From assembly GCA_001800135.1 (NCBI GenBank), contig MGUU01000018.1, positions 4,528 to 68,527 on the forward strand: a stretch of DNA of 64,000 nt. The letters run 5' to 3'. The notes below the pieces were generated by a model, which made no database searches, had not been told where the DNA came from, and saw nothing but the letters and a program-made list of their open reading frames with translations. This DNA is from Elusimicrobia bacterium RIFCSPLOWO2_02_FULL_39_32 (GTDB lineage Bacteria > Elusimicrobiota > Elusimicrobia > 2-02-FULL-39-32). The position numbers were made by a program, and so were the translations under genes. Below, piece by piece: positions 1 to 64,000 of the stretch (positions within the stretch are counted from its first letter, which is position 1; each line of letters begins with the position of its first letter).

Positions 1-1010
1 GGCGTTTCAGTTACAGTTGATGGCGGTGGTGGAGTTTCAACAGGAGTGGTAACCACATCATTTTGCGGTTCGGCTAATGGAGTTTCCACTGTAGCGAGTA
101 GTTCATCTGCTGGAGGTGTGGCTTCGACATTGGGCTGATCCGAAGGCAAATCTTGGGGTAACATTGCTTCTGGGCTATCGGTAGGAACCGGTTCCGAAGT
201 TTGTATGGCTGGATCCTCTATGCTTGCCTCAGAGCTAACCAAATCTACATCTGAGATGCGTGGATCATCAAGGCGGTACTCTGCAAGAATATCGTCGTAA
301 TAATCCTCTTCGGAATCGAGCTCATCTCCCTCATCGCCCCAATCAGCAGTATTCCAGTTGTCGCCATTTTCATCAGCGATCTCTAAATCTGCTAGCGTTT
401 CCTCTTCAGAAGAATCGTTATTATCTTCATCTAGACCGAGATCACCGGGAGAGTTGAAGGACGGCCCTTTCGGTTCGTCTGTTTTAGTTGTCTGTGCAGG
501 GGGGTCGTCTTTCAAACCGACCATGCCCCATGTCCAGCTTTGAGTTGGAGTACCTTCTATTTTTATTGGTTCATCGGATGTTTTTTTATCTGTATCATCA
601 TGCAAACCGACCATGCCCCATGTCCAGCTTTGAGTTGGAGTACCTTCTATTTTTATTGGTTCATCGGATGTTTTTTTATCTGTATCATCATGTAAACCGA
701 CCATGCCCCATGTCCAGCTTTGAGTGGGAGTACCTTCTATTTTTATTGGTTCATCGGATGTTTTTTTATCTCCCACATCACTTGGCGGTGCAACAGGAGT
801 GACTACCTTTATTCCTTCAATAGGAATATCTATAATGGGTGCTGGATCTGAACCAGGTGTTTTATCTGATCCTCCCGGGGGTGTAGGAACAACTGCTGGA
901 GGAGCTCCCACGATACCCTCGTTGAAATTGGTTTGCGGGTGTATTAACGAAGGCAAGATAGATATTAGAAAGGCTAACATCGCAGAATTTGAAATTTGTT
1001 TAATATTCAT
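1..1010 (-). CDS. Secreted proline/acid-rich repeat protein, C-terminus cut by window edge
   Basis: Function unknown; I do not recognise a family. The frame is open from an ATG at 1010 to the left edge, so the C-terminus is missing. A strong ribosome site (GGAGG) lies just upstream of the ATG. Residues 1-27 look like a signal peptide (MNIKQ, then a hydrophobic run with LAFLISILPSL). Next comes a Pro/Gly/Asp-rich segment, then three 30-residue tandem repeats containing TPTQSWTWGMVGL, then a very acidic Asp/Glu/Asn stretch, then a Pro/Thr/Glu/Val tail (VETPPPPSTVTETP). That tail matches the end of the next gene upstream in transcription (1071-2411), 46 bases of it exactly, so the two are related or have exchanged sequence. 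Likely exported, with the tail acting as a spacer through periplasm or cell wall; this is inference. Confidence 0.75.
   Translation of the reverse strand, partial: MNIKQISNSAMLAFLISILPSLIHPQTNFNEGIVGAPPAVVPTPPGGSDKTPGSDPAPIIDIPIEGIKVVTPVAPPSDVGDKKTSDEPIKIEGTPTQSWTWGMVGLHDDTDKKTSDEPIKIEGTPTQSWTWGMVGLHDDTDKKTSDEPIKIEGTPTQSWTWGMVGLKDDPPAQTTKTDEPKGPSFNSPGDLGLDEDNNDSSEEETLADLEIADENGDNWNTADWGDEGDELDSEEDYYDDILAEYRLDDPRISDVDLVSSEASIEDPAIQTSEPVPTDSPEAMLPQDLPSDQPNVEATPPADELLATVETPLAEPQNDVVTTPVETPPPPSTVTET
513..771. repeat. Three 90-bp in-frame tandem repeats
   Basis: Units start at 513, 603 and 693. Units one and two are identical over all 90 bases. The third differs at its first base and at one more base (position 725) before losing similarity after 771. 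Each unit encodes 30 residues centred on TQSWTWGMVGL inside the secreted protein at 1-1010. The identity points to recent expansion or continuing homogenisation. Confidence 0.95.
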
Positions 1011-1070
1011 TGGAATCCTCCAGCATAGTTATTTTTAAGCCCAGGATACTATTAGACAACCAAATAATCT

Positions 1071-2411
1071 TCATTTATTATATTTGTCATTATTTTCATG
1101 AAATGTTTTAAGCCAACTATCTTCGTTGGAAGAGGGTTCCGCTGCGACAGGCGTTTCAGTTACAGTTGATGGCGGTGGTGGAGTTTCAACAGGAGCAACG
1201 GCCACCTCAGGCTCGGGAGCTGGAGGTTCCGCTACAGGGGGAGGTTCCACTGTCTCAGGCGGTTGCTCTGCTGGAGGAGGCGTGGCTTCAACCGTGTCTG
1301 TCTCCACAGCAGGAGCATCTGGCGCTGATGTATTTTCGATTGTTGGTGGCATTGCAGCATCCTCTATTGTTGGCAAACCTGAATATTGCGAATTGGGATC
1401 CACATCCCTTGATGCCAACTGTTCCTCGGAGTCGTTAAAATCTAGCTCATTTTCCTGTTTATCCGCTAGAGAAAGTTCGCCCTCATCATCTTTTTCGATT
1501 CTGCCCCCTTTGATCATATTTTCATTTGTATCAAAAAACATCCAATCCCCTTCTTTGTTAAGCAAAAATAACTGGTTTCCTTCTTTATTAGAAGCTATTA
1601 AAAGTTCAGAAGTTAAGCTTATATAATTTCCATTCTTGTCTGTCATCCCAAAAATTCCTACTGTCACATTGGAATGATTCATAGGCGCATAACCCCAGCG
1701 CGGCGCTCTTTCAGAATCAGCCGCATCTTTCCGTATATCCATATCATAGAGAGTAATAAGAGGAGCCATGAGATTGTAGGATGAATCAACCGCAATCGTC
1801 CTTTCGTTGGTGACAGTTTGCCAATGAGTGTGATCTGAAGCTGGGCATATCATATTATTGGATGGTTCAAAAGTCGGTGTTCCCCAGACGTATTCAGTGA
1901 TAGAAATAGTTTCAATATAATCTGACATAGGTGAAGACCAGTTTATTGGATCCATAAAGAGAACATACTGATCTGGCAAAGGAATAACGAATAGATATAA
2001 GACGAATGTTTGATCTTGAGGCATCCACTCAACATCATTTCTTAGGGTATCCTTATTCACGGCCGCGTCTGGTTTGGCAATCTGTTCTATAGGTTGAATG
2101 TTGATGGGTTCTGGGATGTTCTTTATCTCAGAAGTCAGCGGCTGTTCTGCAGGCGGGGTAGTAGGGGGTGGGGGTGGTTCTGGCGGCTGTGGAGTTACCG
2201 GAGGTTGGGGAGGAACTTCAGGCGGTGGTGGAGTTTCTACTTTAGGAGGAGGCGCCGGCGGTTTTGGTCTAGGATCTACAGCTGCTGAATTAATATAGGA
2301 TGGCAAAAGAAATAAAACAATGAATAAAATTAAAAAAGAGGTTCGGAAGAAATTTTTAAACCTCAATATTAAATAGAAATGGGTATGGGAATATGAACGA
2401 ATAAAGTTCAT
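1071..2411 (-). CDS. Secreted proline-rich protein, unknown function
   Basis: 446 residues, family not recognised. Residues about 18-43 form a signal peptide or membrane anchor (hydrophobic run ending near SYINSAA). A Pro-rich linker follows (about 46-90, many PPP runs), then a folded-looking core (about 125-330) with aromatic segments such as WMPQDQTF and VWGTPTFEPSNNM, then an acidic stretch, and finally a Pro/Glu/Val tail (about 365-430) with a polar end. The tail copies that of the gene at 1-1010, which lies 60 bp downstream on the same strand. No Shine-Dalgarno site is obvious before the ATG at 2411. The Pro-rich spacers either side of a core suggest an envelope protein that bridges layers, but this is inference. 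Confidence 0.7.
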   Translation of the reverse strand: MNFIRSYSHTHFYLILRFKNFFRTSFLILFIVLFLLPSYINSAAVDPRPKPPAPPPKVETPPPPEVPPQPPVTPQPPEPPPPPTTPPAEQPLTSEIKNIPEPINIQPIEQIAKPDAAVNKDTLRNDVEWMPQDQTFVLYLFVIPLPDQYVLFMDPINWSSPMSDYIETISITEYVWGTPTFEPSNNMICPASDHTHWQTVTNERTIAVDSSYNLMAPLITLYDMDIRKDAADSERAPRWGYAPMNHSNVTVGIFGMTDKNGNYISLTSELLIASNKEGNQLFLLNKEGDWMFFDTNENMIKGGRIEKDDEGELSLADKQENELDFNDSEEQLASRDVDPNSQYSGLPTIEDAAMPPTIENTSAPDAPAVETDTVEATPPPAEQPPETVEPPPVAEPPAPEPEVAVAPVETPPPPSTVTETPVAAEPSSNEDSWLKTFHENNDKYNK

Positions 2412-2530
2412 TGTTTTTTTTGCATTCGTACATTTAAGTATTGTCCGACTTTCTTAATTTGTCAAGAGCATGTATTGAGCAACTGTTCTTGTTTGGGCAA
2501 CATTCATTTTAGATTGCGCAAGACGAATCC

Positions 2531-2559
2531 TTCAATTTTTTGTAAAAATTTTGTAACAT
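2531..2559 (+). promoter_or_regulatory. Putative promoter of the first MNT/HEPN module
   Basis: TTCAAT at 2531-2536, a 17-nt spacer and TAACAT at 2554-2559. The GTG start follows six bases after the -10-like box and there is no Shine-Dalgarno site, so the mRNA may be leaderless. Boxes are imperfect; the geometry is what supports the call. Confidence 0.4.
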
Positions 2560-2565
2560 TTATTC

Positions 2566-2856
2566 GTGCCAACCCAAGAGTCTATAAAAGTTATGCGAAA
2601 TGAAATTCTTAAGATTGCCGCGCATCATGGTGCAAAAAATTTAAGAATATTTGGTTCTGTGGTTAGGGGTGATGCAAAGCCTACCAGTGATATTGATTTT
2701 TTAGTTGAAGTAGATAAAAATCATAGTCCTTTTTTCCCTGGGGGGTTCGTTGCTGATCTTGAGGAGTTGCTGGGATGTAAAATAGACATTGTAACGGAAA
2801 AATCTCTTCATTGGTATATACGTGATCGGGTCATTCATGAAGCAATTCCACTATAA
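2566..2856 (+). CDS. MNT-type minimal nucleotidyltransferase antitoxin
   Basis: 96 residues. The motif GSVVRGDAKPTSDIDFLV (about residues 31-48) is the GSxxRG...SDxDL signature of minimal nucleotidyltransferases, and a third acidic site is present in KIDIVTE. In MntA/HepT systems such proteins neutralise the HEPN toxin by AMP-ylating it. It is followed directly by an HEPN gene (2853-3185), the usual order. Start: GTG at 2566, placed six bases after a -10-like box; an internal ATG at 2593 is the alternative but has no ribosome site. The frame is complete and the fold motif intact, so the enzyme looks functional. Confidence 0.85.
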   Translation: MPTQESIKVMRNEILKIAAHHGAKNLRIFGSVVRGDAKPTSDIDFLVEVDKNHSPFFPGGFVADLEELLGCKIDIVTEKSLHWYIRDRVIHEAIPL

Positions 2857-3185
2857 AAGATGACAAACTCTATCTCATTCATATTCTTGAAAGTATAGAA
2901 CGAATCGAAAAATATACCTCTGAGGGAAAGGATAAATTTCTTTCCGACCTAAAAACACAAGATGCGGTTCTCCGCAATCTACAGACCTTAGCGGAATCTA
3001 CCCAAAAATTATCTGATTCTTTAAAATCAAAACATTCCGAAATAGATTGGCGCGCGCTTGCTGGATTTAGAAATGTTCTGGCGCATGATTATCTTGGAAT
3101 TGACATTGGTCAAATTTGGGATATTGTTTATCAAGACATACCTGTCCTTAAAAATAAAGTTCAGGGTTGTATAAGTGATTTTTAG
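2853..3185 (+). CDS. HEPN (HepT/DUF86-like) toxin without a canonical start codon
   Basis: The reading frame is open from 2841 (after a TGA at 2838) to the TAG at 3183. It encodes a full HEPN protein beginning KDDKLYLIHILESIERIEKY and containing RNVLAHDY, the RX4H ribonuclease motif. No ATG, GTG or TTG occurs before this conserved N-terminus. The only codon in the right place is ATA at 2853, which overlaps the TAA of the MNT gene as ATAA. The intact module at 36579-37228 has ATGA at the same junction. So either a G-to-A change destroyed the start codon, or the gene starts at AUA by translational coupling. The gene may therefore be silent or very weakly expressed; the protein body has no stop or frameshift. 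Confidence 0.75.
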   Translation: MKDDKLYLIHILESIERIEKYTSEGKDKFLSDLKTQDAVLRNLQTLAESTQKLSDSLKSKHSEIDWRALAGFRNVLAHDYLGIDIGQIWDIVYQDIPVLKNKVQGCISDF

Positions 3186-3208
3186 TACGAGTTTGTTGAA
3201 TTATTGTT

Positions 3209-3290
3209 TCGTCATTCCCGCGAAAGCGGGAATCCATGCAAAATACCGAATAAAACTACTGGATTCCCCGGTCAAGCCGGGGAATGACGA
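3209..3290. repeat. Palindromic intergenic repeat (ATTCCC...GGGAAT type)
   Basis: An outer 11-base inverted repeat (TCGTCATTCCC at 3209-3219, GGGAATGACGA at 3280-3290) encloses two inner hairpins, ATTCCCGC-GAAA-GCGGGAAT and ATTCCCCGGTCAAGCCGGGGAAT. This resembles the dRS3/REP-like repeats dispersed in many bacterial genomes. It lies between the HEPN gene and the first porin and could also act as a transcription barrier. I saw no second copy in the window. Confidence 0.85.
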
Positions 3291-3421
3291 GCTTGCGCGA
3301 ATATTTCAAAACTCAGGACGATCTATTGACACCTAAAATGGAATATTGTAAATTTAAATCTAATTAAATTTAATTTGTGAACGTTTACATTTTTTTAAAG
3401 ATCATTTGAAAACAAGGCTAA

Positions 3422-4645
3422 ATGAAAAAATATTTTAATTTTCAGTTTAGGAAAAGTTTGTGGTTAGTTTCTATTTTGTTGTTCCCTCCTCTATCCTTGT
3501 CTTTTGCGGAAATTCCAAAACCAAAAATTGATGGTTTTTTTGATTCCTCCTATAATTATGATTTTAACCGTCCATTGAGCGGCCGCAGCAACTACCGTCT
3601 TTTTGATTCTAGAACCAATAATTTTCTTCTGAATGTCATTCAAATAAATATTGACGGTTCTGCCCGAGAGGGATTGGGATACCGGGGCGAACTTGGATTT
3701 GGCACTGATCCTTCTGCCTACAAAGCTGCTGGAACTAACAATATAGGTGAAACCCCAATTACAGCAGCAGGACCCAGCAACACAGCTTACAACTTTGAAA
3801 TTCAAGAGATGTATGTAACTTACAATTGGACGGTTTATCCTATTGGGGTAAAGGCGGGAAAATTTGAATCTTTAGGCGGTTTAGAGACCATTGAACCCAT
3901 GAATAATTTTAATGTTTCAAGGGGATTCATATTTACTTTGGCAAGGCCATTAACTTATGTTGGCGCTATTGTTGGTTATCGCACTCCTTTATTTATAGAT
4001 TTTTGGATTGGGTTGGTGAATGGGTGGGACTTGCATGTGGATAACAACACAGATAAAACTTTGCTTGTGAATGTGGACATTGGCCTGAGCGAAAATCTCT
4101 ATGGCGCATTGTCTTTTTCTAGAGGCGCTGAACAAAATGCGAATAACGATAATAAGCGAACTAGCATAGACACCACATGGTATTTTAAACCTCTTGTGAA
4201 TGCGGTACTTGCAGGGCAGATTCTTTATGGACAGGAGAATGGAGTGAGCCGCATAGATGAAAATAGCAATGGAGTTGTGGATACTCCCTTTGGAACTGCT
4301 AAGTGGTATGGATTTAATTTGCAGGCAAAGTACGATTACAGTAAATTTTTTTCTCTAGGCACCCGTTTTGAAATTTTGAATGATGTGGGTGGGGGCAGAA
4401 CATTAGTTCCTTATATCAATGCTGGAATTATTCCAGCTGGAGTTTTTAGAGGAGGAGTGCTTAAAAATTTTACCATTACTCCAACGTTTAATATCTCCAA
4501 TTCATTATTAGTAAGAACCGAATATCGTTATGACTGGGGGATCGAGCAGGTTTTTGAAGATTCAAGGGGAAACACAAGAGCAGGCGCTTTGCCTACAGAA
4601 CGCTCGCTTTCATCCGTTAGTCTTGAGGTAATTTATAAATTTTAG
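3422..4645 (+). CDS. Outer-membrane porin, BBP2-like, copy 1
   Basis: 407 residues. Residues 1-29 are a signal peptide ending LSFAE. The mature protein starts IPKPKIDGFFDSSYNYDFNR and has alternating aromatic and polar strands throughout, ending in LEVIYKF with a C-terminal Phe, the outer-membrane barrel signature. It resembles the OmpL-like putative porin group (BBP2, PF07642), which has the same start and the NGWD segment seen here. Expected role: diffusion channel in the outer membrane; substrate unknown. A closely similar 407-residue copy follows after about 60 bp, so this is a tandem duplication. A weak ribosome site (AAGG) precedes the ATG. Confidence 0.8.
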   Translation: MKKYFNFQFRKSLWLVSILLFPPLSLSFAEIPKPKIDGFFDSSYNYDFNRPLSGRSNYRLFDSRTNNFLLNVIQINIDGSAREGLGYRGELGFGTDPSAYKAAGTNNIGETPITAAGPSNTAYNFEIQEMYVTYNWTVYPIGVKAGKFESLGGLETIEPMNNFNVSRGFIFTLARPLTYVGAIVGYRTPLFIDFWIGLVNGWDLHVDNNTDKTLLVNVDIGLSENLYGALSFSRGAEQNANNDNKRTSIDTTWYFKPLVNAVLAGQILYGQENGVSRIDENSNGVVDTPFGTAKWYGFNLQAKYDYSKFFSLGTRFEILNDVGGGRTLVPYINAGIIPAGVFRGGVLKNFTITPTFNISNSLLVRTEYRYDWGIEQVFEDSRGNTRAGALPTERSLSSVSLEVIYKF

Positions 4646-4706
4646 AATGAAAGTTTTTTTTGATTTTAGAAACAACATTTTTTTAAAAAAGAGTGAGGAA
4701 AAAATA

Positions 4707-5930
4707 ATGAGAGAAATAAAAGCAAGAAAATGTTTTTTTAATTTAGCGATCCTGTTAAGCCTAATCTCATTTGGTTTTTTAAGCGCGCTCTCTGCTCAAA
4801 TTCCAAAACCAAAGATGGATGGATTCATAGATACCACTTACAATTATGATTTTAATCGGCCTTTAAGCGGCCGCAGCAATTACCGTTTTTTTGATCAAAG
4901 AACCAATAATTTTCTTCTGAATGCGGTTCAAATCAATGTGGATGGAGCTGGGCAGGAAGGGATAGGTTACCATGGAGAATTTGCTTTTGGCACAGACCCC
5001 TCTGCGTACAAAGCTGCAGGCACTAATAGTTTAGCTGAATCTCCAAATAGCGCTGGGGGACCAAGCAATGTGGCCTATAATTTTGAAATTCAAGAAGCCT
5101 TCTTAACTTATAATTGGAATACTTATCCGATTGGCGTAAAGCTTGGAAAATTTGCATCTTTGGGTGGGTTAGAAGTCATAGAGAGTATGAACAATTTTAC
5201 AATTAGTAGAGGGTACCTTTTCTTTGGCGCCAAGCCCTATACTCATGTGGGGGCGATCCTTGGCTATACTACTCCTTTTAATATTGATTTTTGGATTGGT
5301 TTGGTGAATGGCTGGGATCTGCATGTGGATAACAACACGGATAAAACTTTAGTGATGAAAGTAGGAATCAATTTAAGCGAAAATTTAAATGGTTCTCTTT
5401 CTTTTTATCGCGGGGCTGAACAAAATGCTGACAACAGCAATAAACGAACCACCATTGATACCACTTGGTTTCTCAAACCTTTGGCTAATACGTCCCTTGG
5501 ATTACAGCTTCTTTATGGGCAAGAAAATGGAGTAAGTCGTATTGATTCAAATAGCGATGGATTTATGGATACACCGCTTGGAACAGCTAAATGGTATGGT
5601 TTTAACTTGCAGGGAAAATATGATTTTACAGAAAAGATCTCTTTAGGCAGCCGTTTTGAAATATTCCAAGATCTTGGCGGAGGCAGAATTTTAGCTCCTT
5701 ATGTTAATGCCGGCATATTCCCTGCCGGAACATTTAGGGGAGACGTGCTTCACAATTTTACTCTTACTCCTGCCTATAAGTTTTCAGATGCATTATTACT
5801 CAGAACAGAATTTCGTTACGACTGGGCTATAGAAGAATTATTTGAAGGAACCAGCGGCCTTTCCAATGGAGGACTGCCTACAGAACGCAAAATGGCCACT
5901 GTCAGTCTGGAAGTTGTCTATAAATTTTAA
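4707..5930 (+). CDS. Outer-membrane porin, BBP2-like, copy 2
   Basis: 407 residues from the ATG at 4707, the same length as the upstream copy. I prefer 4707 to an ATG at 4647 because GAGG lies about ten bases before it and because it gives a normal signal peptide (MREIKARKCFFNL..., cleaved near LSAQ). Large blocks match copy 1 exactly, for example IPKPK at the mature start, FNRPLSGRSNYR and GLVNGWDLHVDNNTDKTL. The end is LEVVYKF, again with terminal Phe. Differences concentrate in segments that would be loops. Predicted to form a channel similar to copy 1, possibly with a different selectivity. Confidence 0.8.
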   Translation: MREIKARKCFFNLAILLSLISFGFLSALSAQIPKPKMDGFIDTTYNYDFNRPLSGRSNYRFFDQRTNNFLLNAVQINVDGAGQEGIGYHGEFAFGTDPSAYKAAGTNSLAESPNSAGGPSNVAYNFEIQEAFLTYNWNTYPIGVKLGKFASLGGLEVIESMNNFTISRGYLFFGAKPYTHVGAILGYTTPFNIDFWIGLVNGWDLHVDNNTDKTLVMKVGINLSENLNGSLSFYRGAEQNADNSNKRTTIDTTWFLKPLANTSLGLQLLYGQENGVSRIDSNSDGFMDTPLGTAKWYGFNLQGKYDFTEKISLGSRFEIFQDLGGGRILAPYVNAGIFPAGTFRGDVLHNFTLTPAYKFSDALLLRTEFRYDWAIEELFEGTSGLSNGGLPTERKMATVSLEVVYKF

Positions 5931-6088
5931 TATGATACAAAATTTTAATATTCAAATCTCAGTAATCTCGATTTTAATAAGTATATTATTATTTTATGCT
6001 TTTAGAATTTTTTTGTTGTGCTAAAAAAATTAAGATATTCATGTTCAAGTCCTGCCAGAAAGTCCGCTTTTTTAGAGGGGGTCAGTGG

Positions 6089-6868
6089 ATGAAAGTAGAT
6101 ATTGGTTTATTTTTAGTAAAATTTTTTTTAATTCCCGGGTTACTAGTTTGTATCCAATCCTCTTGTTATGCGACCCATAGCGTTGGTAAATACAAATGTT
6201 TTACTAGGTATGAGGATGGAGATTTTCATAGTGATTGTTGGATTACCTATCCAGAATTTATTTATCTATACAATAAGGGTACTTATAAAAAAACTTACAG
6301 AGCTGCAGCGTCTGCAGTTGATGAGAATGGTACTTATGCAATTGCTGGGGATGTGGTTACATTCTCAAATGATACATTCATGGGGAAAGGTAAGATTGAT
6401 CATGCTGGAGACCTAAATTATATGCAATTTAACTTTACTTCTCTGAACCTGGGATGGCCTGTAATATTGATTTATAAATTGGTTGGTGATGCTGGTGATG
6501 GTGATGCTAATGACGGTACAACGGGAGGAAATGGGAAAACTCTTAAAGCAGAGGTAAAGGTTGACTATAGTGTTGTGCGCGCAGATGGCACTGTTAGAGC
6601 TGATGGGGGTTTTGACCCAGAAAAGGGAGATGTAGCCACTTTTACTTTTACTCCTAACGATTCTGAGAAGGTCACCATTAAAATATTTAGCCGCCATTCA
6701 GAGGAACTTGATTCAGGTGAATTGGATGTAACTGCTGGAACTGCGGCAGCATTTACCTGGGATGGAAGAACTAAAGATTCTAAAAACCCTGTTGCAAGCG
6801 GAGTTTATATTGTGCGTATTGAAGGGTCTGGTGTGCAAGAAACAAGGAAAATAGTTGTTGTAAAATAA
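6089..6868 (+). CDS. Secreted protein with C-terminal FlgD/CHU-type Ig domain
   Basis: 259 residues from the ATG at 6089. This start follows AGAGGGGG and opens a signal peptide (MKVDIGLFLVKFFLI... SSCYA); the longer frame from 5996 lacks a ribosome site. The N-terminal half (about 28-130) is unrecognised, with GKYKC and aromatic-rich strands. A short Gly/Asp linker follows. The last about 100 residues end ASGVYIVRIEG...TRKIVVVK, which is the FlgD-like Ig fold found at the C-terminus of many exported proteins. It lies one base before the UPF0164 gene, so the two are probably co-transcribed and work in the envelope. Function unknown. Confidence 0.65.
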   Translation: MKVDIGLFLVKFFLIPGLLVCIQSSCYATHSVGKYKCFTRYEDGDFHSDCWITYPEFIYLYNKGTYKKTYRAAASAVDENGTYAIAGDVVTFSNDTFMGKGKIDHAGDLNYMQFNFTSLNLGWPVILIYKLVGDAGDGDANDGTTGGNGKTLKAEVKVDYSVVRADGTVRADGGFDPEKGDVATFTFTPNDSEKVTIKIFSRHSEELDSGELDVTAGTAAAFTWDGRTKDSKNPVASGVYIVRIEGSGVQETRKIVVVK

Positions 6869-6869
6869 G

Positions 6870-8036
6870 ATGTCACCTAAAAATTATTTTTTCTTTAAGC
6901 CTAAATTTCAGTTTATCTTTAAATCATTTAATTCTACTAGTGTGAAAATTTTCCAATTCATCGTAGGTTTTTTAATTTACTGTTTAATATTTTCTGCCCC
7001 GCTTTTTGCAGAAGGAACCAATGCTGGAGATATCCTTATTCAAAGTTTAAGCGCAAAAGCTCAAGGCATGGCAGAAGCCTTTGCCTCTATCCCTGCCAAT
7101 GAGGGGGGAGTAACTGCTTTGCAATATAATCCCGCTTCAATCGGTTTTTTAAATCAAAGGGAAATTTCAGTGACCTACAAAGGGGGTGTTTTTGGAGATA
7201 ACACTGGGATCATTTCTTTTGGCAGTCCGCTCGATTTTTTGGCAGCTAAAAGCAGTTTAGGCAATTTTGCCGGAACCTTACTCTATGAGTCTGCGGGAGA
7301 CGTGGATTTTGTGGATGGAGCTGGAACTAAAAAAACAGTGAATGCGCAAAAAGATATAGGTTTTATTTTATCCTATAGCCGTCCCCTTTTATGGGAAAAT
7401 CTTACCCTAGGCGCTAATGGAAAAATTTTGAATTCCAAGCTGGTAGAAAATTTCTCAGCAACAGCTTTTGCCTTAGATCTGGGCGCAATGTTAAAAATGG
7501 GAACATTTGCTTTTGGCGGATCAGTGCAGAATATGGGGACAGCGCTCAAATATAATCGCACTAATGAGTACATTCCTTTTGCGTTTAGGATTGGAGCCTC
7601 GAACCGCATGAAATGGTTTAAACAGCCTACTCTGTTTTCTATGGATCTGATTAAACAAAGAGATTCAAATATAAAAGCTAATTTTGGTTTAGAATATATT
7701 TATGCGGATTCTAAATTCCCAATCGCTTTTCGTTCAGGATATAAATTAGGAGAGGATAGTGGCAAGATCAATTTTGGTTTAGGTTTTAGTCTTGCAAAAC
7801 TTAAAATAGATTACAGTATGCAAGTTGTAGCAGGAACCGAAAACGGCCATTTTGTCACATTAGGATTCTTGTTTGGCGGCAGCGGTGACGAATCTTCAAG
7901 CCGGATCGAAAAAAATCCCCCTCAAACTCAGACCATCCAACCTAAAGCTAGTCCGCGCTCAGCCATTAAACCTGCTTCCAAATCAACTCCAATCCCCTCC
8001 AAACAACCTCCTTCACAGAAACCCAAGAACCGTTAA
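6870..8036 (+). CDS. UPF0164/PorV-like outer-membrane protein
   Basis: 388 residues. A long hydrophobic leader ends SAPLFAEG (about residue 48). The mature start, with LSAKAQGMAEAFAS and ALQYNPASIGFL, matches the UPF0164/PorV-PorQ barrel family, where a short domain with NPA precedes a FadL-like barrel. After the barrel (about 330) comes a Pro/Ser/Lys/Gln-rich basic tail of about 45 residues ending KPKNR, unusual for a barrel protein and perhaps periplasmic or surface exposed. The gene follows the FlgD-Ig protein by one base. Members in other phyla act in type IX secretion or solute passage; no type IX genes are visible here, so the role is open. Confidence 0.75.
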   Translation: MSPKNYFFFKPKFQFIFKSFNSTSVKIFQFIVGFLIYCLIFSAPLFAEGTNAGDILIQSLSAKAQGMAEAFASIPANEGGVTALQYNPASIGFLNQREISVTYKGGVFGDNTGIISFGSPLDFLAAKSSLGNFAGTLLYESAGDVDFVDGAGTKKTVNAQKDIGFILSYSRPLLWENLTLGANGKILNSKLVENFSATAFALDLGAMLKMGTFAFGGSVQNMGTALKYNRTNEYIPFAFRIGASNRMKWFKQPTLFSMDLIKQRDSNIKANFGLEYIYADSKFPIAFRSGYKLGEDSGKINFGLGFSLAKLKIDYSMQVVAGTENGHFVTLGFLFGGSGDESSSRIEKNPPQTQTIQPKASPRSAIKPASKSTPIPSKQPPSQKPKNR

Positions 8037-8067
8037 AAATCCTTACGAAAAATTTTTGTTACCGTGT

Positions 8068-8096
8068 TTGACAGCAGAATATTACATTGCTATTCT
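8068..8096 (+). promoter_or_regulatory. Promoter of the second MNT/HEPN module
   Basis: Consensus TTGACA at 8068-8073, a 17-nt spacer and TATTCT at 8091-8096. The ATG starts six bases later at 8103, about where transcription should begin, and no Shine-Dalgarno site fits between. This predicts a leaderless mRNA. Confidence 0.65.
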
Positions 8097-8102
8097 ATAT
8101 TT

Positions 8103-8417
8103 ATGAATGAAAAGATTAATGCGCTTGTTGATAAAATCGTAAAACAATTTAATCCAAATAAAATTATTCTTTTTGGGTCGCATGCCCGCGGAACCGCAAC
8201 TGCAGATAGCGATGTTGATCTACTCATTATTTTACCGGTCCAAGGATCTAAGCGAAAAAAAACAATTGAAATTGGAGTGGCTTTGAATGGAATGGGTATT
8301 TCTAAGGACATTTTCGTAGCTACGCCTGAAGAGTTAGAGCGCTACAAGAATTTGATTGGAACTATCATTTATCCAGCCTTGAGAGAGGGTAAGGTTCTTT
8401 ATGAGCGAGCAGCGTGA
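8103..8417 (+). CDS. MNT-type nucleotidyltransferase (antitoxin)
   Basis: 104 residues from the ATG at 8103, chosen over 8064 because the promoter -35 box lies at 8068. GSHARGTATADSDVDLLI (about residues 26-43) is the minimal nucleotidyltransferase signature. A third acidic residue is likely in SKDIFVATPEE. It overlaps the HEPN gene by 17 bases. This HEPN type differs from the DUF86/HepT type seen in two other modules, so it is a separate lineage of the same kind of system. Predicted to counteract or modify its HEPN partner. Confidence 0.85.
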   Translation: MNEKINALVDKIVKQFNPNKIILFGSHARGTATADSDVDLLIILPVQGSKRKKTIEIGVALNGMGISKDIFVATPEELERYKNLIGTIIYPALREGKVLYERAA

Positions 8418-8808
8418 TCGTAGTATTCTTGTTCAAAAATGGATACAAAAAGCTGAAAACGACATCCATAACTCTGAATATACATTATCGTTAAAGAACA
8501 ATTGCCCTTACGATACCATTTGTTTTCATGCGCAGCAATGCGCTGAAAAATATATCAAAGCGCTCCTCATCCATCACCAGATTAATTTTCCTAAAAGTCA
8601 TGATATTGGAGAACTTTTACAGCTTGTTCCATCAGAACATAAAATTCATTTGACGCCAGAGGAGCAATTTAAATTAAGCCACTATGCTATTGCTGGTCGT
8701 TATCCAATTGATAACATGGAAGACCTTTCAAAATCTGATGCAGAAGAAGCTATTAGGATATCGAAAAAAGTTAGAGAATACATTAGAAACTATTTAAATA
8801 TAATATAA
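8401..8808 (+). CDS. HEPN-domain protein (toxin partner)
   Basis: 135 residues. CFHAQQCAEKYIKALL (about residues 41-56) is the core helix of the HEPN family (PF05168), followed by KSHDIGELLQ. The RX4-6H motif of the HepT subgroup is not obvious here, so ribonuclease activity is less certain than for the other HEPN proteins in the window. The start ATG overlaps the MNT gene by 17 bases, implying coupled translation; GAGAGGG lies about ten bases upstream, inside the MNT gene. Confidence 0.85.
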   Translation: MSEQRDRSILVQKWIQKAENDIHNSEYTLSLKNNCPYDTICFHAQQCAEKYIKALLIHHQINFPKSHDIGELLQLVPSEHKIHLTPEEQFKLSHYAIAGRYPIDNMEDLSKSDAEEAIRISKKVREYIRNYLNII

Positions 8809-8837
8809 GAGTATGCTCTAGAAATTCGACGAAAGGG

Positions 8838-9335
8838 TTATTTTTTTACGCCTATCCCAAAATTAAAAACCAGTTCTCCGCCGTGAAAAGCTGTTGCGAT
8901 TAAAACTGAAATCGCTCCCAGCCAAAGAAAAATAAAAACCCACCTCCAAATTTTTTTAGTTGTACGCCATTGGTTTCTAAAGAAAAAGCGTAAAATGGAA
9001 AGAGCTGAAAATAAGCCTGCTGTCCAAAGCCCAAGAGTTTCGTGTTCTGCTAGAACTTCCCATGCTGCTGAGATATGAGGAGCAGTTTCTTCAGCTAAAA
9101 GCCCTAAACCAACCGTTACCCATACAGAAATTGTGCCAAGCCATAAACTCCACTCTGCTGATGGGAGAAGCCAGTTCCATTTCTCTTCTCTATTTTCCTT
9201 TGTTTGAATTCCTTCCTCTCTGAGCAGTGTATTATTATTCTTAAGAATTAAGGAGAACACCTCTGCTATAAACCCAAAGATGAGGAGCGCAATGGGGAAA
9301 TGAACAGCTATTGGATGAAGAAGATAGAAACGCAT
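8838..9335 (-). CDS. DUF2231 membrane protein
   Basis: 165 residues with four predicted membrane helices. It opens MRFYLLHPIAVHFPIALLIF, the hallmark of DUF2231, in which conserved His residues near the first helix may bind metal or haem. Other helices are near 65-85, 95-115 and 130-150. It lies four bases after the small secreted protein 9339-9734 and ends the metal efflux cluster. In other genomes DUF2231 genes also sit beside copper or cytochrome genes. Exact function unknown. Confidence 0.75.
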   Translation of the reverse strand: MRFYLLHPIAVHFPIALLIFGFIAEVFSLILKNNNTLLREEGIQTKENREEKWNWLLPSAEWSLWLGTISVWVTVGLGLLAEETAPHISAAWEVLAEHETLGLWTAGLFSALSILRFFFRNQWRTTKKIWRWVFIFLWLGAISVLIATAFHGGELVFNFGIGVKK

Positions 9336-9338
9336 GGC

Positions 9339-9734
9339 TTATTTTACTTTCTCTGAAGATTTCACTATGATAGCCTGAACTCCTCCACGCTGCGCCACCT
9401 CTCCTTTTACCATTACCTGTTCTCCTGCCCATGTTTTAATTTGATTGTAAGGATTGGGAGCATTGTGATCTTCAACTAAAAGGTAAACTTGGGATTCTTT
9501 TGTTAAGAGTCCTAAGGGCGCGCCGCCTTTAATGCATTGCTCTGCGCATTTTTTATGTTTTGCTCCTTTTCCCTCATGCGCCATGTAGCAGGCCATGTCT
9601 AAAATTTCACCTTGAATGTTTTGGTATCCTGTTTTTCCTTGGTGGTGATCTCCATGCTTTTCAGCAGAGATTAGGTTGTTTGCCGCACATAACCCAATCA
9701 AACCTACTATTACTAAATATATTTTTTTATTCAT
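9339..9734 (-). CDS. Secreted Cys/His-containing protein next to metal efflux genes
   Basis: 131 residues with a signal peptide (MNKKIYLVIVGLIGLCAANNLISAE), then HGDHHQG and a core with GEILDMACYMAHEGKG and CAEQCIKGGAPLGLL. Three Cys (one alone, then CxxxC) and several His are plausible metal ligands. The rest, with VYLLVEDHN and VMVKGEV, looks like a small OB-like barrel. AGGTTAAG lies before the ATG. It lies about 57 bp after cusA and directly before DUF2231. I recognise the sequence type as recurring beside metal or cytochrome genes but know no assigned function; a periplasmic metal-binding role is inferred. Confidence 0.6.
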   Translation of the reverse strand: MNKKIYLVIVGLIGLCAANNLISAEKHGDHHQGKTGYQNIQGEILDMACYMAHEGKGAKHKKCAEQCIKGGAPLGLLTKESQVYLLVEDHNAPNPYNQIKTWAGEQVMVKGEVAQRGGVQAIIVKSSEKVK

Positions 9735-9791
9735 TCTTAACCTCCGATTATAAGATCAGTAAGTTTTAGTCTCAAAGATTTTCTATTTAGA

Positions 9792-12700
9792 CTAACCCCC
9801 ATGTCCTTTGATTTCTGGAGCTGAGAGTTGACTCACATCTACAGTTCCATGCTTCATTTCATATTTCCATTTCCAAATTGCATAAATTGGCGGATAGACT
9901 AACAGTTCAAGTATAAAACTTGTAAAAAGGCCGCCTACCATAGGCGCTGCAATGCGTTTCATCATGTCAGCTCCGGTTCCAATAGACCACATAATTGGAA
10001 TAAGACCTAAGGCAGCAGCGCAAACTGTCATCATTTTAGGTCTGATTCTTTTCACTGCTCCATGGATAATGGCTGCATGCAGGTCATCATAACTTTTCAT
10101 TTTTCCTTTTCTTACCGCTTCATAATAAGAAAGGTCTAAGAATAAAAGCATGAAAACACCGGTTTCCGCATCTAATCCCATTAATGCGATCATTCCCACC
10201 CAAACTGCAATCGAGATGTTATAATTTAAAATGTAGAGCAGCCAAACCGCGCCAATCAGGGAAAAAGGAACAGCCAGCATCACAATCCCTGCTTTTACAG
10301 CTGACTTTGTATTCATAAAAAGTAAAACAAAGATTAGGAAAATAGTAATTGGCACTACAATTTTTAACCGTTCGCGCACCCGCAGCATGTTTTCATATTG
10401 TCCGCTCCAAAGAAGGGTGTATCCTGTAGGGGTTTTAACTTTATTTTGAACTATTTTTTTAGCTTCTTCCACATAACTCCCTATGTCTCGTCCAGAAATA
10501 TCCACATAAACATAACCTGCAAGCATTCCATTTTCATCGCGAATCATGGCAGGGCCATAGGAAAGAGTGATTTCCGCCAGTTGTTCTAAAGGAATTTGCG
10601 CTCCCCCCATGGTTGGGACCAGCACTCTTTTTAATTTAGGCAAACTGTCCCGTAGTTCTGGAGCATAACGCACATTTACAGTGTAACGCTCCCTGCCTTC
10701 AATAGTGGTAGTAATGGGTTCACCGCCAATGGCAGACATGATCACCATCTCTGCTTCTTTAATGGTTAAACCATATCTTGCCAGCTCTTCTCTTTTAAGA
10801 TTAAAATCCAGAAAATAACCACCAGCAGTCCGTTCTGCAAACACACTGCGAGTCCCTTTAACATCTTTTAGAACCATTTCTAGATGAGTTCCAATTTTTT
10901 CAATCTCTTTTAAGTTACTGCCCATGATTTTTATTCCTATGGGAGTGCGAATTCCAGTGGAAAGCATGTCAATGCGGTTTTTTATGGGCATGGTCCAGGC
11001 ATTGACTGCTCCGGGAAAATTCATTTTACTGTCTAGTTCATTAATTAAATCGTCTTTGGAAATATGGTCAAGCCAAATATGTTTAAAAGGTTTCTGGAAA
11101 ATTTCAGGCATCCAAGCATACCAGCGCTCTTTTTTCCTCCACTCTTTCTCTGGTTTTAGGAGAACTGTTGTTTCCATCATGGAAAAGGGAGCTGGGTCTG
11201 TGGAGCTTTCTGCTCTGCCTGCTTTGCCAAAGACTCTTTCTACTTCTGGAAAACTTTTTAAGATTTTGTCCTGGGTTTGCAGGAGTTTTTGAGTTTGCGT
11301 GACAGAGATGCCAGGAAGCGTGGTAGGCATGTAGAGCAAAGAGCCTTCATAAAGAGGGGGCATAAATTCTGAACCAAGCTTTAAATAGACTGGGATAGTG
11401 GTTATTACTAAAATCAGAGCTGTGGCAATGGTTGCTTTTGGCCAGCGTAATACAAAATGGCAGGCTGGTTCATAGATGCGAAATAGTATTTTACTAATTG
11501 GATGTTTTTCTTCCGGGTAGTATTTTCCAACAGTGATTTGGTTCCACAGCCAAGAAAGCCATTTTGGTTTAAAATGAAGAAAATCCATTCTTGTGAACAT
11601 CATTCTCATGGCAGGGTCTAGGGTAATAGCTAAAAAAGCTGCTATGGCCATGGCTAAATTTTTCGTGTAAGCCAGAGGTTTAAAGAGCCTTCCTTCCTGA
11701 TCCACTAAAGTAAAAACCGGCATAAAAGCAACAGCAATCACTAAGAGAGAAAAAAATACGGAAGGCCCCACCTCTTTTAATGCGTTTAAACGGACTTGAT
11801 GATAGTCTCCTACCCTACCTCCTTCTTCCCAAAGCTGCAATTTTTTGTACGCATTTTCTACCTCTACGATTGCGCCATCCACTAAAACACCAATAGAGAT
11901 CGCAATGCCTGCCAAAGACATAATATTGGTAGTTACGCCCAAAAAATACATGGGGATAAAAGCTAAGATCACAGAGATAGGTATGGTTAAAATCGGAATA
12001 ATGGCTGAAGGGATATGCCAAAGAAAAATTAAAATGATAAAACTTACAATAATCAGTTCTTCCACCAGCGTGCTTTTTAAAGTATCAATCGCTTTTTTAA
12101 TTAATTCAGAACGATCATAAGTTGTAATAAGTTCTGTCCCTTTGGGCAGAGAGGATTTGATCTCTTCAATTTTTGTTTTTACCCTGTCAATCACATTTAA
12201 TGCGTTTTCGCCATGACGCATGATAGCTATGCCGCCTACTGTATCTCCTTCACCGTCTAAATCTGAAACGCCTCTTCTAATTTCTGGCCCCAGATGTGTT
12301 GTCCCTATATTTTTGACTAAAATCGGGGTGCCGTTCATGTCAGTACCTACAACAATGTTCTCAATATCTTCAATGGTTTTTATATATCCTTTTCCTCTGA
12401 CCATGTACTCTGCGCCAGCAAACTCAACTAGTCTTCCTCCAACTTCATTGTTGCCATCGCGAATCGCATCAATCACTTTCATTAAAGGGATATTGTAGGC
12501 AAGCAAAGCGTTAGGATGAAGATTAACCTGATATTGTTTTTGGAAACCTCCAATGGAAGCCACTTCCGCTACTCCGGGAACGCTCTGTATCCAATATCTT
12601 AAATACCAATCTTGAAAGGTTCTTAGATCCGCTAAATCATTTTCTCCGGATTTATCTACTAAAGCGTATTGATAAACCCAGCCCACGCCGGTTGCGTCTG

Positions 12701-13088
12701 GCCCTAATTCTGTTTGAACCCCTTGTGGAAGTTTAGGAAGAATTTTGGAAAGGTATTCCAGCACTCGGCTTCTCGCCCAATAAAGATCAGTGCCATCCTG
12801 AAAGATAATATAGACATAAGAAAATCCAAAATCTGAAAAACCTCGAATTGCTTTAATTTTGGGCGCGCCAAGCAACGCGGTAACAATGGGGTAAGTCACT
12901 TGATCTTCAATAATATCTGGGGAGCGGTCCCATCTGGAATAAACAATGACTTGGGTATCGGAAAGATCAGGAATCGCATCTAAAGGTACTCGCTTCATAG
13001 CGTAAATAGAAGCGCCAATGGCACAGGCTGTGAGGATGAGCACAATGAATTTGTTATGCGCAGACCATTCAATTATTTTTTCAATCAT
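9792..13088 (-). CDS. cusA: HME-RND efflux pump inner-membrane subunit
   Basis: 1098 residues, the length of CusA/CzcA proteins. It moves metal cations from periplasm or cytoplasm out through the outer-membrane channel, using proton import. Visible features: the first helix at 14-30, the periplasmic start VPLDAIPDLSDTQVIVYS, the helix motif with IGVLVDGAIVEVENAYKKL (about 395-415), and a second half starting near 540 with SEFMPPLYEGSLLYMPTT. The VENAYKKL form is closer to the Cu/Ag (CusA) than the Co/Zn/Cd (CzcA) group, but substrate is not certain. It starts three bases after the adaptor gene stop, in an efflux operon. Confidence 0.9.
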   Translation of the reverse strand: MIEKIIEWSAHNKFIVLILTACAIGASIYAMKRVPLDAIPDLSDTQVIVYSRWDRSPDIIEDQVTYPIVTALLGAPKIKAIRGFSDFGFSYVYIIFQDGTDLYWARSRVLEYLSKILPKLPQGVQTELGPDATGVGWVYQYALVDKSGENDLADLRTFQDWYLRYWIQSVPGVAEVASIGGFQKQYQVNLHPNALLAYNIPLMKVIDAIRDGNNEVGGRLVEFAGAEYMVRGKGYIKTIEDIENIVVGTDMNGTPILVKNIGTTHLGPEIRRGVSDLDGEGDTVGGIAIMRHGENALNVIDRVKTKIEEIKSSLPKGTELITTYDRSELIKKAIDTLKSTLVEELIIVSFIILIFLWHIPSAIIPILTIPISVILAFIPMYFLGVTTNIMSLAGIAISIGVLVDGAIVEVENAYKKLQLWEEGGRVGDYHQVRLNALKEVGPSVFFSLLVIAVAFMPVFTLVDQEGRLFKPLAYTKNLAMAIAAFLAITLDPAMRMMFTRMDFLHFKPKWLSWLWNQITVGKYYPEEKHPISKILFRIYEPACHFVLRWPKATIATALILVITTIPVYLKLGSEFMPPLYEGSLLYMPTTLPGISVTQTQKLLQTQDKILKSFPEVERVFGKAGRAESSTDPAPFSMMETTVLLKPEKEWRKKERWYAWMPEIFQKPFKHIWLDHISKDDLINELDSKMNFPGAVNAWTMPIKNRIDMLSTGIRTPIGIKIMGSNLKEIEKIGTHLEMVLKDVKGTRSVFAERTAGGYFLDFNLKREELARYGLTIKEAEMVIMSAIGGEPITTTIEGRERYTVNVRYAPELRDSLPKLKRVLVPTMGGAQIPLEQLAEITLSYGPAMIRDENGMLAGYVYVDISGRDIGSYVEEAKKIVQNKVKTPTGYTLLWSGQYENMLRVRERLKIVVPITIFLIFVLLFMNTKSAVKAGIVMLAVPFSLIGAVWLLYILNYNISIAVWVGMIALMGLDAETGVFMLLFLDLSYYEAVRKGKMKSYDDLHAAIIHGAVKRIRPKMMTVCAAALGLIPIMWSIGTGADMMKRIAAPMVGGLFTSFILELLVYPPIYAIWKWKYEMKHGTVDVSQLSAPEIKGHGG

Positions 13089-13091
13089 AAC

Positions 13092-14306
13092 CTAATGACT
13101 ATGACCCATACCTGAGATAGCTGCTTTTAGTTTGGATTCTGAATCTATTAAAAAATTAGCGGAAGTAACCACTTTTTCTCCTTTGGAAACTCCTGAAATC
13201 AGCTCATAATACCCTTCTGCTTCTTGTCCTAAAACAACTTCCCTTGGTTCATATTTCCCTTGACCAAGACTGACAAACACAAGGTTTCTTTCTCCGGTAT
13301 GGAGAACCGCTTCTTCAGGCAAAGCCAGTTTGTTCCCTAAAGGAACCTGAATTTTTACTTCCACAAACATTTCTGGCTTAAGCAAATTTTCTGGGTTTAG
13401 GACTTCTGCTCTTACTCGAAGAGAACGGGTTTCTTTATTTAAGATAGGATCAATCGCTCTAATTTTTCCTGAGAATTTTTTTCCGGGAAAAGATTTAGCT
13501 CTTATTTCTATAGATTGCCCAACTTTTGCAAGGGCTGACTCATATTCATAAATTTGAGCATAGACCCAGACCGGCCCATTTTTTTCAGGCAGAATGAGAT
13601 TGGTATTATCTTCATTTTCTATTCTTTTAATTTCTTCATGAGAAAGCCCAAGCTGCCTAAGCCTTAAAATTGAAGCATTTACAAGCGACTCTGCTCTTTC
13701 CTGAACATCTGGCCAAGGGCTTTGTTTTGCTTTTTCTTTAGCGCTCTTTGCAGTCTTATATTCAGTGAGCGCATTATAAAGTTCAACGTCATAAGCTACC
13801 CGTCCTTGGGCTCGAATCTCAATTTTTAATTCCCTCATGGCGACTACACCGCTCTTTACTCCAATCAGCTGCTCTCGTTCCGGACTTATTTTAATGGTTG
13901 CTTGACCAAAGGGTTCAACTGCTTTTTTTTGACTTTTATTTTCTTCGTGTAATGCATGATCTTCAGAACTTATTTGATCGTTCTCTTTTTCATGCAATGC
14001 GTGATCCTTAGCGCTTGTTTGATTTTCATCTTTTTCAGGCAAGGGCTGCTGTTCATTCTTCTGAATACTTTCCTCATGCTCTTCCTCTTCAATAGGAACT
14101 AGCTTCATCTGGCAAATGGGGCAATCTCCGGGTTTGTCCGAAGTGTAAGTAGGATGCATGGGGCAATGGTACATCTGTCTTTTTTCACTTGAACTTTTTT
14201 TTGTTTGATGATCTAAATGTTGTTTATTCCTTGCTCCCAGATAATAAGTAAAACCACCTATTCCTAAAATAAGAGCTGAGAATAGAATTAAAATTTTTTT
14301 ATTCAT
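13092..14306 (-). CDS. cusB: Periplasmic adaptor of the RND efflux pump, with heavy-metal-binding domain
   Basis: 404 residues. An N-terminal anchor or signal (about 5-23) is followed by a heavy-metal-binding domain, YHCPMHPTYTSDKPGDCPIC (46-65), then a His/Glu-rich linker with two 15-residue repeats containing DHALHE (about 96-125). The membrane-fusion body follows: a hairpin about 165-230, then lipoyl-like and beta-barrel parts (EIRAKSFPGKKFSGKIRAIDP), and it ends in GMGHSH. It connects CusA to the outer-membrane channel and delivers metal. The ATG overlaps the channel gene stop (ATGA), so translation is coupled. The extra His linker is unusual. Confidence 0.88.
   Translation of the reverse strand: MNKKILILFSALILGIGGFTYYLGARNKQHLDHQTKKSSSEKRQMYHCPMHPTYTSDKPGDCPICQMKLVPIEEEEHEESIQKNEQQPLPEKDENQTSAKDHALHEKENDQISSEDHALHEENKSQKKAVEPFGQATIKISPEREQLIGVKSGVVAMRELKIEIRAQGRVAYDVELYNALTEYKTAKSAKEKAKQSPWPDVQERAESLVNASILRLRQLGLSHEEIKRIENEDNTNLILPEKNGPVWVYAQIYEYESALAKVGQSIEIRAKSFPGKKFSGKIRAIDPILNKETRSLRVRAEVLNPENLLKPEMFVEVKIQVPLGNKLALPEEAVLHTGERNLVFVSLGQGKYEPREVVLGQEAEGYYELISGVSKGEKVVTSANFLIDSESKLKAAISGMGHSH
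13932..14021. repeat. Two 45-bp in-frame repeats encoding a His-rich linker
   Basis: Two copies, each encoding 15 residues with the shared core DHALHE, in the adaptor gene. The copies differ at several bases but keep the two His and the acidic residues, suggesting selection for metal binding. Confidence 0.75.
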
Positions 14307-15571
14307 CCTTGTTCCTCCAATATTTCTTTGCCTGTGATCCTTTCTAATTCACTTAAAGATTCTTCATAACCTGCTAAAGCTTGATAATATTCCAGACGAA
14401 ACTGTAAAAGATTCCTTTGAATGTCAATTAGATCTAAAAAATTAATTTTATCTGACTGGTAGGCTTGAAGAGATGCTTTTAAAGCGCTTTCAGCCTGTGG
14501 AATAACGCTGGTCTGGTATAAGTCAACAAGACGCTCTTCGGCTTTCACTTTAACCCATAAATTTTTTATTTCAAATAGAGTCATGTTTTTCATGGTTTGA
14601 AATTGAGACTGGCTTAATGCTTCTTCACTAGCAGCGCTTTCTATATCAGCTTTTTGTTTCCAAAACCAAAGAGGCAGACTCACTCCTATCATATAATCCT
14701 GGGTTTTATCCATGGCTGGATTCATTGCTGTGCGATAACGGAATTGAGTCATAAAATCTGGAAGGGTTTCCAGCTTAGCCGCTCTTAAGATGTTTTTTGA
14801 ATGGTGTAAATGATGAAACATGCTTTTTAGTTCAGGCCTATTTTTTAAAGCTAAATCTTTTAATTTTTCATATGGTATTTTTATCCTTCTTAAGGAAGGC
14901 TGTTTAGGAATGCCAAGAGGCGTTTCTGGAGCCTGATTTACTAAAGTATTTAACATGGTTTGCGCAGTCTCTTTTTCCTGCTCCAGAGTAATCAGCATAT
15001 TCAGCATTTTGGAAAGCTCAATCTGCGTTCTTAAAACATCCACTTGACTTGCTTTGTTGGTAGCATATTTTGATTCTGCGACTTTAGAAAAGTGGCGCAT
15101 CAGTTCAACATTTTCATTTAAAAGTTCAATCGTTTTTAGAGCAAGAAAATATTGGGCATAAGAGCTTTTAACTTTAGCGAATATCTCATTTTCTTTTGCT
15201 TTTAGGGTTTCTTCTGCCATTAAAGACTCTTTTAAGGCGATTTTCCCTTTAAGGTAAAGTTTTCCAGGAAAAGGAAATTCCTGTGAGATCACAATATTTT
15301 TTTCATCTCCTGAGTACATGTTCTCATAGGCCACTGTTGGCTTATCTAAAGTTTTTTCAGAGACAACTTTAGCTTTTAGTTTTTTCCACTCACTTTTTGC
15401 CGCCTGGATTTCAGGATTATTTTTTTCTGCTAGCTCAAGCATTTCCTCAAGGCTAAGGAATGAGGGAGGTTCGGATTCCGCAAGGATAAGTGTGGGAGCG
15501 AGGATAAAACAGACCGCTAAAAATAGATAAATTTCAAATTTTAGAAAGTAAGATAAAATGGAATTACTCAT
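14303..15571 (-). CDS. cusC: Outer-membrane efflux channel (TolC/CusC family)
   Basis: 422 residues from the ATG at 15571, which has AGGGG about five bases upstream; a longer frame from 15595 overlaps the previous gene more and lacks a ribosome site. A signal peptide ends near LILAES. Two outer-membrane-efflux repeats follow: the first starts LSLEEMLELAEKNNPEIQA and the second IPYEKLKDLALKNRPELKS. Long amphipathic coiled coils fit the alpha-barrel of TolC proteins. It completes the tripartite pump with the adaptor and RND subunit encoded next. Confidence 0.88.
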   Translation of the reverse strand: MSNSILSYFLKFEIYLFLAVCFILAPTLILAESEPPSFLSLEEMLELAEKNNPEIQAAKSEWKKLKAKVVSEKTLDKPTVAYENMYSGDEKNIVISQEFPFPGKLYLKGKIALKESLMAEETLKAKENEIFAKVKSSYAQYFLALKTIELLNENVELMRHFSKVAESKYATNKASQVDVLRTQIELSKMLNMLITLEQEKETAQTMLNTLVNQAPETPLGIPKQPSLRRIKIPYEKLKDLALKNRPELKSMFHHLHHSKNILRAAKLETLPDFMTQFRYRTAMNPAMDKTQDYMIGVSLPLWFWKQKADIESAASEEALSQSQFQTMKNMTLFEIKNLWVKVKAEERLVDLYQTSVIPQAESALKASLQAYQSDKINFLDLIDIQRNLLQFRLEYYQALAGYEESLSELERITGKEILEEQG

Positions 15572-15578
15572 CTTTCCC

Positions 15579-16058
15579 CTAAGCATGGCTTTCACACATG
15601 CCGCAAAGACATTTTTGATTTTTGGTTGCTTTTTGACACCAGACGCAGGTTTCCTGCATTAATTTCTGGGAAAAGGTTTTTCTTTGTTCCGGGGTTAAGA
15701 AATTTGATATTGCCGCTAAAGTAGCAGCGATTTTTTCCTGTTTCTTTTGGTAGGTGAGAGCCATCTCTTTTGCTTTTAATTTTAATTTTTCCGGATCGCT
15801 CTCATTTTGATGAAGATAGGAACAGAGGGAAATCCTATTTTGAGCATCTTCAACTGTAATTTCTTTTAAGGTAAAATTAAAATCAGATTCCAACCTTAAG
15901 AATTTCTCTTCTTGTTCCGGCGTTAAATGCAGCAGCTCTTTCCAAGAAGGCTCCTTAACCTGTCTTTGGGTAAGAATATACCATGTTGTCAAAGTCGAGG
16001 CTACAGAAACAAAGAGCAGCAAGAGTAGATGCAATGTAACTTTTTTCCAGTTAATCAT
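15579..16058 (-). CDS. CnrX/Spy-like periplasmic metal-sensing or metal-binding protein
   Basis: 159 residues. One membrane anchor (about 7-29) precedes a helical periplasmic domain with HLTPEQEEKFLRLE and FLTPEQRKTF, the two LTxEQ-type motifs of the Spy/ZraP/CnrX group (metal_resist). A Cys-rich tail, CVWCQ...CLCGMCESHA, adds probable ligands. CnrX acts with an anti-sigma factor to sense metal; the membrane protein encoded just upstream (16105-16398) may be that partner. Lies directly before the efflux channel gene. Ribosome site GGAGGA precedes the ATG. Sensor or simple chaperone cannot be decided from sequence. Confidence 0.75.
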   Translation of the reverse strand: MINWKKVTLHLLLLLFVSVASTLTTWYILTQRQVKEPSWKELLHLTPEQEEKFLRLESDFNFTLKEITVEDAQNRISLCSYLHQNESDPEKLKLKAKEMALTYQKKQEKIAATLAAISNFLTPEQRKTFSQKLMQETCVWCQKATKNQKCLCGMCESHA

Positions 16059-16104
16059 GAAAAATTCCTCCTACAATCCATTTTCTAATATTTGGGTAGA
16101 ACAA

Positions 16105-16398
16105 TTAGATGAAACGTTCACTTGCCATACTTCCTTTTGCCCATTGCAAAATGGGGGATTTTTCTCTGCCTAGATTCACTGACTTTTTTGGCAAGAAATT
16201 TATAGTCACTGCAATGGCTACAAATGAGATGAGAATAAAAGAGCAAAAAACAAGAGCTGGTTTCCAAAGCCAGAATTCTATTGGATTTTTTTGGGATTGA
16301 ATGCTTTCTAATATTTTAGTTTTTAGATTTTCCGGAGGTTCTAAGTCAGGTAGGGATTTAAACCATTCTTTTAAAGGGTCATTTTTATTTTCATTCAT
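16105..16398 (-). CDS. Single-pass membrane protein, anti-sigma-factor-like
   Basis: 97 residues. A cytosolic N-terminal part has EWFKSLPDLEPPENLKTKI, the style of the short segment before the membrane helix in many anti-sigma proteins, followed by one helix (about 48-70) and a short basic periplasmic end. It precedes the CnrX/Spy-like gene by about 46 bp, matching CnrY-CnrX order in metal resistance clusters. No sigma factor gene is visible in the window, so the assignment is by position and shape. The start is supported by AGAGGAAA upstream. An upstream bipartite motif (16498-16527) is shared with 16690-16998. Confidence 0.45.
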   Translation of the reverse strand: MNENKNDPLKEWFKSLPDLEPPENLKTKILESIQSQKNPIEFWLWKPALVFCSFILISFVAIAVTINFLPKKSVNLGREKSPILQWAKGSMASERFI

Positions 16399-16497
16399 TG
16401 TATTTTCCTCTTATATTTTTTACTAGGTTGCTAAATTTCAAAGATTTGGGCTTGGTATTTATTTTTGATTAAAAATTACATCATTCGCAAAGAATAT

Positions 16498-16527
16498 AAA
16501 CAATCCAACTTCAAAAACCTTGTGGTT
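16498..16527 (-). promoter_or_regulatory. Shared bipartite element B (AACC-N4-GGTT, 11 nt, ATTGTTT)
   Basis: On the minus strand AACCACAAGGTT is followed after exactly 11 nt by ATTGTTT. The same element, with the same spacing, occurs at 17071-17100 before the next gene. It could be an extracytoplasmic-sigma promoter (AACC as -35 with a 17-nt spacer to ATTGTT) or an operator with a palindromic half. Confidence 0.45.
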
Positions 16528-16586
16528 AGCTAGAAAAAATATTTAGTTGGAGAGCATCAAGATCAAGAATCTAAGTGAATTTTTTG

Positions 16587-16664
16587 GGTTAGAGCAGGAA
16601 ACAGTTTTCAAAAGCGTTGCGCTTATCCTACCATCATTTTGCTTTAAGGTTTCCTGCTCTAACC
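16587..16664. other. Perfect 16-bp inverted repeat with inner hairpin
   Basis: Arms GGTTAGAGCAGGAAAC (16587-16602) and its exact complement (16649-16664) enclose a 46-base loop that holds a second small hairpin, AAGCG-TTG-CGCTT. It lies 25 bases after the stop of 16690-16998. No T-run follows on either strand, so it is not a standard terminator. It may be a structured RNA, an RNA-stability element or a small palindromic repeat. Confidence 0.75.
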
Positions 16665-16689
16665 TACCTATGACTCACTTTGGTCTCTA

Positions 16690-16998
16690 TTAGTAAAGTT
16701 CTTTTTCCAATGCTTCCAGTTTTATCCTCAATTCTGTAAGTTTGTCTTCGTGCCGTTTTAGATGTTTCTTGATTTCTTCTTTTTTTGCCACGATAGTTGC
16801 TAATTTTTCATTTCCGGGTTTTTTGAGGTCATTTTTGGACAGTTCGATTTGATTTTCCAGCTGTTTTATCTCTCTGCTAATTTCCACAGATGTGCAATGT
16901 TTTAGGCAAAAATCAGCGTCATGTTTGCGTTCTGCTGCTTTCAATGGCCAGGCAAAAAGAAACGCGATGCCCACTGCAAGCGCTATTATATTTTTCAT
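16690..16998 (-). CDS. Small periplasmic coiled-coil protein
   Basis: 102 residues. A signal peptide (MKNIIALAVGIAFLFAWPLKAAE) precedes KHDADFCLKHCTSVE, with a Cys pair and two His, then a long charged coiled coil to the end (heptads of Leu/Ile with Lys/Glu). The CLKHC segment might bind metal, in line with the efflux genes downstream. A strong ribosome site, AAAGGAGGA, precedes the ATG. It is divergent from mgtE. Family not recognised; a small helical metal-binding protein of the Spy/ZraP kind is possible. Confidence 0.6.
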   Translation of the reverse strand: MKNIIALAVGIAFLFAWPLKAAERKHDADFCLKHCTSVEISREIKQLENQIELSKNDLKKPGNEKLATIVAKKEEIKKHLKRHEDKLTELRIKLEALEKELY

Positions 16999-17330
16999 GG
17001 TTGTGTTCCTCCTTTCTTTAATTTGGTTGCTTTAATTAAGGAAATCTACTTTTCCTTCTTCACTATAGCCAAACAATTGAAATTAGAAAACCTTGCGGTT
17101 TTTTTTAAAGGAAGCATACAATTCACAGAACCGCTAGGAATTTTGAGGATAGAGGTTAGGGATCAAGCTGTGTTGGTGAATGTCCAGAGAGGCTCATTTG
17201 TATCTAAGGATATAAATATGCTAAAAATGTGTGATTCAAATTAAAAAAAGAATTATTTTAGTTCAAAATGAAACATTACATCAGAAAAAACGAAATAAAA
17301 ATATAGAACTATCAGATAAAAATAAGAATT
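16999..17330. other. Divergent intergenic region between 16998 gene and mgtE
   Basis: 332 bases without a supported gene. It holds the bipartite element A (17071-17100) serving the minus-strand gene. I looked for an M-box magnesium riboswitch before mgtE and could not recognise its conserved core. A tiny plus-strand frame (17219-17244) is too short to support. Confidence 0.6.
17071..17100 (-). promoter_or_regulatory. Shared bipartite element A (AACC-N4-GGTT, 11 nt, ATTGTTT)
   Basis: On the minus strand AACCGCAAGGTT, 11 nt, ATTGTTT; same order and spacing as element B at 16498-16527. It lies 73 bases before the ATG of the coiled-coil protein. The palindromic half followed by T on the plus strand also resembles a weak terminator, but the second copy with fixed spacing favours a regulatory site. 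Confidence 0.45.
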
Positions 17331-18731
17331 ATGCCAGAGCCGCATCCAATAGAAATTTTTATTCCAGAAATAAGGATGCTCATTCAAAATAAACAATTTG
17401 ATGAGCTTAGAAACCTGCTTTCTGAAATTAACCCCATAGATATCGCAGACGGGCTTTCCCGTTTTCCTCAGGAACAGCAGCTTTTAATTTTTAAATTGTT
17501 AGGGTCCGTCCGTTCCATTGAAGTTTTTGAGGAATTAGACATGTCTGAACAGCAGTATCTAATTCAGCATTTGGAAGATCAAACCATTGCTCCGCTATTA
17601 GAAGGTATTCCAACAGATGTTGCAGCCAAACTCTTTAAAAAACTTCCGGAACGATTTGTGAAAAAAATGACGATACTAATGAAAAAGGAAAAAATAGAAG
17701 TGGTTCAAAATGTACTAGAGTATCCTGCTAAGAGCGCAGGGGCTCTTATGCAAACAGAGTATATTGTTCTGACAGTAGATATGACTGCCCGATCCAGCAT
17801 TGAACGGCTGCAGGCCAGCCTGCGCGTGCGTAAGAATATGCTTATTCATACGCTTTATGTGATAGGCAACAATGGAAAATTGTTAGGTGGAATTACGGTT
17901 AATACTTTGATTGCAGCTCCGCCGGATATTAAGGTTAGAGACATCATGTCCCCTGTTAGCTTGCTTAAAATTTCAGCTAAAATGGATAAGGAAGATGCTG
18001 CAAAGGTTTTTTCTCGTTATAAACTTATTTCCGCGCCTGTGGTGGATGAGGAAAATCGTTTGATGGGAATTTTAACTGTGGATGATATGGTGGAAGTCAT
18101 TCAAAATGCGGATACAGAAGATATTCAGCGTTTTGGTGGTGTGGAGGTTTTAGATGAACCTTATTTTAAGGTTCCGTTTTTTAAGATGATCCAAAAACGT
18201 GGAACATGGTTAAGTGTTTTATTTATTGGAGAGATGTTGACTGCTACTGCTATTGGTTTTTTTGAAAAAGAGATTGCAAAAGCAGTTGTCCTGGTTCTTT
18301 TTATTCCTTTGATTATCAGTAGCGGCGGAAATTCAGGCTCCCAAGCAGCTACCTTAGTGGTAAGAGCCATGGCACTGAAAGAGATTTCATTTGGGGATTG
18401 GTGGCGGGTTTTAAGAAGGGAGTTTGCTTCTGGACTTGTTTTGGGCTCTATTTTAGGCGCTTTTGGTTTTTTAAGGATATTTTTGTGGTCACAATTTACA
18501 AATGTTTATGGTCCTCATTACTTTTTTGTGGCCTTGACTGTGAGCATCGCTTTGCTATTTGTGGTTTTGTGGGGAACACTTTCTGGTTCGCTCCTGCCAA
18601 TTGTGCTGCGCAGGTTAGGAGTAGATCCTGCGGTAGCTTCAGCGCCTTTTGTTGCTACTTTAGTTGACGTAACTGGTTTAATTATCTATTTTTCAGTTGG
18701 TCTTTTTCTCCTTCAAGGCACTTTACTTTGA
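17331..18731 (+). CDS. mgtE: Magnesium transporter MgtE
   Basis: 466 residues, usual for MgtE. Domains in order: the superhelical N domain (about 1-130, with DGLSRFPQEQQLLIFKLL), two CBS domains (about 135-255, the second with APVVDEENRLMGILTVDDMV), a connecting helix and five membrane helices (about 285-465). SSGGNSGSQAATLVVRA is the MgtE channel motif that binds magnesium in the pore. The N and CBS domains sense cytosolic magnesium and close the channel. It stands alone, divergent from the metal cluster, and starts at the ATG 17331 with no strong ribosome site. Confidence 0.95.
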   Translation: MPEPHPIEIFIPEIRMLIQNKQFDELRNLLSEINPIDIADGLSRFPQEQQLLIFKLLGSVRSIEVFEELDMSEQQYLIQHLEDQTIAPLLEGIPTDVAAKLFKKLPERFVKKMTILMKKEKIEVVQNVLEYPAKSAGALMQTEYIVLTVDMTARSSIERLQASLRVRKNMLIHTLYVIGNNGKLLGGITVNTLIAAPPDIKVRDIMSPVSLLKISAKMDKEDAAKVFSRYKLISAPVVDEENRLMGILTVDDMVEVIQNADTEDIQRFGGVEVLDEPYFKVPFFKMIQKRGTWLSVLFIGEMLTATAIGFFEKEIAKAVVLVLFIPLIISSGGNSGSQAATLVVRAMALKEISFGDWWRVLRREFASGLVLGSILGAFGFLRIFLWSQFTNVYGPHYFFVALTVSIALLFVVLWGTLSGSLLPIVLRRLGVDPAVASAPFVATLVDVTGLIIYFSVGLFLLQGTLL

Positions 18732-18791
18732 ACCTGAAATTTGGGAAATAAAATATTCTGCTTTAAGTTAATTTTTTGGCGTTTTTATCTC

Positions 18792-18820
18792 TTGAATTAA
18801 CGTGATATAACTGATATACT
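18792..18820 (+). promoter_or_regulatory. brnT promoter with overlapping direct repeat
   Basis: TTGAAT (18792-18797), 17 nt, TATACT (18815-18820), then five bases to the brnT ATG. Two copies of TGATATA (18803-18809 and 18812-18818, nine-base period) overlap the -10 box, a good candidate operator for the BrnA ribbon-helix-helix antitoxin. The spacing again predicts a leaderless mRNA. Confidence 0.6.
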
Positions 18821-18825
18821 ACTTT

Positions 18826-19095
18826 ATGCCACAATTTGAGTTTGATTCTCAAAAAAGTAAACGGAACAAGGCAGTGCATGGGATTGATTTTTTGGAAACA
18901 CAAAAGCTTTGGGCGTCAGCGCATGTGCTTGTGAGAGCCAAGTTCGTACAAGGAGAAAATCGTTCTGCAATCATTGGAGAAATAGGGCATAAATTTTATG
19001 TGGCTATTTTTACCGAACGCAGGGATATTGTAAGAATCATTAGCTGCCATAGAGCTGATCGGAGGTGGGTAAGACATTATGAACAAAAAATATAA
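18826..19095 (+). CDS. brnT: BrnT-family toxin (DUF497)
   Basis: 89 residues. FDSQKSKRNKAVHGIDF, then RSAIIGEIGHKFYVAIFTER and RIISCHRADRRWVRHYEQ, match DUF497/BrnT ribonuclease-like toxins (RelE-like fold), where the basic residues near the C-terminus act in RNA cleavage. The gene precedes and overlaps by 17 bases a CopG-like antitoxin, the normal brnT-brnA order. No ribosome site precedes the ATG, which lies five bases after the -10 box. Confidence 0.88.
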   Translation: MPQFEFDSQKSKRNKAVHGIDFLETQKLWASAHVLVRAKFVQGENRSAIIGEIGHKFYVAIFTERRDIVRIISCHRADRRWVRHYEQKI

Positions 19096-19351
19096 AAAAA
19101 ATCATGATCCATGGATTACAGCTGAAGAATTTGATGCTAAGTTTGAGCGCGGTGAAAATATTTTTAAATATTTGGATTTTAAAAACGCCCTGGCTGTTAA
19201 AAAAATAAATGTGGATTTTCCCATTTGGATGGTTAAACTTTTGGATGAAGAGGCAAAGAAACTCAATATTTCAAGACAGGCTGTCATAAAAACATGGATT
19301 CATGATCGTCTCTTGAATATCCCACAATTTAGCCATAAAGGGAGATTTTAG
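19079..19351 (+). CDS. brnA: BrnA-family antitoxin (CopG-like)
   Basis: 90 residues. The C-terminal part, INVDFPIWMVKLLDEEAKKL followed by NISRQAVIKTWIHDRL, is a ribbon-helix-helix DNA-binding unit as in BrnA; the N-terminal 45 residues would wrap the toxin. It should repress its own operon, perhaps at the TGATATA repeats over the brnT -10 box. It overlaps the toxin gene by 17 bases and ends ten bases before argD, so argD may receive read-through from this promoter. Confidence 0.85.
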   Translation: MNKKYKKNHDPWITAEEFDAKFERGENIFKYLDFKNALAVKKINVDFPIWMVKLLDEEAKKLNISRQAVIKTWIHDRLLNIPQFSHKGRF

Positions 19352-19361
19352 CAATAGCTTC

Positions 19362-20540
19362 ATGGATTATTTTAAAGAAGAAGAGAATTTTATTTTTCAA
19401 ACCTATCGCAGGCAACCGCTCTTGTTAGTTAAAGGCAAGGGCTCTTATGTTTGGGATCACAAAGGAAAAAAATACCTTGACTTTTTTTCCGGGCTGGGGG
19501 TCAATAATTTAGGACATTGTTTCCCACGCGTTGCTCATGCCATCTCTTCTCAAGCCAAAACACTCATGCATACCTCTAATTTGTACTATACGCTGCCGCA
19601 AATTGAATGCGCTAAAGAATTAGTCAGAAGAACTTTTCCGGGAAAAGTTTTCTTCTCTAATTCAGGAGCAGAAGCGAATGAATGCGCTATAAAACTAGCG
19701 AGGAGATGGGGTAAAAAGAATGGCGATGGCAGATTTGAGATCATTACTTTTCAGAATTCGTTTCATGGTAGAACCATGGCCACTCTTTCCTTGACCGGCC
19801 AAGAAAAATTTCAAAAAGGATTTGACCCTCTTTTAGAAAAAGTTGTTTATGCAAAATTTAATGATCCAGACTCCGTGCAAAAATTGGTTACTAAGAATAC
19901 TTGCGCTATTTTTGTGGAACCAGTTCAGGGGGAAGGAGGGGTGAATCCTGCTGAAAAAAGTTTTCTAGAGTTTTTAAGAAAAATTTGTAATGACCATAAT
20001 CTTCTTTTGGTTTTTGATGAAGTACAGTGCGGCATGGGACGATCAGGACATCTCTTTTTTTATCAATATTTTGGTATGGAACCTGATATTTTAACCATGG
20101 CAAAAGCTTTAGGCGGTGGTCTGCCCATTGGATGCACTTTGGCAAAAGAAGAGGTTGCTTCACTGTTTAACAAAGGAGATCATGCTTCAACCTTTGGAGG
20201 TAATCCTGTGGTTTGCAAGGCAGCCCTCAGCGTGCTAAGAGAGTTGAACAAAAAACGTCTTGATTCTGTAAAAGGAAAAAGCAAAATTTTAATTGAAGGT
20301 TTGCAAAAACTAAAAAAACAGTTTCCATCTTTAATTTTAGAGGTCAGAGGGATGGGTCTTATGTTAGCTTTAGAGTTAAAGGTTGAGGGGGATCAGTTGG
20401 TGGAACGCGCAAGAGAGCAAGGTCTTTTAATTAATTGCACCCAAGGAAAAGTTTTAAGATTTTTACCTCCATTGATTATTACTCCAGTTGAGATTAAAAG
20501 CGCGCTTATAAAGTTAGAAAAATGTTTCAAAGATTATTAA
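19362..20540 (+). CDS. argD: Acetylornithine aminotransferase
   Basis: 392 residues, usual for ArgD. Class III PLP aminotransferase: converts N-acetylglutamate semialdehyde to N-acetylornithine in arginine synthesis, and may also serve lysine synthesis. Seen: FSNSGAEANECAIKLAR (about 98-114), FDEVQCGMGRSG (219-229) and the PLP lysine K248 in TMAKALGGGLPIG, followed by TFGGNP. First of a tightly packed cluster with proA (19-base overlap), nadD and yqeK. Succinylornithine transaminase or ornithine aminotransferase cannot be fully excluded by sequence alone. Confidence 0.9.
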   Translation: MDYFKEEENFIFQTYRRQPLLLVKGKGSYVWDHKGKKYLDFFSGLGVNNLGHCFPRVAHAISSQAKTLMHTSNLYYTLPQIECAKELVRRTFPGKVFFSNSGAEANECAIKLARRWGKKNGDGRFEIITFQNSFHGRTMATLSLTGQEKFQKGFDPLLEKVVYAKFNDPDSVQKLVTKNTCAIFVEPVQGEGGVNPAEKSFLEFLRKICNDHNLLLVFDEVQCGMGRSGHLFFYQYFGMEPDILTMAKALGGGLPIGCTLAKEEVASLFNKGDHASTFGGNPVVCKAALSVLRELNKKRLDSVKGKSKILIEGLQKLKKQFPSLILEVRGMGLMLALELKVEGDQLVERAREQGLLINCTQGKVLRFLPPLIITPVEIKSALIKLEKCFKDY

Positions 20541-21772
20541 AAATTGCGCGGCAGTCTAAGGAAGATTCTAGAACTATGGCTCTTCTTCCAGACAAAATCA
20601 AGAAATCTGCTTTAAAAAAAGCTGCGGCCCATCTTTTAGAAAATGAAGAGAAAATTTTAAAAGCAAATCAAAAAGATATTGAGCTTGCAAAAAAAAATAA
20701 GCTTTCCAATGCATTGATAGATCGTCTATTGCTAAATCCTAAGAGGATTAAAGATTTAGCTAAGAGCGTGGAAGAGATAGCTGAGCTTCCTGATCCTAAT
20801 GGGGAAGTGATTAGAGACTGGCAGAATTCTAAAGGGTTAAGAATTCAAAAAAAGAGAGTGCCTTTGGGAGTCATTGCGATTATTTTTGAATCCAGACCTA
20901 ACGTTACAGCAGAAGCCGCTGCTCTATGTTTAAAAGCAGGCAATAGCGTGATCTTGCGCGGAGGAAGCGAGGCGTTTAATTCTAATACAGCGATATCCAA
21001 AATTTTTAATGAAGCAGTAGTTCAAGAAGGCATCCCTCCTCATGCTGTTACCATGATTTTAGACCCTAATCGGAAAAATATTTACGCACTTTCTAAAATG
21101 GACCAGTGGATTGATCTCCTGATTGCCCGGGGCTCTGAACAGATGGTTCGAGAAATTAGAGAGCAGGCCACTGTTCCTGTGCTTGGACATGGAAAAGGGG
21201 TTTGCCATGTTTATATAGATTCTGTCTGTGATCAAAAAATGGCTGAAAACATTGCCTTGAACGCTAAAGTTCAAAGACCTGGAGTTTGCAATGCCATGGA
21301 GACTTTGCTTATTCATGAGTCTCAAGCCAAAGAACTTTTGCCTTCTCTTGCAAAAAAATATTTAGATGCAGGCGTGCTTCTTAAAGGGGATGAAATCAGC
21401 CGAAAAATAGTTCCTCAAATTCAAAAGGCGGGCGAAGAGGATTGGAAAACAGAATATCTGGATCTTATTTTATCTATAAAAATAGTTAATTCTTTAGAGG
21501 AAGCGATTGTTCACATTAATCGTTACGGTTCAGGCCATACAGAAGCGATTGTCACAAAATCCAAAGAAAACGCTAAGAAATTTTTGCAAGAGGTGGATGC
21601 GGCAGCGGTTTTTCATAATAGTTCTACCCGCATGCATGACGGAGCTGTTTTTGGTTTAGGAGCGGAAATTGGAATCTCTACGCAAAAACTGCATGCGCGC
21701 GGCACCATGGGAGTGAGAGAATTAACAACAACTAAATATGTGGTTTATGGAAAGGGCCAGATTCGCGGATGA
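20522..21772 (+). CDS. proA: Glutamate-5-semialdehyde dehydrogenase
   Basis: 416 residues, typical for ProA. Reduces glutamyl 5-phosphate to glutamate semialdehyde with NADPH, the second step of proline synthesis. Seen: PLGVIAIIFESRPNVTAEAA (114-133) and the catalytic Cys256 in VQRPGVCNAMETLL, ending in the conserved RGTMGVRELTTTKYV. ProB, which makes the substrate, is not in the window. The stop overlaps the nadD start (ATGA), so the two are translationally coupled. Confidence 0.95.
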   Translation: MFQRLLKIARQSKEDSRTMALLPDKIKKSALKKAAAHLLENEEKILKANQKDIELAKKNKLSNALIDRLLLNPKRIKDLAKSVEEIAELPDPNGEVIRDWQNSKGLRIQKKRVPLGVIAIIFESRPNVTAEAAALCLKAGNSVILRGGSEAFNSNTAISKIFNEAVVQEGIPPHAVTMILDPNRKNIYALSKMDQWIDLLIARGSEQMVREIREQATVPVLGHGKGVCHVYIDSVCDQKMAENIALNAKVQRPGVCNAMETLLIHESQAKELLPSLAKKYLDAGVLLKGDEISRKIVPQIQKAGEEDWKTEYLDLILSIKIVNSLEEAIVHINRYGSGHTEAIVTKSKENAKKFLQEVDAAAVFHNSSTRMHDGAVFGLGAEIGISTQKLHARGTMGVRELTTTKYVVYGKGQIRG

Positions 21773-22350
21773 GGATTGGAATTTTTGGCGGTTCCTTTGA
21801 TCCTATTCACAAAGGACACCTTGCTTTAGCAAAAAGTTCCATTAAAGAAATAAAGTTAGACAAGCTTTTTTTTGTTCCTGCGAAAATTTCTCCTTTTAAG
21901 AAAAATAAATCCATTAGCTCTCCTCTTAACCGTCTTAAAATGGCGCATTTGGCGGTTAAGAAAATTCCAAAATGCAAAGTTTCTTCTTTTGAGCTAAAGA
22001 CCCCAGGGCTTTCTTATACTTTTCTTACTCTTAAAGTTTTTAAGAAAATTTTTCCTAAAGAGGATCTCTTTTTTTTGATGGGGAGCGACGCTTTAGCTGG
22101 TTTTAAAAAGTGGCATAAGTGGAGAGATATTTTAAAAATTTGCAGTTTAGTTGTGGGGCAAAGGAGCGGTGAAAAAACCGTAATAGAACTTCCCATAGGA
22201 TTTGAGGGACGAGTTCTTTACCTTAAAGCAAAAATGCCAAAAATTTCCTCAACAGAAATTCGCTCTGCTTTTAAAGAGAGACAAAATCTTTTTGAAGTTT
22301 GTCCCAAGGAAGTCGCTCAATATATTTGCAAACATCATCTTTATGATTAA
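21769..22350 (+). CDS. nadD: Nicotinate-nucleotide adenylyltransferase
   Basis: 193 residues. Adenylates nicotinate mononucleotide in NAD synthesis. Seen: GGSFDPIHKGHL (7-18), the nucleotidyltransferase signature with HxGH, and ISSTEIRSAFKE near the C-terminus, the second nucleotide-binding motif. The order proA-nadD-yqeK is common across bacteria. It overlaps yqeK by eight bases. Confidence 0.95.
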   Translation: MRIGIFGGSFDPIHKGHLALAKSSIKEIKLDKLFFVPAKISPFKKNKSISSPLNRLKMAHLAVKKIPKCKVSSFELKTPGLSYTFLTLKVFKKIFPKEDLFFLMGSDALAGFKKWHKWRDILKICSLVVGQRSGEKTVIELPIGFEGRVLYLKAKMPKISSTEIRSAFKERQNLFEVCPKEVAQYICKHHLYD

Positions 22351-22918
22351 TGAAGTTAAAATTATAAATTACTTAAGAAAAAATTTAACAAAACAAAGAT
22401 TCAATCATGTTTTAGGCATGGCGGAATTTGCAAGAAAATTAGCTTTACATCATGGGCTTAAAGGGGACAAGGCAAAACTAGCCGGGCTTTTGCATGATTT
22501 GGCTCGTAATTGGAATGAAAAAAAATTGATTGAATATTCAAAAAATCGTTTTTTAAGAATCCCGCATAAAAAATTTATAATGGAGTTTCAGCCGATTTTA
22601 CTACATAGTTTTGTAGGAGTAGATCTTGCAAAGAAGATTTTTCATGTAAAGGATAAAAATATTTTATCTGCTATTGCCAAACATTCATTTGGAGCGGTTC
22701 AGATGTCTTCTTTTGATAAATTGATTTATGTTGCAGACTTAGCTGCGCCGGATAGAACTTATAGAGGAGTAGAATTTTTAAGGAAGATTGCCTATAAAAA
22801 TTTGGATCAAGCTTTTATTGAAGGCATAAAGAAGAAAATCAGTCATCTTTTAGAGGTAAATGAAAAAATTTATCCTGAGGCTGTAAGGGTCTGGAACTTT
22901 TGGGTAAAACAGGATTAA
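22343..22918 (+). CDS. yqeK: YqeK-like HD-domain Ap4A hydrolase
   Basis: 191 residues from the ATG at 22343, chosen because longer starts run inside nadD and the family starts about here. The HD phosphohydrolase pattern is visible: RFNHVLGMAEFA, then GLLHDLARNW, HSFVGVDLA and DLAAPDRTYRGV. YqeK enzymes cleave diadenosine tetraphosphate to two ADP. Follows nadD, as usual. The last 19 bases overlap the next gene. In many genomes rsfS comes soon after; here it lies about 11 kb away (34315). Confidence 0.9.
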   Translation: MINEVKIINYLRKNLTKQRFNHVLGMAEFARKLALHHGLKGDKAKLAGLLHDLARNWNEKKLIEYSKNRFLRIPHKKFIMEFQPILLHSFVGVDLAKKIFHVKDKNILSAIAKHSFGAVQMSSFDKLIYVADLAAPDRTYRGVEFLRKIAYKNLDQAFIEGIKKKISHLLEVNEKIYPEAVRVWNFWVKQD

Positions 22919-23973
22919 AGCTAACCCTAAGCCTCTTTGGCCTATTGCTTATACTAGCCATCGCAGGTAGTTTATGGATATCCTCTGAAAGTGTTTTATC
23001 TCAAAACTTGCAAAAAGAGGCTCCTCTTTTTGGGCTTTTAATTGGCACAGAAGAATTAACTCAACCCTCGCAACTTAAGCTCATAGCGCTGGCGCGGTAT
23101 GCCCCAAAAACAAGGGATTTAGATCTTCTTTCAATTCCTATAAATACTAAGCTTGGAATCCCAGGACAGTCCAATAAGAAGATAAATGAAATTTTTAGTT
23201 TAGCCTATAAGCAAAGTAACTTTAATCAAGAATTTTCTTCCAGAGAGTTGATCAGGGTTGTGGAATGGCTTCTCTTTTCAAAATCAAAGACATTTCATCC
23301 CAAGATAAGTTTTTTCCTTAAGATGGATTATAAAAATTTAGGGAAATTAGTAAACTCTTTAGGGGGAAGCAGAAGTTGGCAAGAAGAGTTTAGGGAAGAG
23401 CTGTTTTCAGATAAAGAAAAAAAATCTTTTTTTTTAGAAGGACTTTCCTGGTTTAAGGATGGGAACTACAGAGTGAGCAGTAATTTAAATAAGTTAGAAA
23501 AATTTTTATTATTTTTTGAAATGAAAGATTTAAGCCAAAAAGAGATTCGTTTTTTTCGTTTGCCCGGAATTTTAAAAGAAGATGCATGGCTTCCTCTGCC
23601 GGAAGAAATCCAGACCACAGTTCAGCTTTTATCCGCCAGAGGTCAAGAGAATCAGCTTACGGGATTTAAGCAAAGTTTTCTTTCTAAAAATTCTACAATT
23701 AAATTGGCTGTTTGGAACGCTTCTAACAGAAAAAATAAAGCTTGGGAAGCAGCGCAAATTTTAAGAAAAGAGGGTTTTGACGTGATGCAGTGGGGAAATT
23801 ATAGTTCTTTTCAAAAGCGAAGTTGGGTTCTGGATTATAAAGGGGACCCTTCCAAAGCCCGGGAACTTAAAAAATTGCTCTTTTTTCCAGAACTAGAAAT
23901 TTTAACCCAAGTGCAAAGTAATTCTTTAGTGGATATGGATCTGATTTTAGGAGAAGATTATGATTCGGATTAA
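22900..23973 (+). CDS. LytR_C-domain protein with a degenerate LCP-like domain
   Basis: 357 residues from a TTG at 22900. One N-terminal membrane helix (about 9-28). Residues about 40-170 resemble a LytR-CpsA-Psr domain in layout (LFGLLIGTEEL, DLDLLSIPINTKLGIPGQ), but the usual R-D-T-R catalytic segment is replaced by INTKL. The last about 90 residues, IKLAVWNASNRKNKAWEAAQ onward, are a LytR_C domain. The lost Arg/Asp suggests it no longer transfers wall polymers and may bind them or a partner. Follows yqeK, a common position for lytR. Anchored in the inner membrane, domains periplasmic. Confidence 0.6.
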   Translation: MGKTGLKLTLSLFGLLLILAIAGSLWISSESVLSQNLQKEAPLFGLLIGTEELTQPSQLKLIALARYAPKTRDLDLLSIPINTKLGIPGQSNKKINEIFSLAYKQSNFNQEFSSRELIRVVEWLLFSKSKTFHPKISFFLKMDYKNLGKLVNSLGGSRSWQEEFREELFSDKEKKSFFLEGLSWFKDGNYRVSSNLNKLEKFLLFFEMKDLSQKEIRFFRLPGILKEDAWLPLPEEIQTTVQLLSARGQENQLTGFKQSFLSKNSTIKLAVWNASNRKNKAWEAAQILRKEGFDVMQWGNYSSFQKRSWVLDYKGDPSKARELKKLLFFPELEILTQVQSNSLVDMDLILGEDYDSD

Positions 23974-24063
23974 TTTTTTGGATTGTTTTTAGAAGCCAGA
24001 GGTGGATCAGAGGTTAGAAGATTTATCAGGTGAGGACAATATGAAAATAGGAGAACTTTAGTT

Positions 24064-25926
24064 ATGTGTGGAATTGTTGGGTATGTAGGCAATGGCTCTG
24101 CAAGTGAAATACTTTTGAATGGGCTGAAAAGACTGGAATATAGAGGTTATGATTCTAGCGGATTGGCAGTGCTGGCAGATGGAAAGCTGGAGTTAAGAAG
24201 AAGCGTGGGAAAGATTTCTAATCTTAGCCTTAACATCAAAAATCGTCCTTTAAACGGGCATATCGGGGTAGGACATACCCGTTGGGCTACCCATGGAATT
24301 CCTTCAGAAGAAAACGCTCATCCGCATACAGATTGCTCTAAAAGAATTGTTGTAGTGCATAATGGGATCATTGAAAATTATTCTTCTTTAAAGGCTGTTC
24401 TTATAAAAAAAGCGCATCAATTTGTTTCCCAGACCGATACGGAAATCATTGCTCATTTGATTGAAGAATCTTGGGAGTTAAAACAAAAGAATTCAAATGG
24501 AAAAAAGTCTGAGGAAGATTTTTTACACGCAGTGAGGCATGCTCTTCTTCAATGTGACGGCGCGTATGCTTTGGGAATCCTTTGCATGGATTTTCCAGAG
24601 CTTTTGGTAGCAGCCAGGAAAGATTGTCCCTTAGTTTTGGGGTTAGGTAAAAAAGAAAATTTCATCGCTTCTGATATTCCCGCATTGCTGGGGCTTTCCA
24701 AAAAGGTGATTTTTCTAGACCAAGAAGAAATTGCTGTGATCAAAAAAAATAGCATTGATTGTTTTAATTTACAAGGGAAAAAAGTTGAAAAAAAATCTGT
24801 AAAAGTAAAATTAGATCCTGTGCAGGCGGAGAAGGCGAATTTTAAACATTTTATGTTAAAGGAAATTATGGAGCAGCCGCGCACTATCCAAGATACATTA
24901 AGAGGACGGGTTTTTCCAGAAAAGAATCGGTTGCAATTAGAGTTGAATCTTTCCGCTGCTTTTATTAAGGGGTTGAAAAGGATTACTTTAGTGGCTTGTG
25001 GAACATCCTATCATGCTGCTTTAGTGGGTCGTTTTTGGCTAGAGTCTTTGGCCAAGGTGCCTTGTCAGGTTGAGATCGCCTCTGAATATCGCTATCGGGA
25101 TCATTTTTTCTCTTCTCAAGAGTTGGTTATTTTCATATCTCAATCCGGAGAAACTGCAGATACCTTAGCAGCCTTGAGGCTCACCCATCGTTTCCCTGTA
25201 AAAACCCTTGCGATTTGCAATGTGCTGGGCTCTTCTTTAACCCAGGAAGCAGATACTACTTTTTATACGCGATGCGGTCCTGAAATTGGGGTGGCTTCCA
25301 CAAAAGCTTTTACAGGCCAGTTGATCGCTTTGCTGCTTTTGGCAATTCATCTGGGAATTATTAAGAAACATTTAAATTTAAAAACAATTCATCAAATTCT
25401 TGCAGATTTACTTAATTTGCCGCATTGGGTGAGAGAGGCGCTAACCCTTTCTAATGAGATAGAAAAAATTTCTAAAAGATTTTTGTCAAAAAATCATTTT
25501 TTGTTCTTAGGCAGGCACACTAATTACCCCATTGCCTTAGAAGGAGCCTTAAAATTAAAAGAAATTTCCTATATTCACGCGGAAGGTTATCCCGCAGGGG
25601 AAATGAAGCATGGCCCCATTGCTCTCATTGATAAAGAAATGCCTTTGGTGGCTTTAGTCACAGATTCTTTAGTGTATGAAAAAATTTGTTCTAATATTGA
25701 AGAAGCTAAAGCCCGGGGCGGGACAGTGATAGCGATCGCTTCCAAAGGGAATAAGACGATTCAAGAAAAAGCGGATGAGGTGCTGTATGTGGAAAAAGTT
25801 CCAGAAATTTTCTCAAGCATAGTGAACGTTATTCCTTTGCAGCTTTTTGCTTATCACATGGCGGATCTAAAAGGCTGCGATGTGGATCAGCCAAGAAATT
25901 TAGCTAAAAGCGTCACTGTAGAATAA
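24064..25926 (+). CDS. glmS: Glutamine-fructose-6-phosphate aminotransferase
   Basis: 620 residues, typical. Makes glucosamine 6-phosphate from fructose 6-phosphate and glutamine for peptidoglycan and LPS. The N-terminal glutaminase starts MCGIVGYVG with the nucleophile Cys2, followed by RLEYRGYDSSG and GHTRWATHG. Two SIS sugar-isomerase domains follow, with ACGTSYHAA and SQSGETADTLAALR, and it ends DQPRNLAKSVTVE. A clear ribosome site (AGGAGA) precedes the ATG; I see no glmS ribozyme in the 90 bp upstream. glmM, the next enzyme of the pathway, lies about 4 kb downstream. Confidence 0.97.
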   Translation: MCGIVGYVGNGSASEILLNGLKRLEYRGYDSSGLAVLADGKLELRRSVGKISNLSLNIKNRPLNGHIGVGHTRWATHGIPSEENAHPHTDCSKRIVVVHNGIIENYSSLKAVLIKKAHQFVSQTDTEIIAHLIEESWELKQKNSNGKKSEEDFLHAVRHALLQCDGAYALGILCMDFPELLVAARKDCPLVLGLGKKENFIASDIPALLGLSKKVIFLDQEEIAVIKKNSIDCFNLQGKKVEKKSVKVKLDPVQAEKANFKHFMLKEIMEQPRTIQDTLRGRVFPEKNRLQLELNLSAAFIKGLKRITLVACGTSYHAALVGRFWLESLAKVPCQVEIASEYRYRDHFFSSQELVIFISQSGETADTLAALRLTHRFPVKTLAICNVLGSSLTQEADTTFYTRCGPEIGVASTKAFTGQLIALLLLAIHLGIIKKHLNLKTIHQILADLLNLPHWVREALTLSNEIEKISKRFLSKNHFLFLGRHTNYPIALEGALKLKEISYIHAEGYPAGEMKHGPIALIDKEMPLVALVTDSLVYEKICSNIEEAKARGGTVIAIASKGNKTIQEKADEVLYVEKVPEIFSSIVNVIPLQLFAYHMADLKGCDVDQPRNLAKSVTVE

Positions 25927-25936
25927 TTTTATTTGG

Positions 25937-26980
25937 ATGGATCTCTATCAGCATTTTAGGGAGCAAAAACTTCTTTCTCAAATCCCTTCTGGAAAAATTG
26001 TAGTTGCTGTCTCTGGGGGCGCGGATTCAAGCGCGCTTTTACATTTGCTCTATCGCTCCAGATCTTTTAAAAAATGGGACGTCCTAGTGGCTCATATTCA
26101 GCACAATCTGCGTGGGGAGGAGTCGCTTAGGGATCAGATTTTTGTAGAGCGTTTTTGTAAGAGATTTGAGCTTCCACTTGTTGTAAGAACCATTCAGGTT
26201 CGAACATTCGCTATGCAAAATAGAAAGAAGGGTTTAGAAAAGCGTTTGGGTGTTGAAGAAGCTAGCCGGATCTTGCGTTATGAAGCATTGGCAAAAATTG
26301 GTTGGGAAAACAAAGCTCGCGCGCTTTTTACAGCGCATACCGCTAATGATCAAGCAGAAACTTTTTTTCTTAATTTAGCGCGAGGGACTGGAACAGCTGG
26401 TTTAAGCGGAATTTTACCTTTAAGAAGCCTTGCGGAAATTACAGGGAATCAAAGTAGAGATTCTGGAACTCTTTTGGCGCGCCCTTTACTTTTTGCCAGC
26501 CGTAAAGAGATTTTATCCTATTTAAAGCAGCAGAAACTTAAATTTTGCAATGACCGAACCAATCGGAATTTGAAGTTCAGACGGAACTGGGTTCGCCACA
26601 AATTGATTCCTCTTTTACAAAAAGTTCAACCTAAAATTCTAGAAAAAATATCTGATTTTACCGCTATTTTTCAACGGGAAGAGGAATGGAAGAATTTACA
26701 GTTAGCAAAGATGGAAAAGAGGCTGTTTCCTAAAATTAAGGACGATTGTACCCAAAGAAAAAGGGTTTTAGTTGAGGCGAAAAAAACTCTTGATTTAGAT
26801 TGTTTTTTTAGATATGATAAAATCTTTATATACGGGTTACTGCATCGTTGGTTTCCGCAAGCTTCATGTCGAACCATTGATCAGGCTGTTACTTTCCTTG
26901 AAAAAGAGAAATTGAAAGGTAAAAAGAAATTTTATCCCATTTCAAGACGATTTTTTCAAAATAAACCGGAAAGAATTTAA
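25937..26980 (+). CDS. tilS: tRNA(Ile)-lysidine synthase
   Basis: 347 residues. Attaches lysine to C34 of tRNA-Ile(CAU) so that it reads AUA. The PP-loop motif AVSGGADSSALLHL (24-37) binds ATP; AHIQHNLRGEES and FTAHTANDQAETFFLNLARG follow, all TilS hallmarks. The C-terminal substrate domain is short compared with E. coli (about 430 residues) but within the range for the family. It lies ten bases after glmS and before ftsH, a widespread order (tilS-ftsH). A tRNA with CAU anticodon is also in this window (52516). Confidence 0.93.
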   Translation: MDLYQHFREQKLLSQIPSGKIVVAVSGGADSSALLHLLYRSRSFKKWDVLVAHIQHNLRGEESLRDQIFVERFCKRFELPLVVRTIQVRTFAMQNRKKGLEKRLGVEEASRILRYEALAKIGWENKARALFTAHTANDQAETFFLNLARGTGTAGLSGILPLRSLAEITGNQSRDSGTLLARPLLFASRKEILSYLKQQKLKFCNDRTNRNLKFRRNWVRHKLIPLLQKVQPKILEKISDFTAIFQREEEWKNLQLAKMEKRLFPKIKDDCTQRKRVLVEAKKTLDLDCFFRYDKIFIYGLLHRWFPQASCRTIDQAVTFLEKEKLKGKKKFYPISRRFFQNKPERI

Positions 26981-26983
26981 TTG

Positions 26984-27034
26984 AACCCGAGGCACCATTG
27001 TGATAAGCGCCATATTCGGGTTGAAGGGTTTTTT
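26984..27034 (+). promoter_or_regulatory. Hairpin before ftsH, possible attenuator
   Basis: AACCCGA (26984-26990) pairs with TCGGGTT (27016-27022), and the first arm can alternatively pair with a second GGGTT just downstream. A run of T (27029-27034) ends five bases before the ftsH ATG. Weak stem and long loop, so a terminator or attenuator is only possible. Confidence 0.3.
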
Positions 27035-27038
27035 ATAA

Positions 27039-28961
27039 ATGAAAGATAAAATTGCAAAACAAGTTTTAGTATGGATGCTGGTATTCATCTCCTTGCTTCT
27101 TTTGGTGCGTTCATTTGGCACCTTACATTTAGAGCAGGAGATTGATTATTCTGCTTTTAAAAGGAATTTACGCGAAGGAAAAATTTTAGAAGTCAGCGTT
27201 CGCATGGACTTAATTCGCGGGAAGATAAGAGGAGCAGATGGAAAAGAGGTTAGTTTTAAAACCATACCTTTGCCTGATCCAAAACTTGTAGAAGATTTAG
27301 AAACTTATAAAGTTCAAAAATATAATGGGGAAACAGACCGTACCTGGTGGCCAATGATTGTGCAGAACCTGGTTTATGTTCTTATTTTTTGGTTTGTATT
27401 TTGGGTCCTTCTTATCCGTCCCATGCAGGGAGGAGGCAAACAAGCGCTTTCTTTTGGCAGATCTAAAGCCAAATTGCAATCTGCTAAAAAAGTAAAAGTT
27501 ACTTTTTCTGACGTGGCTGGGTGTGATGAAGTAAAGGAAGAATTAAAAGAGATTATTGAATTTCTTAAAGAACCTGCTAAGTTTCAAAAGTTAGGAGGTA
27601 AAATTCCTAAGGGCGTTTTACTTTATGGGGCGCCTGGCACAGGAAAAACATTATTAGCTAAAGCTGTGGCTGGAGAGGCGAATGTCCCTTTCTTTTCTTC
27701 CAGCGGTTCAGAATTCGTAGAGATGTTTGTAGGCGTCGGGGCGAGTAGAGTTAGAGACCTGTTTGAGCAAGGACGTAAAAACGCGCCTTGCCTTCTTTTT
27801 GTGGATGAGATTGACGCTGTAGGCAGACATCGTTTTGCTGGTTTTGGCGGGGGACATGATGAGCGGGAACAGACCTTAAATCAACTTTTAGTAGAAATGG
27901 ATGGTTTTGACACAAAGGAAGGGGTGATTATGATTGCAGCCACTAACCGTCCAGATGTTTTAGATCCCGCGTTACTCCGTCCTGGCAGGTTTGACCGTCA
28001 AGTGATTATCACTATCCCAGATTTAAGAGGAAGAAAAGAAATTTTAGAAGTTCATGCAAAGTCTGTGAAAATAGGTGAAACCGTTGACCTTGCTATTATT
28101 GCGCGCCGCACACCAGGATTTGTGGGAGCGGATTTGGCAAATTTAGTGAATGAAGCAGCGCTCTTGGCTGCTAGAAAGAACAAAAATTTTGTAGAGATGA
28201 AAGATTTGGAAGAAGCGATTGAACGAGTGATTGCCGGCCCTGAACGTAAATCCAGAATGATCTCTGAAAAAGAAAAAAAAGTTGTAGCCTATCATGAATC
28301 TGGACATGCTTTAGTTGCCAGACTAATCCCAGGCACAGATCCTTTGCATAAAATTAGCATTATTCCCAGGGGGCCAGCTTTAGGATATACTTTACAATTG
28401 CCTACAGAAGATCGGTATTTAATAAGTAAAGAAGAGTTGCTAAACCGGATTACTGTTCTTCTTGGCGGAAGAACAGCGGAAGAGCTTGTTTTTAATGAGA
28501 TCACTTCCGGCGCCCAAGACGATTTTGCTAAAGCTACTGCCATGGTGCAAAAGATGGTGACTGAATTTGGCATGAGTGAAAGTTTAGGGCCCATCGCTTT
28601 TAGGAAAAAAGAAAGTGAAATTTTTTTAGGCAGAGATATTATGGCGCAGCAAAAGGAATATTCGGAAAAAACAGCGGAATTAATAGATTCTGAAGTAAAA
28701 CGCATTATTACTGAAAGCGCGAACAAGGCTAAAATTTTACTTAAAACTAATTTTGATAAATTAAAAATTTTAGCTGACAAGCTGATGGAAAAAGAGATTT
28801 TGGACATTGATGAAATTAACCTTGCCTTAGGTTTTCCTCCAGAGATTAAGGAAACAGCTAAAACTGTTCCTCCTCCTGCCTCTGGATTAACTGAAAAAGA
28901 GACATCCTCCTCTATTGGTCTCCCTCCAACAACTCAAATATTGCCTCAACCAGCCACTTAA
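27039..28961 (+). CDS. ftsH: ATP-dependent membrane metalloprotease FtsH
   Basis: 640 residues, the usual length. Two membrane helices (about 8-25 and 107-126) flank a small periplasmic domain. AAA module: GAPGTGKT (197-204), VDEIDA (255-260), [19 protein letters not shown]. Zinc protease: HESGH (419-423) with the third ligand in the GGRTAEE/TSGAQDD region. It degrades misfolded membrane proteins and LpxC-type regulators as a hexamer. The Pro/Thr/Ser-rich tail is typical. Follows tilS. Confidence 0.97.
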
Positions 28962-29095
28962 AATTAAAATTTTGTATACAAGAACCAATATTTGATTCAA
29001 GGAAGATGATCAAAAATAGAGGCTTTTTCGTCCCGCTTTTCATAACTAATATCAGTTTTTGGGTTGAAGAAGAATGTTGCGTTAGAAAATGAAAG

Positions 29096-29926
29096 ATGAT
29101 AAGCGCGCCATTAAAACAATGCAAGATCATGGGGGTATTGAATGTTACTCCAGATTCTTTTTTTGACCGCGGTCTTTATTTGGATTTGGATAAAGCCATT
29201 CAGCAGGGAGAACAACTGATAGAAGAGGGAGCTGAACTTATTGATATTGGAGGGGAATCATCCCGTCCCGGCTCAAAATCAGTTGCCTTGGATGTAGAAT
29301 TAAAAAGAGTAGTTCCAGTCTTAAAAAAATTAATCAAAAGATTTCCTAAAATTCAATATTCTATTGATACTCAAAAAAGTGAGGTTGCTCATTCTGCTTT
29401 AAGCGAGGGGGCAAGGATCATTAATGATGTGTCCAGCTTACGGAATGATCCTAAAATGATTTCTGTCATCAAGAAGTTTAATCCTATTCTTATCTTAATG
29501 CACATGCAGGGCTCTCCTTTTAATATGCAGAAATTTCCTTTTTACAAAAATGTGGTAAAGGAAATAAAAGATTTTTTAAAAGAAAGAATTAAATGGGCCA
29601 TGCAAAATGGAGTCCCAAAAACTAATCTTTGGATTGATCCGGGCATTGGTTTTGGAAAAAATTTAAAACATAACTTAGAGATTTTAAAAAATTTAAAAGA
29701 TTTTTTATCTTTAAAATGCCCTTTAGTTCTGGGTTGTTCCAGAAAATCATTTATTGGTTTTATTTTAGGGGGGAAAGAGTCCCCTTGTCCTCCAGAGGAA
29801 AGATTAGAGGGAAGTTTAGCTGCCGCAGCTTGGGGTTATTTAGAAGGAGCCTCTATCTTAAGAGTGCATGATGTTTTAGAAACTAAAAGAACCATTAGGG
29901 TTTTGCAGGCGATTCAAGCTAAATAA
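29096..29926 (+). CDS. folP: Dihydropteroate synthase
   Basis: 276 residues. Joins p-aminobenzoate to the pterin diphosphate in folate synthesis; target of sulfonamides. Seen: MGVLNVTPDSFFDRG (12-26), IGGESSRPGS (about 57-66), SIDTQKSEVA, WIDPGIGFGKNLKHNLEIL and GCSRKSFIG. It starts at an ATG with AAAGATG context but little Shine-Dalgarno sequence. Lies between ftsH and glmM as in many bacteria. Confidence 0.95.
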   Translation: MISAPLKQCKIMGVLNVTPDSFFDRGLYLDLDKAIQQGEQLIEEGAELIDIGGESSRPGSKSVALDVELKRVVPVLKKLIKRFPKIQYSIDTQKSEVAHSALSEGARIINDVSSLRNDPKMISVIKKFNPILILMHMQGSPFNMQKFPFYKNVVKEIKDFLKERIKWAMQNGVPKTNLWIDPGIGFGKNLKHNLEILKNLKDFLSLKCPLVLGCSRKSFIGFILGGKESPCPPEERLEGSLAAAAWGYLEGASILRVHDVLETKRTIRVLQAIQAK

Positions 29927-29929
29927 GGC

Positions 29930-31315
29930 ATGTTTATGAAATGTGAAAAAAAAGAGATCTTTGGCACGGATGGAATTCGGGCTGTAGCCGGAGAATCTCC
30001 ATTGACAGAAGAAGAGTTAAAAAATATTGGTTTTGCCGCGGGCTCTTTTTTGCAAAAAAAATTTAAAGAGACCATGAATGATTTCAATGCTAAGATCATC
30101 ATTGCCAGAGATACAAGAGATTCTGGCCCATGGATTGAAAAAGCATTAGCGGAAGGACTATCCAAGAGCGGCTGTCAGGCTCTTTCTTGCGGGGTTTTGC
30201 CCACTTCTTCCGTAGCTGTGCTTTTAAAGAGGAATTGTTTTTTGGGAGGCGCAGTTATCTCTGCTTCGCATAACCCGCCGGACTTTAATGGAGTAAAATT
30301 TTTTACAGCTCAGGGTGAAAAAATTCCAGAGAGCTGGGAGAGAGAGATTGAACAAAATTTAGAGGTTTTAGCTGGCCAAGCTCCTTCTCTTTTTAAAGAG
30401 ACAAAAGTTGAAATTTTTGAAAAAGCTAAAGAGCAATATGTCGAATCTCTTAAAAAATCTCTCCCTCAAAATTTTTCTTTAAAGGGTGTGAAGTGGGTGA
30501 TTGATTGCGCCAATGGCGCTGTCAGCAATCTTGCTCCAGAAGTTTTTAACTCTCTTGGCGCAGAGCTGATTGCGATACATCATTCCCCTGATGGAAAGAA
30601 TATTAATTTAAAATCAGGAGCCCTTTATTTAGAGTGTTTAAGAGAGACTGTGTTAAGAGAAAAAACAGACGGCGGCTGCGCTTTTGATGGGGATGCGGAT
30701 CGTGTGCTTTTTGTGGATGAAGAAGGCGCGGTTGTAGATGGAGATGTGCTTTTGGGTTTATCCGCGCAAATTTTAAAAGAAAAAGGGCTTCTTAAAAATA
30801 ATTGCGTAGTGACCACTGTAATGGCAAACCTGATTTTTTTTCAAAAAATGAAAGAATTAGATATTCAAGTTTTGACAGCTCCTGTAGGGGATCGTTCTGT
30901 ATCGGAAATGCTTGAATCTTCTGGAGCGATCTTAGGAGGAGAACAGTCTGGCCATATTATTTTTAAAGAGTTTTTACCCACGGGAGATGGGATGTTTACC
31001 GCATTAAAGGTTTTAAGTATGTTAAAGGAAAAGAAACAGAAATTGTCTTATTTTACTAAAGCTTATCCTAAAGCTCCTCAAATTTTGTTAAATTTAAAGG
31101 TAAAAGAGAAAATACCCATTGAAAGTTTGCCAGATTTTCAAGCAGCGGTTGTGAATGCGGAAAAGTTTTTAGGAGCGAATGGAAGAATACTTATACGTTA
31201 TTCAGGCACAGAGCCAATTTTAAGAATTATGATTGAGGGAAGTTCTAAATCTCAAATTGAAAAAATTGGCAGTGGTCTTTTAGAGTTTGCTAAAAAGGGT
31301 TTGCCTCATGAGTAG
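29930..31315 (+). CDS. glmM: Phosphoglucosamine mutase
   Basis: 461 residues. Converts glucosamine 6-phosphate to glucosamine 1-phosphate for UDP-GlcNAc synthesis, after GlmS. Seen: FGTDGIRAVAGESPLT (11-26), the phosphoserine loop ISASHNPPDFNGVKFF (active Ser113), the metal loop DGDADRVLFVDE, GGEQSGHI and RYSGTEPILRIM. Start is the ATG at 29930 or the next in-frame ATG at 29936. It begins three bases after folP. Confidence 0.95.
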   Translation: MFMKCEKKEIFGTDGIRAVAGESPLTEEELKNIGFAAGSFLQKKFKETMNDFNAKIIIARDTRDSGPWIEKALAEGLSKSGCQALSCGVLPTSSVAVLLKRNCFLGGAVISASHNPPDFNGVKFFTAQGEKIPESWEREIEQNLEVLAGQAPSLFKETKVEIFEKAKEQYVESLKKSLPQNFSLKGVKWVIDCANGAVSNLAPEVFNSLGAELIAIHHSPDGKNINLKSGALYLECLRETVLREKTDGGCAFDGDADRVLFVDEEGAVVDGDVLLGLSAQILKEKGLLKNNCVVTTVMANLIFFQKMKELDIQVLTAPVGDRSVSEMLESSGAILGGEQSGHIIFKEFLPTGDGMFTALKVLSMLKEKKQKLSYFTKAYPKAPQILLNLKVKEKIPIESLPDFQAAVVNAEKFLGANGRILIRYSGTEPILRIMIEGSSKSQIEKIGSGLLEFAKKGLPHE

Positions 31316-32087
31316 GACTCTCATGCAAAATGGTTCACTACAAACGGAACGTCTGCAGGAGAGCCTACTTTCTGTAAAATTAGGCGTAAATATTGATCAT
31401 GTAGCTCAAGTGCGCCAAGCGCGCAAAGGCATGGTTCCAGACCCAATTCTTGCGGCTCAAATTGCAGAAAAGGGAGGCGCAGACGCAATTACCGTTCATC
31501 TGCGCGAAGATCGTCGGCATATCCAGGATAAGGATGTTCAATTTTTAAGAAAAATTATTAAAACCAAGCTTAATTTAGAAATGGCTTGCGCAGAGGAAAT
31601 GGTTTCCTTTGCCTGCAAATTAAAACCTGAGGATGTCTGTCTTGTTCCTGAAAAAAGAGAGGAACTAACCACTGAGGGGGGATTAGATGTTGTTTCTCAT
31701 AAGGGAAAAATTGAAAAAACGATTTTGAGGTTGAAAAAAGCAGGAATCTCTGTTAGTCTCTTTATAGACCCTGAGGTGGAACAGATAGAAAGCGCTAAAG
31801 AGATAGGCGCGGATTGCGTTGAATTGCATACAGGTCTCTATGCAAATGCTAAAAATAATTTGCGAGAAAAGATTGAATATCGTAAATTAGTACAAGCTGG
31901 AGCTTTTGCAAGGGAGTGTGGTCTTATTTTAAATGCAGGACATGGCTTAGATTATGAGAATGTGACTCAAGTCGCAAAAATTTTTCAAATGCATGAGTTA
32001 AACATTGGATTTTCAATTGTAGCGCGAGCGATTTTTATAGGAATGGAACAAGCGGTAAAAGAGATGAAAGCGTTAATAGTGGGGTAA
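31308..32087 (+). CDS. pdxJ: Pyridoxine 5'-phosphate synthase
   Basis: 259 residues from the ATG at 31308, which overlaps the glmM stop and has AAGGG eight bases upstream; a TTG at 31287 would be longer and an ATG at 31323 shorter. Condenses aminoacetone phosphate with deoxyxylulose phosphate to make PNP (vitamin B6). Seen: KLGVNIDHVAQVRQARKG, then ITVHLREDRRHIQDKDV, VSLFIDPE and LNAGHGLDYEN. The first about 18 residues extend beyond most PdxJ proteins. Confidence 0.93.
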   Translation: MSRTLMQNGSLQTERLQESLLSVKLGVNIDHVAQVRQARKGMVPDPILAAQIAEKGGADAITVHLREDRRHIQDKDVQFLRKIIKTKLNLEMACAEEMVSFACKLKPEDVCLVPEKREELTTEGGLDVVSHKGKIEKTILRLKKAGISVSLFIDPEVEQIESAKEIGADCVELHTGLYANAKNNLREKIEYRKLVQAGAFARECGLILNAGHGLDYENVTQVAKIFQMHELNIGFSIVARAIFIGMEQAVKEMKALIVG

Positions 32088-32101
32088 AAGGGGGAAGGTC
32101 T

Positions 32102-33181
32102 ATGGAATTTATAGATATTTTACGGGCTGCAGCGGACAAAGGCGCTTCTGACATCCATATTCTTGTTGGCAAACCTCCAATGATCCGACTTTTAGGAGAG
32201 GTATATCCTCTTAAAGATTTTCCGGTGATTGATGGGGAAGAATCTAAAAGGCTGATCTATTCCATTCTTTATGATGACCAAAAACAAAAATTTGAAGAAA
32301 ATTTTGAGTTAGACTGTTCTTTTGAAATTAAAGGTCTTTCCCGTTTTCGCGTGAATGTGTTAAGGCAGAAAAATGGGATAGAAGCGGTTTTAAGATTAAT
32401 TTCTTCTAAAATTCCCAGTCCAGAATCTTTAAGACTGCCTAGAGCTATTACAGACCTTGCAGATTTGCCAAGAGGATTGGTTTTAGTGACTGGCCCCACT
32501 GGTTCTGGAAAATCCACTACTCTAGCTTGTTTAATTGATATTATTAATGAAAAGTATTCTGACCATATATTAACCATTGAAGATCCAATAGAATTTGTGT
32601 ATGAGCCAAAGACTTCTATTATTCGTCAAAGAGAAATAGGCCAATCTACAAAATCTTTTCAAGCAGCATTAAGAAGCGCGTTAAGACAAGATCCAGATGT
32701 CATTTTAGTGGGAGAAATGCGGGATTTGGAAACCATTTCTCTTGCCATAACAGCCGCGGAAACAGGTCACCTTTGTTTTGGCACTTTGCACACAACCGAT
32801 GCGGCGCAGACTGTGGATAGAATCATAGATGTTTTTCCAACAGCCCAGCAGCAGCAGGTTCGGGTTCAACTTTCTTCTGTTTTAAAAGCAGTGGTCTGCC
32901 AAACCCTGATCCCTAGGCAGGATGTAGAGGGACGGGTTGCAGCCAGAGAAATTATGGTTGTAACCTCAGCAATTTCTAATTTAATTCGAGAAGGTAAAAC
33001 TCACATGATTCCAAACGCTATTGAAACCGGAGCTAAATTTGGCATGATTAGTTTAGATAAAGCTTTAATTGAACTTGTAAAATCCGGAATGGTTTCCATT
33101 GAAGAAGCCTGCGCAAAAGCAAATAGCCCGGAAACAGTGCGGGCTGGAAAAAGCACAATGGGTGTTGTCTCCTCTTTTTAA
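32102..33181 (+). CDS. pilT: Type IV pilus retraction ATPase PilT
   Basis: 359 residues. Hexameric ATPase that depolymerises type IV pili for twitching motility or DNA uptake. Seen: GASDIHILVGKPP, Walker A GPTGSGKS (131-138), the Asp and His boxes (LTIEDPIEFVY, TAAETGHLCFGTLHT) and, near the end, AISNLIREGK, the AIRNLIRE-type motif specific for PilT. A ribosome site (GGGGGAAGG) precedes the ATG. Followed after five bases by a second, related ATPase. No pilin or assembly genes are in the window. Confidence 0.93.
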   Translation: MEFIDILRAAADKGASDIHILVGKPPMIRLLGEVYPLKDFPVIDGEESKRLIYSILYDDQKQKFEENFELDCSFEIKGLSRFRVNVLRQKNGIEAVLRLISSKIPSPESLRLPRAITDLADLPRGLVLVTGPTGSGKSTTLACLIDIINEKYSDHILTIEDPIEFVYEPKTSIIRQREIGQSTKSFQAALRSALRQDPDVILVGEMRDLETISLAITAAETGHLCFGTLHTTDAAQTVDRIIDVFPTAQQQQVRVQLSSVLKAVVCQTLIPRQDVEGRVAAREIMVVTSAISNLIREGKTHMIPNAIETGAKFGMISLDKALIELVKSGMVSIEEACAKANSPETVRAGKSTMGVVSSF

Positions 33182-33186
33182 AACCA

Positions 33187-34302
33187 ATGGCTTTAGAAAC
33201 TTATCTTAAGAAAATTGTGGAGGCGGGAGCGTCCGACCTTCATCTGAAAGTTGGCAGACCTCCTTTAATGAGAAGCAGAGGGGATTTAATTCCAATCAAT
33301 GGAATGGAATCTGTAACTCAAGAAACAATGAAAAAGGAGATTTTTTCTATCACAACTCCGGCTCAACAGGAAAAGTTAGAAAAAGAAAAGGAATTGGATT
33401 TTTCTTTTCAAATTGAAGGTTTGGCGCGGTTTAGAGGGAATGTTTTTTATCAGCGTGGACTTTTATCTAGCGTATTTAGAATGATTCCTACTAAAATTCC
33501 TAGCGTGGAAGATCTCAATTTACCACCAGTTTTGTTAGAACTGGTTGCAAGGCCACAAGGCTTATTTTTAGTGACAGGCCCTACAGGCAGCGGCAAAACA
33601 ACCACTTTAGCCGCTTTAGTGCAGTTTGTCAATGAGAATTTTCCAAAACATATTATTACCATTGAAGACCCAATAGAATTTGCCTATCAAGATTCAAAAT
33701 CCTCTATTGATCAAAGGGAAGTGGGTTCAGATACTCTTAGTTTTGATCAAGCTTTACGCAGGGCTTTAAGACAAGATCCAGATGTGATCTTAATGGGGGA
33801 GTTGAGGGATAAAGAGTCCATTTCTACTGCAATTACAGCTGCGGAAACCGGCCATTTAGTTTTGGGCACTTTGCACACCAATGACGCCAAACAATCTATT
33901 AGTAGAATTTTGGATAGTTTTAGCGGAGACGCTCAAACACAGATAAGAATTCAGCTGGCAGCAACTCTTGTTTGCGTGGTTTCTCAGCGTTTAATAAAAA
34001 AAATGGATGGCAAAGGAAGAATTGCGGCTGTAGAAATCATGATTAATACTCCCAGCGTTAGAAAAGCGATTGAAGAAAATAAGATAGGACAAATTACAAA
34101 ATTTATGGAAGAATCCGCCTCCTTTTACAAAATGCAAACCTTTAATCAAGCTCTTTTTAATTTAGTTAAGAATAAGCACATCTCTTCAGAAGAAGCTTTT
34201 GCTATTTCGGAAAATCCAAATGACTTAAAAATACAGTTCCAAACCCAAGGTATCTCTTTTACCTCCGGAGGAAAAGAGCTTCCTCCTGGTTTGGCTGGAT
34301 AG
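33187..34302 (+). CDS. Second PilT/PilU-type retraction ATPase
   Basis: 371 residues, aligned with the upstream gene throughout: GASDLHLKVGRPP (14-26), Walker A GPTGSGKT (131-138), ITIEDPIEFAYQ and TAAETGHLVLGTLHTNDA. The AIRNLIRE segment is changed to SVRKAIEENK, so it is closer to PilU, which needs PilT to retract. The tail (about 345-371) is extra. The tandem pair probably arose by duplication. Confidence 0.88.
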   Translation: MALETYLKKIVEAGASDLHLKVGRPPLMRSRGDLIPINGMESVTQETMKKEIFSITTPAQQEKLEKEKELDFSFQIEGLARFRGNVFYQRGLLSSVFRMIPTKIPSVEDLNLPPVLLELVARPQGLFLVTGPTGSGKTTTLAALVQFVNENFPKHIITIEDPIEFAYQDSKSSIDQREVGSDTLSFDQALRRALRQDPDVILMGELRDKESISTAITAAETGHLVLGTLHTNDAKQSISRILDSFSGDAQTQIRIQLAATLVCVVSQRLIKKMDGKGRIAAVEIMINTPSVRKAIEENKIGQITKFMEESASFYKMQTFNQALFNLVKNKHISSEEAFAISENPNDLKIQFQTQGISFTSGGKELPPGLAG

Positions 34303-34314
34303 CTGTCCATCTTT

Positions 34315-34704
34315 TTGAGTTTTAATCCAACCCAATTTAAAAAATTCGCAATTCTTGCCGCAGAGCAGGCAGATTCTAAAAAAGCGCTGGATATTCTTTT
34401 GCTTGATTTAAGTAAAGTTCAAAGCGCTATTTCCGACTATTCTTTGGTTTTAAGCGCGAATTCTCAAACCCATCTTAAAGCCTTAAGCGAGGCGATTGAA
34501 GAACGTCTGGAAGACAATGGTTTAAGAGCAGTGCATAAAGACGGGGCGCATGGAGGCCATTGGCTGGTTTTAGATTATGGCGGATTTGTAGTTCATATTT
34601 TCCATGAAGCGGTAAGGGGATTTTATTCTTTGGAAAGGTTATGGGAAAATGCAAAGAAAGTTTCTTGGAATTCAAAATCAAAGAAAAAGTTAAAACCCAG
34701 ATAA
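34315..34704 (+). CDS. rsfS: Ribosome silencing factor RsfS
   Basis: 129 residues from a TTG at 34315. Binds uL14 of the large subunit and blocks subunit joining in starvation. The family core is clear: KKALDILLLDLSKVQSAISD (about 19-38), a split VLSANSQTHLKALSEAIE, then DGAHGGHWLVLDYGGFVVHI and YSLERLWENAK. Normally found beside nadD/yqeK; here it follows the pilT pair by 12 bases. The basic tail (KSKKKLKPR) is unusual in length but not unique. Confidence 0.9.
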   Translation: MSFNPTQFKKFAILAAEQADSKKALDILLLDLSKVQSAISDYSLVLSANSQTHLKALSEAIEERLEDNGLRAVHKDGAHGGHWLVLDYGGFVVHIFHEAVRGFYSLERLWENAKKVSWNSKSKKKLKPR

Positions 34705-34788
34705 GTGATAATCTTATAACTATTATATTTGGATTTAACTAAAGTTAAACGAGAAAAATATCCCCATGATTAGATTTTGTAAATATTT

Positions 34789-36417
34789 ATGATTAAACAA
34801 GTCATCAAGAAAAAAATATTGGAATTGATAACCAAAGAATATCCTCAAATTCCTTCCTTAGAATTTATGGTAGATGAACCTGCTTCTGAAATTGAGGCTG
34901 ATCTATGTTCTAACGCGGCTTTTCCATTAGGCAAACTATTGAACTGCCCGCCTTTTGAAGTGGCCAAGCTCCTTTCTGAAAAAATTTTAGACAGCTCAAT
35001 TTTTAAGAAAATCGAAGTTTCTAAAAATGGTTTTTTGAATTTTATTTTAGAGGACAAAGCTTTAAGAAAAATAATCTGGGAAATCTCTCAAGGGAATGGT
35101 GATTATTTGGGGGAAACTCATAAAAAAAGTTCAGAACGCATTCTTTTGGAATTTGTTTCAGCTAACCCCACGGGTCCTCTGCATATTGGACATGGGCGGG
35201 GAGCGGCTCTAGGGGATTCTTTGTATAGAATTTACCGCCAATGCGGTTTTAATGTGGAAAGGGAATATTATGTGAATGATGTGGGCTTTCAAATGCAAAC
35301 TCTAGCGCATTCTGTGGAAGCGCGTTATTTACAGTTGCAAGGGAATAAAGAAGTTCAATTGCCTGAAAATGGTTATCAAGGAGACTATATTAAAGAACTT
35401 GCAAAAACAATGTTAGATCTTAAGAAAAGCGATTTTAACACCTATCCTAAAGAATTTCTTTTAGACACGATTCGTCAAGATTTGGCGGACTTTGGAGTAT
35501 CTTTTGAACATTGGATGAGGGAATCTAGTTTACATTTAAGCGGCAAGTTAGACTCTGTGCTTGAATTTTTAGATTCAAAAAAAAGTTTAGCGGCAAAAGA
35601 TGGAGCGCTCTGGTTTGTGGGAGAGGCAAACAGTAAAGAGGAATTAGATAAAGAAAGAGTGATAAAAAAGTCAGATGGAAAATTTACCTATTTTGCTTCT
35701 GATATCGCGTATCATAAAGATAAGTGGGATAGAGGTTATACCCATTGCATTGACATTTGGGGGCATGATCATCATGGCTATGTTCCAAGGATGGTTTCTG
35801 CAGTGGGGGCGCTTGGAATTCCAAAAGATTTTTTAAAAATTCAACTTTATCAGCTTGTTTCTTTAAAAAGAGGGGGGAAAAAAGTGGCCATGTCCACTCG
35901 GTCAGGAGAATTTGTTCCTTTGAAAGAGGTGGTGGACGAGGTGGGGAGGGACGCAGCCAGATTTTTCTTTGCCTTGCGCAGCCCCACTTCTCATTTAGAG
36001 TTTGACATTGATCTTGCCAAAAAAAAGAGCAATGAAAATCCTGTTTATTACGCGCAATATGTTCATGCCAGAATTTGTTCTATTTTTTCTGAAGCAAAAA
36101 AAAGGGGAATTGATTTAGAGGTTTCCTTCAAAGATTTAGAGGGTAAGTGTGTAGAAAAAGAGGAGAGAGAATTAATGAAAAAAATATCTTTTTTTAAAGA
36201 TATTTTAGAATCTTCTTTACAGGTTTCATCTCCTCATTTATTAGCGAATTATTTAATTGATACTGCCACTAAATTTCACAGATTTTATGATCAGCATAGG
36301 GTTTTAGATGTAGAGCCTTCTTTGATGAGAGCTCGCCTTATTTTGCTGTTAGCCACAAAAAGAATTTTTGAAACAGGTTTAAACCTTTTAGGGGTGAGCG
36401 CGCCTGAATCTATGTGA
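34789..36417 (+). CDS. argS: Arginyl-tRNA synthetase
   Basis: 542 residues. Class I synthetase. N-terminal Arg-specific domain (about 1-110), then SANPTGPLHIGHGRGAALGD with the HIGH motif at 132-135, the catalytic core with DIWGHDHHGYVPRM, and MSTRSGEF as the degenerate KMSKS loop. The C-terminal anticodon-binding domain ends LGVSAPESM, slightly shorter than the usual ending in RM. Probably monocistronic, followed by tRNA-Ala on the other strand. Confidence 0.96.
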   Translation: MIKQVIKKKILELITKEYPQIPSLEFMVDEPASEIEADLCSNAAFPLGKLLNCPPFEVAKLLSEKILDSSIFKKIEVSKNGFLNFILEDKALRKIIWEISQGNGDYLGETHKKSSERILLEFVSANPTGPLHIGHGRGAALGDSLYRIYRQCGFNVEREYYVNDVGFQMQTLAHSVEARYLQLQGNKEVQLPENGYQGDYIKELAKTMLDLKKSDFNTYPKEFLLDTIRQDLADFGVSFEHWMRESSLHLSGKLDSVLEFLDSKKSLAAKDGALWFVGEANSKEELDKERVIKKSDGKFTYFASDIAYHKDKWDRGYTHCIDIWGHDHHGYVPRMVSAVGALGIPKDFLKIQLYQLVSLKRGGKKVAMSTRSGEFVPLKEVVDEVGRDAARFFFALRSPTSHLEFDIDLAKKKSNENPVYYAQYVHARICSIFSEAKKRGIDLEVSFKDLEGKCVEKEERELMKKISFFKDILESSLQVSSPHLLANYLIDTATKFHRFYDQHRVLDVEPSLMRARLILLLATKRIFETGLNLLGVSAPESM

Positions 36418-36450
36418 TAAGAATTTGATTTGTAGTATTTGAAATTTTTG

Positions 36451-36523
36451 TGGAGCTGAGGGGGATCGAACCCCTGACCTCCTGCATGCCATGCAGGCGC
36501 TCTCCCAGCTGAGCTACAGCCCC
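36451..36523 (-). tRNA. tRNA-Ala (anticodon GGC)
   Basis: A complete cloverleaf on the minus strand: acceptor stem GGGGCTG/CAGCTCC with the G3-U70 pair that marks tRNA-Ala, D-arm AGCTCAGCTGGGAGAGC, anticodon stem CCTGC/GCAGG with loop ATGGCAT (GGC), variable loop AGGTC and T-arm with GGTTCGATCC. CCA is not encoded. A TATAAT box lies upstream (36537-36542 on the minus strand). A broken copy of its 5' half lies at 37304-37340. Confidence 0.96.
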
Positions 36524-36536
36524 AATCAAAAAAATA

Positions 36537-36542
36537 ATTATA
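36537..36542 (-). promoter_or_regulatory. -10 box of tRNA-Ala
   Basis: TATAAT on the minus strand, about 14 bases before the mature tRNA 5' end. No good -35 box stands 17 bases upstream, in contrast to the broken tRNA copy at 37353-37381, which keeps TTGAAC with exact spacing. Confidence 0.55.
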
Positions 36543-36578
36543 TCAATTAAAAGTGCAGTCTTCTGGAAATAGATTTTT

Positions 36579-36938
36579 CTATTTTCCAATCACTTGCGCA
36601 AGAATCTGCGTAAAATCTTTCTCTAATTTTGGAATATCCTTCTGAATAGTATCCCATACAATATCCTGATTAGCTTCTTCATAATGGTGAATTAGAATAT
36701 CACGCATACCCACGATACTTTTCCAATCAATCATTGGATAGTTGCTGCGGAAGTCTGGAGAAATGCTCAGCAATCGTTTTGTTGCTTCACCAATTACTTC
36801 AATACAATGAAGTAAAGAATATTGTTTTTCAATGTTAGATGTAAATTCCTGTTTAGACAAATTTTTACTGATGGCAAGAATATCCCTACTATATTTAAGA
36901 ATATCTTCTATACAGTCAATAGGATCTCTTTTAGTCAT
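36579..36938 (-). CDS. hepT: HepT-type HEPN toxin (DUF86)
   Basis: 119 residues. Helical HEPN ribonuclease of the DUF86/HepT group with RDILIHHYEEAN (RX4HxY; the Tyr is the residue AMP-ylated by MntA in characterised systems). HCIEVIGEATKRL is the other conserved helix. The ATG overlaps the mntA stop (ATGA at 36935-36938), the usual coupling. Lies between an intact and a partial tRNA-Ala gene, so it may have arrived by integration there. Confidence 0.9.
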   Translation of the reverse strand: MTKRDPIDCIEDILKYSRDILAISKNLSKQEFTSNIEKQYSLLHCIEVIGEATKRLLSISPDFRSNYPMIDWKSIVGMRDILIHHYEEANQDIVWDTIQKDIPKLEKDFTQILAQVIGK

Positions 36939-37228
36939 AGAATATCAATTTTATCTTTTAAGATAGAACTTCTGAGACGTGGCTTTATATAATCAAATTG
37001 AACTAAATCTATTTCTCGATTCAATGCTTCTTTAAGATCCATATAAAGACTGCCCAACCCAAACAAAGTCATCCCTTTAGGAACTTGTATCAAGATATCC
37101 ACATCACTTTCTGGTTTTTGTTCACCACGCGCGTATGAACCAAAGAGGCTAGCTTTTGGAATACGATATTGCTTCAAAATTGGGAGAGCAGTATTAATAA
37201 TTTCTTGCGGTATAAAATAATTTTCCAT
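36935..37228 (-). CDS. mntA: MntA-type nucleotidyltransferase antitoxin
   Basis: 97 residues. ASLFGSYARGEQKPESDVDILIQV (about residues 27-50) carries the GSxxRG...SDxD motif; the third Asp is in REIDLVQFD. It should inactivate HepT by adding AMP to its Tyr. No Shine-Dalgarno site precedes the ATG; TATAAA lies five bases upstream (37234-37239), suggesting a leaderless mRNA. Upstream also lies the promoter of the broken tRNA copy, pointing into this operon. Confidence 0.9.
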   Translation of the reverse strand: MENYFIPQEIINTALPILKQYRIPKASLFGSYARGEQKPESDVDILIQVPKGMTLFGLGSLYMDLKEALNREIDLVQFDYIKPRLRSSILKDKIDIL

Positions 37229-37233
37229 GTTTG

Positions 37234-37239
37234 TTTATA
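37234..37239 (-). promoter_or_regulatory. -10 box close to mntA start
   Basis: TATAAA on the minus strand, five bases before the ATG; a weak -35 (TTATTT) stands 17 nt upstream. Fits the leaderless pattern of the other modules. Confidence 0.45.
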
Positions 37240-37303
37240 TTCTCGTATAAAGGAATAAATAAAATTTATGATTTGGTTTAAACATCCCTTGATCTTTCTT
37301 ATT

Positions 37304-37340
37304 CTATGCAGTCCACTCTCCCATCTAAAGCTACAGCTCC
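37304..37340 (-). pseudogene. Degenerate 5' half of tRNA-Ala
   Basis: Read on the minus strand, the sequence starts GGAGCTGTAGCTTTAG and runs through GGGAGAG to CTGCAT, then loses all similarity. It lines up with the 5' acceptor strand, D-arm and anticodon stem of the tRNA-Ala at 36451-36523, and the AT-rich region before it (GATATAATTA) also matches. The match stops at the anticodon loop. It cannot form a tRNA. Confidence 0.75.
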
Positions 37341-37352
37341 GATAAAAAATTA

Positions 37353-37381
37353 ATTATATCTAATAATTCTGTAAGGTTCAA
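37353..37381 (-). promoter_or_regulatory. Promoter left by the broken tRNA-Ala copy
   Basis: TTGAAC (37376-37381), 17 nt, TATAAT (37353-37358) on the minus strand: good boxes with ideal spacing. With the tRNA gone, transcripts would run into mntA-hepT 125 bases downstream. Confidence 0.6.
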
Positions 37382-37430
37382 AGAGTTGGTTTGTCAAAGT
37401 GAAGCCAATTTGGTATATTTTTTATTTCCT

Positions 37431-39203
37431 ATGAAAAGAACACATTATTGCGGTGAACTTCGTCGGAAAGACGAGAATCTGGATGTGGCGCTTTGTGGAT
37501 GGATTCATTCCTCAAGGGATCATGGTGGTCTATTATTTTTGGATTTAAGGGATCGGGAAGGCGTGGTTCAGATTGTGGTTTCTCCTGAAAAAAAAGAGGT
37601 ATTTAAGATAGCTCAAAGTTTGGGCTCAGAATTTGTGATTGAGGTTCAAGGACAAGTGCGCCTGAGGCCAAAAGGAACTGAAAATCCTAATCTTTCCACA
37701 GGGGAGATTGAGATTGACGCTAGAGAGATAGAAATTTTAAATACTTCTCTTGTTTTACCCTTTGAAATTTCTGAGTTTAATCAAGCTTCTGAAGAAATCC
37801 GTCTGCAATACCGTTATTTGGATTTAAGACGGCCATCGTTACAAAGAAATTTAATTTTAAGGCACCGCATTGTTCAATCTGTGCGTTCATTTTTGGATAA
37901 ACAGGGTTTTTTAGAGATAGAAACTCCTTTTTTAACTAAATCTACCCCCGAGGGGGCAAGAGACTTTTTGGTTCCTTCCAGATTAAATCCAGGACATTTT
38001 TACGCTTTGCCTCAATCCCCGCAGCTTTTTAAACAGATTTTAATGGTGGGGGGAATGGATAAATATTATCAGATTGTTCGTTGTTTTAGGGATGAGGATT
38101 TGCGTTCAGACCGTCAGCCAGAATTTACACAGATAGATTTAGAGATGTCCTTTGTAGAAGAAGAGGATGTGATGGGAGTCACAGAAAAAATTATCCTTGA
38201 AGCGTTTAAAGTTCTAACCGGCAAAGAAACAGATTTAGAATTCCCTCGAATTTCTTATGAAGAAGCGCTAAACCGGTTTGGCAGCGATAAGCCTGACCTT
38301 CGATATGAGATGGAATTAAAAGATGTGACTGATGATCTTAAGAATTCTTCTTTTCAAATTTTTTCTAATGCTGTAAAAGAAAACGGAGTGATTAAAGCTC
38401 TTTGTTTTAAAGGGGGAGCAAAACTTTCCCGGTCAGAAATTGACAATTTAACTGAATTTGTTAAAAGATTCGGCGCAAAAGGTTTGGCTTGGATTAAATT
38501 CACTGATGCTGGTCCTGAATCCAGCATTGTTAAGTTTTTTTCTAAGGAGGAACTTGCCCAAGTCCAGCTTAAACTAGGAGCGCTCAGCGGGGACATTCTA
38601 TTTTTTGGAGCAGGCGCTTGGAAAAGCGTTGTAATTATTCTGGGATCATTAAGAGTTGAGTTAGCTAAACGATATGATTTAATCCCTAAATCTGGAGCTT
38701 CTACTTATAAATTTTTGTGGGTCATCCATTTTCCCCTATTGGAATGGGATGATCAAGAGAAAAGATGGAGCGCCATGCATCATCCTTTTACTTCGCCAGA
38801 GGTAGAAAATGGCGATTTTTTGGAATCTGCTCCAGAGAAAGTCAGAGCTCGAGCCTATGACATTGTTTTAAATGGAACTGAGTTAGGAGGAGGTTCTATT
38901 CGTATTCATCGTAAAGAGCTTCAGCAGCGGGTTTTTAAAATTTTAGGCGTTAACGAAGAGTCAGCCAAAGAAAAATTCGGTTTTCTTTTAACAGCTTTAG
39001 AATATGGAGCGCCGCCGCATGGAGGGATCGCTTTGGGGTTAGATCGCATGGTGGCGATTTTTTCAGGAGAAGATTCTATTCGAGATACAATAGCGTTTCC
39101 TAAAACGCAAAAAGGAATCTGTATGCTTGCGGGTTCTCCATCAGAAGTGACGGAGCTTCAATTAAAAGAACTTTCTTTAGTTGTTAAGAAAATAAAAAAT
39201 TGA
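37431..39203 (+). CDS. aspS: Aspartyl-tRNA synthetase
   Basis: 590 residues from the ATG at 37431 (MKRTHYCGELR, the normal family start; an upstream in-frame start at 37386 adds 15 residues with no family match). Class II synthetase: OB-fold anticodon domain (about 1-110, WIHSSRDHGGLLFLDLRDREG), catalytic core with SPQLFKQ, CFRDEDLRSDRQPEFTQID, a bacterial GAD insertion (about 290-410), and motif 3 GLDRMVAIFSG. gatCA is present nearby (48937), so the enzyme may charge tRNA-Asn as well; sequence alone does not decide. Confidence 0.95.
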   Translation: MKRTHYCGELRRKDENLDVALCGWIHSSRDHGGLLFLDLRDREGVVQIVVSPEKKEVFKIAQSLGSEFVIEVQGQVRLRPKGTENPNLSTGEIEIDAREIEILNTSLVLPFEISEFNQASEEIRLQYRYLDLRRPSLQRNLILRHRIVQSVRSFLDKQGFLEIETPFLTKSTPEGARDFLVPSRLNPGHFYALPQSPQLFKQILMVGGMDKYYQIVRCFRDEDLRSDRQPEFTQIDLEMSFVEEEDVMGVTEKIILEAFKVLTGKETDLEFPRISYEEALNRFGSDKPDLRYEMELKDVTDDLKNSSFQIFSNAVKENGVIKALCFKGGAKLSRSEIDNLTEFVKRFGAKGLAWIKFTDAGPESSIVKFFSKEELAQVQLKLGALSGDILFFGAGAWKSVVIILGSLRVELAKRYDLIPKSGASTYKFLWVIHFPLLEWDDQEKRWSAMHHPFTSPEVENGDFLESAPEKVRARAYDIVLNGTELGGGSIRIHRKELQQRVFKILGVNEESAKEKFGFLLTALEYGAPPHGGIALGLDRMVAIFSGEDSIRDTIAFPKTQKGICMLAGSPSEVTELQLKELSLVVKKIKN

Positions 39204-39231
39204 ATTAGGAATATAGATAGGAAGGATCAAA

Positions 39232-40308
39232 ATGAAAAAAAATATTCAAATTGCTGTGATACCCGGTGATGGAATTGGGCCGGAAGTGCTGAAAGAAGGT
39301 TTAAAAGTATTATCTAAAGTTAAACCGCAATTAAGCTCTGAATTTAATTTTGTGGAATATGATTTGGGCGCAAAAAATTATTTAAAAACTAAAGAGGCGA
39401 TGGCTGAATCTGTTTTTAAACAGATTCAAAATTCTGATGCTATTTATTTAGGAGCAGTTGGCGATCCAAAAGTCCCCCCTGGAATATTGGAAAGAGAGAT
39501 ATTGCTTAAACTTCGTTTTGAACTAGATTTATATATTAATTTGCGTCCATGCATGCTTTTTGATGGTGTTTTTACTCCTCTTAAAAATAAAAAGCCGCAG
39601 GATATTAATTTTATGGTGGTTAGAGAGAATACAGAGAGCCTCTATACTGGTTTGGGCGGTATTTTTAAGCAAGGGACTCCTCAGGAAATAGCGATCCAAG
39701 AAGATATTAATACTCGATTTGGAGTGGAACGCTGTATTCGGTATGCTTTTGATCTTTGTCAAAAGAGAAAAAAGGAAAACAAACTTACTTTAGTGGATAA
39801 AGCGAATGTTCTTACCTTTGCGCATAGCCTTTGGAGGCGAACTTTTGAGGAAGTGGGTCAGGAATACCCTGCTATTAAAAGAAACGCAATTTATGTGGAT
39901 GCCGCGGCCATGGATTTTGTTCGTCGTCCGGAAATTTTTGACACCATAGTAACAAATAATATTTTTGGAGATATTTTAACTGATTTAGGGGCTATTATTT
40001 CCGGTGGTTTGGGTTTAGCTGCTAGCGCAAATATGAATGCATCTAAAAAAAATCAGGGATGTTCCGGTCTTTTTGAGCCTATTCATGGCTCTGCCCCGGA
40101 TATTGTAGGCAAAGGTTTGGCAAACCCGCTGGCTGCTATCTTGGCAGGGAAAATGATGTTAGAATTCTTTGCAGAAAATAAGGCTGCTAAAGCCATAGAA
40201 GAGGCTATTTCCAAAGCGATCCAATCTAAACGCATCTTTAAGCCAGAAAGTTCTGAAACGCAAATCTCCACTTCAGAGATTGGAGATTTGGTTTGTGAAT
40301 TTTTATAA
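39232..40308 (+). CDS. leuB: Isopropylmalate dehydrogenase-family enzyme
   Basis: 358 residues. Oxidative decarboxylase of the isocitrate/isopropylmalate group: IAVIPGDGIGPEVLKEG (7-23), LRFELDLYINLRP, VRENTESLYTG, YVDAAAMDFVRRP, NIFGDILTDLGA and FEPIHGSAPDI with the NAD-binding end. The likely reaction is 3-isopropylmalate to ketoisocaproate precursor in leucine synthesis. The VRENTE motif also occurs in tartrate/malate dehydrogenases, so substrate is not certain; no other leu genes are in the window. Ribosome site AAGGA precedes the ATG. Confidence 0.75.
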   Translation: MKKNIQIAVIPGDGIGPEVLKEGLKVLSKVKPQLSSEFNFVEYDLGAKNYLKTKEAMAESVFKQIQNSDAIYLGAVGDPKVPPGILEREILLKLRFELDLYINLRPCMLFDGVFTPLKNKKPQDINFMVVRENTESLYTGLGGIFKQGTPQEIAIQEDINTRFGVERCIRYAFDLCQKRKKENKLTLVDKANVLTFAHSLWRRTFEEVGQEYPAIKRNAIYVDAAAMDFVRRPEIFDTIVTNNIFGDILTDLGAIISGGLGLAASANMNASKKNQGCSGLFEPIHGSAPDIVGKGLANPLAAILAGKMMLEFFAENKAAKAIEEAISKAIQSKRIFKPESSETQISTSEIGDLVCEFL

Positions 40309-40314
40309 GAGGGG

Positions 40315-40899
40315 ATGCGGCTTTTTATTGCAGTTGACTGTCCTCAAGAACTAAAAAGTTCCTTATCTCAATTTTTAAAAAATTCTTTTCAAACGATTCC
40401 TCAAAAAGGAATGAAGTGGGTTCGCGCGGAACATCTTCATCTTACCTTAAGATTTTTGGGAGAAGTAGAAGAAAGTCGTGTTCAACTGCTTGAAGAAACG
40501 CTTACAGACTCATTAGGCGGGGTTCAATCTTTTTCTTCTAAATTTACAACTTTTGGTTTTTTCCCAAGCTCTAACAGAGCCAGGGTTTTTTGGATAGGAT
40601 TGGATGATTCTAAAGAAAAGCTAGCTCATCTTGCTAAAAAAATAGAGGATGGTCTTATTGCAAATAATTTTGGCAAGAGAGACAAAGAGTTTTCCGCTCA
40701 TTTAACTCTAGCCCGTTTTTCCTTTCCTCCTTCATCCATGGTTCTTCAACAAATAGAAAAAATAAAATCTCCTTGCTTCGCAGACTTAAGAATCAGCCAA
40801 GTCCTTTTAATGCAAAGTGTTTTACAGCCAGAAGGTCCACACTATGTTGTGTTAAAGAAATTTTTATTAGTTCATGCTAATAAAGAGCTTTCAGTGTAA
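40315..40899 (+). CDS. thpR: RNA 2',3'-cyclic phosphodiesterase
   Basis: 194 residues. 2H phosphoesterase with both HxTL motifs, HLTLRF at 42-47 and HLTLARF at 129-135. The family opens RNA 2',3'-cyclic phosphates and was first named for 2'-5' ligase activity. AGAGGGG precedes the ATG; seven bases after the dehydrogenase gene. Confidence 0.92.
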   Translation: MRLFIAVDCPQELKSSLSQFLKNSFQTIPQKGMKWVRAEHLHLTLRFLGEVEESRVQLLEETLTDSLGGVQSFSSKFTTFGFFPSSNRARVFWIGLDDSKEKLAHLAKKIEDGLIANNFGKRDKEFSAHLTLARFSFPPSSMVLQQIEKIKSPCFADLRISQVLLMQSVLQPEGPHYVVLKKFLLVHANKELSV

Positions 40900-40932
40900 T
40901 AGCAATGATTTTATTGGCATGAACTTACTAGC

Positions 40933-41361
40933 ATGAAAGTAAAAAGGATTCTAGCTATTGATTATGGATCAAAAAGAATCGGTTTAGCTTTGTCTGACCC
41001 CTTAGGGCTGATCGCTTATCCTTTACCATTTTTACCTAATCGCGGGGAATCCAAACTTATTCTGGAATTAAAGAAAATTGTTAGTGAAAAATCTGTGGAA
41101 CTTATTCTTTTTGGGCTTCCCAGAAGTTTGGATGATTCTATAGGAGCACAAGCTAGGGAGTACATAAAATGCTCGGAGAAGATCCAAAAAGCTCTTGCAA
41201 TAGAGATAAAATTAGTAGATGAACGTTTTAGCAGCAGGGAAAGCGAGGCTTTTTTAATAGAAGAATTGGATATTTCCCGGGAGAAAAGGAAAAAGATGCG
41301 GGATTCTCTGAGCGCCTGTCTTCTTTTAAAATCTTACCTTGCAACCCAACAAAAATCTTGA
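40933..41361 (+). CDS. ruvX: Putative pre-16S rRNA nuclease / RuvX-YqgF
   Basis: 142 residues. RNase H-like fold: ILAIDYGSKRIGLALSDPLG (6-25), LILFGLPRS, then LVDERFSSRESEAFL and a final DSLSACLLLKSYL. YqgF processes the 5' end of 16S rRNA. The start is ATG 40933 after a weak site; the next gene is mltG, a neighbour of ruvX in many genomes. Confidence 0.92.
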   Translation: MKVKRILAIDYGSKRIGLALSDPLGLIAYPLPFLPNRGESKLILELKKIVSEKSVELILFGLPRSLDDSIGAQAREYIKCSEKIQKALAIEIKLVDERFSSRESEAFLIEELDISREKRKKMRDSLSACLLLKSYLATQQKS

Positions 41362-41458
41362 CTTCAAAAATTTTCTCTCCTTACTATCATCTGAAAATTT
41401 ATGCTTTTATAACTTAATAACTTGCACAATGCTATCATAAATGTGAACTTTGAAATGT

Positions 41459-42430
41459 ATGAAGAAACTTAGAATTCTATTATTTTTAGTTTTTTTTATA
41501 GGAATCCTCTTCACTCTTTTTATCTTTAGCTTCAAAAACCATAAACCTAAGAGCATTTTAGTTAAGATTCCAGAAGGCGTTTCTACAAAGGAAATCGCTG
41601 CCATCCTTTATCAAAAAGAAGTTATTAGGTTTCCAAAACTGTTTTTGGTTCTGGTCAAATTACAGGGGAATTCAGCGCATCTTAAAAAAGGAATCTATTC
41701 TTTCAATCAAAACAGCTATTTGGGAACCTTTAAAAAATTGGAAAAAGGATTGAGTGAGAAAATCAAAGTGACGATTCCAGAAGGCTGGACCTCTTTTCAA
41801 ATAGCGCAAAGGCTTAAAAGCTTGGAGATTTTGCAAAATGAGAAGTTTTTTCTTGAAAGCGTGAAGAGAGAGGATTTAGAAGGGATGTTGTTCCCAGAAA
41901 CCTATTTTTTTGATTCCATGTCTAAACCAGAAGAGGTACTTCATGCTATGGTGCTTGAGTTTAATAAAAATTATAGAGACGAATTTAGGATCCAAGCTAG
42001 AAAATTACAGATGAAAGATAAGGAGGTCATAACCCTTGCTTCTATTATTGAGCGGGAAGCTAGAATGTTTGAAGAAATGCCAACTATTTCATCTGTTTAT
42101 CATAACCGTTTAAAGAAAAAAATATTATTGCAGGCAGATCCCACAGTGCAGTATGCCTTAAGCGGGGGGAAATACTGGCAGGAAAAGTTAATCTATAAAG
42201 ATTTGAAAATAGAATCCCCTTACAATACTTACCGCGCTCAGGGCTTGCCGCCAGGTCCTATTTGTAACCCCGGCAGACAAGCGATTCAGGCAGCGCTTTA
42301 TCCAGCCCAAACAAACTACCTTTATTTTGTGGCAGACGGACTTGGCCGCCACAATTTTTTTATAAACTATAAGGATCACCTTCAAAAGCAATTAAGTGAT
42401 TTAAAAATTAATAAAAAAAATAGAAAATAG
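41459..42430 (+). CDS. mltG: Endolytic transglycosylase MltG
   Basis: 323 residues from ATG 41459; a TTG nine bases earlier is the alternative. Cuts nascent glycan strands to end peptidoglycan polymerisation. One membrane helix (about 5-24), a LysM-like segment (about 40-105, IPEGVSTKEIAAIL) and the YceG catalytic domain with VITLASIIEREAR (catalytic Glu), SVYHNRLKKK, LQADPTVQYAL and GLPPGPICNPG. Confidence 0.93.
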   Translation: MKKLRILLFLVFFIGILFTLFIFSFKNHKPKSILVKIPEGVSTKEIAAILYQKEVIRFPKLFLVLVKLQGNSAHLKKGIYSFNQNSYLGTFKKLEKGLSEKIKVTIPEGWTSFQIAQRLKSLEILQNEKFFLESVKREDLEGMLFPETYFFDSMSKPEEVLHAMVLEFNKNYRDEFRIQARKLQMKDKEVITLASIIEREARMFEEMPTISSVYHNRLKKKILLQADPTVQYALSGGKYWQEKLIYKDLKIESPYNTYRAQGLPPGPICNPGRQAIQAALYPAQTNYLYFVADGLGRHNFFINYKDHLQKQLSDLKINKKNRK

Positions 42431-42495
42431 AAATTGAATTTGAGATGCTCGTATACCACAGAACCAATGTCGGCTCTAGGGAACCACGCGTGAGT

Positions 42496-42524
42496 TTAAC
42501 CTAAATGTTATAATAAAATATAAT
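42496..42524 (+). promoter_or_regulatory. Promoter close to the start of the 42528 gene
   Basis: TTAACC (42496-42501), 17 nt, TATAAT (42519-42524); the ATG starts three bases later. A second TATAAT at 42509-42514 lacks a good -35 box. No ribosome site is visible, as in the other accessory modules. Confidence 0.45.
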
Positions 42525-42527
42525 TAA

Positions 42528-42830
42528 ATGAAATTCAAAATCTTAACAACATATACAGGGGTAAGAACACTTGAAGATGCTCTCAATGATAAGAACAGCT
42601 TGAAATTATTGTGGCTGGAGATTTTATGCAATGATACGATTGACTGGGAGTCTTATTTTAATATTCCTATGGTAAAATCTGCGTATGAGAAGGCAGCAAT
42701 ATGGTATCGTCATTATAGAACAATGATAGATCAAAATATTCATAGGAAACCACTTAAAGAAGTGACTGGGGAATGGGATCCTAGAGAATACCGTCGTTTT
42801 GTAGAGGTTTTAAATTTTGTCGCAAGTTAA
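42528..42830 (+). CDS. Unrecognised protein paired with a nucleotidyltransferase
   Basis: 100 residues, family not recognised. Predicted soluble and mostly helical, with many Trp/Tyr (IDWESYFNIP, AAIWYRHYRTMID) and a C-terminal EWDPREYRRFVEVL. It overlaps by 14 bases a DUF6036-like nucleotidyltransferase, and an upstream promoter ends three bases before the ATG, so the two form a compact module like the toxin-antitoxin pairs. It may be the partner (toxin or antitoxin) of that enzyme; this is inference from arrangement. Confidence 0.65.
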   Translation: MKFKILTTYTGVRTLEDALNDKNSLKLLWLEILCNDTIDWESYFNIPMVKSAYEKAAIWYRHYRTMIDQNIHRKPLKEVTGEWDPREYRRFVEVLNFVAS

Positions 42831-43341
42831 TTTAGAACAGATTAAGAAGCTGTTGAAAGAGTTTATTTCTCAACATCATGAATCCATTGAGATTATTCTT
42901 TTGGGTGGGATAGCTTTGCATTATTATGGAATGAAAAATCGAAGCACCATGGATGTGGATGCAGAAGTAAAAGGCGATGTTCAGGCATTGATTGAATTTT
43001 TTAAAGATAAACGAATTCCAGCAGACATAGGTGAAGATGTCTCCCGATGGTCTTTAATTTCTATGCCTTTAGGTTACAGGGAAAGAGCGCTTGAATTCTA
43101 TCGCGATTCTCTTCTTGTGATAAAAGTGCTTCATCCATTAGATTTTGTTATCGCAAAGCTAAGAAGGTTTACTGAGGAAGATATTGAAGATGCTTTATTT
43201 GTGGTAAAAAAATATGGGATACTTCCTGATGAGATTGAACAGGCAAAACTTCAAGTTTTGAAACAATCACCCAAGGATTCATTGCTTTTTATTTTTGATA
43301 AAAACACGCGGTTTTTTATTCAGAAAATTCAAAAGATTTGA
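42817..43341 (+). CDS. DUF6036-like nucleotidyltransferase
   Basis: 174 residues from a TTG at 42817. IEIILLGGIALHYYGMKNRS (about 24-43), then MDVDAEV, is the GG...G...R-T-x-D-x-D arrangement of DUF6036/AbiEii-type nucleotidyltransferases; VLHPLDFVIAKLRRFTEEDIED is a typical second half. These enzymes act in toxin-antitoxin or phage-defence pairs. The TTG start within the upstream gene implies coupled translation. Confidence 0.7.
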   Translation: MSQVNLEQIKKLLKEFISQHHESIEIILLGGIALHYYGMKNRSTMDVDAEVKGDVQALIEFFKDKRIPADIGEDVSRWSLISMPLGYRERALEFYRDSLLVIKVLHPLDFVIAKLRRFTEEDIEDALFVVKKYGILPDEIEQAKLQVLKQSPKDSLLFIFDKNTRFFIQKIQKI

Positions 43342-43370
43342 AAGGGAGCGTTATATTGTAAAATAATGGG

Positions 43371-45449
43371 GTGAAACTAGCTAAGAAAAATTTAGAAGAG
43401 AGTCCTCATCTTGCGCCTTTTTCTTTTAAGTTAGCTGGGTTTCTCAAAGCGCTTCCTCTTTATTCTTTAGCCCTTACCCTTTTTTTAGTTCCTCTTTGTC
43501 CTGATGAAAAACTAAATCGAATTAAACTGATTGTGTTTGGGGTTGGTCTTATTATTTCTTGCGTGCTTTGGGCATTGAAGAAAATTTTTGAAGAAAATTT
43601 AACTATTTATAGAACCCCGCTAGATGTTCCTCTCCTCCTTTATTTTATTACAGCTCTTTTTTATTTTAAATCCTCTCAAAATCCATCTGTGGCTGCCAAT
43701 GAATTGCAAAGAATGTTTTTTTCCATCGGAGCTTTTTTTATAACTCTCCAAATCTGTTCAGAAAAAGAGTCTTTTCAAAAAATAAAGTTTTTGCTTTTAA
43801 GCTGGTTCGGGGGATTATTTTTAGTGGCGGTCTATGGAATTTTGCAAAGATCAGGAGGAATAGGTTCTTTAATGGTCCCGCAAACAGACAGGGTCTTTGC
43901 TACTTTTGGCAATCCAATTTTTTTTGCTGGGTTTCTGATTTTAACACTCCCTATTTTAAGTGCTTTTTTTTTACAAACCAAAACCATTTTTTTAAGGATC
44001 GTGCTTAGCATTATTTTTTTTCTTGGGGTTCTATCGCTTTTTTACACCAAAACCAGAGCGGCATTCTTAGCATTTTTTGTCTCCAATCTTCTTTTTTATT
44101 TTTTTTTGGAAAGGATGCAGGGTTGGCAATGGACAAGAAAAAGTTGGGGGTGGAAAAAAAGGATTCTAATATTTTTTCTTATCTTAGGAGCTTCTCACTT
44201 AATTTTAAATTCAGTTTCGTCTAATTACCAAACCATTTTTAGAAAAATAGAGAGCAGTGCGCGTTTATCCAGAGCTTTGGACGCGGAACAAACTCATACC
44301 CTTCTTTGGAAAGATGTGCTTAAAATGTGGCGGGCAAATAAATGGCTGGGAACAGGTTACGGCACCTTTCATGTAGAATTTTCCCGCTATGCTTCAGACG
44401 ATCTAAAAAGATTGTGGCCTCAACAGCAGAAGTTAATTAATGATGCGCATAATGAATATTTGCAGATTTTGGCGGAAACCGGGGTTATAGGGTTTACTGT
44501 TTTTTTATTTGTATTTATTATTTTTTATTGGAAAAGCTTTAAATTTTTAAGATCCAGCTTTGAAACAGCAAATCCAGATAAAGAAAGAGCTGTGCTTTAT
44601 TTAGGGTTTTTTATGGGAATTTCAGCGCTTTTAATTCAGAATTTTTTTTCTGTGGATATGAGATTTGTGATTTCTTCCTCTTATATTTTTTTGACTATGG
44701 GTTTAGCCTGCACATTTTTCTCTAAACCTTTTATTTTTTCTTGGGGGTTAGGAATAAAAAGGAAAATTTTTAAGTTTTTATGGACCAGCATGATACTTTT
44801 AGTCTCAGGCTTGGCTGGTTTTATTCCTAAATCACGCTCATTTTTTTTGTTTGGCATTTATGAATTTAGCCCTAGTGAACATGGGATTTGGTCCTGGGAA
44901 AAAACTCCGGCAAAGGGGCCAGGACTATTGCCTTTGCTTTTGCGCCCATATCTTTCTCAAAAAGAACTCTCCAAAACACCAGATTTTTTTGATCAAAAAA
45001 CTCTTAATTCAGTTCAGACCATTCAGGATTTAGAAAGTTTAATACGCGCGGCTCCAGAGGTCTGGCAATATTGGGAGAAGTTAGGCTATTTTTATGCCAA
45101 AGAGATTCAGAGAAAAGATCCTAGCGGCAAGAAATTGATTGATTCATTGATGGTCAATAAAGCGATTAGCGCTTATGTTAGAGCGTATGAGCTTAACCCA
45201 AAAGCTGAAGGCCCTCCTAACAATTTAGGAAATATCTATTTTACTATTCACCGTCGTCCAGAAGCGATAGAATGGTGGAAAAAAGCGATTGTGACCAATC
45301 CAGATAAAACTGATCCCCGCTTAAATTTAGGCATCGCTTATTATTATGAGGGGAAGATCAAAGAATCCGTAGAGCAGCTAGAAGAGGTTTTAAAAAGAGA
45401 GCCAAAAAATGAAAGAGCCATTGTTTTATTAAAACAGATGGTGGAGTAG
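43371..45449 (+). CDS. O-antigen ligase/polymerase family protein with TPR tail
   Basis: 692 residues from a GTG at 43371. About twelve membrane helices between residues 25 and 490. The Wzy_C/WaaL periplasmic loop is visible: GTGYGTFHVEFSRY (about 325) and NDAHNEYLQILAETGVIGF. The final about 100 residues are tetratricopeptide repeats (LNPKAEGPPNNLGNIYF, TNPDKTDPRLNLGIAYYYEG), common in such proteins of PVC and related phyla. Likely joins or polymerises surface polysaccharide or glycosylates pilin; substrate not clear. Confidence 0.8.
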   Translation: MKLAKKNLEESPHLAPFSFKLAGFLKALPLYSLALTLFLVPLCPDEKLNRIKLIVFGVGLIISCVLWALKKIFEENLTIYRTPLDVPLLLYFITALFYFKSSQNPSVAANELQRMFFSIGAFFITLQICSEKESFQKIKFLLLSWFGGLFLVAVYGILQRSGGIGSLMVPQTDRVFATFGNPIFFAGFLILTLPILSAFFLQTKTIFLRIVLSIIFFLGVLSLFYTKTRAAFLAFFVSNLLFYFFLERMQGWQWTRKSWGWKKRILIFFLILGASHLILNSVSSNYQTIFRKIESSARLSRALDAEQTHTLLWKDVLKMWRANKWLGTGYGTFHVEFSRYASDDLKRLWPQQQKLINDAHNEYLQILAETGVIGFTVFLFVFIIFYWKSFKFLRSSFETANPDKERAVLYLGFFMGISALLIQNFFSVDMRFVISSSYIFLTMGLACTFFSKPFIFSWGLGIKRKIFKFLWTSMILLVSGLAGFIPKSRSFFLFGIYEFSPSEHGIWSWEKTPAKGPGLLPLLLRPYLSQKELSKTPDFFDQKTLNSVQTIQDLESLIRAAPEVWQYWEKLGYFYAKEIQRKDPSGKKLIDSLMVNKAISAYVRAYELNPKAEGPPNNLGNIYFTIHRRPEAIEWWKKAIVTNPDKTDPRLNLGIAYYYEGKIKESVEQLEEVLKREPKNERAIVLLKQMVE

Positions 45450-45605
45450 TTTGAAAAGAATGAGAACCTTTGGCTAGGGAGCTTAAAAAAAAAGTTCTTG
45501 ACCATTAGGCTAAATTATAACTATGATATAGAAGAGAAGGATTCAATAACAATTAAACTCGAAATTTCTATTTTTTAGCTGAAATTTCGGTTAAAGCGGG
45601 GTAGG

Positions 45606-46673
45606 ATGCTTACTTTTGACGAGATTGCTGAACTTAAAGTTAAGATGCAGGCTATTATTTTTTCCATCCAGGATGGGGTTGTAATGACGGATTTTGAAGG
45701 CCATGTCTTAGTTTTAAACGATCATGCGAAAAAAATTTTAAATATAGAAAAAAATTATCCTTATGACAAAAAATTCATAGATTATATTGAAAATGAATGG
45801 GTCAAAAGCCAAATGGAAATGCTTTTAAAATCCCAGGAGGCTTTTAAGCGAGAAGAGCTGATCATCTATAGCGGAGCAAAAGAAAGCTATTATCAGATTA
45901 CAAAAAATCTTGTAACCACAGCACAAGGGGTAGTTTTAGGACAAGTTGTTGTTTTAAGAGACATAACTCCGGAAAAAGAGTTTGAAAAATTAAAAGATGA
46001 TTTTGTCCACTCCATCACGCATGACCTTAAAAGTCCTATCACTTCCATACAAGGATTTATAAAGCTTTTTTTGGAGGATGAACTAGGCGTTTTAACACAA
46101 GAACAAAAACGGTATTTAGAGATCATGGCTCATTCCACTAATGATCTTTTAAAAATGATTAATGATATTTTGGACATGGCTAAATTAGAAGCTGGCAAAA
46201 TGCCTATTGCCAAAAGTCATTGGGACGCGGTAAAAGCAGTCTCTAAACTTGTGGAAAACCTTCAGCCTGTGGCGCAACATTGTAAGGTAAAACTTTTTTT
46301 AACCCTTGTTTCTAGTCCAGGAAAAAAATTGGAAAAACTCGCTTTGTTTGTAGATGGGGCTTTAATTGAAAGAGTGATTCAAAACCTTTTGGATAATGCT
46401 TTAAAATTTACCCCTGGCGGAGGGGAAATAGAGATAAAGGTTGAAGATTTCCCTGAAAAAGCGCAAATTTCAGTAAGGGACACGGGCCGCGGCATTCCAG
46501 AAGAGGCTTTAGAAAAGATCTTCCAAAAATTTCATCAGGGTTCCGGATCTAAAAGCGGCAGTGGTTTAGGATTAACCATTGCAAAACATATTATAGAAGC
46601 CCATTCTGGCCAACTCACTGTAAATTCGCAAGTTAATAAAGGATCTTTATTTCAATTTTCACTCCTCAAATAA
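45606..46673 (+). CDS. Soluble PAS sensor histidine kinase, orphan
   Basis: 355 residues with no membrane helix. A PAS domain (about 12-125, FSIQDGVVMTDFEGHVLVLN) leads to a HisKA box HSITHDLKSPITS with phospho-His139, then ATP-binding boxes: N box QNLLDNALKFTP, G1 DTGRGIP, F box KIFQKFHQG and G2 GSGLGLTIAKHI. No response regulator lies next to it. The predicted ligand signal is cytosolic. The gene sits between the ligase and pcrA. Confidence 0.88.
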   Translation: MLTFDEIAELKVKMQAIIFSIQDGVVMTDFEGHVLVLNDHAKKILNIEKNYPYDKKFIDYIENEWVKSQMEMLLKSQEAFKREELIIYSGAKESYYQITKNLVTTAQGVVLGQVVVLRDITPEKEFEKLKDDFVHSITHDLKSPITSIQGFIKLFLEDELGVLTQEQKRYLEIMAHSTNDLLKMINDILDMAKLEAGKMPIAKSHWDAVKAVSKLVENLQPVAQHCKVKLFLTLVSSPGKKLEKLALFVDGALIERVIQNLLDNALKFTPGGGEIEIKVEDFPEKAQISVRDTGRGIPEEALEKIFQKFHQGSGSKSGSGLGLTIAKHIIEAHSGQLTVNSQVNKGSLFQFSLLK

Positions 46674-46692
46674 TTTTTTTAACCTTCTAAAA

Positions 46693-48885
46693 ATGGATTC
46701 CTCGCTAACCCAGCCTTTGATTCAAACCAAACTCGACCTTTCTCTTTTAAACGAATCACAAAGAGATGCGGTTACTTATGGACAGGGACCTTTATTGATT
46801 TTTGCAGGAGCTGGCTCAGGAAAGACCAGAGTCATTACCTATAGAATTGCCTATTTATTGGAATCCGGAGTTCGCCCATGGAATATTTTAGCAGTCACTT
46901 TTACCAACAAGGCTGCGGCGGAAATGAGGTCTAGGGTATTTCAATTAACCGGGACTTCTGGCGCTTCCGTATGGATTTCCACTTACCACTCTTTTTGCGC
47001 GCAATTTTTAAGAAAGGAAGGTCCTTTATTTGGCTTGGATAAAAATTTTTCAATTTATGATGAAGATGATCAAAAAAAAGTAATCAAAGAATGTTTAAAA
47101 GAGCTTAAAATGGATGAGAAAAAAATGAATCCAGGGATGCTGGTAAATAAAATTTCAAGAGAAAAAGACCGTTTAATGGATGCGGAATCTTTTGCGATTT
47201 CCGCGGCGCTATCTAAAGATCCCAATAAGGAGTTATTTAGTTCCATTTATTCATTGTATCAGAACAAGTTAGATAAAGCCCTGGCTTTTGATTTTGGAGA
47301 TCTTATTCTTAAAACTGTGGAACTTTTGCAAAATTACCCGCAGTTAAAAGAAAAAATTCAGGAACGTTTTATTTATCTTATGGTAGATGAATATCAAGAT
47401 ACCAATCATGCTCAAGCTGTGCTGACTAAGACAATTGCCGCTAAACACAAAAATATTTGCGTGGTAGGGGACGATGACCAGGCGATCTATTCTTGGAGGG
47501 GAGCAGAGGTAAAAAATATTCTTGAATTTGAAAAAGATTATGGAGAGGTAAAAATTATTAAATTAGAGCGGAATTATCGCAGTGCCCAGCCCATCTTGGA
47601 CGCTGCATGGAATTTGGTTCAAAATAACGAGATGCGCAGAGAAAAAAAATTATGGACCAGCCGCGCTTCTAGTTTTCCAGTTAATGTGGAATACGCTCAA
47701 AATGAATTATCTGAAGCGGAATGGGTGGTTTTAAAGGTCAAGGAGCTCAAAAGTAAAAACGAATTTTTCTATTCAAATTTTGCTGTGTTTTACCGCACCA
47801 ACGCTCAATCCAGAGTTTTAGAAGATGCTTTTAGAAATGAGGATGTTCCTTACCGCTTGGTGGGGAATGTGCGTTTTTATGAAAGAGCGGAAGTAAAAGA
47901 TCTTTTGGCTTACTTAAGAGTGATTGTCAATCCTAAGGACGATGTTAGCTTCAAACGCATACTCAATACTCCGCCGCGAGGCATTGGAAAAATGACTTTG
48001 GAAATCATTGAAGCCCATGCAAATTCTAAGGCGATTTCTTTGTTTGAAACCTGTTCCCAACAGGAATTTTTTGATCATTTTTCCCCTAGGCTTAAAGAAA
48101 ACATATCGCAGTTTTTAAAATTATTGAATGGCTCAAGAGCGGACTGCCAGAACCTTACTGTTTCTAAAATTTTGAAGAAAATATTAGCGGAAACAAAAAT
48201 ACTTAAAAATTTGGAAGAAGAAGCGGAAAATGATTTTGAATCCGCGGCGCGATTAGATAACGTGCAGGAATTGATGAATGCAGTAGAAGAATTTGAGGAA
48301 AAATCTGAAAGTAAAGACGTAGCCAGTTACCTAGAAACTGTTTCTTTAATTACAGATTTAGATTTAGGGGAAACTAAAAAAGACAGCGTTACTTTAATGA
48401 CCGTGCATATTGCCAAGGGGCTTGAGTTCCCAGTGGTTTTTCTTACAGGGTTAGAGGAAGGTCTTTTCCCTTTAGGAGACCTTCAGTTTAGTCAAGAGGA
48501 TTTGGAAGAAGAAAGACGTCTTGCTTATGTGGGCATGACCAGGGCTAAAGACCATCTTTTTTTAACAACTGCCGCTAGCCGTAAACTTTTTGGTCAAACG
48601 CGCTGGAATTTGCCTTCTAGATTTATAGAGGAAGCAGGTTTAGTTTCTAAACAATCTTTTAGCACACCCTGCGCAGATGTCTATAATCGCATGGATTCCA
48701 ACTGGAAAAAGGATTCTTCTGAATTAAGATTTCAAAAAGGAGATCGGGTTCTTCACTCTGAATTTGGACATGGGGTGATTCTTAATAGAAGCGGTTCTGG
48801 GGAAGATTTAAAGGTGGTGGTTCAGTTTGACTCTGGACAATGGAAGAAACTTTTAGTGAAATATGCTTGTTTAACCCGAAGCTAA
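46693..48885 (+). CDS. pcrA: ATP-dependent DNA helicase UvrD/PcrA
   Basis: 730 residues, usual length. Superfamily 1 helicase: LNESQRDAVTY, Walker A AGAGSGKT (38-45), VDEYQDTNHAQ (motif II), VGDDDQAIYSWRGAE (III), YRSAQPIL, VTLMTVHIAKGLEFPVVF (V) and YVGMTRAKDHLFLTTA (VI). The C-terminus has the Tudor-like RNA polymerase-binding part, GDRVLHSEFGHGVI. Acts in excision repair and removal of RecA or RNA polymerase. Confidence 0.95.
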   Translation: MDSSLTQPLIQTKLDLSLLNESQRDAVTYGQGPLLIFAGAGSGKTRVITYRIAYLLESGVRPWNILAVTFTNKAAAEMRSRVFQLTGTSGASVWISTYHSFCAQFLRKEGPLFGLDKNFSIYDEDDQKKVIKECLKELKMDEKKMNPGMLVNKISREKDRLMDAESFAISAALSKDPNKELFSSIYSLYQNKLDKALAFDFGDLILKTVELLQNYPQLKEKIQERFIYLMVDEYQDTNHAQAVLTKTIAAKHKNICVVGDDDQAIYSWRGAEVKNILEFEKDYGEVKIIKLERNYRSAQPILDAAWNLVQNNEMRREKKLWTSRASSFPVNVEYAQNELSEAEWVVLKVKELKSKNEFFYSNFAVFYRTNAQSRVLEDAFRNEDVPYRLVGNVRFYERAEVKDLLAYLRVIVNPKDDVSFKRILNTPPRGIGKMTLEIIEAHANSKAISLFETCSQQEFFDHFSPRLKENISQFLKLLNGSRADCQNLTVSKILKKILAETKILKNLEEEAENDFESAARLDNVQELMNAVEEFEEKSESKDVASYLETVSLITDLDLGETKKDSVTLMTVHIAKGLEFPVVFLTGLEEGLFPLGDLQFSQEDLEEERRLAYVGMTRAKDHLFLTTAASRKLFGQTRWNLPSRFIEEAGLVSKQSFSTPCADVYNRMDSNWKKDSSELRFQKGDRVLHSEFGHGVILNRSGSGEDLKVVVQFDSGQWKKLLVKYACLTRS

Positions 48886-48936
48886 AAAAAAGTTTTTGTT
48901 GGATTATAGAGGACTATAAGGAAAAGGGAAAATAAA

Positions 48937-49224
48937 TTGGCTATTAGCATGAAAGATGTTGAAAAAGTAGCGCGTTTAGCTCGGTTGGCTCTTACAGAAG
49001 AGGAAAAAGAGAATTTTAGAGCGCAACTGAGCCATATTTTGGATTATATGGAGAAATTGCAAAAGGTGGATACCAGCTCTTTAGAAGCTACGGCGCATCC
49101 TTTTATAACAAAAACAGGCTGGAGGGAGGATCAGGTTTTTCCTTGGGGAGAAACTGAAAAGATTTTGAAAAATTCTCCGGAAAAAGAGGAAACATTTTTT
49201 AAAGTTAAAAGGGTCTTGGAGTAA
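48937..49224 (+). CDS. gatC: Asp/Glu-tRNA amidotransferase subunit C
   Basis: 95 residues from a TTG at 48937 with AAAAGGG upstream (ATG at 48949 is the alternative). KDVEKVARLARLALTEEEKE and LSHILDYMEKLQKVDTS are the GatC pattern. It stabilises GatA. With gatA ten bases downstream it belongs to the GatCAB enzyme that amidates mischarged Glu-tRNA-Gln or Asp-tRNA-Asn; gatB lies outside the window. Confidence 0.93.
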   Translation: MAISMKDVEKVARLARLALTEEEKENFRAQLSHILDYMEKLQKVDTSSLEATAHPFITKTGWREDQVFPWGETEKILKNSPEKEETFFKVKRVLE

Positions 49225-49234
49225 GGATAAATTC

Positions 49235-50701
49235 ATGGAACTCAATTTTTTTTCAGCGTCAGAGATTGTTAAAAAGATAAAGGAAAAAAAAGTTTCTTGC
49301 GTAGAAGTGACGCGCGCTTTTTTAGAGAGATCTAAGAAATTAAATCCTTTAATTCACTCTTTTCTTTTTTTGAATGAGGAAAAAGCTCTAGAGCAGGCTG
49401 GAAATCTGGATAAAAAAATAGCAAAAAATGGTTCTTTGGGAAAATTGGCAGGGGTCCCGATTGCGATTAAAGATAATATTTGCGTTCAAGACCTTCAGCT
49501 AACCTGTTCTTCTAAAATTTTACAGAACTTTGTCTCCCCTTACGATGCTACAGTCATAAAGAGATTACTAAAGGAAGATGCGATCCTACTAGGTAAAACC
49601 AATCTGGATGAATTCGCCATGGGTTCTTCTACGGAGAATTCCGCTTTTATGACTACTAAAAATCCATGGGATCTCAATAGAGTTCCTGGAGGTTCTAGCG
49701 GTGGATCTGCAAGCGCGGTATCCAGCCGCATGGCGCCGATCGCTTTAGGGTCAGATACCGGCGGTTCTATCCGCCAGCCAGCAAGTTTTTGCGGCGTGCT
49801 TGGTTTAAAACCAACTTATGGTCGAGTTCCCAGGTTTGGATTAGTTGCTTTTGCTTCTTCCTTAGACCAAATCGGTCCATTTGCTGTTACGGCTGAAGAT
49901 TGCGCTTTGCTTTTGGAAGTTATATCTGGTTATGACAGTTTAGATTCTACATGCTCAGAAATCGCAGTACCAGAGTATGTGAATCAAATTAAACAACCCT
50001 TAAGCCATTTGAGGATTGGAATTCCAAAAGAATATTTTGTAGATGGGTTGGATCAAGAAGTAAGGGAAAAAGTTATTCAAGCTGTGAAAGTTTTTGAAAG
50101 CATGGGGATAAAAGTAGAAGAGGTTTCTTTGCCTCACACAGAATATGCCGTAAGCGTTTATTATATTTTAGCTCCCTCTGAAGCGAGCGCAAATCTTGCG
50201 CGCTATGATGGAGTTCGGTACGGCCATCGCTCAAAAAGCGCGCATTCTCTTTTAGAGATGTATGAAAAATCAAGGGATGAAGGTTTTGGCCCAGAGGTAA
50301 AAAGGAGGATCATGCTTGGGACTTACGCGCTTTCTTCTGGTTACTATGATGCTTATTATGCAAAAGCTCAAAAGGTGAGGACATTAATTCGTCAGGATTT
50401 TGAAAAAGTTTTTGAAAAAGTAGATGCGCTTGTTACCCCTACCTCGCCTACCCCGCCGTTTTGTTTTGGAGAGAAAATCTCTGATCCTTTGCAAATGTAT
50501 TTGTCTGATATTTTTACGATCTCTTGCAATTTAGCCGGGCTTCCGGGGATTTCGATCCCATGCGGTTTTTCTAATAAGGGGCTTCCCATTGGGCTGCAAA
50601 TTTTAGGAAAACCCTATGATGAAACCACTCTTTTACAAATGACATACCAGTATCAAATGAGCACTAGCTGGCATAAAGAGATTCCTGATTTAGCAGAATA
50701 A
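49235..50701 (+). CDS. gatA: Asp/Glu-tRNA amidotransferase subunit A
   Basis: 488 residues, typical. Amidase-signature enzyme that frees ammonia from glutamine: Lys79 in GVPIAIKDNI, the cis-Ser in VPGGSSGGSA (Ser154) and the nucleophile Ser178 in GSDTGGSIRQPA. Ends in the conserved GIPIGLQILG region. In an operon with gatC. Confidence 0.96.
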   Translation: MELNFFSASEIVKKIKEKKVSCVEVTRAFLERSKKLNPLIHSFLFLNEEKALEQAGNLDKKIAKNGSLGKLAGVPIAIKDNICVQDLQLTCSSKILQNFVSPYDATVIKRLLKEDAILLGKTNLDEFAMGSSTENSAFMTTKNPWDLNRVPGGSSGGSASAVSSRMAPIALGSDTGGSIRQPASFCGVLGLKPTYGRVPRFGLVAFASSLDQIGPFAVTAEDCALLLEVISGYDSLDSTCSEIAVPEYVNQIKQPLSHLRIGIPKEYFVDGLDQEVREKVIQAVKVFESMGIKVEEVSLPHTEYAVSVYYILAPSEASANLARYDGVRYGHRSKSAHSLLEMYEKSRDEGFGPEVKRRIMLGTYALSSGYYDAYYAKAQKVRTLIRQDFEKVFEKVDALVTPTSPTPPFCFGEKISDPLQMYLSDIFTISCNLAGLPGISIPCGFSNKGLPIGLQILGKPYDETTLLQMTYQYQMSTSWHKEIPDLAE

Positions 50702-50715
50702 GCGAGGAATTCTTA

Positions 50716-51918
50716 ATGCGTTGGTTCTCTACGCTTTCACAAAACCAAAACACGGAAAATAACCTGCGTGAATCTTTAGATCAAATTAAAAGTGCTTGGG
50801 GAAATGAACCAATAGACTTATTAACTCTTTTTGTTTCTCCGAGTTTTGAGAAAGATTACAAAAAAATTCAAATTTTTATTTTAGAACATTTAAACCCGCG
50901 TGTTCTTATTGGCTGTTCAGCAGCCGGCATTATTGGCGGCGGGAATGAGATTGAAACCAAGCCTGCCATTAGTATTTCAGTGGCGCGCATGAGCGATGTT
51001 TCTTTGCGGGCTTTTAGGATAGAGGATGAAGACCTTCCTGACCTAGATTCCAGCCCAAAAAGTTGGGAAAAATGTGTGGGAGTAGAACGTTCGGTTGAAC
51101 CTCATTTTTTGATCTTGGCTGATCCTTTTTCTATTCGGATAGAAAATCTTGTTTCAGGTTTAGATTACGCCTACCCTCATTCTGTTAAAGTGGGAGGGTT
51201 GGCAAGCGGAGCCCAAGCTCCGGGTAAAAATGGGCTTTTTTTAGATCAACAACTTTATAGAGATGGAGCAGTAGGTATCGCATTTTCCGGCAACATTGAG
51301 CTGGATACTCTTGTGGCTCAGGGCTGCAGGCCCATAGGCAAACCATTTCAAATTACAGCTTGCGAAAAAAATTTACTTTTAGGAATAGATGGAAAGACGC
51401 CTTTAGAAGCTCTGGAAGAAATTTTTAATACTTTAAATCCAAGAGATCAGGATCTGATCCAACATTCCTTATTTTTAGGCATTGCCGCCACAAGCACGGT
51501 TAAGACAAATTTAGGGCCAGGCGATTTTTTAATTCGCAATATTCTTGCAGCTGACTCGAAACATGGATCCTTAGCGATTGGCAATCTTTTAAGAATAGGG
51601 CAGACAGTTCAATTCCATTTAAGGGATGCGCAAACTTCCCATGAAGATTTAGAAGAGGTTCTATCTAAATATTCCAGCCGCAAAGGTCCTTTTTCTGAAG
51701 AAAGAGTTTCATCCATGGGAGCGCTTCTTTTTTCGTGCGTGGGACGAGGATCCCATCTTTATAAAGCGCCTAACCACGACACCAACCTTTTTCACAAAAT
51801 TATTGGGCACCTTCCTTTAGCAGGATTTTTTTGTAACGGGGAAATTGGGCCTGTAGCCGGCACTACCTACATCCATGGCTATACCAGTTGTTTCGGACTT
51901 TTTAGCTCCAAAAAATAA
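50716..51918 (+). CDS. FIST-domain sensory protein
   Basis: 400 residues. FIST N-terminal domain with LIGCSAAGIIGGGNEIE (about 74-90), ISVARM and GGLASGA, and FIST C-terminal part with LGIDGKTPLEALEE and a final GFFCNGEIGP. FIST domains are thought to bind small ligands such as amino acids and often feed signal-transduction proteins. Here it stands alone after gatA, 14 bases after its stop. The ligand is unknown. Confidence 0.85.
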   Translation: MRWFSTLSQNQNTENNLRESLDQIKSAWGNEPIDLLTLFVSPSFEKDYKKIQIFILEHLNPRVLIGCSAAGIIGGGNEIETKPAISISVARMSDVSLRAFRIEDEDLPDLDSSPKSWEKCVGVERSVEPHFLILADPFSIRIENLVSGLDYAYPHSVKVGGLASGAQAPGKNGLFLDQQLYRDGAVGIAFSGNIELDTLVAQGCRPIGKPFQITACEKNLLLGIDGKTPLEALEEIFNTLNPRDQDLIQHSLFLGIAATSTVKTNLGPGDFLIRNILAADSKHGSLAIGNLLRIGQTVQFHLRDAQTSHEDLEEVLSKYSSRKGPFSEERVSSMGALLFSCVGRGSHLYKAPNHDTNLFHKIIGHLPLAGFFCNGEIGPVAGTTYIHGYTSCFGLFSSKK

Positions 51919-51919
51919 T

Positions 51920-52384
51920 CTATTTTGATCGGCTATATTTTCCCATCAGGCTGCTTTCAGCCAGAACATGACCCTTCATAGCTTTTAATAAATCTTCTTT
52001 TGTAGCTTCGGATTGAAGCGCTAGTATTTGATCTAGGGCATAGAGTTTAAAATAGTAACGATGGATTCCGCTTGGAGGGCAGGGACCGCCATAGCCAATC
52101 CTTTTAAAATCAGTTATTCCCTGTTTTGTTCCATCTTTTAGTTCTTTTTCCTTTGGAAAATCCTCTTTTAAAGCCCGGGTTGCTGAAGGAATATTATAGA
52201 TCACCCAATGCACCCAGGTTCCCATAGGCGCATCTGGATCATCGCTGATTAAAGCAAAACTTTTAGTCCCTTTTGGCGGTTCATTCCAAGTTATCGGCGG
52301 GGAAATATCTTCTTCGTCACAGGTATATTTAGAAGGAATCATTGAACCTTCATTAAAAGCAGAGGATTTTATTTCTAAAGTCAT
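51920..52384 (-). CDS. YbhB/YbcL (PEBP-family) protein
   Basis: 154 residues from the ATG at 52384, which has AAAGGAGAT six bases upstream; a longer frame to 52471 is not supported. PEBP fold: KSSAFNEGSMIPSKYTCDEE, then SFALISDDPDAPMGTWVHWV with the ligand-binding DPD and HW residues, and GPCPPSGIHRYYFKLYALD. Bacterial members bind anionic small molecules; function is not settled. No signal peptide. Confidence 0.93.
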   Translation of the reverse strand: MTLEIKSSAFNEGSMIPSKYTCDEEDISPPITWNEPPKGTKSFALISDDPDAPMGTWVHWVIYNIPSATRALKEDFPKEKELKDGTKQGITDFKRIGYGGPCPPSGIHRYYFKLYALDQILALQSEATKEDLLKAMKGHVLAESSLMGKYSRSK

Positions 52385-52515
52385 TTTTTTATCTCCTTTA
52401 TTCTTAAATGCCTGTAAGATGGAACAAAAATAAATGGTCTCCAGAAAAGTTGAGACCATTTTTTTTATCATAATGGGTATAAATTATTTGGTAAAATAGC
52501 TATTATTTTTTTAAG

Positions 52516-52590
52516 GCCGGGGTAGCTCAGTCCGGTTAGAGCAATCGCTTCATAAGCGAGAGGTCGAGAGTTCAACTCTCTCCCCCGGCA
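52516..52590 (+). tRNA. tRNA with CAU anticodon (Met elongator or Ile2)
   Basis: A cloverleaf with acceptor stem GCCGGGG/CCCCGGC, D-arm AGCTCAGTCCGGTTAGAGC, anticodon loop TTCATAA and T-arm with GAGAGTTCAACTCTC. CCA is not encoded. The fully paired first base pair argues against initiator tRNA. It could be elongator Met or the tRNA-Ile that TilS (25937) modifies to read AUA. Confidence 0.92.
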
Positions 52591-52607
52591 GCTTAAATGT
52601 TCCTAGT

Positions 52608-54251
52608 TTAAATTTCTGCTAAAGTAAAATCTTGATTCAGTGTAACACTTTTTTCTAACAATATATATTTTTTTAGTTCTGTGTGAAAGAACTGATTTGA
52701 AGAATGTGGAAAAAGGATAAATTTTTTAACCGTTATTTTGGCTCCTAACATCATTGGCAGTTCGGTATTCAAATAATTTTCTATTTTGGTTTTCCTTTGG
52801 ATAAATTCAGGTAGTTGGTTTCCAATATATTCCATTCTTCTTTGGGCATAATATTCATAAATTGGATTTGGTTGTTGGTTTCCTGCCAGCCAGATAAACT
52901 GTTCCGGAACAAATATAATGTCTCCATAGTCTGTATGTTTTTTTATTTGTTTGCTTAATTCAATAGTTTCAATTAAAGTACTTTGAGGACTTTTAATGGT
53001 CCAACATCGAATTGGTCGGATCCAGTTAGGATATTCTCCTAAATAAGTAATTGTGTGAGAAATTGATTTAATATTTATTATTAACAGTCCAACTACAAAA
53101 GCAATTTTAAATGTCATTCTTCTTTCACGCGTTATCAGGTTTAACCCCTCTAATATTGTGAAAGCCATGATGATTGAAATGAATGGATAAATTTGACGCA
53201 CCATGGTTTGAGCAAAGTTCCAAGCAGCCTGCATTCCAAGAAACCACCAGACAAGTGTTGAGATCAAAAAAATAAAAAGAGTTTTATAGAGTTGCTGAAT
53301 GCTTTGAAGTGTGTTTTTAACTTGACTTAAATAGCTAAAGATTAAGATCAGTATAAAAAGTTGAGGCCAGCGCAAACCATAATTCATTTTTAGCCAGCCA
53401 AGCATGTTGATTGTAAGTTTAGAGAAGTCTAACCATAACTTGTTGATAGAAAAGGGTTGAGCAAGACGAGCTGCAGCGATGTTAGATAAATCTTGATAAG
53501 CGTTTTTTAATCCATGAAGAAGCCAAGCATTTTGCAGCAGATGCAGGATAAAGCCAGCGAGAGGCGCAAGTAAAAAAATAGAGATTTTTAAAATATTTTG
53601 TTTAAAATTTTTGCGCAATAAGAGATGATACCCTAAAATAAACAGAGGAATAAATAAGATATAGTCAAATGAGTTAAAAGACTCTAGGAAAAAAAGAGTC
53701 CATGCAGAGAGAGTCTTTAAGGTTGCTTTTTTAGGTTCTTGATCTCCTAACACATAAAATAAAAGACCCCCATACACAAAAAATTCCGAATAGGTGTAAG
53801 GAGAAAGACCATCCATATAATCTAGAAATCCAACTGAAATTCCTATGAAGAATACGCTTATAAAGGCGAGAGATTGGTTCAAAAGCCGTCCTATGAGAAG
53901 ATAAAAAAATAAAAGCCAGGCGGTGGAAAGGAATACGCTCATCATTCTATTTTTCCATGGTTCAGGTCCAAAAATTTTGATGATGAGACCATTTAGAATG
54001 GCGCTTAGAGGAGGGTAGTGAGTGTAGTAGCCTAGCTTGTTTTCAGTTCCATATCTTTCTCCAAGATGTCCGGGATGATAGTAAGGCAAAAAATAATGTT
54101 TTTTAAAGCCCTCTTTGGCAAAGTGGGTGGCAGCATTTAGATTTTGAGCTTCGCCAGGAGCCCACGCACCCCATCGGTACTCCTCTTTTACCCTGCTTAG
54201 TCCAAAAAGCAAAATAACAAATAAATAGAGCGCTAAAGTTCGATTCCACAT
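52608..54251 (-). CDS. GT39-family (PMT/ArnT-like) membrane glycosyltransferase
   Basis: 547 residues, about 11 membrane helices. The first loop has WGAWAPGEAQNLNAATHFAK, the acidic periplasmic site of this group, and HYPPLSAILNGL and a HHxGH-like HPGHLG occur soon after. The C-terminal part is soluble and periplasmic. Such enzymes move sugars from polyprenyl phosphate donors to protein or lipid A. The substrate cannot be told; it may work with the O-antigen ligase at 43371. Confidence 0.75.
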   Translation of the reverse strand: MWNRTLALYLFVILLFGLSRVKEEYRWGAWAPGEAQNLNAATHFAKEGFKKHYFLPYYHPGHLGERYGTENKLGYYTHYPPLSAILNGLIIKIFGPEPWKNRMMSVFLSTAWLLFFYLLIGRLLNQSLAFISVFFIGISVGFLDYMDGLSPYTYSEFFVYGGLLFYVLGDQEPKKATLKTLSAWTLFFLESFNSFDYILFIPLFILGYHLLLRKNFKQNILKISIFLLAPLAGFILHLLQNAWLLHGLKNAYQDLSNIAAARLAQPFSINKLWLDFSKLTINMLGWLKMNYGLRWPQLFILILIFSYLSQVKNTLQSIQQLYKTLFIFLISTLVWWFLGMQAAWNFAQTMVRQIYPFISIIMAFTILEGLNLITRERRMTFKIAFVVGLLIINIKSISHTITYLGEYPNWIRPIRCWTIKSPQSTLIETIELSKQIKKHTDYGDIIFVPEQFIWLAGNQQPNPIYEYYAQRRMEYIGNQLPEFIQRKTKIENYLNTELPMMLGAKITVKKFILFPHSSNQFFHTELKKYILLEKSVTLNQDFTLAEI

Positions 54252-54341
54252 ATGTTTTATTTTACGATATTTTTGATTAAAAATTTTGCTATGATTTTAT
54301 CACATTGATTTCTATAACCAATGATGGAAAGGGTATCCCGT

Positions 54342-55172
54342 ATGAAAAAAATTATTCGCATAGGACATAGTCCTGATCCAGACGATGCTTTTATGTTTTA
54401 TGGTCTGGCTAAAAAACATATTTCCATTAACGGCAATGAAATTGCCGATGTTATTTTAGACATTCAAACCTTAAATGAAAAAGCTTTGAATCTAGAACTG
54501 GATATCACTGCCATTTCTGCCGCAGTCTATCCCTTGGTTAGAAAAGATTATTGGATTCTTTCCTGTGGGGCAAGCGTGGGACGCAATTATGGCCCCATTC
54601 TTGTAGCTAAGAAAAATTTTGATCATTCAGATTTAAAGGGTAAAAAAATTGCTGTTCCTGGATTGAATACCACAGCTTATCTGCTTTTAAAAATATTTTT
54701 TAAGGATTTTAAACCTGTGCCTATGGATTTTAAAGAGATTATTCCTTCGGTATTAAAAGATGAAGTAGATTTGGGATTAGTGATCCATGAGGGACAACTT
54801 AATTTTTCTTCTTATGGGTTAGAAAAATGCGTGGATTTGGGTAAGTTTTGGTTTGAAAAATTTAATCTTCCCATTCCTTTGGGCCTTGATGTGGTGAAGA
54901 AAAATTTGGGTTTAGAAATGGCTAAAAAGATAAAAGAGGCTCTTTACCAAAGTATTCAATATGCTATGGAAAATGAAAGTCAAGCTTTGGAGTACGCTTT
55001 AGAGTTTGGGCGAGGGATTTCTAAAGAAAGTGCGAAGAAGTTTGTAGGCATGTATGTGAATGAAGATACTTTAGATTTGGGGAATGACGGCTCTTTGGCT
55101 TTAGAAAAACTTTTTAGTTTAGGCTACGAGTCTGGATTTTTTAAGGAAAAGGTACTGCCAGAAATCATATAA
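54342..55172 (+). CDS. MqnD-like menaquinone synthesis protein (futalosine route)
   Basis: 276 residues from the ATG at 54342, where GGAAAGGG lies upstream (54321 is a less likely start). Periplasmic-binding-protein fold of the VitK2_biosynth family (PF02621): IGHSPDPDDAFMFYGLAKK (about 5-23), DIQTLNEKAL, SAAVYPLV, GKKIAVPGLNTTAYLLL and VDLGLVIHEGQ. MqnD converts cyclic de-hypoxanthinyl futalosine to dihydroxynaphthoate. The DPDD form is seen in a related branch, so an MqnA role is possible. It is convergent with mqnC. Confidence 0.8.
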   Translation: MKKIIRIGHSPDPDDAFMFYGLAKKHISINGNEIADVILDIQTLNEKALNLELDITAISAAVYPLVRKDYWILSCGASVGRNYGPILVAKKNFDHSDLKGKKIAVPGLNTTAYLLLKIFFKDFKPVPMDFKEIIPSVLKDEVDLGLVIHEGQLNFSSYGLEKCVDLGKFWFEKFNLPIPLGLDVVKKNLGLEMAKKIKEALYQSIQYAMENESQALEYALEFGRGISKESAKKFVGMYVNEDTLDLGNDGSLALEKLFSLGYESGFFKEKVLPEII

Positions 55173-55219
55173 CCTCGGTTCTAGGGTGAGAGTAAGCTTT
55201 TGTCGGATCAGATGGGAAG

Positions 55220-56305
55220 TTATTCTTTAGAGTGAATTTTTAAGATGTTGTAAAGAGTGTCTCTTTGGGCAGGGATAAAGTGAGCTTCTTGAATCAAAGT
55301 TATGATTTCTTCAAGAGTTGTTTTGTTAATGTGGTCAGTGGCGCGGTGAACGTTTTCCTCAAAAATAGTTCCTCCAAAATCATCCGCGCCAAAGTGAAGC
55401 GCCATCTGGCCTGTTTTTTTTCCTTCAGAAAACCAGGATGCCTGAATATGGGGAAAGTTATCTAAGTAGATTCTGGAAAAAGCGATGATCCTTAGATAAT
55501 CGTTAGAAAAAGTTTTATGGGGTACCTTGTGTTGCAAAGGAGTATGGTTGGGTTTAAAACTCCAGGGGATAAAAGCTGTAAAGCCGTTTGTTTCATCTTG
55601 TAATTGACGAATCTGTTCTAAATGCTCCACTATCTCTTCTTTAGTTTCAATGTGACCATACATCATAGTGGCTGTAGATTTAATTCCTATTTGATGAGCA
55701 GTTTTGTGAACTTCGAGCCATTTTTCAGGACCCCCTTTTTTAGGGCTTATTCTTTTTCTGACCCTTTCTGTTAAAATCTCCGCTCCTCCGCCAGGCAAAG
55801 AGACCTGACCCGCTTCTTTTAATTTTTCTAAAACCTCGCGGACGGGAATTCTTTCCACCTCTGCCATATTTTGAATTTCAGAAGCTGTAAAAAAGTGAGG
55901 GGTTATTTTCGGAAACCGTTTTCGGGTTTCTCGCACAAGCGCGCAATAATATTCTAAAGGTAAATTTGGATTGTGCCCTCCCTGCAAAAGTACTGTGGTT
56001 GCGCCCTTGAGCTCTGCATTTTTTATCTTTTCCATCACTTCTTCTAAACTTAAAGTATAGGAATCTTCTGCCCCTGGCTTTCTATAAAAAGCGCAGAAGG
56101 AACAGTCTGTGACGCATACATTGGTATAGTTGGGATTTGAATCCGCTACAAACGTCACTAAATTGTTTGGATTTTTTTGAAACCTCATTTTTTCTGCTAA
56201 GCTCCCAAGCTCAAGCAAATCCAAATTTTCAAAAAGCTCAAAACCTTCTTCAGGAGTCAATCGTTTTTGAGTTTTAAATTTTGATGGGTCGGTTAAGGGT
56301 TTCAT
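55220..56305 (-). CDS. mqnC: Cyclic dehypoxanthinyl futalosine synthase
   Basis: 361 residues. Radical SAM enzyme of the futalosine menaquinone pathway: NYTNVCVTDCSFCAFYR carries the 4Fe-4S ligands Cys64, Cys68 and Cys71; LLQGGHNPNLPLEYY and SLPGGGAEIL follow, as in MqnC. MqnE is similar but differs in these motifs. Together with the MqnD-like gene this indicates that the organism makes menaquinone by the futalosine route. Confidence 0.9.
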   Translation of the reverse strand: MKPLTDPSKFKTQKRLTPEEGFELFENLDLLELGSLAEKMRFQKNPNNLVTFVADSNPNYTNVCVTDCSFCAFYRKPGAEDSYTLSLEEVMEKIKNAELKGATTVLLQGGHNPNLPLEYYCALVRETRKRFPKITPHFFTASEIQNMAEVERIPVREVLEKLKEAGQVSLPGGGAEILTERVRKRISPKKGGPEKWLEVHKTAHQIGIKSTATMMYGHIETKEEIVEHLEQIRQLQDETNGFTAFIPWSFKPNHTPLQHKVPHKTFSNDYLRIIAFSRIYLDNFPHIQASWFSEGKKTGQMALHFGADDFGGTIFEENVHRATDHINKTTLEEIITLIQEAHFIPAQRDTLYNILKIHSKE

Positions 56306-56375
56306 GTCTTTAGGTTTTTTTAGAATCAGAGTGAAGAGTTGGGCAAGAATTTTTATACAACTTTATCCATTGGTT

Positions 56376-57473
56376 TTAAGGTTCTATGGATTGAATTCCC
56401 TGTAAAGCCAAAGCAGATGGGATCTTTTTTACTACAACTTTTCCAATTTGTGTGGGTAAAACAAATCTTAAATCTTCAGAAAGAACTTTTTTGTCTCTAA
56501 AAAGCAAGGTTAAAAGGTTTTTTAAAGGTAAAGTTTTTTTTAGGCGAATAGGCAGCCCCGCGCTTTTTAAAATTCGTGATAATCTTAAGTTTTCAGATGC
56601 GCTCCACATCCGAAATTTTTCCGCAATAAACCCCGCAGCGCACATGCCAATAGAAATCGCCTCACCATGTTTGTAGGCAGAATAACCAGTTTCGGTTTCA
56701 ATCGCATGGCCTAGTGTGTGGCCAAAATTTAAGATTTCCCTTAATCCTTTGGTCTCTTTTTCATCTTGCGAAATCACATCTGCTTTAATTTTTGCGCAGC
56801 GCGCCACGATAGAGGAGAAATTAAAAGTTAATTGTCCATTTTTGGAAATCCTTTTTTCTAACTGTTCAAATAGTTTAGGGTCTTTGATAACCCCATATTT
56901 AATGACCTCTGCCATTCCGTTTTTTAGCTCGGCTTTTGGCAGAGTTTTTAAGGTTTCTAAATCGCTCCAAACAAGAGCTGGCTGGTAAAAGGCGCCAATG
57001 GAGTTTTTGGCTTCAGCTAAATCCACTCCTACTTTGCCTCCAATGCTAGAGTCAACCATGGCTAAAAGGGTGGTGGGAACATGGATCAGGGGTATGCCTC
57101 TTAAATAAGTTGCAGCCACAAAACCAGCAGTGTCTCCTATGACCCCACCGCCCAATGCAACGATGCAAGAAGTTCGGTCTAGTTTTGCTTCTATACATTT
57201 CTTGTAGAGGAGCTGAACTGTCTTCAAATTTTTATACTCTTCTCCTTCTGGGAAAAAAGCGAATGAGCTTTTTATTTTAGAATGGGTTAAGCTCTTCATT
57301 ATCAATGAACCATAGAGATTTTTTATTGAAGGGTGCGTGACAAGTAGGGCTTTATTTGGGGTTCGGTTCAGATGAAAGATGAATTTTTGGATTCCTTTTC
57401 CTAAATCTTTTAGGGAACATCCTACACAAATAGGATAGGAACTATTTTTTAAACGCGGTCGAATTAAAATCAT
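56376..57473 (-). CDS. aroB: 3-Dehydroquinate synthase
   Basis: 365 residues. Second step of the shikimate pathway. Seen: FPEGEEYKNLKTVQ, ALGGGVIGDTAGFVAATYLRG, HVPTTLLAMVDSSIGGKVGVD, and the metal ligands in GMAEVIKYGVI and LNFGHTLGHAIE, HGEAISIGM. It overlaps aroK by four bases (ATGA); the order aroK-aroB is common. Chorismate and thus quinone and folate precursors depend on it. Confidence 0.95.
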   Translation of the reverse strand: MILIRPRLKNSSYPICVGCSLKDLGKGIQKFIFHLNRTPNKALLVTHPSIKNLYGSLIMKSLTHSKIKSSFAFFPEGEEYKNLKTVQLLYKKCIEAKLDRTSCIVALGGGVIGDTAGFVAATYLRGIPLIHVPTTLLAMVDSSIGGKVGVDLAEAKNSIGAFYQPALVWSDLETLKTLPKAELKNGMAEVIKYGVIKDPKLFEQLEKRISKNGQLTFNFSSIVARCAKIKADVISQDEKETKGLREILNFGHTLGHAIETETGYSAYKHGEAISIGMCAAGFIAEKFRMWSASENLRLSRILKSAGLPIRLKKTLPLKNLLTLLFRDKKVLSEDLRFVLPTQIGKVVVKKIPSALALQGIQSIEP

Positions 57474-57985
57474 TTTATACTTTTTACAAAATTCACAATT
57501 TTTTCTGAGGTCTGTTCTAAACTAAGGGCATCTGTTTCTACAACCCAATCCGCTTTTTGATAAAAGATTTCTCTTTTATTTAAGAGCATTGAGATGGTCT
57601 CTAAGCTAGAGGTTTTACCTGTCAAGAGCGGCCGCAAAGACAAAGGTTTTTTTTTCACATTTTCCAAAAGTTTTTGAGGGCTTGCTTTTAGCCAGATGAT
57701 GGTTCCGTTTTTTTTAAGCGCGTCCCAATTTTCTTTAAAACAAGGAGCGCCTCCTCCGGGAGAGATAACAGAATTATTTTTTTGAGCCAACTCTTTTATT
57801 ATTTTTGATTCTAGCGCGCGGAATGTTGCTTCGCCCTCTTGAGAAAAAATTTCAGCAATTGTTTTTTTCCGCTCTTTTTCAATCCATTTATCTACATCAT
57901 AGAAATCCCATGCTAAGGTTTGAGCTATTATTTTTCCAATGGTGCTTTTCCCTGAGCCCATCATCCCTATAAGAACAATATTCAT
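57470..57985 (-). CDS. aroK: Shikimate kinase
   Basis: 171 residues. Walker A GMMGSGKS (7-14), shikimate contacts in DVDKWIEKE and SPGGGAPC, ATP lid with SLRPLL. Phosphorylates shikimate in the pathway to aromatic amino acids. First gene of the aroK-aroB pair on this strand. Confidence 0.94.
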   Translation of the reverse strand: MNIVLIGMMGSGKSTIGKIIAQTLAWDFYDVDKWIEKERKKTIAEIFSQEGEATFRALESKIIKELAQKNNSVISPGGGAPCFKENWDALKKNGTIIWLKASPQKLLENVKKKPLSLRPLLTGKTSSLETISMLLNKREIFYQKADWVVETDALSLEQTSEKIVNFVKSIK

Positions 57986-58112
57986 TTTTCAAGATTATAT
58001 ATAATTTATAGGCATTGAAAGAGATTCTTTTTGGGATGAATCAGCAGAACGTCCTCCTAGCTCGAGCGCTTAGAATGACATAAGTATGGAGCATCAGGCT
58101 AGATCAATAAAT

Positions 58113-59693
58113 TTATGGATGGCGACGGGCAAAATTTTGGACCCCGCTAAAAATCGAGTCCACTAAGGAAGATCGGAATTTTCTTTCTCTTAATTTTTTT
58201 TCTTCCTGTAAATTAGTAACAAAAGCGTTTTCAACTAAAATAGAGGGCATCCCCACGCCATGCAGCACATGGAAGTTCGCCTGTTTTACGCCTCGGCTTT
58301 TAATTTTTACTCTTTTGCGAACAGCTTTGTCAATGAGTTGGCACAGGTGTGACGATTCATTGATGAATTCATTTTGCGCCATGGAAGAAAGGATTTCTTT
58401 TAGATGATGATTCTGGTTCGCTTTTTTCCCTTCAAGTTCTATCACTGAGTTCTCAAAATCCGCTAAAGATTCCGCGTGGGGATCGGATGCATTTTCCGAT
58501 AAGAAATAAATCTCAAAGCCGCCTTCAGCGCGTTTCATGGAAGCATTACAATGAATGGAAATAAAAAGATCCGCTTTTTTCTGATTGGCGAAAGAAGAAC
58601 GATCCACTAGTGAGATAAAATCATCATTGGTTCGGGTGAGATAAGTTTCGTATCCTCCCTCGATCCTTAAAAGACGCTCTAACTCAAGCGCTATGAGAAG
58701 ATTTAGTTCTTTTTCTTTTGTTCCATTTTTACCTATGGCTCCGGGATCCTTGCCGCCATGCCCGGCATCAATCACGATTCTTTTAATTTTAGATGGTGGA
58801 GTTATGGGTAAAGGAGGGGGAAAATTTTCAGTAGATTTTATTTGGGTTTGAGGAATTGCATGGTCCAGCGGCAGTTCTTTTTGGGGTTCAACGCGTTTTA
58901 TCGTCTTTTCTGGTTTTAAAGTTTCGTCTTCTATGCTTTGAACCTTTGGGGAGCTTTTTACTTCTAAAATAAATCTTGTGGGATCTTCTTCTTTTATCCA
59001 ATGGTAGAAGAGATTGGGGCGGGTAAGAATAATTTTTATGTCTGTTCCTTTTCTAGCATGATTCATTTTTAAACTTTCAACTAAATGATCGTTCAGTTCA
59101 ATAAAATTTTCTTTTCCAATTCTTGATTTTGGAATATGGATCAAGAGCAATCTCCCTTTTTTTTCAATTTGAAAAGAGAGTTCATTTTTAGATTCAAAAA
59201 CAATTTTTGTAGAGTCCCCTAGGTTAAAAATTCTAGGAGGAAACAAGGTATTATTGGGTTCTGCGGAAAATATTTGATGTTCTGGATTCCATTCAAGTTT
59301 ACAATTTACAAGTTCTGGAAAAGGATTTTGCAGGAAAAATTCTAAATCTATATAAAGATCCCCATTAGAATTTAAAGGCTCCTCCTCCATTTTTATTTTT
59401 TTGTTTCCTAAGAGCGCATAACGGCTATTCGCGCTAAAGGTTATTTTCTTGTTATAGAATTGCAGGATTACTTTTTTACCCACAGGATAAACTTGAGTTT
59501 TTCCTTTAAAAAATTTAGCGATCGCTTTTAAAGAGATATATTCTTTTTCAGCGATCGTGCGGGTCTCAGTTTTGGAGACCAAATCGCCTTCGTAAATCAA
59601 CTGAATTTTAGATGCCCAGAGATTTGAGAATGTGATGAAAATTAAAAAACAGATTAAAAATAAACGCGAAACTCGGGTTAAATAAAAAATCAT
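58113..59693 (-). CDS. N-acetylmuramoyl-L-alanine amidase with N-terminal AMIN-like region
   Basis: 526 residues. Signal peptide (about 7-27). A region with copper-amine-oxidase-like N fold (ISLKAIAKFFKG...) and an AMIN-like part (about 160-250) precede a Pro/Lys linker and the Amidase_3 catalytic domain: IVIDAGHGGKDPGAIG with zinc ligand His312, then Glu, and ISIHCNASMK with a second His. Splits peptide side chains from peptidoglycan for daughter-cell separation. Overlaps rlmN by four bases. Confidence 0.88.
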   Translation of the reverse strand: MIFYLTRVSRLFLICFLIFITFSNLWASKIQLIYEGDLVSKTETRTIAEKEYISLKAIAKFFKGKTQVYPVGKKVILQFYNKKITFSANSRYALLGNKKIKMEEEPLNSNGDLYIDLEFFLQNPFPELVNCKLEWNPEHQIFSAEPNNTLFPPRIFNLGDSTKIVFESKNELSFQIEKKGRLLLIHIPKSRIGKENFIELNDHLVESLKMNHARKGTDIKIILTRPNLFYHWIKEEDPTRFILEVKSSPKVQSIEDETLKPEKTIKRVEPQKELPLDHAIPQTQIKSTENFPPPLPITPPSKIKRIVIDAGHGGKDPGAIGKNGTKEKELNLLIALELERLLRIEGGYETYLTRTNDDFISLVDRSSFANQKKADLFISIHCNASMKRAEGGFEIYFLSENASDPHAESLADFENSVIELEGKKANQNHHLKEILSSMAQNEFINESSHLCQLIDKAVRKRVKIKSRGVKQANFHVLHGVGMPSILVENAFVTNLQEEKKLRERKFRSSLVDSIFSGVQNFARRHP

Positions 59694-60718
59694 TCGAGTT
59701 GACCGCAGGCAGCGCCAATATCCTGTCCTTGTGGTTTGCGGGTGTGCACGATGAATCCTTTATTTTTTAAGAATTGATAAAAATTTTCTATATTCTCTTG
59801 ACTGGATGGTTTAAAGGGAAGGTTGGCTACAGAATTGTAGGGAATAAGGTTAATTTTAGGTTTTCCTTTGAAATGGGTGGAGTTTAAAACACTTACCAAT
59901 GTTTTTGCATCTTTTAATTGATCATTAACCTTATTAAGAAGGATATATTCAATGGTTAAATCAGAATTATTTTCTAACTGGTAAATTTTACAGGCATTTA
60001 ATACCTCTGGGATAGAAAATTTGGACGAAACCGGCATAATTTTTTTTCTAATTTTTTCATCCGCAGAATGCAGTGAAAGCGCCAAGTTCACGTTTAGGCG
60101 TTCTTTGGCTAATTTTTTAATTTGGGGAACAACTCCTGTGGTAGAAAGGGTGATATGAGATGGGTGAATCTTAAATCCTTGTGGGGATTTAAGCCATTGA
60201 ATGGTTTTGAGAACATTGGAATAGTTGGCCAGAGGCTCGCCCATGCCCATAAAAAGAATATTTTTTAAAGATATGTTTCTTGAATCCTCAATTAAGAAAA
60301 TTTGATCCAAGATTTCTCCAGAAGATAAATTGCGGTCATAAGGAACAAGTCCGGATGCGCAAAATTGACATTTAAACGCGCAGCCTACTTGAGTAGAAAT
60401 GCAGAGGGTATAATAATTTTTGTGAGGAAGGAGAACCGCAATAAAATTTTTAGAATCAAAAGTTTGGAAGGTAAATTTTATCGTATGATCCAGCTTCGAT
60501 TCTTCTTTTTTTATTATTTTTAAACTTCGGAGAGCATAGTTTTGGTCTAAAAGTTTTCGAAAAGAGGCTGGAAGATTGGTCATTCCTTGGAAGGTGGATT
60601 GATGCTGGCTGAAAATCCAATGAAAAACCTGCTCCATCCGATAACTTTCTCCAAATTCCCGGTTAGAGAACTCTTTTTCTAATTCATGCAGAGAAAGGTC
60701 TAATAGTTGGTTTTTCAA
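59690..60718 (-). CDS. rlmN: 23S rRNA (A2503-C2)/tRNA (A37-C2) methyltransferase
   Basis: 342 residues. Radical SAM enzyme with CAFKCQFC (Cys113, 117, 120), FMGMGEPLANYSNVLKTI and LALSLHSADEKIR, and the catalytic C-terminal CGQL. Methylates A2503 of 23S rRNA and A37 of some tRNAs. Its stop overlaps the amidase gene start. Confidence 0.95.
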   Translation of the reverse strand: MKNQLLDLSLHELEKEFSNREFGESYRMEQVFHWIFSQHQSTFQGMTNLPASFRKLLDQNYALRSLKIIKKEESKLDHTIKFTFQTFDSKNFIAVLLPHKNYYTLCISTQVGCAFKCQFCASGLVPYDRNLSSGEILDQIFLIEDSRNISLKNILFMGMGEPLANYSNVLKTIQWLKSPQGFKIHPSHITLSTTGVVPQIKKLAKERLNVNLALSLHSADEKIRKKIMPVSSKFSIPEVLNACKIYQLENNSDLTIEYILLNKVNDQLKDAKTLVSVLNSTHFKGKPKINLIPYNSVANLPFKPSSQENIENFYQFLKNKGFIVHTRKPQGQDIGAACGQLE

Positions 60719-60720
60719 CC

Positions 60721-61611
60721 TTAATAAACTATTTTTTGATTGTTTGGCAATATTCCCGGATTTATTTTAGATGCCATGGCTTCAAGCCTTTTAACTCTTT
60801 CTGGAATTGGCGGGTGGGTAGAAAAAAGCGTAAGAAAAGAGCCGCCAGAAAGAGGGGAAACAATATAAAGGTGCGCTGTTGCAGGTGAAATTTGTTGAGG
60901 ATTTCTTTGCACGCCAGCCTGCAATTTTTTAAGAGCGCTGGCCAAAGAAAGAGGCAGTTGGGTTATTTCCGATCCGCCTTCATCTGCCGCATATTCTCTG
61001 GCTCTGGAAATAGCCATTTGAATAATCATGGCTGCTATTGGAGCCAGGATCGCTACAACCAGCATGACTATGCCGCTTGAACGGTTTTCTCTATCGTCGC
61101 TTCCATGTCCGCCAAACATTCCAAACCACATAAACATGCGGCTTGCCATCATCACAGATCCAGCGATAGCAGCGGCAATGGTGGAAATAAGAATATCTCT
61201 ATTTTTTACATGAGCCAGTTCATGGCCTAAAACTCCGGTAAGCTCTTTTTCATCTAAGATATTCATGATCCCTGTGGTGACCGCAACAGCTGCGTGTTCA
61301 GGGTTACGTCCAGTGGCAAACGCGTTGGGAACAGGGCTTTGCATGAGATAAATTTTAGGCATGGGCATATTTTGGCTTAGAGTCAACTTGCGCACAATTT
61401 TATAGACTTGTGGAAGTTCCTTTTCTTCTACGGCTTTTGCTCCGGACATAAGCAACACAATCTTGTCTGAAAACCAGTAGGAAATAAAATTCATGATCAG
61501 CCCCATGACAAAAAAAGAAACCATGCCTTGATTTCCGCCAATGACCTGACCCACTAACATCATGAGTAGAAGCAAACCAAACATTAAAAGAAAAGTTTTA
61601 AAATGGTTCAT
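60721..61611 (-). CDS. htpX: Membrane zinc metalloprotease HtpX
   Basis: 296 residues. Membrane helices at about 5-22 and 30-45 and a further pair near 145-200; zinc site HELAH (130-134) and AREYAADEGG with the third ligand Glu. Degrades damaged inner-membrane proteins, overlapping with FtsH (27039). GGAGAC precedes the ATG. Confidence 0.93.
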   Translation of the reverse strand: MNHFKTFLLMFGLLLLMMLVGQVIGGNQGMVSFFVMGLIMNFISYWFSDKIVLLMSGAKAVEEKELPQVYKIVRKLTLSQNMPMPKIYLMQSPVPNAFATGRNPEHAAVAVTTGIMNILDEKELTGVLGHELAHVKNRDILISTIAAAIAGSVMMASRMFMWFGMFGGHGSDDRENRSSGIVMLVVAILAPIAAMIIQMAISRAREYAADEGGSEITQLPLSLASALKKLQAGVQRNPQQISPATAHLYIVSPLSGGSFLTLFSTHPPIPERVKRLEAMASKINPGILPNNQKIVY

Positions 61612-61632
61612 ATTTTTTGTCTCCTAAATTCT

Positions 61633-62568
61633 TTAAAAGAATTTCTCATTTATCTTTAGCCTTGCGCCTTGTAAAAAAGACCAAGCGTCTTGAGCTTTTT
61701 TACCCTCTTCTTTAAGCTCCAGAATTCTTAAACTTCCAATTCCACATTTTACTATAAAACCCTTACCCCTTTCAAAAGAGGTCATGGCACCTGGAAGGGC
61801 TTCATCTCCTTCAATCGCGGGAAAAATAGGATCTGCTTTTAAAATTTTTAAAATTTTTCCATTTGGTAAGTTACAATAAGCTCCATTATGGATAAGAGCT
61901 CGAACCTGTCTTGAAATTTCTATTGAACTTTTTTCCCAATGAATCTTGTAATTTTCTTTTTTTAAACAAGGAGCTAAAGTAATCGCTCCAGTTTGGACCT
62001 TAGTTTCCGGGGTTCCTTTTTTTAACGCCGCTAAAGCTTCCTCTAATAGCTGAATTCCCAAAGGGATCAGTTTTTTCTCTAGGCTGATCGCATCATCCTT
62101 CTCTTCAATCTCAATTTTTTTTTGGGCAAGGATGTGACCCGTGTCTAGAGATTCTCCAATCTGAAAGATTGTAACGCCGGAAACCCGATCTCCTAAAAGC
62201 AAAGCCCATTGAATGGGAGCAGCTCCTCTTAAATGCGGGAGAAGGGAAAAATGAATGTTAAATAATCCTAAAGGAAAAATATTTATGAGTTCTTTTGGAA
62301 TTATTTTACCATACGCCACGACCATGCCTATTTCTGCTTTTAGATTTGAGATTTCAGAAAGAAAAGATGGTTCTTTTAAATTGGCAGGTTGAAAAATAGG
62401 AAAATTTTTTTCTTTGCAAAAAGATTTAACAGGGACTTCTTCAATCTTTTGTCCTCGTCCTTTTGGTTTATCCGGTTGGCTTATACTTGCGACAATGTTT
62501 TCGTTCTTATGCAGGAAGTCTAAATACGGGAGCGCAATGAGCGGAGTGCCAAAGAAGATTATTTTCAT
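61633..62568 (-). CDS. fmt: Methionyl-tRNA formyltransferase
   Basis: 311 residues. Formylates initiator Met-tRNA. Seen: IIFFGTPLIALPYLDFL, VAYGKIIPKELI, LFNIHFSLLPHLRGAAPIQWAL with the catalytic Asn/His, and a C-terminal OB fold. It is six bases after def; the pair is typical. Confidence 0.95.
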   Translation of the reverse strand: MKIIFFGTPLIALPYLDFLHKNENIVASISQPDKPKGRGQKIEEVPVKSFCKEKNFPIFQPANLKEPSFLSEISNLKAEIGMVVAYGKIIPKELINIFPLGLFNIHFSLLPHLRGAAPIQWALLLGDRVSGVTIFQIGESLDTGHILAQKKIEIEEKDDAISLEKKLIPLGIQLLEEALAALKKGTPETKVQTGAITLAPCLKKENYKIHWEKSSIEISRQVRALIHNGAYCNLPNGKILKILKADPIFPAIEGDEALPGAMTSFERGKGFIVKCGIGSLRILELKEEGKKAQDAWSFLQGARLKINEKFF

Positions 62569-62574
62569 ATTTTT

Positions 62575-63084
62575 TTACCACAAATGAGATTTTTTGCGTT
62601 TTCTAATTTCAGCAAAAATTTTCCATCGTTTAAGAATTGGTAAATGGTCAATATAAAATTTTCCATTTAAATGATCAGTCTCATGCTGCAAGGCTCTTGC
62701 CAGGAGACCTTCTCCCGTGTAAGTCATGGGCAACCCTTTTTCATTTAAAGCAGTTACTTTTGCAAAGCCATGCCGCTTTATTTTAGAAAGAAATCCTGGA
62801 ATGGATAGACATCCCTCTTCTTCAAATAGATGTCCTTTTAATTCAACAACTTTAGGGTTGATCAGAACTAGCGGCATTCTTTTTCCTTGGGGTTGTATGT
62901 CAATCACAGCGACTGAAAGCCCTACTCCGATCTGGTTTGCCGCCAGTCCAATCCCAGGCGCATCGTACATGGTTTCAAACATATCCCGAATCAATTTCCT
63001 GATTTCATTGCCGATCACATTTACAGGAGAGCATTTTTTTCTTAACACAGGATCTCCGTACTTTACAATTTTTCTAATCGCCAT
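62575..63084 (-). CDS. def: Peptide deformylase
   Basis: 169 residues. Removes the formyl group from new proteins. All three motifs are present: GIGLAANQIG (44-53), EGCLSIP (90-96) and the metal site HETDH (134-138). Followed by fmt. The basic tail (RKRKKSHLW) is family-typical. Confidence 0.96.
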   Translation of the reverse strand: MAIRKIVKYGDPVLRKKCSPVNVIGNEIRKLIRDMFETMYDAPGIGLAANQIGVGLSVAVIDIQPQGKRMPLVLINPKVVELKGHLFEEEGCLSIPGFLSKIKRHGFAKVTALNEKGLPMTYTGEGLLARALQHETDHLNGKFYIDHLPILKRWKIFAEIRKRKKSHLW

Positions 63085-63087
63085 AGA

Positions 63088-63549
63088 TTACTCCTTTACA
63101 ACTCTAGTTTGACGGATCGCTTCATAAATTGCAATTCCCACAGCTGTGGAAAGGTTCAGCGATCGAATAGGCCCTTTCATTGGGATTTTATAAAAACTGT
63201 TTTTATATTTTTCAATAATGCTTTGGGGAAAACCTTTTGTTTCAGAGCCAAAAATTAAATAGGAATGCGGCGCAAACCTTGCTTCCCAAAACATTTTTGA
63301 ACCATCTTTTTCAAAAAAGTAATATTCTTTATTTTCTGGAATATTCCTTTCAAACTCATCCCAATCAGAATAGGTTTTTAAATTTAAGTCCTGCCAATAA
63401 TCTAACCCGGCTCTTTTTAGATATTTATCTTTTAAAGAAAAGCCTAAACGCCCAACCAAATGCAGGGCGCTTTTGGTGCCAACGCAAGTGCGTCCAATGT
63501 TGCCGGTATTCCAAGGAATATCTGGTTCAACTAAAACAATATTCATCAT
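63088..63549 (-). CDS. trmL: tRNA (cytidine(34)-2'-O)-methyltransferase
   Basis: 153 residues. SPOUT methylase for the wobble base of tRNA-Leu: VLVEPDIPWNTGNIGRTCVG, FGSETKGFP and IRSLNLSTAVGIAIYEAIRQ. The frame starts with ATG-ATG; GAGGA sits so close that the second ATG (63546) may be the real start. It ends three bases before def. Confidence 0.93.
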   Translation of the reverse strand: MMNIVLVEPDIPWNTGNIGRTCVGTKSALHLVGRLGFSLKDKYLKRAGLDYWQDLNLKTYSDWDEFERNIPENKEYYFFEKDGSKMFWEARFAPHSYLIFGSETKGFPQSIIEKYKNSFYKIPMKGPIRSLNLSTAVGIAIYEAIRQTRVVKE

Positions 63550-63665
63550 TCCTCGTTTCTTTTATAGATAGACACGGGGCACTCTCCTCGTGACTCTACC
63601 CTTTTAGATTCTCCTTGGATACTGCACCCCTTCTCTCATGCGGGAGCATCATTTAACCTCAAAAT

Positions 63666-64000
63666 TTATTCCAGTACTTCAATTTTAGGCGGAGCTTCTG
63701 GGTTCCCCTGTTGTAAAGAATCTAATTTTAACTCTAGCCTATTCACTTTTTTTTCCGCGTCTTCAAAACTTTTTTTCGCGTGATTTAAGTGAGTCCCCAC
63801 CAGCTTAAAATCTTCTAAAAATTTTTGTAAATCTCTGGTCAAGCGGCCTAATTCTCCTAAAATTTCTTTTGTTTTTTCCTCAATTTTTAATCCTCGAAAC
63901 CCAAGGGAGAGCGTCACCAGATAGGGGTAAAGTGAATTAGGAGAAACAGGGAAAACATGTTTTTGCGTGGCATACGAATAAAGGTCAAAGGTTTCATTGG
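63666..64000 (-). CDS. rmuC: RmuC-family protein, N-terminus cut by window edge
   Basis: The open frame continues through the right edge; the last 111 residues are seen. NETFDLYSYATQKHVFPVSP, then LYPYLVTLSLGFRGLKIE, is the conserved end of the RmuC nuclease-like domain, followed by a coiled coil (about 60 residues) and a short Pro-rich tail. RmuC limits DNA inversions at short repeats in E. coli. The start lies beyond the window. Confidence 0.85.
   Translation of the reverse strand, partial: NETFDLYSYATQKHVFPVSPNSLYPYLVTLSLGFRGLKIEEKTKEILGELGRLTRDLQKFLEDFKLVGTHLNHAKKSFEDAEKKVNRLELKLDSLQQGNPEAPPKIEVLE

Follow-up and report, generated by a model that had tools for sequence, protein, structure and literature searches.

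A toxin-antitoxin pair between an intact tRNA-Ala gene and a decayed copy of its 5' half: a probable scar of a 5'-restoring integrative element in an Elusimicrobia genome

Gene content of the argS-aspS interval

The window analyzed here is a stretch of 64,000 nucleotides from Elusimicrobia bacterium RIFCSPLOWO2_02_FULL_39_32 (MGUU01000018.1), whose genome is denoted G000 in the comparisons below; the relatives most often referred to are G001 (JACPBF01, a sister species in the same genus), G004 (JAHFCA01) and G008 (MGUQ01), the last two from the same family. Between argS and aspS, the minus strand of the window carries, in order, a promoter-like site, a decayed copy of the 5' part of tRNA-Ala(GGC), mntA, hepT, a -10-like site and an intact tRNA-Ala(GGC). 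The features are as follows.

34789..36417, plus strand: argS, chromosomal flank (open reading frame; 94% identical in G001)
36450..36523, minus strand: intact tRNA-Ala(GGC), the presumed regenerated target (ARAGORN; RF00005, 64.4 bits)
36537..36550, minus strand: -10-like TATAAT ahead of the intact tRNA-Ala(GGC), lacking a good -35 (sequence reading)
36579..36938, minus strand: hepT, HEPN RNase toxin (PF01934, E=1.7e-24; RX4HXY intact)
36935..37228, minus strand: mntA, nucleotidyltransferase antitoxin (PF18765, 2.5e-15; PF01909, 4.1e-14; GSX10DXD intact)
37301..37340, minus strand: decayed, displaced copy of tRNA-Ala(GGC) nt 1-38, interpreted as the distal half of the attachment site (local alignment against shuffles and a 32-tRNA control)
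37353..37381, minus strand: promoter-like TTGAAC-17-TATAAT ahead of the displaced half (top-scoring minus-strand site of the region)
37431..39203, plus strand: aspS, chromosomal flank (open reading frame; 96% identical in G001)

The intact gene is the only Ala(GGC) tRNA gene found in this genome and is identical at 73 of 73 positions to its counterparts in G001 and G004, and ARAGORN recognized no second tRNA near 36523-36450. The -10-like site that precedes it is absent from the list of promoter-like sites of the region. Only 0.8 kb separates the two tRNA copies.

The fragment near aspS is a copy of the 5' part of tRNA-Ala

A first-pass annotation, made from the sequence alone, had noted that 37304-37340 resembles the 5' part of tRNA-Ala(GGC). 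This resemblance is real and slightly longer than described, running along the minus strand from nt 1 of the tRNA at 37340 to nt 38 at about 37301 with two 1-nt insertions. Its local alignment score of 20 compares with at most 13 in 300 shuffles, and alignment of the copy together with its promoter scored 58, where shuffled sequences averaged 19 and reached at most 30. As a genome-internal control, we took 32 tRNAs from the same genome and compared each 5' half and each 3' half with up to 1.4 kb of sequence on each side; of the resulting 128 comparisons, that of the tRNA-Ala(GGC) 5' half with its upstream region was the best (score 20), the other 127 reaching 14 or less. Among the same 32 tRNAs, the one that best fits 37301-37340 is Ala-GGC (20), followed by Ala-CGC (16). 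The fragment is old and gapped, and the tRNA-aware scan proposed as a check, performed with Rfam on 37220-37430, gave no tRNA match, as expected for a decayed half.

The similarity had also been said to end at the anticodon loop, and this is borne out: its last matching base, nt 38, is the final base of the loop, and past the anticodon arm the similarity tested alone is not significant (484/3000 shuffles). A few 3' positions near the displaced half (AGATCAAGGG) look like a T arm, and extension of the 5'-half similarity anchored at the loop was equalled by 9/2000 shuffles. The possibility that the second copy is a whole decayed tRNA rather than a half was considered and is not preferred, the 3' part on its own being not significant. 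The reported likeness of the AT-rich sequence upstream of both copies likewise holds. It extends over 22 nt (GATATAATTA and flanks), was equalled by 34/5000 shuffles and scores 16 for the tRNA-Ala(GGC) pair compared with at most 12 for the other 31 tRNAs.

Overall, an intact tRNA is accompanied by a cognate 5' fragment that lies upstream in the same orientation, which is the arrangement of the class of genomic islands with a 5' tRNA fragment. The end of the fragment in the anticodon region also agrees with this class and with the attachment repeats of relatives described below, which end at nt 39 and 41.

The toxin-antitoxin pair

Both hepT and mntA are open reading frames. HepT retains RX4HXY as R79...H84.Y86 and the adjoining MntA retains GSX10DXD, the two defining motifs of the adenylylation-controlled HEPN/MNT pair (PMC7641770). 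The pair is like the Class I HEPN/MNT toxin-antitoxin system (HepT-MntA, PMC7641770) in its adjacent genes, antitoxin first, with both signature motifs, and unlike it in scoring under the NCBIfam equivalog cut-offs (NF047751 for HepT, NF047752 for MntA); its activity is putative. Because they score below these cut-offs, the two proteins appear to be divergent members of their families. By analogy with the characterized pair, MntA would presumably adenylylate the HepT RNase.

The nearest relative of the pair, on contig C11 of G001, is 76% identical at the DNA level across the two genes and no further, and no tRNA was found near it. This absence indicates that the toxin module does not include the tRNA copies, and by sequence comparison hepT-mntA appears to move independently of tRNA sequence. 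A module in which hepT-mntA carries its own tRNA flanks was also considered and rejected, the nearest homologs having no tRNA beside them.

Complete 5'-restoring elements in related genomes

Elements with the geometry of the window locus occur in complete form in relatives. In G001 (G001:C22:38200-55989; L154, L166), a tyrosine integrase homologous to that of G008 lies directly 5' of an intact tRNA-Lys(CTT), tRNA-Lys nt -1 to 41 recur without a mismatch 17.7 kb upstream of the intact gene, and a PIN-like gene is located directly inside this distal half. In G032, which belongs to another family of the same class, nt 1-39 of tRNA-Tyr are repeated perfectly 7.2 kb upstream and an integrase lies just 5' of the intact tRNA. 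G000 itself has a homolog of the G008 integrase 5' of tRNA-Lys(CTT), with the integrase end on contig C23 and a 41-nt tRNA-Lys 5' half on contig C20. The sequence shared by the two ends of the complete elements starts only at nt -1 or +1 of the tRNA and contains no copy of the promoter.

Beyond the PIN-like gene, the G001 element encodes a large helicase-like protein, a methylase-like protein and a reverse-transcriptase-like protein followed by a nitrilase-like one, the last two resembling a DRT defense system by eye. A small HTH protein is encoded beside the integrase, and the integrase frame continues through the tRNA 5' half and stops just past the repeat.

Sister-group integrases in the class are found 3' of tRNA-Glu and tRNA-Gly, and the 3' fragment that they leave downstream starts at nt 28 or 29 and runs to the tRNA end. 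A rapidly built tree of 34 integrases groups those 3'-side cases that have a tRNA nearby into a single clade (SH-aLRT 97) and places the ten 5'-side cases in at least two groups. Among the 5'-side cases, the attachment repeat was verified in G001, G000 and G032 only; no distal copy was found for the others in the available sequence, a large part of which extends only a few kb beyond the integrase on the upstream side. Integrase-family genes also lie 5' of tRNA-Leu(TAA) and tRNA-Lys(TTT), on the same strand (G000:C5:3501-4681 and G001:C2 about 101,135-102,250), and no distal ends were found for them.

The argS-aspS slot in relatives

In G001, tRNA-Ala(GGC) occupies the same place and orientation in the argS-aspS slot, which holds no hepT-mntA and instead encodes a 98-aa protein with weak similarity to DUF6290 and UPF0175, below Pfam cut-offs, and a 168-aa protein that has no Pfam match and reads like a PIN-type toxin. 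The aspS-side promoters of G000 and G001 are weakly similar (69/3000 shuffles). The slot of G004 contains a gene with a PIN_2 domain, together with a small protein that matches nothing in Pfam and by eye resembles Phd/YefM antitoxins. The cargo of the argS-tRNA-Ala-aspS slot differs, in sum, among G000, G001 and G004, amounting to three toxin-antitoxin or related pairs.

Between the PIN gene and tRNA-Ala(GGC), the G004 slot also contains what remains of a tyrosine integrase, 43 residues with 65% identity to the G008 integrase. The latter is intact, ends 19-22 bp 5' of tRNA-Ala(GGC) on the same strand and is 61% identical to the integrase of G000; in G008, tRNA-Ala(GGC) lies beside aspS in the opposite orientation, and argS is elsewhere. 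The comparison with relatives had been suggested as a means of finding an empty site, and in this respect it was negative: no uninterrupted argS-tRNA-aspS arrangement was present in 41 genomes or in a GTDB scan. What the comparison did provide was integrase sequence at the same tRNA in G004 and G008. Relatives without hepT-mntA that nevertheless have both tRNA copies, which the first-pass annotation had named as evidence against an insertion, were not observed; G001 and G004 have a single copy, and no displaced tRNA-Ala half scored above shuffles in either.

Additional tRNA-Ala-like sequences were seen in two further genomes. G007:C47 (L065/L006, 6584-6780 and 5280-5309) has an intact tRNA-Ala(GGC) plus extra tRNA-Ala-like copies, the second of which lies just ahead of aspS with an altered anticodon arm, while the third is a partial 3' copy on the other strand. 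In G005:C146 (L106 1130-1163), a 34-nt palindrome downstream of argS consists of the final 24 nt of tRNA-Ala and, facing them, their own reverse complement; no full tRNA-Ala(GGC) was found in this genome, which is incomplete.

Origin of the locus

We consider the locus to be the scar of a 5'-restoring, tRNA-targeting integrative element at the anticodon loop of tRNA-Ala(GGC), with a probability of about 0.7. This explanation is the best available and is largely supported by the relatives. It fits the breakpoint, the upstream position and orientation of the fragment, the slot, and the integrase remnants that family members have at this tRNA. In particular, a breakpoint at nt 38, set beside nt 41 for the tRNA-Lys element of G001 and nt 39 for the tRNA-Tyr element of G032, counts in its favor. 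An element would have recombined at the anticodon loop, bringing its own 5' half of the tRNA, and the original promoter and 5' half would have been pushed toward aspS and then decayed. The element would subsequently have lost its integrase and most of its cargo, leaving mntA-hepT between the tRNA copies, where the presumed original tRNA promoter (37353..37381) may now drive the pair. Survival of a toxin-antitoxin pair near the distal end as the last part of the element is plausible, since in the G001 tRNA-Lys element a PIN-like gene is distal and in G004 the pair is distal of the integrase remnant. As the first-pass annotation also proposed, hepT-mntA may have held the remnant in place.

Several observations run against an integration. 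The window shows neither an integrase remnant nor a repeat: the only match to an integrase in 36300-37500 is at chance level (15 residues, E 0.5), in line with the first-pass statement that none is present, and no copy of the GGGACACAATTTAGGACACA-like repeat found beside relatives' integrases occurs in the window near the tRNA. To these are added the missing empty site and the missing displaced halves in G001 and G004. In addition, the -10 region is alike in both window copies, unlike in complete elements. The initial proposal was that the insertion restored the tRNA with both its own 5' half and its own promoter; the first part is supported by elements of the same geometry and by integrases at the same tRNA, whereas the second finds no parallel in complete elements, which lack a promoter copy. 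The duplicated promoter is not explained by a simple integrase model. The shared -10 region could reflect an element whose promoter came from a related tRNA-Ala locus, a chance likeness of AT-rich sequence, or a duplication.

A tandem or segmental duplication of the promoter and tRNA-Ala, in its 5' part or as a whole, with decay of the copy and independent arrival of hepT-mntA in between, would give the similar promoter region at once and would suit the T-arm-like positions and the anchored extension. We regard this history as unlikely, however, in view of the lack of significant similarity past the anticodon arm alone, an end at nt 38 that matches the attachment boundary of relatives, and the presence of integrases 5' of this tRNA in both G004 and G008.

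The 5' duplicate could also stem from a small insertion of the GIY-YIG-endonuclease type whose cargo was later replaced. Such an insertion is seen in G011:C60 (L110, reverse strand, about 290-680 of the first 700 bases), where a tRNA-Ala copy is followed immediately by a GIY-YIG gene of about 80 codons and then by the intact tRNA-Ala, and as a remnant in G003 (L109 7564-7642), where the same 5' copy is accompanied by apparently only the tail of the gene. The copies in these genomes are, however, identical only to about nt 26 (nt 1-26 in G011) and then continue into a hairpin such as GTCCGCCGCGGCGGA that is absent from the window, where the copy reaches nt 38, and the two GIY-YIG genes of G000 lie outside the slot; we therefore find this origin very improbable. 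In G007 (L006 1051-1310), a GIY-YIG gene ends just ahead of tRNA-Ala. Together, the GIY-YIG cases resemble another, very small type of insertion at tRNA-Ala that duplicates its 5' part.

Finally, the three different pairs in the slot and the matching integrases elsewhere in G000 would agree with a small cassette bounded by tRNA halves and repeatedly swapped in trans by the integrases of other elements, but this is very improbable given that G004 retains an integrase remnant directly in the slot, which makes loss in place sufficient, that the nearest hepT-mntA homolog has no tRNA flank and that no attachment half was found in G001 or G004. A fuller version, with the slot as an active exchange site whose integrase-less cassettes use the displaced host promoter and endanger both the single-copy tRNA and the antitoxin when lost, seems just as improbable.

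Relation to known islands and significance

Restoration by the 5' half is rare, as first supposed, yet it is an established class: Islander lists 3,760 islands with a 3' tDNA fragment and 159 with a 5' fragment, 3,919 in total (PMC4383910). The locus shares with the latter an intact tRNA at one end, a 5' fragment upstream at the other, the same orientation and an anticodon-region crossover; it differs in its 0.8 kb size, decayed fragment, similar promoter region and lack of an integrase. Islander rejects candidates that are under 2 kb or have no integrase (PMC4383910), and these filters would cause it to miss the locus. In comparison with the tRNA-Lys element of G001, the locus likewise has a 5' half upstream (nt 1-41 in G001), a 5' half presumably supplied by the element and, in the place of the PIN-like gene of G001, a gene of the toxin-antitoxin pair directly inside the distal end, but the G001 element is 17.7 kb long, inserted at another tRNA, and has an intact integrase, a putative Xis, further large cargo genes and no promoter copy. 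As it has no integrase on board, we call the locus a remnant rather than an island, and within its class it is a heavily decayed example.

Under the preferred reading of 5'-restoring integration, the locus shows the final stage in the decay of a tRNA island of an uncommon class, which the filters of standard tools remove. It does so in a phylum where integrases that restore the 5' half can be compared with 3'-restoring ones from the same broad family. It is also a tangible example of a toxin-antitoxin pair being the last cargo to remain at a tRNA attachment site. Most interesting is that toxin-antitoxin cargo recurs at a single tRNA slot, with a putative functional meaning: the presence of three different pairs in one slot makes it possible to test whether modules of this type protect or occupy attachment sites.
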